IMG/VR virus record: IMGVR_UViG_3300012984_000363
Coordinates: 1-24,927 of that record
Source of the DNA: a virus
Direction: 5' to 3' (one strand)
Length of the DNA stretch: 24,927 nucleotides
Shown one piece after another: positions 1 to 24,927 of the stretch. Made by a program: the position numbers and the translations under genes. Below the pieces are notes generated by a model that was not told the origin of the DNA, did not search any database, and saw nothing but the letters and a program-made list of their open reading frames with translations. Each line of letters starts with the position of its first letter. The first letter of the stretch is position 1.

Positions 1-165
1 GCGATGTTCGGTCACCTCGACGTAAACCGGGTCGAGCTTGGAGCGGCCTTCACGCGCCTCGCCTGGTGGCGGCAGCTCGGTGTAGAGGCCGACGAAATGC
101 CGCGACAGAGCGCAGATGCACTCACCAAGCAGGCCAGGGAATTCGGGCGACGCGCGCGAAATCAC
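1..165 (-). CDS. Partial CDS at left edge, unknown function, downstream of holin-like gene
   Basis: An open frame of 55 codons starts at a GTG (165-163) and runs off the window, so only the N-terminus (VISRASPEFPGLLGE...) is visible. The start is set by a textbook ribosome-binding site, AGGAG (plus-strand CTCCT at 173-177), 7 nt upstream. The GTG also overlaps the TGA of the preceding small ORF as GTGA. It is the last visible gene of the minus-strand late operon, two genes after the holin-like protein, so a lysis or late accessory role is possible by position only. No family is recognised from the 55 residues, which include a Pro-rich stretch (TELPPPGEAREGR). The existence of the gene is well supported; its function is unknown. 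Confidence 0.62.
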   Translation of the reverse strand, partial: MISRASPEFPGLLGECICALSRHFVGLYTELPPPGEAREGRSKLDPVYVEVTEHR

Positions 166-263
166 GGGCCAGCTCCTAGCGCTTCTTCCCGGTCCGCGAC
201 GCCGCAATCAGCCAAAGCAGCAAGGCAGCTCGCCAGTACCAAGGCGCATCGCGCACGGGTCAC
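162..263 (-). CDS. 33-aa ORF with possible lipobox (candidate small lysis-cassette lipoprotein)
   Basis: GTG-started ORF of 33 codons. Its GTG (263-261) overlaps the TGA of the holin-like gene, and its TGA (164-162) overlaps the GTG of the next gene; both junctions are GTGA. This two-sided coupling is the main reason to call it. The product starts with Thr-Arg-Ala-Arg and a short hydrophobic run containing LASC, which fits a lipoprotein box, and a second Cys follows seven residues later. Rz1-type spanins are small lipoproteins next to holins, so that role is possible, but the hydrophobic core is short and nothing resembling an Rz partner is visible. A GGGGG stretch about 5 nt upstream is a weak ribosome-binding site. 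It could be a chance ORF. Confidence 0.4.
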   Translation of the reverse strand: MTRARCALVLASCLAALADCGVADREEALGAGP

Positions 264-499
264 GGCGCCCCCGTTGGCTCTTTGCCGACGACTTCGGCGA
301 CCTTGGCCGAGACCTGCGCATTCACCTGGTCGGTGTGCCCCCATGCGTTCACGAATTGCGCAGCGCCAGCGATGACGGCAGCGGCCGCGAGCTGCAGCTC
401 GGCCGGCAACTTGACGACATATTGCGAGAGCGCGCCGAGTAGCGCGACTGCCACGGTGACGGCGAACGATGAGAGAAGCTTTTTTGTTCGAGGGGTCAT
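260..499 (-). CDS. Putative holin-like small membrane protein (79 aa)
   Basis: Start chosen at the ATG at 499 (MTPRTKKLLSSF...), which has AAAGGA about 9 nt upstream. An in-frame TTG six codons earlier lacks that support. The protein has a positively charged N-terminus (R4, K6, K7), a first hydrophobic segment at about residues 8-29, a short turn (KLPAE), a second Ala-rich hydrophobic segment at about 36-54, and a charged C-terminal helix. Two membrane spans in fewer than 100 residues at the distal end of a late operon is the usual picture of a class II holin, which permeabilises the inner membrane at lysis. The gene begins 14 nt after the tail-esterase gene. No endolysin is visible in the window. 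The call rests on topology and position; another small membrane protein is possible. Confidence 0.6.
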   Translation of the reverse strand: MTPRTKKLLSSFAVTVAVALLGALSQYVVKLPAELQLAAAAVIAGAAQFVNAWGHTDQVNAQVSAKVAEVVGKEPTGAP

Positions 500-513
500 G
501 CAGTGTTTTCCTT

Positions 514-2208
514 TCAAACCGCATTGAAATAGCCGAGCAGAGCCTGAAGGGACGGATTGGCTGCCCCGGGATAGTTCAGCGCCACGACGTTTCTAAGTTG
601 AGCCTTTAGCGTCTGGTAACGCAGGGCGCTCAATGCCGGGGCCCCACTTGAATCTGCTCTAAGCTGCGTCCAGAAGTCGAGCACATTGGCGTCACTCGGG
701 TTAGAGATGCCTGGGAAGTTGCCGCTCAGCAGCCCGCGAAATGCATACCCAATCGCCGCCTGTTGAGCACTTGGCAATGCCGCCGCTCCGCTAGCCTCCG
801 CAGTGAGCTGGGCAAAGAAGCTCAGCACCTCGCCATCACTCGGGTTGGCGACTAGGAACGAGTTCGCTGCGAGCGCGCGCCCAAGCATGGCGCGCATACT
901 GAGATACTGATCTGTGAGCAGCCTGATTAGTTCAGCCACCAGCACCGGATCCCAACGTAGGTACCCGCCCTCTGCCAAGTGGGTCCCGTCGATAGACAGC
1001 GACAGCGATGGATTCATGTCGGCTTGCGTGAGCACTTCGCCGACGTTGGCCAAGCGGTGCGCGAACGTGGGCCACGTAGCTTTTAGGTCCGCGTTGATTA
1101 TTTGGCGCGCAGCCTCGAATCTTGCATCCCCAAAAACGGCGGACAATGTGCACGCAATTACAAGGAATCCGTCCGCCATTCCGCGTCTGCACACCGACTT
1201 GTATGCAGGTAGGACGATTGCAGCTACTTGACTCGGCGTAAGCGTGCCCAGCCCAGCGGACACATCGTTAATCGAAATGCCCTGGCATACGAGAATGTTT
1301 TTTGGCCGAGCAGGGTCGTAGCGAGGGAGAGCATCGGAGAGGTAAAACGCTGGGATTTGATCCGGATTCGTCGTTCCCGTTCCAGCCGCCGCGACGTTGA
1401 GTGCGCGTGGCGGATTAGCCAACCCGTTCAGCGCAGTCTGCCAGGCTGGCCGCCATCCCGAGCCGACTGAATCGCCAAGAATTGTGACCGTCGACGCCGC
1501 AATCGGTGGATTGCCGACGGGCTTACTCAACAGGTACGCTTGGAGATCGCCTTGGTCGGCTGAGGACAAGGCCTGCGAATAAACCACGTATTGACTTACA
1601 GCTAAGTGCGAGTTCGCGTAGCCGGTCCACCTCCCAATCTGAAATGCGCTCAGTGTTCCCGCGGTGGGCGCGGTGGGGATCACCAGCGTTTGCGATACGC
1701 CGTTGATCGTAAGCCGAATCTCGAATTGTGTTGGCGTGCACGTGAGAAGTAGCGTGCATTCGGTGACGTTGTGTCCAGGCTGAATGCCAGTCAGCCCAGG
1801 AATAACCGCAGTGTATGCAGGAGACTGCAAGACGAAAGCCCCGCCCTGCATGTACATCGCAAGGTCGGTGCCTGCGGTATGCGTTGCATAGAACAGCGGC
1901 ATGGTCTGTTGTCCGCCACGTGATTGCCATGCGAGCGCGATCGTGCAGTTGTTCGCCGGCACCGGACTCGCCGGTGCTGGGAACACCATGAAGTTCGGAT
2001 CGCCCGAGTGAAAGTCGAGCGCAGCAGTCTCGCGCCATGGCCTCGCGTTTCCGCTCGCTGTGATATTCCCCGACAACGGCGCGGGCTGAGCGATCTGCGC
2101 AACGCGCCCATAAGGCACCGTCGCCACCGTCGTGCCGGCATCGGAGTACGCGGTTTGCCCTCCGTCGAGCCAGAGCGCTAGCCCAGCTAGCGCAGCGGGC
2201 GTGCTCAC
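514..2208 (-). CDS. Tail receptor-interaction protein: LamG-like domain + SGNH/GDSL esterase + C-terminal repeat module
   Basis: GTG start at 2208 (product ~564 aa) chosen because it overlaps the upstream TGA as GTGA, has a GGGGCAGG ribosome-binding site 7 nt before, and begins STPAALAGLALWLDGG, typical of LamG/ConA-like phage proteins. An in-frame ATG at 2265 would add 19 residues. About 1-230: LamG-like beta-sandwich (LALWLDGG, then hydrophobic strands). About 240-430: SGNH hydrolase with block I ILGDSVGSG (Ser247), block II Gly276, block III GISIND (Asn314) and block V DGTH (Asp407/His410), so all four SGNH signatures are present. This should be a carbohydrate O-deacetylase/esterase on the tail, trimming a capsular or LPS glycan. 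About 434-564 is a repeat module also found at the N-terminus of the upstream gene product. Substrate unknown. Confidence 0.85.
   Translation of the reverse strand: MSTPAALAGLALWLDGGQTAYSDAGTTVATVPYGRVAQIAQPAPLSGNITASGNARPWRETAALDFHSGDPNFMVFPAPASPVPANNCTIALAWQSRGGQQTMPLFYATHTAGTDLAMYMQGGAFVLQSPAYTAVIPGLTGIQPGHNVTECTLLLTCTPTQFEIRLTINGVSQTLVIPTAPTAGTLSAFQIGRWTGYANSHLAVSQYVVYSQALSSADQGDLQAYLLSKPVGNPPIAASTVTILGDSVGSGWRPAWQTALNGLANPPRALNVAAAGTGTTNPDQIPAFYLSDALPRYDPARPKNILVCQGISINDVSAGLGTLTPSQVAAIVLPAYKSVCRRGMADGFLVIACTLSAVFGDARFEAARQIINADLKATWPTFAHRLANVGEVLTQADMNPSLSLSIDGTHLAEGGYLRWDPVLVAELIRLLTDQYLSMRAMLGRALAANSFLVANPSDGEVLSFFAQLTAEASGAAALPSAQQAAIGYAFRGLLSGNFPGISNPSDANVLDFWTQLRADSSGAPALSALRYQTLKAQLRNVVALNYPGAANPSLQALLGYFNAV
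526..909 (-). repeat. Direct repeat copy B (128-codon module, C-terminus of the esterase gene)
   Basis: Encodes 128 residues that align without gaps to the module at 3171-3554. By hand count about 96 of 128 residues are identical. At DNA level the copies contain exact matches of 44 bp (755-798 with 3400-3443) and 29 bp (818-846 with 3463-3491), and a 44-bp match with one mismatch (543-586 with 3188-3231), all at a constant offset of 2645 bp. The match is in codon frame. Confidence 0.92.
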
Positions 2209-3572
2209 AGCGATACCTGCCCCAAATACTTCGAGGTGACAGCGGGTCGGATTGCTCCCGCCCAATCCGGCGCATTTGGTGTGTACACAACCGCAAACAC
2301 ACTGGCATTAGTCGGGGCTGATGCTCCGGGTGAGTTGTATATTCTAGTGTTTGTAGCGGTGTCGTTTCCTGCGTTACCCGTCTGCGTAACGGCACCAATC
2401 TTGGTTGTGTCGCTCGCGTTGTTCGAGCGCTTTATCTCCAGGATGTTCCAGTTGAGTGGATTGACAGTCACGCTCACGCCAGCAACGTTGGCATTCTTAT
2501 GGTAGAAACCCGTGGACGGCGCGGCACTTAGACAGCCGACGCGATTCCCAAACGCGGAATCGCCGTTGCCAAGGATGCACGCATCGCCCACCGTTGCTAA
2601 ATAGCGGAAGACGGCAAACACATAATAGGGAGTTGTGCCAGGCGCGGGGAGATTGATGCCATTCGTGATGAACAGGTCATCAATGCCATCACCAATCAGC
2701 TCGACGTTCCCATTAATTCCGATACCGATGATTGGTTGAGTGGTGCTGCTCGCGGTCGTCGCGTGCTTGCCATTGCCACTCTGATCCGTGAGCGCCGAAC
2801 ATGTCGCATCCCAATTGTTGCTCTGCACAGCGTTGCCAGCAGCCCAGACGAGGGAGGCACCGGTCCCAGCGCCGGTCAGCGCTACAGGCGTAGCTGGCGT
2901 AGGCTGGACACCTGTCATCGCCCACGTCGAGCCGCCGTCGAACGAGATGTCGAACGTCGCCGAGCCGATGGCTACCGTGCCAACGCTGGTGGCCTTTGTA
3001 CGAATGGGCACCGGTCGACCGACAACCGCTCCGGTAAGTGTCACCACGGTTGTCGAGGTATTTGTAGTGCCAGGGAGTAGTGTGCCGCCGTAGGTCAGAC
3101 CGAGATCGGACTGAAGCACTTGGTAAGCGCCAGGGAACAGCGACGCGAAGTTGATGGTGGTATAGGCTGCGAAATACCCGAGCAAATCCTGAAGGGACGG
3201 ATTTGCTGCCCCGGGATAGTTCAGCGCCACGCGAGACAGTAGCGCTTGCTTAAGCACCTGGTATCGCGCAGTCGGCAGCGCGGCCGCGCCGACTGCATCG
3301 GACCCGAGCTGAGCCCAAAAATCCAATACCTGTGCGTCGTTCGGGTTGGACACACCGGCATAGTTGCCGCTCAGGATTCCTCGGAACGCATACCCAACAG
3401 CCGCCTGTTGAGCACTTGGCAATGCCGCCGCTCCGCTAGCCTCGGAGCTCAGCTGATTGAAAAAGCTCAGCACCTCGCCATCACTCGGGTTCGCAACCAA
3501 GAACGAGTTGGCCGCGAGCGCAGCACGGAACAGCGCCCGCATGCCGATGTACTGCGCCGCGGAGATGGTCAC
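2205..3572 (-). CDS. Tail protein: N-terminal repeat module + LamG/ConA-like lectin domain (455 aa)
   Basis: GTG start at 3572, overlapping the TGA of the upstream gene as GTGA. Residues 7-134 are the Ala/Leu-rich module shared with the C-terminus of the next gene product. A Thr/Gly/Val-rich linker region follows (about 140-235; it contains DISFDGGSTW, a possible small beta domain). From about 250 there is a ConA/LamG-like domain marked by DQSGNGKHA, then GDGIDDLF and a YYVFAVFR strand; this pattern is common in phage tail proteins that bind glycans. No catalytic motif was seen. The protein probably sits at the distal tail with the esterase protein, one as a binding partner or alternative adhesin. 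Start, extent and lectin-type fold are fairly sure; the exact role is inferred. Confidence 0.8.
   Translation of the reverse strand: MTISAAQYIGMRALFRAALAANSFLVANPSDGEVLSFFNQLSSEASGAAALPSAQQAAVGYAFRGILSGNYAGVSNPNDAQVLDFWAQLGSDAVGAAALPTARYQVLKQALLSRVALNYPGAANPSLQDLLGYFAAYTTINFASLFPGAYQVLQSDLGLTYGGTLLPGTTNTSTTVVTLTGAVVGRPVPIRTKATSVGTVAIGSATFDISFDGGSTWAMTGVQPTPATPVALTGAGTGASLVWAAGNAVQSNNWDATCSALTDQSGNGKHATTASSTTQPIIGIGINGNVELIGDGIDDLFITNGINLPAPGTTPYYVFAVFRYLATVGDACILGNGDSAFGNRVGCLSAAPSTGFYHKNANVAGVSVTVNPLNWNILEIKRSNNASDTTKIGAVTQTGNAGNDTATNTRIYNSPGASAPTNASVFAVVYTPNAPDWAGAIRPAVTSKYLGQVSL
3171..3554 (-). repeat. Direct repeat copy A (128-codon module, N-terminus of the LamG-like gene)
   Basis: Partner of the copy at 526-909 in the same orientation, offset by 2645 bp. 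The encoded module consists of two full 48-residue units (residues 23-70 and 71-118 of the 455-aa product) that each start N-x-x-x-x-x-NP-[SN]-D and contain GAAALP, plus a truncated third unit starting NYPGAANPS. Confidence 0.92.
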
Positions 3573-3877
3573 CAGTACACCGACACCTTTTGCGCCGTGC
3601 TCGTGTTTTTGAGCCCGATCGCTTGGATATCGAATCGCTGTCCAACGAAAACCACGTCCAGCGTCACGTCAACGCCATCGAGCCCGGTAGCGACGAGCGT
3701 GCCGACCGCGCCGCAGATGATCCAGCGGCACGGCCGCCCCTCGGCGGGCGCTCCGAGACCTGGGATGTTGAGCTTTAGCGGGTCGTTCGCAAGAATATCG
3801 TAGTTTGCTGGCGCAGCCGTCCACGCTGTGCGGTACGCCGTCGATGATTGCTGCAGTTCGTTCTGTGCGGTTGCCAT
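3569..3877 (-). CDS. Small virion-associated protein of unknown function (102 aa)
   Basis: ATG start at 3877, eight nt after a GGAGGG ribosome-binding site that overlaps the end of the upstream ejection-protein gene. The TGA overlaps the next gene as GTGA. The N-terminus is polar and Gln/Ala-rich (MATAQNELQQSS). The rest alternates hydrophobic and polar residues in a way that suggests a small beta domain (IICGAVGTLVATGLDGVDV...VVFVGQRFDIQAIGL) and ends KVSVYW. Small beta proteins immediately upstream of tail-fibre or lectin genes often join the fibre to the tail, which is a reasonable guess here. No family was recognised and no catalytic motif is visible. Confidence 0.65.
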   Translation of the reverse strand: MATAQNELQQSSTAYRTAWTAAPANYDILANDPLKLNIPGLGAPAEGRPCRWIICGAVGTLVATGLDGVDVTLDVVFVGQRFDIQAIGLKNTSTAQKVSVYW

Positions 3878-3882
3878 GCTCG

Positions 3883-6800
3883 TTACCCTCCAAGGGTTTC
3901 CTGCGCCCCCGACTGTCGGGAGACTCCAATCTTGTTGAGTGATGCCGTCGTGCGGCCTGCCTTTGGCTGCGTGTCAACCTTGGCTTTCGCCGCCTGCATC
4001 GCGCCTACACGATCGATGAAAGCGCCCACCAGCGTCGGCTCTCCAGCGCCGTGCAGGTCCAAAAACAGGTCAAGCTGCAACCGATCGTTGAACGGCATGC
4101 GCTTGCCGGACTGGTCGAGCTCGCGGATTTTCTCCAGCGCCTTGAGCTGAACCTCGGCATAGAGCTCCGGGTACACCGCCTTCAGCGCGTCAACCTGCGC
4201 ATGGGTGACCGTGCCGCGGCGCAAGTCGTCGATGACGCTCAGCGGGTTAGCGACGGCAGACCACTTTTGCGCGAACTCGCGAATCTGCAGGTCGCTAGGG
4301 CTGAACTTGCGCGACGGCTGGAACATGGTCGGCGCAGCCGTCCCTGCCGGCAGCTGCGACTCCAGGTACTGCGCGCCGCGAGTTGCCGTGATGGTTGCCG
4401 CCTGAGTGAGTCGCGGCATCGTCTCTGCGCCTCCACCCATGGCCGACTGCATCGATGCACGCACGCCTGCGCCCATGTCGCGGTTCGCGTCTGCGAGTTC
4501 GGCAATGCGCTTCTCGTAGGCTGCGCGCAGGTCCTTGGACTTGCCCTGAAACGCCTCCACCGCAGCTGGCGTCACGAGGCGCTTGAGTGGTACCGCACTC
4601 GCGGTCCGGTCGAGTCCAGCGGCAGCGGCGGACGCGCGCGCCGTCGACTCTCGGAAGAATGCGCCGAGTCCAGACTCAATCTTGCCGTCCAGGTTATTCG
4701 CGAGCTTGTCGGCGAGCACGGCGAGCACGGCGCTCGAATGCTCGCGAATCGTCTTGTGCGCGAATGCTGAAGCAACCGCTCCGATCGGACCACCACCGAG
4801 CACACCAGCTGCAGCGCCCACGCCATAGTCGCTCGGTGACACGACTCGGTTGCCAAGGTTCTGCAGCTCGGCTGCGCCAGCAATGTCGGAGGCCAACAAC
4901 AGGTGGCGGAATTGCGTCTTGATTTGCTTGTACGCCTGCGCTGCTTTCTGGTCGAAGAATGTGGCTGCCTTGTCCGACGCTGCCTCGATCGATTCCTCGA
5001 GGATGCCGCGCGCACGCTCCAAATCTTTCAGGTTTGGCGGCGCCCCCTGCTGCGTGAGGTTCACACCGCGCTTGGCCTGATAAATCTGGTCGTCGAGCCC
5101 TTGGCGCAACCGCGTCAGGTCGGCAACGCTGACAGGTGTCTTGCCGGTCTTCGGCTGAACTAGCTTGCGCCCGTTGCCCTGTGGCACCGCCTCGAAACGC
5201 TGCGCCGCCATCTCGCGAATGTCGTTCACCAGCTGGCGCACCGGTGCCGCCTGAGCCGCAACAGACGATAGCGGGTGGCTTTCGAGCGGCGCGACTACCT
5301 CTTGCTCGATGCGGTCGGCGATGGCGTCGGCCTGTGGCGCAATCTCGGGGTGCGCCTCAAAAACCTTGTCCGTCTTTTCGCGGAAAGCGCCGAGCTTCGC
5401 CCCCGCTTCCTCCTTGGCTTTCAGCACGCGTGCGGAGAGTTCCTCTTGCGAGTCGAGCGCGCGGAACACTGGGGTTCCGTCGTCGAGCGTCACACCGCGC
5501 ACGGTGCGCGCCATGTCGTGCATGGTCTGTTCGGCTTGCTGCGCGTTGCGTCCGAGCTTTTTCAGCGTCGAGCCGCGCGCGCCCAAAGCCTTCGCAGTGC
5601 GCTCGTCGGCAAAGTCACGCAGGCCATTGGAGAAACGGCTCGGCGCAGCTCCGGCGCCTTCGGCAGCGGCATCAGTGACCAGGGCGCCCGCTTCAGGCGC
5701 TGCGGCCTCTCCGATGCTCACGGCGTCACGCCAGCTTTTCGCTGGCGCATTCGAGAGCGACACGTCTTGCGTAGTTTTGCTAATTACGTTGCCCTCTTCG
5801 TCGTAACGCACCACATCTGCGGCGATCGTCTTGTCACCGCGCTCAGCGGCGAGCGTCATTCGATGGCGCCCGTCCGCAACGGTTGCCGTTTCTGGGGAGC
5901 CGTCAAACTCGGGATAGATTTCGATTCGCGGTTTACCAAGCCGGTCAGCGCCATGCGGACCTTTCGCGGCATCGCTGCGCAGATATTTGAACGACTCATC
6001 ACGCATTGACGAACGATCGAAAGCACCCACGTTCACGTCGATAGGAACTGCCTGCGCAGGCGGTTCACCGAGACCACTCGCCACGTCCAGCGGCGCCTCG
6101 GCCTGCGCAGGCAACCGCGGTGAGTCGAGCGGCGTTGCCCCACGCGAACCGCGCCGCAGTAGCGCGCCGCCGCCGTGAGCGGCTAGCGAAACGCCACCGC
6201 CGAGCAGCGCACCCCAACCCATGGCCGCAATCAGCTTTTCGCCAGTCAGCGGAATGTTGTGGAGGTAGGCCTCCTCGCCAGCCTGCGCCTGGCCGTACGC
6301 GGCGCCCTCCAGTGCGCCTGTCGCCAGAGCACCCGACGCGCGCGCGGCAAGGCCCTCTCCGAGCGCTTTGGCGGCACCGGCGCCCAATGCCTTGGCACCG
6401 CCGGCAAGCGCTCCGCCGCCTGCCAGGGAGCCCGCCACGTTGCCAGCGAACGCGGTCGCCGGATTCAGCTCTGCTCGAGCGCGGGCGTTCTCGCCGTATT
6501 CCCGGCCGTAAGCCTCCGCGTTCCGGTCGCTGGTCGCCCCGCCCCAAAGTGCCGCGATGTTCTCGACAGTCTTTCGCCCGCTGATGTCCTTGAGCGGGTC
6601 GGCGTCGCCCCACAGGGCGGCGTTCGCTCGGAGCGGCAACGCGATCGGAGCCTGCGCGGCGTCAATGGCGCCAGCGGCTGCGGACTCCAAGCCCGTCTTG
6701 ATTTGGGCGCCCGTTGTTTGCGCTTTCTTGTCGCGCTCGTGCTGCGCGTACTCCTCGGCAGTGATCGCAAAGCGGTCGCCCTCGGCAATCTTCGCGGCGG

Positions 6801-6891
6801 CTGCAGAGGGGTCTGTTTTGAAGACATGCCCGTCCGCGTCGCGCAGGTACGCCTTCCCGTCCTTGACGAACGTGGGCGCCTTGTCACTCAT
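3883..6891 (-). CDS. Large ejection/internal virion protein with embedded ParB/Srx-like motif (~1002 aa)
   Basis: Start set at the ATG at 6891 (MSDKAPTFVKDGK), which overlaps the end of the upstream gene as ATGAGTGA; an ATG seven codons earlier (6912) is less natural. Visible parts: a small N-terminal region with KDGKAYLRDADGHVF; a long Gly/Ala-rich hydrophobic stretch at about 146-248 and a second at about 690-712, as expected for a protein that inserts into or lines a channel; a compact region at about 285-380 holding DGRHRMTLAAERG (340-352), a pattern seen in ParB and sulfiredoxin-like folds; long helical, coiled-coil-prone segments at about 425-680; and a helical C-terminus (ANPLSVIDDL... 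AVYPELYAEV) of a type seen in large phage DNA-ejection proteins. It is likely packaged in the head and delivered with DNA. Confidence 0.78.
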   Translation of the reverse strand: MSDKAPTFVKDGKAYLRDADGHVFKTDPSAAAAKIAEGDRFAITAEEYAQHERDKKAQTTGAQIKTGLESAAAGAIDAAQAPIALPLRANAALWGDADPLKDISGRKTVENIAALWGGATSDRNAEAYGREYGENARARAELNPATAFAGNVAGSLAGGGALAGGAKALGAGAAKALGEGLAARASGALATGALEGAAYGQAQAGEEAYLHNIPLTGEKLIAAMGWGALLGGGVSLAAHGGGALLRRGSRGATPLDSPRLPAQAEAPLDVASGLGEPPAQAVPIDVNVGAFDRSSMRDESFKYLRSDAAKGPHGADRLGKPRIEIYPEFDGSPETATVADGRHRMTLAAERGDKTIAADVVRYDEEGNVISKTTQDVSLSNAPAKSWRDAVSIGEAAAPEAGALVTDAAAEGAGAAPSRFSNGLRDFADERTAKALGARGSTLKKLGRNAQQAEQTMHDMARTVRGVTLDDGTPVFRALDSQEELSARVLKAKEEAGAKLGAFREKTDKVFEAHPEIAPQADAIADRIEQEVVAPLESHPLSSVAAQAAPVRQLVNDIREMAAQRFEAVPQGNGRKLVQPKTGKTPVSVADLTRLRQGLDDQIYQAKRGVNLTQQGAPPNLKDLERARGILEESIEAASDKAATFFDQKAAQAYKQIKTQFRHLLLASDIAGAAELQNLGNRVVSPSDYGVGAAAGVLGGGPIGAVASAFAHKTIREHSSAVLAVLADKLANNLDGKIESGLGAFFRESTARASAAAAGLDRTASAVPLKRLVTPAAVEAFQGKSKDLRAAYEKRIAELADANRDMGAGVRASMQSAMGGGAETMPRLTQAATITATRGAQYLESQLPAGTAAPTMFQPSRKFSPSDLQIREFAQKWSAVANPLSVIDDLRRGTVTHAQVDALKAVYPELYAEVQLKALEKIRELDQSGKRMPFNDRLQLDLFLDLHGAGEPTLVGAFIDRVGAMQAAKAKVDTQPKAGRTTASLNKIGVSRQSGAQETLGG

Positions 6892-8716
6892 CGTCAGGCT
6901 CCTCTGGAGCAAATGCCTTGTCGGTCTGCGCCTTGGTCACAGCCCCGCGGCGCTCGGCGTTGTGCTTGCCAACAATGTCTGCGCCGTAGCCAGCATCGCG
7001 CTCGTGAGCGGCAGCGTCCTGCTCGCCCTGCAGCAGATTCAGGCCTCCGAGCAAGTCAGAGTCGTAGGTGCCACTGACCATGTTGTCGAGCCGCTTGAAC
7101 TCGTCCTCAGTGACCGCCGTACCGCTGCGCATCTTGAGCGTATTGGAGAGCACGTCAGTTTTGACTTGGCGGAAGTCGCGACCCTCTTGCGAGGTGAGCG
7201 CATTCGGCACCCATCCCGTTGCGCCGTGGCCAGCAACGGACGGCTCTTTGCCCTTCGGCATGACCCAGCGCCCCGTCTTTTGGTCCCACACCGCGCCGAT
7301 TTTTCCGGCGAGATTCTTGAGTCCGGTGCGTGCTGCGGCCTCGGCCTCCTTTGCCTTGCCGTAGTCGATTTGGAACTTGCGCTCTGCTTTGGCTGAAATC
7401 GGGTTCTGCGGTCCGAGGCCCTTTCGAAGCGCCATCTCCTGATCCAGAGTGAGCGGCTTGCTACCGCTGCCGCCACCGCTCGCACGGTGATACTTCTCTT
7501 CGCTCGTCGTCGTTGTCTTGCCCGCGGCGAGGTCGGCGCGCGCCTGCTCGTTCAGTAATTGCTGCTGCTGAAACTGCGCGGCCAATACTTGCGCGTTCGC
7601 GGCGATGTCCTTGCTGCGAGCCTGTGCTCCGAAACGGAGCGTCTCGGTTTCGGCGACCTTGTTCAGCGACTGCTGCAGGGCCAACTTCGCCATATCGATA
7701 TCACCGTGGTAATACTCAGTCAGGCGAGCGAGCGCGTTCTTGCGGTCACCGCGGCCGGCGTCGAACGCCTCTTGCTGCGCAGCCATCTCGAGCTGAATCT
7801 TTTTTTGCGCCGCCTGGAACGCCCAGTTTTCGGTGTGGCCGATCGTTGCGCCAAACGCACCTAGACCTTGCCCGATGATGCTCAGCATCCCCGAGAATGC
7901 GCCGCCCGGTGTTGACCAGTAGCGATTCGGGTCAGGCTTCGCTGATTCGGTGTACTCAGCCAAGTCTTGCTGCAGTCGTGCGTCCTGCTGCTGAAACGCC
8001 ATTTGCTTGCGCTGAATCTCGGCCTTGTTTCGAGCCGCCTCTTGCTGTGCCGCGAGGTTCTTTGCCGCTGCGTCCGCGAGTTGCGCATCTGCTGTTTCCT
8101 TGTCGCTGGCCGCCTTGGCCATCTGCGCGTCGAGCACCATGCCGGCAGCAGCAAGTCGATCGTGAGCTGCCGCGGTGTCGTATGCAGGCCCCCGCTCAGT
8201 CACGACTTTGTTAGAGTCGGGAGAGAAGCCCGCGGGCGTGAATGGCTGCGGTGCGGCGCCTGGGAGGTGACCAGTGCGTAGCGCTTCCCGCATGCGCGCA
8301 TCGGACGCGGCCATAGCCTCGGCATTCGGGTCTGACGACGCGGGTGGAGGTTGAGCCCCTTCGGTTCCCTGTGGGCCAGGCGTGGGAGGCTCAGGCGTCG
8401 GCACAGGGGCCGAAGGGGTCGGTGCTGCAGCCGGCGCTGCTGCAGGCGGCGCATCGGTCGCCACCGGGCCAAGTTTGCCGCCGACTCGGTTTTCCCAACC
8501 AGGCTCTCCTTTGGTGAACTTGTCCCAAAGGCTGCCGCCTGCGCTGGGCTGCTCCGCGCTGTTGTCCGCGATACGCTGGTCGCCAATGCCAAGGCGCTCG
8601 CGGTGCTCGTCTGCGATCTCGGGTAGCGCCATCAGCGGCGGACGCCCATCATCGAAATGCAGCAAGCCGGCGCCCGGAAATTCGGGCACGTCGGTCACGT
8701 CGACAATCTTGGCCAT
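6884..8716 (-). CDS. Ejection/internal virion protein, coiled-coil rich (610 aa)
   Basis: ATG start at 8716, overlapping the upstream TGA as TGATG. The N-terminus (to about 80) contains VPEFPGAGLLHFDDGRPP and an Asn/Glu-rich region. About 85-130 is a Pro/Ala linker (APAAAPTPSAPVPTPEPPTP). About 180-260 is strongly coiled-coil (Gln, Ala and Lys rich; AQQEAARNKAEIQRKQ). A short glycine-rich hydrophobic segment (FSGMLSIIGQGLGAFGATIG) follows, then a second helical stretch to about 400 and a C-terminal region with LRKGLGPQNP and GTAVTEDEFKRLDNM. Size, composition and place between two other ejection-type genes fit a DNA-ejection or internal core protein. No enzyme motif was recognised. The general role is probable; the specific role is not known. 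Confidence 0.7.
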   Translation of the reverse strand: MAKIVDVTDVPEFPGAGLLHFDDGRPPLMALPEIADEHRERLGIGDQRIADNSAEQPSAGGSLWDKFTKGEPGWENRVGGKLGPVATDAPPAAAPAAAPTPSAPVPTPEPPTPGPQGTEGAQPPPASSDPNAEAMAASDARMREALRTGHLPGAAPQPFTPAGFSPDSNKVVTERGPAYDTAAAHDRLAAAGMVLDAQMAKAASDKETADAQLADAAAKNLAAQQEAARNKAEIQRKQMAFQQQDARLQQDLAEYTESAKPDPNRYWSTPGGAFSGMLSIIGQGLGAFGATIGHTENWAFQAAQKKIQLEMAAQQEAFDAGRGDRKNALARLTEYYHGDIDMAKLALQQSLNKVAETETLRFGAQARSKDIAANAQVLAAQFQQQQLLNEQARADLAAGKTTTTSEEKYHRASGGGSGSKPLTLDQEMALRKGLGPQNPISAKAERKFQIDYGKAKEAEAAARTGLKNLAGKIGAVWDQKTGRWVMPKGKEPSVAGHGATGWVPNALTSQEGRDFRQVKTDVLSNTLKMRSGTAVTEDEFKRLDNMVSGTYDSDLLGGLNLLQGEQDAAAHERDAGYGADIVGKHNAERRGAVTKAQTDKAFAPEEPDDE

Positions 8717-11472
8717 CAGAGCCCACCCGTAGAGGTGGCGAACGACGTGGCGCGCTCGTCGCCTTTCTTGCGCTTTAGCGACGCGGGCAGCAACTGCTCG
8801 AGCTCGTCAATGCGCGCACCCAAAGCGTCGATATGGTTCTGTTGCGCGTGGTTTTGCGCGAGCCCGGTAAGTGCTGCGCGCGGACCATCAACGAACAGCT
8901 TACCGGTGCGCGCATCCTTGCCGACCATGCCGCGGGTGAGCGGGTGCGCCGCAAGGTCCTGCGCCATCGGCCCTGTTTGCATGCCGGGTTTAGCGCCCGG
9001 CGCTTCCGGGTCCTTGTACTCGTAGGTAGAGCCGGGCGCGTTGCGGGCGGAGTCAGCGAGCAGAGCATCGCCTTCGCTCAGGATGGGATGCGACTCGTCG
9101 CGAGCGAACCGGCGCTCTGTTCGTGCGTCGGCGCCTTGGGGCGCTTCCGGCAAGTACGTTTCGCCCACCCAATCGCCGCCATCTTTCGGCCCGGCTGAGT
9201 ACTGCGATTGCGTGGAAAACGTCGGATGCCCGTGCTGCTTGAAGCGATCGGTAAAGTGCCCGCTGTCAGCGCCTCGTCCTTCACCCGCTAGGTATGCGCC
9301 GCGGTAGTCGTAATGGCTGTCCGGATGGTCCAAGTCTCGGACATTGTTTGTCTTGAGCCACTGACGGAATCCCGCTTCCTGTTCCGGCTTCAGCCTCGTG
9401 ACCTCGCCCCGATCGTTCTGCTCGAGACCATATCGGCGCTCGACGGCATCCGCGCTCATTGCTTCGCGCTCGAAGGGCAGACCGAGCTTATCCGCTAGCT
9501 GCGCACCGTAGCTCTTGACCTGCTTTGGGTTGCTAGCGATGCCGCCAGCGCCGTACTTCTGCGCGAGCGCGTTTAGCTCACCGAAGGCATCGCGATCGAG
9601 CTCACGGCGACCAGCGCCGTAGTCTCCGCGCAGGTATTCGCCATTCGGCCCGAGCCCGCCGCCGGCAGCAGTGCGTGGCTCGGGGTCAAGCGGGCGAATA
9701 TTCGTCTTACTGCGAACGTCGCTGAACACCTTGCCAAGCGCCTTGCCAGCAATACCGCCAAGGACTGAGCCGGCAATCGCACCGATCGGTCCGCCAATGG
9801 CGCCACCCGCAACGCCGCCCACCGCCTTACCTGCTCCGGAACCGATAGCCTCGTTGCGCGCGTCTTTCTTCTGCGCATCGAGCTCGCCCTGGGTCGGCCC
9901 CATCTTGACCGGGGTTGCGCCGAAGACAGAGCCGTTCGATTGGCTCGGAAGCGGCTTCACATCGTTGCCGTTCATCGAACCGCCAAGCGGGGTGATGTTG
10001 GTTTTCGTGCGCTCGTCAGAGAGCGCCCCGATCACGGTGCCGCCTGCGTTGAGCGCGGCCGCGGTGTAAGCTTGCTGCCGATTTGCGTCGGCGATTGCCG
10101 CCGCCTGCGCGAAGCCCTTTTCGGCCGCATAGGTCTGATTCGCGCTCGCGTATTCATTCTCACGCCCTGCGAGCGCCGAGGCGTTGACGTTGAGCTGCTG
10201 AGTCTGTGAGCCCATCTCGGCGCCCATGCCTTGCTGCAGGGCTACGGCTTGCCGGTCTGCCCAAGCCTGGGAAGCGGCGTCATTGAGCTGCGTACCCTTG
10301 AGCGCGGTGTCAGTCTGGTACTGCGCGCCAGCAAGCCCAAGCTGTCCGTAGCTCTGGTCACCGCCGACGATTTGGCTCGACAGGCCGCCGGCCGAGTTCA
10401 ATGCGCTGAGCTGCTGCGCTCCAATCTGGTTCGACAATCCGCCGGCCGCATTGAGCGCGCTCAGCTGCTGCGCGTCGCGTTGGTTGGTAAGGCCGCCGGC
10501 CGCATTGAGCGCGTTGAGCCGCTGATTTTGGAACGCGGTGTATTCGTTTGCGCGGAGCTCGGCCGCTTGCGAATTGGCCTGCTGCTGCGTCAAAGCGTTC
10601 TGTCCAATTGCCTGGCGCAGTGCCGCTTGGCTGCCACCCATCCCGCGGCCAGAGCGCGCCAGGGCAAGCGCGTTTTGGGTATTGGCGTCGGTTGCCTGGG
10701 TGAGCTGTGCTTGAGCTGCGCTCGGGCCCTGAGGCCCATTCGCGAATTGGTTTAGCGCGTCGATTTGTGCGCCCTGTTGCGCGGTGCCGTTCGCCGCGAA
10801 CTGGTTCAAGGCGCTCAGCTGCTGCCCTTGCTGCGCGGTGCCATTCGCCGCGAACTGGTTCAGCAGGTCGTACGAGCTGGTTTGCAGACCTCGCGACTGC
10901 TGTGCATTCGTGAGCCCCTGGCCGTACTGGCTCAAATCACCAGCGTAGACACCCAGCCCGCGAGACTGCGCGGCAGCTGCGTTTGCCGCGGCTTGGTTTG
11001 CGACGCCGCTGAAAGCCGCCGAGTATTTGTCGCCCGTTGCCTGTGCGTTGCCAAGCATCGCTTGGGTCGCGGCATTGTTGCCGGTGCCAAGCCCGAAGTC
11101 GTACTTCCGCTGTGCGGCGGCCTGGTCCTGCGAAAGGTTTGGGTGGATCGCGTCGGGGTCGTCGTGCTGGCCGGCGTACTCACCAGGCAACCAGTTGCCG
11201 CTCGCGACGTTCGCTGCCGCGGTCCCTGGAGTTTTCCAGTTTTGGAATTGCAGTGAAGGAGTAGGCGCATTAGCTCCGGCGATGGTCGCGTTGCGCGCCT
11301 CTCGCGCCGCTTGTTGCTCTGGCGTTTCAATTGGAGCCTGCGCCGGAACGGCTGCAGCAGCGGGCGCGGCTACCGCTGGCGCAGCCAACTGAACCGGCTT
11401 TGGCTTTGGCTTCCAAGCCGCCGCTGCCGCAGTCTGCGGGCTAGATTGGCTGTAGTCATAATCCGTAGGCAT
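8716..11472 (-). CDS. Large virion protein with S74-like chaperone elements and 18-aa repeats (918 aa)
   Basis: ATG start at 11472 with AAGGAG six nt upstream, overlapping the upstream TAA as TAATG. About 15-60: Ala/Pro/Lys/Gln-rich tail. About 204-245 and 322-368: two arrays of 18-residue repeats. 485-493: SDERTKTNI. 545-583: glycine zipper. 584-592: SDVRSKTNI. About 716-775: a recognisable phage motif region (YDYRGAYLAG ... GHFTDRFKQHGHPTFS ... WVGETYLP). About 815-895: YEYKDPEAPGA, GPMAQDLAAHP and a final helix with IDALGARIDELEQLL. The SDxRxKxNI start and the MAQ/helix end are hallmarks of peptidase S74 intramolecular chaperone domains, which trimerise fibres and may cleave themselves before the Ser. 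Here the start is doubled and a large insert divides it from the end. Likely an ejection or tail-associated structural protein. Confidence 0.75.
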   Translation of the reverse strand: MPTDYDYSQSSPQTAAAAAWKPKPKPVQLAAPAVAAPAAAAVPAQAPIETPEQQAAREARNATIAGANAPTPSLQFQNWKTPGTAAANVASGNWLPGEYAGQHDDPDAIHPNLSQDQAAAQRKYDFGLGTGNNAATQAMLGNAQATGDKYSAAFSGVANQAAANAAAAQSRGLGVYAGDLSQYGQGLTNAQQSRGLQTSSYDLLNQFAANGTAQQGQQLSALNQFAANGTAQQGAQIDALNQFANGPQGPSAAQAQLTQATDANTQNALALARSGRGMGGSQAALRQAIGQNALTQQQANSQAAELRANEYTAFQNQRLNALNAAGGLTNQRDAQQLSALNAAGGLSNQIGAQQLSALNSAGGLSSQIVGGDQSYGQLGLAGAQYQTDTALKGTQLNDAASQAWADRQAVALQQGMGAEMGSQTQQLNVNASALAGRENEYASANQTYAAEKGFAQAAAIADANRQQAYTAAALNAGGTVIGALSDERTKTNITPLGGSMNGNDVKPLPSQSNGSVFGATPVKMGPTQGELDAQKKDARNEAIGSGAGKAVGGVAGGAIGGPIGAIAGSVLGGIAGKALGKVFSDVRSKTNIRPLDPEPRTAAGGGLGPNGEYLRGDYGAGRRELDRDAFGELNALAQKYGAGGIASNPKQVKSYGAQLADKLGLPFEREAMSADAVERRYGLEQNDRGEVTRLKPEQEAGFRQWLKTNNVRDLDHPDSHYDYRGAYLAGEGRGADSGHFTDRFKQHGHPTFSTQSQYSAGPKDGGDWVGETYLPEAPQGADARTERRFARDESHPILSEGDALLADSARNAPGSTYEYKDPEAPGAKPGMQTGPMAQDLAAHPLTRGMVGKDARTGKLFVDGPRAALTGLAQNHAQQNHIDALGARIDELEQLLPASLKRKKGDERATSFATSTGGL
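8788..9030 (-). other. C-terminal S74-like chaperone end (domain within the 918-aa protein)
   Basis: Residues about 815-895: YEYKDPEAPGA, then GPMAQDLAAHP, then GKLFVDGPRAALTGLAQ and a heptad-like helix. The order matches the second half of S74-type domains (aromatic strand, Gly-x-x-Ala-Gln turn, terminal helix that forms the trimer). Confidence 0.6.
9697..9723 (-). other. Second S74-type SDxRxKxNI site (residues 584-592 of the 918-aa protein)
   Basis: SDVRSKTNI. In S74 chaperone domains self-cleavage occurs just before the Ser of this motif. It follows directly after a glycine zipper (residues 545-583). Confidence 0.6.
9994..10020 (-). other. First S74-type SDxRxKxNI site (residues 485-493 of the 918-aa protein)
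   Basis: SDERTKTNI, preceded by IGAL. Two such sites 99 residues apart in one protein is unusual, because normally there is one per S74 domain. Confidence 0.6.
10369..10509 (-). repeat. Tandem 54-bp (18-residue) repeats, second array
   Basis: About 2.6 units encoding residues 322-368 (LNAAGGLSNQIGAQQLSA type). On the plus strand the GCCGGCC core recurs every 54 bp. The units share QQLSALN with the array at 10738-10863, suggesting one ancestral unit. Confidence 0.85.
10738..10863 (-). repeat. Tandem 54-bp (18-residue) repeats, first array
   Basis: About 2.3 units encoding residues 204-245 of the 918-aa protein, unit LNQFAANGTAQQGQQLSA. Near-identical at DNA level (plus-strand CGGTGCCGTTCGCCGCGAAC and CGGTGCCATTCGCCGCGAAC 54 bp apart). 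Confidence 0.85.
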
Positions 11473-14400
11473 TACGCTCTCCTTGCCGTTGGCAAAGGCT
11501 TCGTCTTCCCAAGCAGCTCGTGCTCGATGAACAGCGCTTGCGAAACGAAGCCCTCGCTCGGCGCTCCGCTTGAGTCAGCGACAGTCACTCGTATCGCGGA
11601 ACCCTTCCGCGTCTTCGGCGTCACATTGAGATAGACGCTGCCGTCTGGTGCATCCGCACTAGTGACAGGGAGCGCGAACGCATCCGCCGTAGCGCCATCC
11701 ACAGAGACCTGCAGCGTGACCGTCGAGGAGCCTCGGAATTCCCCAACCGCAACCACAGCGTTAAAGTTTCCGTATCCGGCAACCCCAAACGGGCGCACGT
11801 CTCCGGTGCCAAGCGAGCTCGGGATGAATGACCCCTCGTCCGAATAGGTCCCTACCGACTCGGAGCGCAACCCGGTAAAGTTGCCACCGCTCTGCAGGGT
11901 GTAGACGAAGGTGTCGCTGTAGGAACCAGCCAGCCCAAAAGCGACGGCGCCGAGCGTGTCCACGGACCATCCGCCGGTACGCAGGTCGTAGGTAAGCACG
12001 CAGCTCGACGAGCCAGACTCATCAGCAGCCACGACGAAGCGTGCCGTAATCTCGCCGAGAAAATTGGCCGAAGTGGATGGCTGCGTCACGAGCGTGGCGC
12101 TGACGACGATCGGGAAGCTGGCGAGCGTTGACTCAATCTCTGCCCCGATGAACACCGGGGTGTTGAACCCGCGAGGCAGCAAGTAGATGCCGCGCTTGCC
12201 CTGGAAGAAGACCCCGATCGAAGTCTCGAGCACGCTCCGCCAATCGATGCAACCAACGTCCGTTGGCAGCTCGGTCGGTGGGTTGAATGAGCCGACACCT
12301 TCGTCGTTTGGGCCGTCGCCGGTAATGAAGTAGATGCGCTCGCGCGCAAACGCCACTACCGTCCCGTCGATTGAGGCGATGCCGGTGCACTTCTCTGGCA
12401 GGAAAACCGAGAATGCATCCAGGTCGCTGAACTGTGTCGGTTCGCCATCGACAAGAATCTTGCTTGCCGTGACGACACAGCGATCGAGCTGGCCAGCCAA
12501 CCAGACGCGGGCCGAGCATACCGTCATGAACGTGCTCGGTGGAGCCAGCGTGTTTTCCGCCACACCACCGTCTGAGTAGATGAATTCGTTACCGCCAGCG
12601 GTAACGTCGGACATCAAGTCGAGGAAAGAAATCGTCGCCGTGCCGACCGGAAACGCTGACGGGGCGCCTGTGTTCGGCGTCACGCGATGGTAGGTACCCT
12701 GGCCGGCAATCGTTCGGTAGATGTGCACAACCGTCAGAGAGAGAGCAGAGGCCATGAACAGCGGCTTCAGGGTCAGCGTCGCTGAAGTGTTGGCGCCGCT
12801 GGCGAAAGCGAATGGATCGCTCGACGCAGAGCGTCGGCGTCTGCCTTGCGCGTCAAGGTATTCAAAAACCGCGCGGTACAGGTAATTGGTTGCCCCGCTC
12901 AGCGCTCCTCCGCCACCGCCGACAATGCTCTGAATCACCGGAGCGTGGCTGAAGCAAGTTTCCTCAAGCGACCCATTCAGCTCAAAGAGAGAGCCACCCG
13001 AAAATTGGAGTACCCGTCCGGCCACAACCGAATCGCGCGCTGCTTGGCGCATAGACTCGAAAATGGAGCGAAACGTTACCGAGTCGACGCCACGCATTTC
13101 GGTACCGCCGTTGCCGAACCGAAACACGTTCACTAGCGGCGTCAGGAATCCGGACCCCACCCCCATCGCAAGCACATCAGCTAGGCCAGTGTGCCCAAGC
13201 GTCCAAGGCACTGTATTGGGAGCATGCATGTTCCTGCACAAAATCTCGTTTGCGTCAGGCAGAAACGAGACCAGGTAATACGCGCGCTGCGAGTCCCACT
13301 TCGTTGATCCGTTGGTCGCGTTGTGTGTGGCAACCCAGACGTAGCCAGTCTCAACGGCTGCAGAACCCATCGAGACGCGGAAAGGCTTGCTTATTGGGCT
13401 CACACCAAACCAGGTGCCACCCGAAGAAATGACACCAGCCGCATTGACTCGAGCGGCGCGCATGTAGCTTGATTCGGACGCGACAACGAAGCCGCCCCAA
13501 ACGATATCCGCTACCGTGTTGCTCAAGATCGAGATGCCGGGCTGCCCCAAGTTGTTCACGTCGACATTCGCGACGGCGCCACCAAGGCTCGCGGTTAGCC
13601 CGTTGTTGTAAACGATGTACCCCACACCGCCGGTTGCGGTGTTCATTGTCGCAACGAAGATGTTGCTCGTAGAATTGCCGGCGACGCCGAGATAGGTCTC
13701 CGTTGCTGCCGCCCCGAGGTTCTGGGTTTGCGTGAGCACCGGAGCCGCAACCGCGGTGAATAGCTTCGTGGTGATGTTGCCTACCGACTGGTAGGTGATG
13801 AGGAAATCGCTGCCACGCCCACACGCATCGAAGTGGTCTGCCGCAGCATCCAGGGTGCCGGGCGAAGCTGCTGCGGTCAGCGATGTTGGAAGCGTCGGGT
13901 CAAATACTTTCAGGTTGAGCGTGGTCCCGTTCTTGCTCAAAATGTAGACGAAGTTCGTCGTACTGATGACACGCGGGTCTTTCCCTGCGCCAATGTTCGA
14001 GGCCGCCGCGACGGTGGCTCCGCTGGTGTTCTTTACGGAGTAAAAGACATTCGCACCATTGCTCCAGGCATACACGATGTATCCCTGGCAGTACCCGGCT
14101 GACACACCGGATATGACGATGCTCTCGTCCCTGACCACAATATCGCGCTCACCAGGAGCGAACCCAGGTAGCACGCTTGGGGTTCCGCCGCCGATGAAAG
14201 AGCTGTCCGGTTGCCAGCCGGCTGCAGCCTGCTGCCTGACGCTGCCACCGACGCCGAACACCGGGTTACCATTCCAGCTCGCGATCAGATTCGCAGGCAG
14301 CTGTGAATAGCCGCGCGCCGCGAATGGCGTCGTGTCAACCGATACCGAGCCGTAGCGCTTGCTCGGTCGCCCGTCTTTGCGCCACCGCACATTACGCGCA

Positions 14401-14486
14401 ACGGTGTGCACCTCAGGCGGCGCCACTCGCGCGTCGATGCTCTCGTTTACGCCGCGCTGAAAGACGATCGGAAGCAGGTCAGTCAT
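11472..14486 (-). CDS. Tail nozzle/stabilisation-like structural protein (1004 aa)
   Basis: ATG start at 14486, overlapping the upstream TGA as ATGA. The N-terminus (FQRGVNESIDARVAPPEVHTVARNVRWRKDGRPSKRYGS) has the pattern of podophage nozzle proteins: an opening segment, then a line ending in 'N-V-x-x-x-x-x-G-x-x-x-K-R'. The body is rich in beta strands with Gly/Ser/Thr turns, as in a beta-propeller or stacked-sandwich ring. Around residues 690-800 it has GIASIDGTVVAFARERIYFI, then CIDWRSVLETSIGVFFQGKRGIYLL, which is characteristic of this class. It would form the distal tube of the short tail below the adaptor. Length and position (after adaptor and a small tail protein, before ejection proteins) agree. 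No catalytic motif was seen. Confidence 0.75.
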   Translation of the reverse strand: MTDLLPIVFQRGVNESIDARVAPPEVHTVARNVRWRKDGRPSKRYGSVSVDTTPFAARGYSQLPANLIASWNGNPVFGVGGSVRQQAAAGWQPDSSFIGGGTPSVLPGFAPGERDIVVRDESIVISGVSAGYCQGYIVYAWSNGANVFYSVKNTSGATVAAASNIGAGKDPRVISTTNFVYILSKNGTTLNLKVFDPTLPTSLTAAASPGTLDAAADHFDACGRGSDFLITYQSVGNITTKLFTAVAAPVLTQTQNLGAAATETYLGVAGNSTSNIFVATMNTATGGVGYIVYNNGLTASLGGAVANVDVNNLGQPGISILSNTVADIVWGGFVVASESSYMRAARVNAAGVISSGGTWFGVSPISKPFRVSMGSAAVETGYVWVATHNATNGSTKWDSQRAYYLVSFLPDANEILCRNMHAPNTVPWTLGHTGLADVLAMGVGSGFLTPLVNVFRFGNGGTEMRGVDSVTFRSIFESMRQAARDSVVAGRVLQFSGGSLFELNGSLEETCFSHAPVIQSIVGGGGGALSGATNYLYRAVFEYLDAQGRRRRSASSDPFAFASGANTSATLTLKPLFMASALSLTVVHIYRTIAGQGTYHRVTPNTGAPSAFPVGTATISFLDLMSDVTAGGNEFIYSDGGVAENTLAPPSTFMTVCSARVWLAGQLDRCVVTASKILVDGEPTQFSDLDAFSVFLPEKCTGIASIDGTVVAFARERIYFITGDGPNDEGVGSFNPPTELPTDVGCIDWRSVLETSIGVFFQGKRGIYLLPRGFNTPVFIGAEIESTLASFPIVVSATLVTQPSTSANFLGEITARFVVAADESGSSSCVLTYDLRTGGWSVDTLGAVAFGLAGSYSDTFVYTLQSGGNFTGLRSESVGTYSDEGSFIPSSLGTGDVRPFGVAGYGNFNAVVAVGEFRGSSTVTLQVSVDGATADAFALPVTSADAPDGSVYLNVTPKTRKGSAIRVTVADSSGAPSEGFVSQALFIEHELLGKTKPLPTARRA

Positions 14487-14896
14487 CGGTAGTACCCCGA
14501 TGCATCACAGGTGAACTCGTAGCGCCCAACCGCGGCCAACACTGGGAACGCGGCACCGTTGCACAGCACAGTCGCGTCCTGGCAGCTAGTCGTGATGTTG
14601 TTGGCGCCAGCGCGTTTGACGATGACGAATCGCCGCCCGAAGTTTGCCGGCGTGAGCTTCGGGAACACTGCTGTGGCCGGCGCAATACTGGTGTCGATCG
14701 TGAGCTGCTTGTCAGGCTGCATCGCCACGATGCCACGCGAAGCGGTCGCGTAAAAGCTATCGACGCGCAGCTGCGGAGCCAGCTCTTTGCGCACGAGGTT
14801 GAACTCGGCGTCGATGTTGCTTTCGAGCTGCGAAAGCTCGCGGTCGAGTTTGGCCGGATCTTCTGTTGCGAAGTCGTTGACGCGCTTGAAGGTCAC
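14483..14896 (-). CDS. Small tail/neck-associated structural protein (137 aa)
   Basis: GTG start at 14896, overlapping the TGA of the adaptor gene (GTGA); its own TGA overlaps the nozzle start (ATGA). The N-terminal ~50 residues are charged and helical (PAKLDRELSQLESNIDAEFNLVRKEL), probably a coiled coil. The rest looks like a small beta domain (GRRFVIVKRAGANNITTSC... GRYEFTCDASGYYR). An N-terminal helix followed by a beta domain is a common layout for a phage protein bridging the neck and tail or anchoring a fibre, which matches its place between adaptor and nozzle. The family was not recognised, and the role is inferred from position. Confidence 0.6.
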   Translation of the reverse strand: MTFKRVNDFATEDPAKLDRELSQLESNIDAEFNLVRKELAPQLRVDSFYATASRGIVAMQPDKQLTIDTSIAPATAVFPKLTPANFGRRFVIVKRAGANNITTSCQDATVLCNGAAFPVLAAVGRYEFTCDASGYYR

Positions 14897-15609
14897 AGCA
14901 TCGTCCTTCGGTTGCGCATCCCACGAAGGTCGTAGCGCTTCGCCACGCTCGGCTTGTCCTGCCGCAATCGCTGCTGAAAGTCAGCCTGCAGCCGGTCACG
15001 CTCCGCAGTCGCCGTCGCATAGGCGCCCTGGTCGTGGTCGCGAATCAGGATCTTGATGAGGCAATCCCAGGTGAGCCATTCCTCCCATCCGGTGATGCCG
15101 TCGAAGGTGTCACCGTCCGCAACCAAGTCAGCGCCAAGCCCCATATACCAAACGGTGTACGGGTACGCCGACTGCGGCGGCGGCACGATGCCCAGCGTGT
15201 TCTGATAGCGGAAGAAGCCGACGGGGATCGATTGCGTCGAACCGGTCGGAGTCGGACCGAAAATGCCCTGGTACTGATTGCGCTGCTCGAAGGGGAGCTG
15301 CGGCACGTCGAGCACTTGCCCGTTGACCGTCACCTCCATTTGGTAGAGGTGGACCGGAGTTGGGTTCCACGCCGAAAAGTCGAGCGTCCCGAACGCGTAC
15401 GGCGCAGTCGGTCCGACCGTGAGCGTCCCCGAGTGCGGGGTGAGGTAGAGCGGACTGCCCTGCTCGCTCACCCACTCGCGCCAGCGCTGAATACTCTGGT
15501 TGATGATGCGATTGAGCGAGGTGTCGTCATGACGCAACGTGGCCCCAAGCTGATCGGCCTGCCATCGCAGGTCGGTTCGCATTTGCACCAGGGTTCTAGT
15601 CCGAGCCAC
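14893..15609 (-). CDS. Head-tail adaptor (connector) protein (238 aa)
   Basis: GTG start at 15609 (MARTRTLVQMRTDLRWQAD) with GGAG about 9 nt upstream. The first ~55 residues are helical (DTSLNRIINQSIQRWREWV). The middle is beta-rich, with SPLYLTPHSGTLTV and PVHLYQMEVTVNGQVLDV, and the C-terminal part holds FDGITGWEEWLTWDCLIKILIRDHDQ followed by a basic helix. The 'G-W-E-E-W/Y...A/L-I-K-x-L' stretch is a recurring feature of phage adaptor proteins that dock on the portal ring and start the tail. Position directly after the capsid genes and before the nozzle supports this. The motif is seen directly; the assignment to the adaptor class comes from family knowledge and gene order. Confidence 0.72.
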   Translation of the reverse strand: MARTRTLVQMRTDLRWQADQLGATLRHDDTSLNRIINQSIQRWREWVSEQGSPLYLTPHSGTLTVGPTAPYAFGTLDFSAWNPTPVHLYQMEVTVNGQVLDVPQLPFEQRNQYQGIFGPTPTGSTQSIPVGFFRYQNTLGIVPPPQSAYPYTVWYMGLGADLVADGDTFDGITGWEEWLTWDCLIKILIRDHDQGAYATATAERDRLQADFQQRLRQDKPSVAKRYDLRGMRNRRTML

Positions 15610-15623
15610 GTTGCATCACTCCG

Positions 15624-15857
15624 TCAGTAGCTGCCCGCGCAGAGGTGAATGAGGCGCTTGAGCGCCTGCATCCGCTCGGCGTCGCCAGCGGCTTCGGGGA
15701 ACGCTTCCGAGAAAGCCTCCTCGAATCCAGCCGGCAATTCGCCTTCGTCGCCGTCCGGCTCGTCGCTCGCCATGGGCTCGTCGCGGGGTGCACCTTTCGG
15801 CTTACCCATGACGATGGCGAGATCGACCGCCGGCTCCTTTTTCGCTGCGCCTGCCAT
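15624..15857 (-). CDS. Small acidic protein of the head region, unknown (77 aa)
   Basis: ATG start at 15857, overlapping the TAA of the upstream gene as TAATG, with AAGGA about 7 nt upstream; a longer reading of this frame starting near 16259 overlaps the head-protein gene and is not supported. The N-terminus is basic/neutral (MAGAAKKEPAVDLAIVMGKPKG), the middle is strongly acidic (DEPDGDEGELPAGFEEAFSEAFPEAAG), and the C-terminus is a helix (AERMQALKRLIHLCAGSY). No family was recognised. A small acidic protein between the capsid and adaptor genes could be an assembly helper or minor head protein. Translation appears coupled to both neighbours. Confidence 0.62.
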   Translation of the reverse strand: MAGAAKKEPAVDLAIVMGKPKGAPRDEPMASDEPDGDEGELPAGFEEAFSEAFPEAAGDAERMQALKRLIHLCAGSY

Positions 15858-16252
15858 TACAGGTCCTTGAGGCGACTCAGGAAGAGCTGAATCACCATCG
15901 AATCGGCGGCGGCTGGGTCGGTTGCAGCGCCCGCTGCGTTGGTGGTTTGGAAGGACGCGGTTCCCGCGTTGGCGTTCATCGCCGTCCAGTAGAAACCTTT
16001 CACGGTTCCAGCTGGCGAGATGAGCATCACGTCGCCCATGCAGAGCGCATCTGCACTTGCCGGGAACGTGATGTTGTAGAGCCCGGCTGAGCCGCCACGA
16101 GTGACGGTCATGCCCGGGTCGTCCTGAGCGGTCAGCGGCGAGACGATGACGCCCGCGCCGCCCGTGACGGTCGCGCGCATCTCGAGCTCGATGCGGTCGC
16201 GCTTTCCGGACTTTGCATTGTAGTTTACTGCGTCGCCTGCAACGATGCTCAT
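15857..16252 (-). CDS. Small head protein, probably decoration/head-fibre type (131 aa)
   Basis: ATG start at 16252, nine nt after the major capsid gene ends, with GAGG about 9-10 nt upstream. The sequence is beta-rich with many Gly, Ala and Thr residues (RIELEMRATVTGGAGVIVSP, GLYNITFPASADALCMGD, KGFYWTAMNANAGTA) and ends SMVIQLFLSRLKDL. Small beta proteins coded immediately after the major capsid gene are often capsid decoration or cement proteins, sitting on the outside of the head. There is no specific motif to prove it. Location and composition make a head structural role likely. Confidence 0.62.
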   Translation of the reverse strand: MSIVAGDAVNYNAKSGKRDRIELEMRATVTGGAGVIVSPLTAQDDPGMTVTRGGSAGLYNITFPASADALCMGDVMLISPAGTVKGFYWTAMNANAGTASFQTTNAAGAATDPAAADSMVIQLFLSRLKDL

Positions 16253-16261
16253 GGCCCAACC

Positions 16262-17527
16262 TCAGACGGTGGAAACCGTGCCGCAGAAGCCGGGAGCGGC
16301 GACGACGAAGGCCGGGTATGCGACCAGGCGATACTCGTAATCGTTGCTCGCCACCTTGCGCAGCATTTCGAGGCCGTCACCATTGACCACCTCGGGGATT
16401 TTGCTCAGGCCACCGAGTTTCACGGTGTCCATTTTCAAAGCGAAGGCCTTGTTGATCGGGCAGAACGGATCGGCGTAGAGCTTCACCGTCTTACCGCCTG
16501 CCTTGAAGCTCAGGTTCTCGTAGCCGAACTCGGCATCTTTCCCGATTTCGCGATAGCCGCGCGACTCGAGCGTGTCGGCCACGTTCTGCCACTTCTCCGG
16601 GTTGAGGAACACGGCGTCGGGACCGGGCCCGAAGTTGCGGCCGCGCATGCGCGTCACGAGGCGCTTGAGCCGCTGCTCGAGCGTGAGGCCCGTGATTTCT
16701 GCAGTCGTTAGGCGAATGCCCGACATGCGCGCGGTATCAACCGTGCGGTTGATGTTCTCGAACGTGGTAGCCGCCGGGTCAGAAGCTGGAATCCACGCGC
16801 CCAAGCCGAGCAAGATGCGCGTTGCGCCGGAGCCGCCGAAGTCGCCGTCGCGAAACAGGAACATCGTGCCCGCCCAGTTGGCAGGAGTGGCCGCCGCGCC
16901 GCCCGAAGTCGTCGAAACAGTGACCGTGCCGGCGTTGCGGTTGACCGCGATGACGAAGCCCTGACCAGCGCCAGCGATGATGATGTGTGCCGGGTCGGAG
17001 CCATCGTTCACGGACGGGACGAGGATTTGTCCAACCTCGAAATTCACCACGTCATCGGCATTGACGAGCGTGAGCACGCCGGCCGCGATGGTTGCGGAGC
17101 CAAGCGCCTGACCACCGTTGCTGTACAGGTACGTCGAGAACGTGTCCCCGAAGCCGTTGTACAGGCCGTTGATTTCAGTCTCCTGGTCGCGGAGAAAGGC
17201 GCCAACGTTGGAGCGTGAGGCCTTGATTACCTTGTCGCCGATTTCGACGGACGCGGAGTAATCGCCATAAGCCACCTTCCACTTGCGGCCCTGAACGTTG
17301 CCGTTGCCGCTGCCTTGCTGCGAGCCCTGCTGCGCTTTCGCGAGCGTGGCGCCGAAGCCTTGCGGGTTCTGAAAGATGAACGGGTGAATGTACTGGTCGC
17401 CGCCGAGGTCTTCCTCGCGCTTGACCATGCCGAAGAAAGGACGGTCTTTCTTCGTCAAATCGTCGATTTTGTCTTTGGTGTAGTAGTCTTTTAGAAACGC
17501 GTCGAACTGAGTAATCGTTGAGGCCAT
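16262..17527 (-). CDS. Major capsid protein (421 aa)
   Basis: ATG start at 17527 with GGGAA about 8 nt upstream. Length (421 aa), position after the scaffold gene and composition match a major capsid protein. The N-terminal ~70 residues (FDAFLKDYYTKDKIDDLTKKDRPFFGMV...) resemble an N-arm plus first helix. A central part with EIGDKVIKASRSNVGAFLRDQETEINGLYNGFGD follows, then a Gly/Ala/Val-rich inserted beta region (about 140-220). The C-terminal half has DAVFLNPEKWQNVADTLESR and ends YRLVAYPAFVVAAPGFCGTV, a typical capsid ending. It assembles on the scaffold to make the head shell and would be the most abundant virion protein. I do not assign it to a named capsid family. Confidence 0.85.
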   Translation of the reverse strand: MASTITQFDAFLKDYYTKDKIDDLTKKDRPFFGMVKREEDLGGDQYIHPFIFQNPQGFGATLAKAQQGSQQGSGNGNVQGRKWKVAYGDYSASVEIGDKVIKASRSNVGAFLRDQETEINGLYNGFGDTFSTYLYSNGGQALGSATIAAGVLTLVNADDVVNFEVGQILVPSVNDGSDPAHIIIAGAGQGFVIAVNRNAGTVTVSTTSGGAAATPANWAGTMFLFRDGDFGGSGATRILLGLGAWIPASDPAATTFENINRTVDTARMSGIRLTTAEITGLTLEQRLKRLVTRMRGRNFGPGPDAVFLNPEKWQNVADTLESRGYREIGKDAEFGYENLSFKAGGKTVKLYADPFCPINKAFALKMDTVKLGGLSKIPEVVNGDGLEMLRKVASNDYEYRLVAYPAFVVAAPGFCGTVSTV

Positions 17528-17539
17528 GGGAATTTTCCC
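17528..17539. promoter_or_regulatory. Inverted repeat over the capsid-gene ribosome-binding site
   Basis: Plus-strand GGGAATTTTCCC lies immediately before the major capsid ATG. On the minus-strand mRNA, GGGA AAAU UCCC could pair as a short stem that includes the GGGAA ribosome-binding site. The stem is only four base pairs, so the effect may be small. Confidence 0.3.
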
Positions 17540-17552
17540 TGGCCGCGCGGCA

Positions 17553-18743
17553 TCAGTCGCCTGGCTGCGCTTCCATCATCCGCTGGTACTTTTCACGCAC
17601 CTGCTCCGACGTAAGCTTGACGGGCGCCCCGTTTGCCTCTGCGGCTTGCGATTGCTTGAGAGCTCGCGCTGGCGCTTTCGCGGCAGGCGGTTTCGCGGGC
17701 GGTGCACTGGCCCGGGCAGCATTCGCGGGGTGAGCCCCGGTCTGTACGTCTTCTATACTCCACTGCTTGATCGAATTCAAAATCTCATCGCGCGCCAACT
17801 CGGCAGCTTGCGAGAGTGGCATAGTAGTATTGGCGCGAGCATCGTAGTTCGCGCGCTGAATTGCGTAGATGCGCTGAATGAACGCGGGCCGCTCGGCGAA
17901 CTTCCGAATCGCCGGGTCTTCGCTTTCCCGACACTGGCCCTGTAGCGTGTCGAGGTATTCGTGCACAGCTTGTGTCTGCTCGGCTTCGGCGCGCGCTTCC
18001 TGTTCAGCCTGCTCGCGTTGCCGGCGCTCGGCGCGCTCAGCTTCGAGCTCGGCGCGGAGCTTTTCGACTTCGGGATTCTTGCCAACGCGCTGCCCGATGA
18101 TTTTGCGCTGGTATTCGGCGGCATCCTCGCCAAAAGCAGACTTGAAAGCGGTGTCGTAGTCGCCCTTTTCGTAGGCGGCGCGTGCGGCGTGGAAGGGCGC
18201 ATACTCGGCGCGCAAACGGTCGACAATGCCACCTAGCTCCTGCTCTCGGGCCGCGATGGCGCGCTTGCCAGCGGCCTCGAACTTGCGCACCTTTTCCCAC
18301 TGCGCGGAGCTCACCCCGAGCTTGCGGGCAAGCGCTTCGCGGACGCCATCGGCAAGACCGTCAAACTTGAAATCACCGGTCACTACGTCGATGAACTTGG
18401 CAACATCACCGTGCTTCAGGTGGTAATGGGCCTTAGCCAAAACCCCAGCATCATCCGGGGGCGCCTCGGCTTCGGGAGCTGCAGCCGCTTTCTCGACGGC
18501 TTTCGCTTCGAGGTTTTCGACACGGCGCGCGCGCGGCTTCTTGTCGGCTGGCTTCGCTTCGGGTTTTTCCGGCTGCTCGCCTTCCTCGTCATCGTCCGGA
18601 TCGCTCGGGTGCGCAGCGAGCACCTTTTCGATCACTTCATTCGCAGACTTGATGCCACCACCCGATTGCTTGGCGGGCGCTGCTGCAGGCGCCTGCGTGG
18701 TACTGGCTTCGGTCGAAACGCTGGTATCGTCGTCGGGCATCAT
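17553..18743 (-). CDS. Capsid scaffold protein (396 aa)
   Basis: ATG start at 18743, overlapping the portal TGA (ATGATG). The product is very charged and Ala-rich with low-complexity ends: an acidic N-terminus (DPDDDEEGEQPEKPEAKPADKK), a central helical part (about 105-225), a dense coiled coil at about 226-262 (EKLRAELEAERAERRQREQ...), a Pro/Ala/Lys linker (APPAKPPAAKAPAR, ~350-370) and a short C-terminal helix (LTSEQVREKYQRMME). This is the usual form of an internal scaffold, which guides assembly of the capsid shell and then leaves; its C-terminal helix commonly binds the coat protein. It sits exactly between portal and capsid genes. No protease is visible in the window. Confidence 0.8.
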   Translation of the reverse strand: MMPDDDTSVSTEASTTQAPAAAPAKQSGGGIKSANEVIEKVLAAHPSDPDDDEEGEQPEKPEAKPADKKPRARRVENLEAKAVEKAAAAPEAEAPPDDAGVLAKAHYHLKHGDVAKFIDVVTGDFKFDGLADGVREALARKLGVSSAQWEKVRKFEAAGKRAIAAREQELGGIVDRLRAEYAPFHAARAAYEKGDYDTAFKSAFGEDAAEYQRKIIGQRVGKNPEVEKLRAELEAERAERRQREQAEQEARAEAEQTQAVHEYLDTLQGQCRESEDPAIRKFAERPAFIQRIYAIQRANYDARANTTMPLSQAAELARDEILNSIKQWSIEDVQTGAHPANAARASAPPAKPPAAKAPARALKQSQAAEANGAPVKLTSEQVREKYQRMMEAQPGD

Positions 18744-20677
18744 TGCACCATCTGAGCGGGTGGGGGCGCGGCGGCTGGCATCGGCGCGGGCGGCGGCGCA
18801 GGCATCGAGTCGGCGCCCATGTCCTGACCGCTGGGAGCGATCTGCATCGACTTGCCGGCGGCGCGCTGCGCGGCACGCGTTTCCTTCTGCTGAATCTCGA
18901 GGTCGAGCTCCTGCATGAAGCGCAAGAAGAAGTCCTTGTTGAAGTCGGGCACCTCGACCATTTCGGCCTCGAGGTACGCCTGCGCGACCTGCACGAGCGC
19001 GTCAGGCAGCGATGGCATCCAAGGGATCGGAGGCCGATAGCGGAATGTGCCCTCTTGCTCGGCTTCCACCGTCGCGTCGAGCCACTGGTCAATGTAGCTC
19101 TCGATGAGCTCGCGCTGGCGCGTCACGCTCTCGAGCTCCTTTGCGGAGTCGAGGTACTGAATCGTCTGCAGTAGCGCGTCGTCGCTCACCTTGCCGGCGG
19201 CGTTGAGCTCCTGAATCAGCTGCAGGCGATCGGCTGGCGTGTTTTTGATTTCGCCAACCGGGTAAATCTGAATGACGTAGCGGTCCTCTTCGAGGTCTAC
19301 GTCGGACCACTTGATTTCGCGCATGAACCCTTTGCCGGTCCAACGCGAGGCGAAATCCTTGTTCGTGGCCGCGAGCTCACGAACACACGCAATGGTCTGC
19401 CGCGCCAGCGACACGAAAGCCTCCTCGTACGCGCGATAGATGACGCTGAAGCGTTTCGACTGCACATCTTCGACGGCTCGGATCGCGACTGCCGCAGTCA
19501 GCCCAGCGGGCTTGTCGCCGCTGCTGAGCATCTCACTCACGCCGCTCACGTCGTGCAGCTTGTCGACGTTCATCTCGAGGAACTGCACGTTGGCAGGCCC
19601 AAACGGCTGCGGCGCCACGTACACCGGCGGAGTCTTGCCCGGCGCGTACCGCAGATTGATGGCGTCTTCGTTCGAGCGAATATCCTCCTCGCGAACGCTG
19701 CCTTCCTCAAACACGCAGACGCCCATGCTGGTCTTCGTGTGCGAGTCCTGCATGCGCTGAACGGTGTCGTTCACGGCGTCGCTGATGCTGCTGATTTCCT
19801 CGACGAGCGAGCAGCCATCATTACCAACGAGGTGCTTCGCCCAGTGAATCCAGACGAATGGGAACTCGTTACGAGTCCACTCCTCGTCAACTAGGCAAAC
19901 ATCGTCGACCGCGATCACATGCCGGCCTGGCCTCGTTGAGCTGAACGGCAGCCGCCACGCCTCGCACACTCGAATCTGATTCGAAACGCGCGGCGATCCG
20001 GTCCACTCGGCTTCGTCCTCTTCCTTGAACTCCGGCGCGCGCCCAATTGCCTCAGCGTGCTCCGGGAAGCGCGCAATCAGCTCGTCACGGTCGTACGGGT
20101 ACACGTGAAACAGGTTCCGCGGCTGGCCGTAGCGCGCTTCGAGCGGGTCAACAAAAAGCTCCCAGGTGAAGACGCGCTCGTACGCAACGCGCCCGTCTTC
20201 CTCGTCCGCAAACGTCTTGACCGCGCCGCCGGTGGGGAACACGCAGGCGTCTAGGAACACGCGCAGCATCAGCTGCCATAGGTCGCCGTAGACGCCGACC
20301 GACTGCATAAACTGGCCTTCTACGAAGCGGTCGAGCTTCTTGCTCTTACGCTTGGTCTGCCAATCCGAATCACTGGTGACGAATTGCACCTTGGGCTTTT
20401 GCTGCCCGGCAAGCTTGGCGTGCGCGGCGTTCGCGATGCTGCGCTCTTCCGGCCACACCAGAGGACCGTTCCCGTTGCCCGAGTAGGCACCCGCGCGGTA
20501 GTACGCCGCGGGGTTCAGCCCGCCGAGCCTGCGCATTTCGTAGCGGCTCGCGGCGTCACGGCAGCGTGTCTTGCGGCTCTTCTGCTCGGTCTGCAGGGCC
20601 TTGCAGAGGGCAGTCAGCTCGCGCGCCATCTCGGCGCCCTTATCGATCTGATGCCACTTCGCCTGCTGGACGGACAT
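18740..20677 (-). CDS. Portal protein (645 aa)
   Basis: ATG start at 20677 (MSVQQAKWHQIDKGAEMA), the first gene of the leftward late operon; an AGG about 4 nt before is the only ribosome-binding hint. Features: N-terminal helices; NPAAYYRAGAYSGNGN; EERSIANAAHAKLAGQQKPKVQF; a clip/stem part with VSGVSEMLSSGDKPAGLTAAVAIRAVEDVQSKRF; long C-terminal helices; and a Pro/Ala/Met-rich tail (MPAPPPAPMPAAAPPPAQMVQ region). The 'G-V-S-E ... P-A-G-L-T-A-A-V-A-I' stretch is typical of portals, in which a Gly-rich turn leads into the channel helix. Portals form a 12-subunit ring at one vertex for DNA entry and exit. Order (portal, scaffold, capsid) supports the call. Confidence 0.88.
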   Translation of the reverse strand: MSVQQAKWHQIDKGAEMARELTALCKALQTEQKSRKTRCRDAASRYEMRRLGGLNPAAYYRAGAYSGNGNGPLVWPEERSIANAAHAKLAGQQKPKVQFVTSDSDWQTKRKSKKLDRFVEGQFMQSVGVYGDLWQLMLRVFLDACVFPTGGAVKTFADEEDGRVAYERVFTWELFVDPLEARYGQPRNLFHVYPYDRDELIARFPEHAEAIGRAPEFKEEDEAEWTGSPRVSNQIRVCEAWRLPFSSTRPGRHVIAVDDVCLVDEEWTRNEFPFVWIHWAKHLVGNDGCSLVEEISSISDAVNDTVQRMQDSHTKTSMGVCVFEEGSVREEDIRSNEDAINLRYAPGKTPPVYVAPQPFGPANVQFLEMNVDKLHDVSGVSEMLSSGDKPAGLTAAVAIRAVEDVQSKRFSVIYRAYEEAFVSLARQTIACVRELAATNKDFASRWTGKGFMREIKWSDVDLEEDRYVIQIYPVGEIKNTPADRLQLIQELNAAGKVSDDALLQTIQYLDSAKELESVTRQRELIESYIDQWLDATVEAEQEGTFRYRPPIPWMPSLPDALVQVAQAYLEAEMVEVPDFNKDFFLRFMQELDLEIQQKETRAAQRAAGKSMQIAPSGQDMGADSMPAPPPAPMPAAAPPPAQMVQ

Positions 20678-20702
20678 TGCCTGTCACAGCAAATAGCGCT
20701 AC

Positions 20703-20718
20703 TTGACCGATAGGTCAA
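20703..20718. promoter_or_regulatory. Perfect inverted repeat TTGACC-GATA-GGTCAA
   Basis: Six-bp arms around a 4-nt centre, overlapping the candidate leftward -35 element. It could be an operator for a dimeric repressor or activator. Confidence 0.4.
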
Positions 20719-20747
20719 ATAATGTCCCGTGACAAAGAATGTCCTAG

Positions 20748-20757
20748 GTAGTACTAC
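20748..20757. promoter_or_regulatory. Palindrome GTAGTACTAC just upstream of groES
   Basis: A perfect 10-bp palindrome, seven nt before the groES ATG, overlapping the candidate rightward -10 element. It may be an operator or a chance occurrence. Confidence 0.3.
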
Positions 20758-20764
20758 TAGAGCC

Positions 20765-21127
20765 ATGTCGAACATTCGCCCCATGCAAGACAACGTGTTG
20801 ATTCAGTTCTTGCCGCCGCCGAAGCTGGCCCCCGGCGGAATCATTTTCCTGCCAGACACCGCCAAGCCTGAGCAGACGCTGCGGGCCGAGGTGGTCGCCG
20901 TGGGTCCAGGCTATTACCGGGACAGCGGGCACGGTCGGTTCATCCCGACGACGCTGAAGCCCGGTGACGTGGTGCTCGTCGAGCGCCAGGCGGGCCAGGA
21001 TTACTCCCTCGACGTGAGCGCGCCGCGACAGAACGCGAAGGGCGCGGATTGGGGCGACACCAAAACCGGCTATCGCATGGTGCGCGAGGAAGAGGTGTTG
21101 GCGGTTGTGGAGGAAGCGAATGACTGA
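20765..21127 (+). CDS. groES: Phage-encoded GroES-like co-chaperonin (120 aa)
   Basis: Start chosen at the ATG at 20765 because SNIRPMQDNVLIQ matches the conserved GroES N-terminus (N-I-R-P-L-x-D-x-V). An in-frame GTG at 20729 would add 12 unrelated residues. GroES hallmarks in order: NIRPMQDNV (3-11); mobile loop at about 16-34 with GGIIF (24-28), whose hydrophobic tripeptide is the GroEL contact; EVVAVGPG (42-49); roof loop ~50-60; LKPGDVVLV (64-72); and YRMVREEEVLAVVE (103-116). GroES caps the GroEL chamber during protein folding. At 120 residues it is longer than the usual ~97; about 15 extra residues (roughly 80-100) sit before the last strands. No clear ribosome-binding site was seen. 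It heads the terminase operon. Phage co-chaperonins of this kind (T4 gp31) assist capsid folding. Confidence 0.9.
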   Translation: MSNIRPMQDNVLIQFLPPPKLAPGGIIFLPDTAKPEQTLRAEVVAVGPGYYRDSGHGRFIPTTLKPGDVVLVERQAGQDYSLDVSAPRQNAKGADWGDTKTGYRMVREEEVLAVVEEAND

Positions 21128-21257
21128 AGCTCAGCGGGCTGCCGAGCTGCTCCGACTACAGCGGATAATCCAGGCTCTGCCAACCGGGTTTACTTGGGCT
21201 CCGTCTGCATTCGGGTTTCGCCAAGCGGGGCCATGGGTGACATATGGGCTCCGTTAG
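21120..21257 (+). CDS. Small ORF, 45 aa, strong ribosome-binding site, unknown
   Basis: ATG at 21120 lies five nt after GGAGGA (21109-21114), one of the best ribosome-binding sites in the window, and overlaps the end of groES by 8 nt (ATGACTGA). It ends TAG at 21257, overlapping the start of the next gene. The product (MTEAQRAAELLRLQRIIQAL, then PTGFTWAPSAFGFRQAG... TYGLR) has an amphipathic helix at residues ~2-20 and an aromatic/Gly C-terminus. No family was recognised. The ribosome-binding site and tight coupling make expression likely. Confidence 0.6.
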   Translation: MTEAQRAAELLRLQRIIQALPTGFTWAPSAFGFRQAGPWVTYGLR

Positions 21258-21594
21258 TCGCCGCCTCACCAAACACCTGAGCTTCTTCAATCGAAGCATG
21301 GCTCAGCAAATCAAGGGCCGCCGTGCGGGCATGAGTGTCATCGCTGCTGCAGCCATCATTGCGCCCGCTGTGACGGAAGGCGTGCTGCTCTCGCAACGGC
21401 TCGAACGGGCAGCGCGTGAGAACAACGCCACCGACCCGCTGCACTTCCTCGAATACCTGCGCCGGATGCGTCGCGGCTATGACCCGCGCGTCGACGGCCC
21501 CAGCGCGTTGATGACGCTGGTCGACGAGATTGCGAAGTTCGAGGTTGAGGAGCTGGCGCGACGTAAGGCTGCGGCGGGGGCGAGCGCATCGTGA
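21244..21594 (+). CDS. Hypothetical protein with a hydrophobic segment (116 aa)
   Basis: ATG start at 21244, overlapping the previous small ORF by 14 nt, with GGGTGA a few nt before; an in-frame ATG at 21298 is possible. The TGA overlaps the next gene as GTGA. The N-terminus is basic (SVSRRLTKHLSFFNRS... KGRR), then a mostly hydrophobic Ala/Ile stretch at about 30-48 (MSVIAAAAIIAPAVTEGVLL), then charged helices (LERAARENNATD, FLEYLRRMRRGYDP, DEIAKFEVEELARRKAA). This could be one membrane helix or an amphipathic helix. No family was recognised. Its place between groES and the small terminase gives no clear role. Confidence 0.62.
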   Translation: MGSVSRRLTKHLSFFNRSMAQQIKGRRAGMSVIAAAAIIAPAVTEGVLLSQRLERAARENNATDPLHFLEYLRRMRRGYDPRVDGPSALMTLVDEIAKFEVEELARRKAAAGASAS

Positions 21595-21860
21595 ACCGGC
21601 GCCAATTCTTGGCAGCGTTCGTCATGCTGCTCGTTGCCGTTTGCCTGCTCGACTTGGAGCGGCTGCGGCAATGGTGGAAGAGCATCGGCGGGAAGGAGCT
21701 GTCCGAGTTCGCGCGAGCGATGCGCGCAGAATTTGATCGCGCGCACGAGGCATTCGGCAAGCAACTGAGTCGGCACATGTGGGCGCCGTCGCGCGAGCCT
21801 GCGGTGACCTATGTGCACCCTGACACCTACTCCGCAATGCAGAGGCTGCTGAATGGGTAG
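21591..21860 (+). CDS. Small membrane-anchored protein, unknown (89 aa)
   Basis: GTG start at 21591, overlapping the previous TGA as GTGA; its TAG overlaps the small terminase start by 8 nt. The N-terminus is a signal-anchor: NRRQFLAAFVMLLVAVCLLDL, with a twin arginine followed by a ~17-residue hydrophobic run. This resembles a Tat-type RRxFL pattern, but a simple N-terminal membrane anchor is more likely. The rest is a charged helical domain (LRQWWKSIGGKELSEFARAM... RAHEAFGKQL) ending SAMQRLLNG. Single-span proteins of this size in phages include inner-membrane spanins and exclusion proteins; neither is proven. Confidence 0.6.
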   Translation: MNRRQFLAAFVMLLVAVCLLDLERLRQWWKSIGGKELSEFARAMRAEFDRAHEAFGKQLSRHMWAPSREPAVTYVHPDTYSAMQRLLNG

Positions 21861-22461
21861 GCGCCCGATGAAACCCGGTGGCGTCGGCGCTGAAGGCTCG
21901 ACCTTGCAGAAGGACAAAATCATCGAGTCGATCGCGCTCGAAATGTCCGCGGGCAAGTGGCACCCGTTCCGGTCCGTGCGGGAGCTCGCGCGCCGCACCG
22001 GTGTCAGCCTGAGCAACGCACAGAAGTACTGCGCCGAAGCGTCGAGGCTGCTGCGCATCGGTTGGGGGCAAGACGAGGCGAAGGTCGCGGTAATCGAGCG
22101 CATCTCGTTCCTCGGACAAGATGCGCTCGATCGCATCGAAGAAATGGGCGTCTTCAACACGGAAACTAAGTGCGTGGAAGTCGTCCAGCTACGCAAGCCC
22201 GACCACCGCACCGCGCTCAACGCCGCCAAGCACCTGGCCGACATTCTCGGGCTGAGCGGCGCGAACAGCGAGGTTGTCGTGCGCTACCAGCAGATGAGCG
22301 ACTCGGACCTATGGCGCGAGGCGCAACGCTTCGTCGCGCAATTGAGAGGACAGACCCATGACGACGGAATCGAAACCACAGGCGAAGAAATCCCCGAGCT
22401 CCCAGAGTCCACCGACGCCGACCAGGCTGCGTTGGACCGCCTTGGCGCTGCGCGCGAATGA
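21853..22461 (+). CDS. terS: Terminase small subunit (202 aa)
   Basis: ATG start at 21853, overlapping the previous stop (ATGGGTAG). Near the N-terminus is a helix-turn-helix (FRSVRELARRTGVSLSNAQKYCAEASRLL, about 39-67), as expected for the DNA-recognition part of small terminases. A helical oligomerisation part (DEAKVAVIERISFLGQDALDRIEEMG, ~73-100) follows, then DHRTALNAAKHLADILGLSG, a pattern common in small terminase proteins. The C-terminus is acidic (EEIPELPESTDADQAALD), and its last 34 codons overlap the next gene in another frame. It recognises the packaging site and brings in the large subunit. Position two genes before the large subunit supports this. Confidence 0.78.
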   Translation: MGRRPMKPGGVGAEGSTLQKDKIIESIALEMSAGKWHPFRSVRELARRTGVSLSNAQKYCAEASRLLRIGWGQDEAKVAVIERISFLGQDALDRIEEMGVFNTETKCVEVVQLRKPDHRTALNAAKHLADILGLSGANSEVVVRYQQMSDSDLWREAQRFVAQLRGQTHDDGIETTGEEIPELPESTDADQAALDRLGAARE

Positions 22462-22627
22462 CGACAACGGCGAGGCTGCCTACAACTTGGAGATGGCGAC
22501 CATCGAGCGCTTCGACGGCGGCTTTCTTGTCGTCTCGAAGAACACCGGCGCGAAGCATTGGCACCCCGACTCAATGGTGCGGTGCGCGACGTGGGAGCTT
22601 GTCTCGGCGGAGACAGCGCCCGAATGA
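22358..22627 (+). CDS. Small protein overlapping the terS 3' end, unknown (89 aa)
   Basis: ATG at 22358 sits seven nt after GAGAGGA (22344-22350), a strong ribosome-binding site, so the long overlap with terS (104 nt, different frame) is probably real. The overlapping N-terminus is low-complexity (Lys/Ser/Pro/Gln: TESKPQAKKSPSSQSPPTPT). The unique part looks like a small compact beta domain (NLEMATIERFDGGFLVVSKNTGAKHWHPDSMV... CATWELV). It ends with TGA, coupled to the next gene as ATGA. No family was recognised. It could be a small packaging or accessory factor because it is locked between the terminase genes. Confidence 0.6.
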   Translation: MTTESKPQAKKSPSSQSPPTPTRLRWTALALRANDDNGEAAYNLEMATIERFDGGFLVVSKNTGAKHWHPDSMVRCATWELVSAETAPE

Positions 22628-22878
22628 TCACTGCGCTCGCCATTGTGGGCGGCGCCGTACTTGTGACCGCAGCAATCTACCTAGGAGCAAGACACATGTC
22701 CGCAGCAACCGACCGACTCGCAGCATCCGTTCAAGCCGCGTCTGCCAGCGCCGACGCGCTCATTCAGCGCATCGCAACCATTCCCGCGCCGCCGCTCGAC
22801 GAGACGCCCATCACCGCCGCCGCTGATGCCGTCGACGCGCTCAAAGCCAAGCTGGACGCGACCCTGCCCGCGACGTGA
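22624..22878 (+). CDS. Small single-span membrane protein (84 aa), unknown
   Basis: Start chosen at the ATG at 22624 (MITALAIVGGAVLVTAAIYL), which overlaps the previous TGA as ATGA; a longer frame from 22558 would bury the hydrophobic N-terminus. Residues 2-22 form a membrane helix. The rest is Ala-rich helix (ATDRLAASVQAASASADALIQRI), a Pro linker (IPAPPLDETP) and another helix (ADAVDALKAKLDA). The stop overlaps the large terminase start as GTGA. N-terminal anchor plus extended helix could suit a holin-like or spanin-like protein, but there is no decisive motif. Confidence 0.6.
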   Translation: MITALAIVGGAVLVTAAIYLGARHMSAATDRLAASVQAASASADALIQRIATIPAPPLDETPITAAADAVDALKAKLDATLPAT

Positions 22879-24326
22879 ACCCGTCGCAGTTCGCCCAGTT
22901 GCCGCCTGAGCTGCGCGGCGAGCTCGAGCGCCGTATCAAGGCCTCGAAAGCTCTCCGAACGGCTCGGCGGTTTCTGGCCGACCTGCATCCGAAACAGCGC
23001 CGCTTCGTGCTCGACAAGAGCCGGCGCAAGGTCGCTGTCTGCTCCCGTCGCGCCGGCAAATCGCACGGCATCCTGGCTTGGCTGATTGACGGCGCGCTGG
23101 ACGACCCAGGCGGGCTGAGCGTCTACGTCGCTCGCAGCAAGGGCGACGCGATGCGCATCATGGGGCCGGCGATCGACTTGTTCGCGCGCCGGTACCCCGA
23201 GCTGCAGCTGAAGCTCCGCGAGATTGACGGCCAGCGCCTGCTCGTCGTCGGCCTCACGCGCCACAACATCTGGCTCGCAGGCTGCAAGGACCAAAGCGAG
23301 GTTGGTAAGTTCCGCGGCGCTGGCAACGGTTACAAGCGGGTCGCGATCGACGAGGCGCAAGAGTACGGCGCCTTCCTCCGCGACCTCATCACTGGCGCAA
23401 TAGAGCCTGCGCTGGTCGACAAGAAAGGCGAGCTGCTACTCGCAGGAACGCCTGGCCCGGTGCCCGCCGGCATCTTCTACGAGGTCTCCACCGGCGACGG
23501 TGCACCGCAGTGGCCGACGCATCACTGGACCATCTTCGACAACCCGCACATTCGGGACGCGGCGGAAGAAATCCGGCTCTTCTGCGCAACCTACGGGCTC
23601 GACAAGGACAGCCCGACCTTCCGCCGTGAGTACCTGGGCGTGTGGGTGCGTGACGATGGCGTGCTCGTTTACCCGTACAGCGCGAACATCAACGCATGCC
23701 TGGCTCACGAGGTTCCCGAGGGCGGCCACCTGGTGCTCTCGCTCGACTTCGGCGTGGTCGACGCAACCGCGTTCACCGTGCTCAAGACGGTGCCCGGCGC
23801 GCCAGAGGTCTGGGTTCTGCGTAGTTGGAGCAAGACCGGGCTCATCCCCAGCGCAGTGGCGGCGCACGTCGAGCGCCTGATAGCCGAGTTCGGGCGCGGC
23901 ATGCAGATTGTCGGCGACGAGGGTGGCCTTGGCAAAGGCTACGCGGAGGAGATGCGCCAGCGCTACGGCATCGGAATTACCGCAGCCGAGAAGACGAAGA
24001 AGCGCGCGTTCCAGGAGATTGCGCAGGGTGAGCTCCGGTCAGGCACGATCAAAATCGTGGCCAGCGAATGCCACCAGCTGATTGACGAGATGTGCCTACT
24101 GCAGTGGGCGCCGGGTAAGCTTAAGGAAGACGAGCGCTTCGAGAACCACTGTTGCGACTCGATGCTCTACGGGGTGCGTGCGGCGCGAGCCTGGTACCGC
24201 CCCGAGGTCGAGGCTCCTGCGCCTGGCACCCCTGAATGGTGGGCAGCCGAGCAGGCAAGAACGCGTGCTGAGATGCGCAAGCGGGCTGAGCAGCGGGCGA
24301 AGAAGGTAGGAGGGCTACGGCGCTAG
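22875..24326 (+). CDS. terL: Terminase large subunit (483 aa)
   Basis: GTG start at 22875, overlapping the previous TGA. ATPase part: Walker A-type CSRRAGKS (56-63), the usual R-x-x-G-K-S form of terminases; Walker B RVAIDEAQ (155-162) with catalytic Glu160; coupling motif AGTP (190-193). Nuclease part (RNase H-like): LSLDFG with Asp291, IVGDEGG with Asp348, and CCDSMLYG with Asp428, giving three acidic residues for metal binding. This motor pumps DNA into the head and cuts it. The C-terminus is basic (RKRAEQRAKKVGGLRR). It is coded on the strand opposite to the portal. Its TAG shares bases with the TAG of the convergent lipoprotein gene (CTAG). Confidence 0.93.
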   Translation: MNPSQFAQLPPELRGELERRIKASKALRTARRFLADLHPKQRRFVLDKSRRKVAVCSRRAGKSHGILAWLIDGALDDPGGLSVYVARSKGDAMRIMGPAIDLFARRYPELQLKLREIDGQRLLVVGLTRHNIWLAGCKDQSEVGKFRGAGNGYKRVAIDEAQEYGAFLRDLITGAIEPALVDKKGELLLAGTPGPVPAGIFYEVSTGDGAPQWPTHHWTIFDNPHIRDAAEEIRLFCATYGLDKDSPTFRREYLGVWVRDDGVLVYPYSANINACLAHEVPEGGHLVLSLDFGVVDATAFTVLKTVPGAPEVWVLRSWSKTGLIPSAVAAHVERLIAEFGRGMQIVGDEGGLGKGYAEEMRQRYGIGITAAEKTKKRAFQEIAQGELRSGTIKIVASECHQLIDEMCLLQWAPGKLKEDERFENHCCDSMLYGVRAARAWYRPEVEAPAPGTPEWWAAEQARTRAEMRKRAEQRAKKVGGLRR

Positions 24327-24607
24327 TAGCCTTCGCTGGTGACCTCGATCCGACAGTCGATGCCGGAACCCGCACGCCGCCACAGCGATACCGGGCCGTC
24401 GCTGGCGCGCATCGCAGCCACCGGCGCCTGCTCGCACGCGCTCACACCCAGCGGTAGAACCCCACAGTAGGGGTACGGCGCAGCAGAGTACACCACGACT
24501 CGGGACGAGCTCCCCGGCGCAGTCGCCACCTCGGCCCACCCGCACTCTGCAGACGGCGAAGCGCCGCACCCGACCAATAGCCCCAACGCAAACGCAATCA
24601 CCCGCAT
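24323..24607 (-). CDS. Small Cys-rich lipoprotein (94 aa)
   Basis: ATG start at 24607 with GAAG just before. The N-terminus is a lipoprotein signal: MRVIAFALGLLVGC with lipobox LVGC, lipid-modified Cys14. The mature part (80 residues) has four more Cys (22, 48, 58, 85), which could form two disulfides in the periplasm, and a beta-like pattern (SRVVVYSAAPYPYC, GPVSLWRRAGSGIDCRIEV). No family was recognised. Phage-coded lipoproteins outside a lysis cassette can block receptors (superinfection exclusion, as T5 Llp) or alter the lysogen surface; either is possible. The gene converges with terL, and the two TAG stops overlap. Confidence 0.66.
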   Translation of the reverse strand: MRVIAFALGLLVGCGASPSAECGWAEVATAPGSSSRVVVYSAAPYPYCGVLPLGVSACEQAPVAAMRASDGPVSLWRRAGSGIDCRIEVTSEGY

Positions 24608-24637
24608 GTCTTCAACGTGGGATTGCCACGCGTCGAG

Positions 24638-24871
24638 TCAAGAACGCGTCGTACGTTCAGCGGCGGCTGCCAGCAGTGCCTGCCGTGCCCACTCGGACCA
24701 GCGAAGCCCCGAGGCCTCAACGGCAGCGTCTACCGTCGCCCACATGTACGCGTCGCCGCGCACAAGGCGGCCTTCCTGCTTGTTCTTGCCGGATGGGCCA
24801 CCGTGGCGCTTCTTGTCTGGCGCGGGGCCGGCAGGGGCAGCCCGAGCCGCCCCCGTGGTCCGCTTGCTCAT
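24638..24871 (-). CDS. Ribbon-helix-helix-like DNA-binding protein (77 aa)
   Basis: ATG start at 24871, overlapping the TGA of an upstream gene as ATGA. The first ~35 residues are basic and flexible (SKRTTGAARAAPAGPAPDKK, then HGGPSGKNKQEGR). The last ~42 (AYMWATVDAAVEASGLRWSEWARQALLAAAAE) have the length and pattern of an RHH fold: a strand, a helix, then G-L-x-x-S-E-W-x-R-x-A-L, as in Arc/MetJ-type regulators and plasmid/phage accessory DNA-binding proteins. It probably acts as a dimeric regulator or DNA-binding accessory protein. The gene leads toward the lipoprotein gene 30 nt downstream. The RHH call comes from pattern, not a database hit. Confidence 0.6.
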   Translation of the reverse strand: MSKRTTGAARAAPAGPAPDKKRHGGPSGKNKQEGRLVRGDAYMWATVDAAVEASGLRWSEWARQALLAAAAERTTRS

Positions 24872-24927
24872 ACCGACTCGGCCTCGACGGCGGCGAACTT
24901 TTCGATCACTGATTCGAGCACCGCAGC
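24868..24927 (-). CDS. C-terminal end of an upstream gene (partial at right edge)
   Basis: The last 19 codons of an open frame (ending LESVIEKFAAVEAESV) enter from the right edge and stop at TGA, which overlaps the ATG of the RHH-like gene (ATGA). The frame is open to the edge and the coupling matches the pattern of the phage, so it is probably the end of a real gene. The helical, acidic tail gives no hint of function. Confidence 0.5.
   Translation of the reverse strand, partial: AAVLESVIEKFAAVEAESV

Follow-up and report, generated by a model that had tools for sequence, protein, structure and literature searches.

The two adjacent genes at positions 514 to 3572 of the DNA analysed here most plausibly form a mosaic receptor-binding locus of a short-tailed phage, in which two anchors are combined with a laterally exchanged cassette, a reading that we hold with moderate confidence. 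The window, by which we mean the whole stretch of DNA that was analysed, is a complete, linear virus record of 24,927 bp and is probably a genome fragment. Since a Pfam profile search returned matches to a portal of the P22/SU10 type and to an SU10-type adaptor, we take the window phage to be short-tailed, P22/SU10-like and uncultured. A GroES/Cpn10 co-chaperonin (20729-21127, plus strand; Pfam E 1e-13), of which a homologue is found in L044, adjoins the portal gene.

All features of the locus lie on the minus strand. The gene gp1 (2205-3572; 455 aa, GTG start) encodes a module, M1 (3162-3572), at its N-terminus, followed by a presumed receptor-binding region (2208-3152) that is 41-47% identical to its counterparts in three related phages, G002, G005 and G010. 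The gene gp2 (514-2208; 564 aa) encodes an N-terminal region, a region resembling SGNH hydrolases (928-1491) and, at the C-terminus, the second copy of the module, M2 (517-927). It also begins with GTG, at 2208, and this start codon overlaps the stop codon of gp1 as GTGA. Directly upstream of gp1 is a conserved gene for a 102-aa protein (3569-3877), and directly downstream of gp2 is a gene for a small membrane-like protein, a presumed holin (260-499). The same strand also encodes a large virion protein (3883-6912), 741 to 1009 aa long in different relatives, with an optional insert at its middle that contains DGRHR and is present in the window and in L057. Another virion protein on this strand (8716-11472) has 54-nt units at 10370-10531 and 10741-10848 that encode 18-aa tandem repeats; it also matches the Peptidase_S74 chaperone of endosialidase (E 9e-7) and contains two SDxRxKTNI motifs.

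The duplication of the module, proposed in the first-pass annotation, was borne out by direct comparison. Positions 526-909 and 3171-3554 align without gaps, with 96 of 128 residues (75%) and 281 of 384 nucleotides (73%) identical. At a constant offset of 2645 bp and in frame, the copies share exact blocks of 44 bp (755-798) and 29 bp (818-846); further exact blocks cover 560-586 (27 bp) and 543-558 (16 bp). Compared at the same offset, the sequences beside the repeats (400-526 and 909-1010) are 26-29% identical, which is background. BLASTP aligned gp1 with gp2 at E 2e-58 and an independent repeat search also recovered the pair at a spacing of 2645, and chance is therefore excluded. The length of 128 residues first given for the module had to be revised, as the homology extends to the gp1 start codon and brings each copy to about 137 aa.

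Each copy is built from three tandem internal repeats of ~48 aa (z 4 to 18 against shuffles), with two helices per repeat. In M1 these repeats lie at about 3423-3569, 3279-3422 and 3162-3278, and in M2 at about 778-924, 634-777 and 517-633. An AlphaFold model of the module, made from a four-sequence alignment, contains six helices (pLDDT 87, pTM 0.83), and the predicted fold is one of three helical hairpins. Nothing credible for the module came from Pfam, from a sequence search of PDB or from Foldseek comparisons with viral and PDB structures, and none of the profile, sequence and fold searches matched it to known anchor folds or chaperone domains. Across annotated phages, viral contigs and bacterial genomes, the module was found outside the window only in the relative G013, giving two module-bearing phages and four copies in all; since the contigs were scanned by short peptide patterns, absence from those scans is weak evidence. 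A weak match in G031 was set aside as chance, being 24 residues long and on the strand opposite the G031 capsid gene.

The domain labels originally given to the two proteins fared less well. LamG, which had been assigned to both, has no Pfam support, and neither gp1 nor its homologues matched any Pfam profile, LamG or concanavalin-like ones included; gp1 residues 141-449 are common to relatives that do not carry the module. The esterase label of gp2 held in part. Its profile match was weak and fell below the cut-off (GDSL_2, E 0.016). The four SGNH motif blocks (GDS245, G276, N314/D315 and D407xxH410) are, however, all invariant in three homologues, and this conservation supports a region that is SGNH hydrolase-like. 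A PDB search gave a weak match of the same region to an SGNH hydrolase (E 0.14). Since the AlphaFold model of full-length gp2 reached a pLDDT of 38 and was too poor for use, we claim no domain fold from it.

Close relatives were gathered by terminase and capsid searches, and 40 relative records were scanned for the module. The one carrier among them, G013 (37.9 kb), has an MCP 92% identical to that of the window phage. At the same locus, behind the 102-aa gene, it encodes two adjacent proteins of 359 aa and 485 aa, both with the module at the N-terminus. Its N-terminal position on two distinct binding proteins of G013 makes the module look like a common attachment part, much as the first-pass annotation had supposed when it described a shared docking part. 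The G013 record closes with a low-complexity repeat of the HAVGHAGVHAV type (L055:19219-19875).

Other relatives carry a different short N-terminus (RRPEHRRAMYIGGGG...) at this position. It precedes the gp1 binding region in G002, G005 and G010, and in G003 and L066 it precedes an SGNH domain related to that in the second G013 protein. Each of the four possible combinations of two anchor types with two binding-domain families is accordingly seen at a single locus, behind the same upstream gene, so that in related phages a conserved N-terminal domain is followed by differing C-terminal domains. The swapping of two anchor types over the same two binding-domain families suggests that the module is an anchor or assembly domain for binding proteins. 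The 102-aa upstream protein has two sequence types, each of which goes with one anchor type, and this would agree with a role as docking partner of the anchor without demonstrating it. More distant relatives (L065:801-3081 and L069:5995-7643) have a homologue of the 102-aa gene, one small ORF and then a spike that by eye resembles a beta-helix, which makes a third kind of binding protein for the locus. A distant kinship of the module with this spike's N-terminus (MLTDQQALALQYWMRGSLG...), also suspected by eye, was rejected, the spike ORFs not being among the profile matches.

The earlier view that a swappable receptor-binding cassette lies between the repeats agrees with our comparisons, since the edges of this segment (929 and about 3153) abut the modules and its pieces occur module-free elsewhere. 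Positions 929-2660 form a mobile segment with 77.7% nucleotide identity over 1737 bp to L071 (84 kb), and sharing with L071 is limited to this segment (80 of its 84 kb compared). Since L071 encodes Baseplate_J, Mu Gp48, a lambda-family portal, capsid protein E and an integrase, we infer that it is a temperate contractile-tailed phage. The homology to L071 stops at 929, within 2 bp of the beginning of M2 at 927, and nucleotide similarity to G002 and G005 starts at 3153, where M1 ends. Residues 1-427 of gp2 are found without the module in two unrelated contigs, L071 (85% amino acid identity) and L072 (62%); L072 joins the gp2 body to another N-terminus and ends where M2 would begin. The L071 homologue of gp2 follows, with a similar stop/start overlap, a protein that shows 68% identity to gp1 in its C-terminal part, and the module is on neither protein. 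A binding region is in this way common to the window phage and an unrelated phage. Since most of the cassette is present module-free in an unrelated contractile-tailed phage, the locus looks like a mosaic that arose from part swapping, and the comparative data show exchange between phages rather than toggling within one phage.

The modules themselves have exchanged sequence, and to this extent the recombination between repeats proposed earlier appears to have occurred. Within the 44-bp block (3400-3443 in M1, 755-798 in M2; module positions 131-174) M1 and M2 are 95.5% identical, against 45-59% for the other module pairs, and a run of 26 agreeing polymorphic sites was reached in none of 10,000 shuffles of sites or codons. 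For these two reasons the block is best read as a probable gene-conversion tract that formed within the window lineage; the alternative would be that both tracts were acquired from a third phage. Outside the tract, M1 and M2 share 67.6% of their nucleotides, and their identities to the second G013 copy are 67.6-67.8%. Because these three copies are equidistant, as in a star, the duplication probably predates the split of the window phage and G013, and on the same equal distances we reject a recent duplication of M1 and M2. Between M1 and M2, dN was 0.23 and dS 1.12, which indicates purifying selection on the modules. Since M2 has also changed no faster than M1, it is not visibly decaying.

In the history that we favour, the module would be a lineage-specific anchor or assembly domain of three helical hairpins that attaches binding proteins to the virion, and the parts exchanged between phages would be the C-terminal half of gp1 and all of gp2 except the module. 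The ancestor was probably G013-like, with two adjacent binding proteins that each began with a module of their own. A laterally acquired cassette, consisting of the gp1 C-terminus and the gp2 body, would have been placed between the two modules. Because the cassette filled this place and the old binding domain of the second protein was lost, the second module would have become fused in frame to the gp2 C-terminus, and the modules would have gone on recombining, as the short conversion tract suggests. The stop codon, ribosome site and start codon that follow gp2 (TTGAAAGGA..CATGACC) are similar to those behind the second G013 binding protein, which fits a replacement of the cassette in front of a stranded M2. 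The informative sites for the quartet of M1, M2 and G013 copies A and B divide 17:15:13; no orthology of M1 and M2 with A and B is seen, and a history in which the second anchor stayed in place is for that reason not proven.

It is possible, though we think it the lesser chance, that M2 is a relic with no present role, once the N-terminal anchor of a second binding protein that no longer exists and left behind on the gp2 C-terminus by the replacement. The start of M2 matches the point of the start codon in the other copies, gp2 homologues end naturally close to where M2 begins, and the L071 homologue is without M2. Since no obvious N-terminal anchor is present in that homologue and the module is missing as well, gp2 may have another way of attaching, which would make M2 superfluous. 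M2 is nevertheless intact and in frame and changes no faster than M1, although this has little force if the fusion is recent. Internal initiation that would yield a free module from gp2 was also considered: residues 438 and 441 are ATGs in frame, but no clear ribosome site was seen. We are more doubtful that the module serves oligomerisation or folding, joining gp1 and gp2 through M1-M2 contact rather than binding the virion. Chaperone domains occur at tail-fibre C-termini, and the module, made of helical-hairpin repeats, is on both of two coupled genes with one copy C-terminal. However, both G013 copies are N-terminal, which is the usual place of an anchor, relatives replace the module as a unit with another N-terminus, and the searches described above found no likeness to known chaperone domains.

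The gp2-M2 fusion is known from one assembled contig, and a chimeric assembly at or near the repeat would make it unreal. Repeats can mislead assemblers, this is a single metagenome contig and no second contig carries the fusion; even so, we regard such an artefact as improbable, as the gp2/M2 junction (929) lies outside the 44-bp shared block, the frame is open through M2 to its stop and is then followed by a downstream context like that of G013, and the independently assembled G013 also has two modules. We give very little credence to the deletion-type switch raised in the first-pass annotation, in which recombination between direct repeats removes the cassette to alter host binding: the repeats are in frame, share an exact block and do exchange sequence, and coordinate arithmetic agrees that a crossover leaves a 137-aa ORF, but the copies are only 73% identical overall in nucleotides, the loss would be irreversible and its product without a binding domain, no deleted form or module-only protein occurs at the locus among relatives, and the module spacing in G013 (1080 bp, against 2645 in the window) and the content between the modules differ. 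The repeats are direct, and the ORFs of the window, looked over short of a dedicated search, showed no recombinase.

Exchange of binding domains on a retained anchor is established for phage tail fibres and tailspikes, such as those of T7/K1F and the RBPs of Klebsiella phages, in which a conserved N-terminal anchor is combined with an exchanged C-terminal receptor-binding domain (PMC6872550, PMC10408124) and the known architecture-determining domains are N-terminal (PMC6872550). As in those systems, the attachment part is kept and the binding part is exchanged across genera and tail types, in a locus that is variable amid syntenic structural genes. Unlike them, the window locus has one C-terminal copy and a three-hairpin helical module without a sequence or fold match. 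Branched complexes of several RBPs (G7C gp66/gp63.1, CBA120 TSP1-4) use shared N-terminal assembly domains, and G7C gp63.1 is an O-antigen deacetylase (PMC6872550, PMC8825819, PMC11414711); repeated N-terminal domains recombine, and spike genes are lost or truncated in laboratory phages (PMC11414711). Our locus resembles these in having two or more binding proteins with shared repeated domains that recombine. It differs in that their T4 gp10-like XD/TD domains are not seen here (no Pfam or PHROG match to XD domains in gp1 or gp2, and a module model that is all-helical with no PDB fold match), and docking in the window phage is putative. Det7, a myovirus reported to carry a spike of podoviral type (Walter et al. 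2008, cited in PMC10408124), is a similar case of a binding domain common to short-tailed and contractile-tailed phages; here, by contrast, the shared part is a two-gene segment, the gp1 C-terminus and gp2, cut at the module edge.

By analogy with these systems, the locus would work as known anchor-swapping loci do; its helical module is new, and one copy of it is C-terminal. Anchor swapping is well known in phages; in this case the cassette edges coincide with duplicated anchor-like modules, and the locus adds conversion-like exchange between modules and a cassette common to a contractile-tailed and a short-tailed phage. The odd point, seen in one contig only, is an unusual one: the anchor is N-terminal in gp1 and in both G013 proteins, and in gp2 it is at the C-terminal, 'wrong' end. 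We consider it rather unlikely, but conceivable, that the virion holds gp2 through the C-terminal M2 and gp1 through the N-terminal M1, the two proteins being mounted in opposite directions on a single docking site, with the duplicated anchors acting as homology arms for dropping in whole cassettes. If the C-terminal anchor does work, the rule of N-terminal docking would need qualification.
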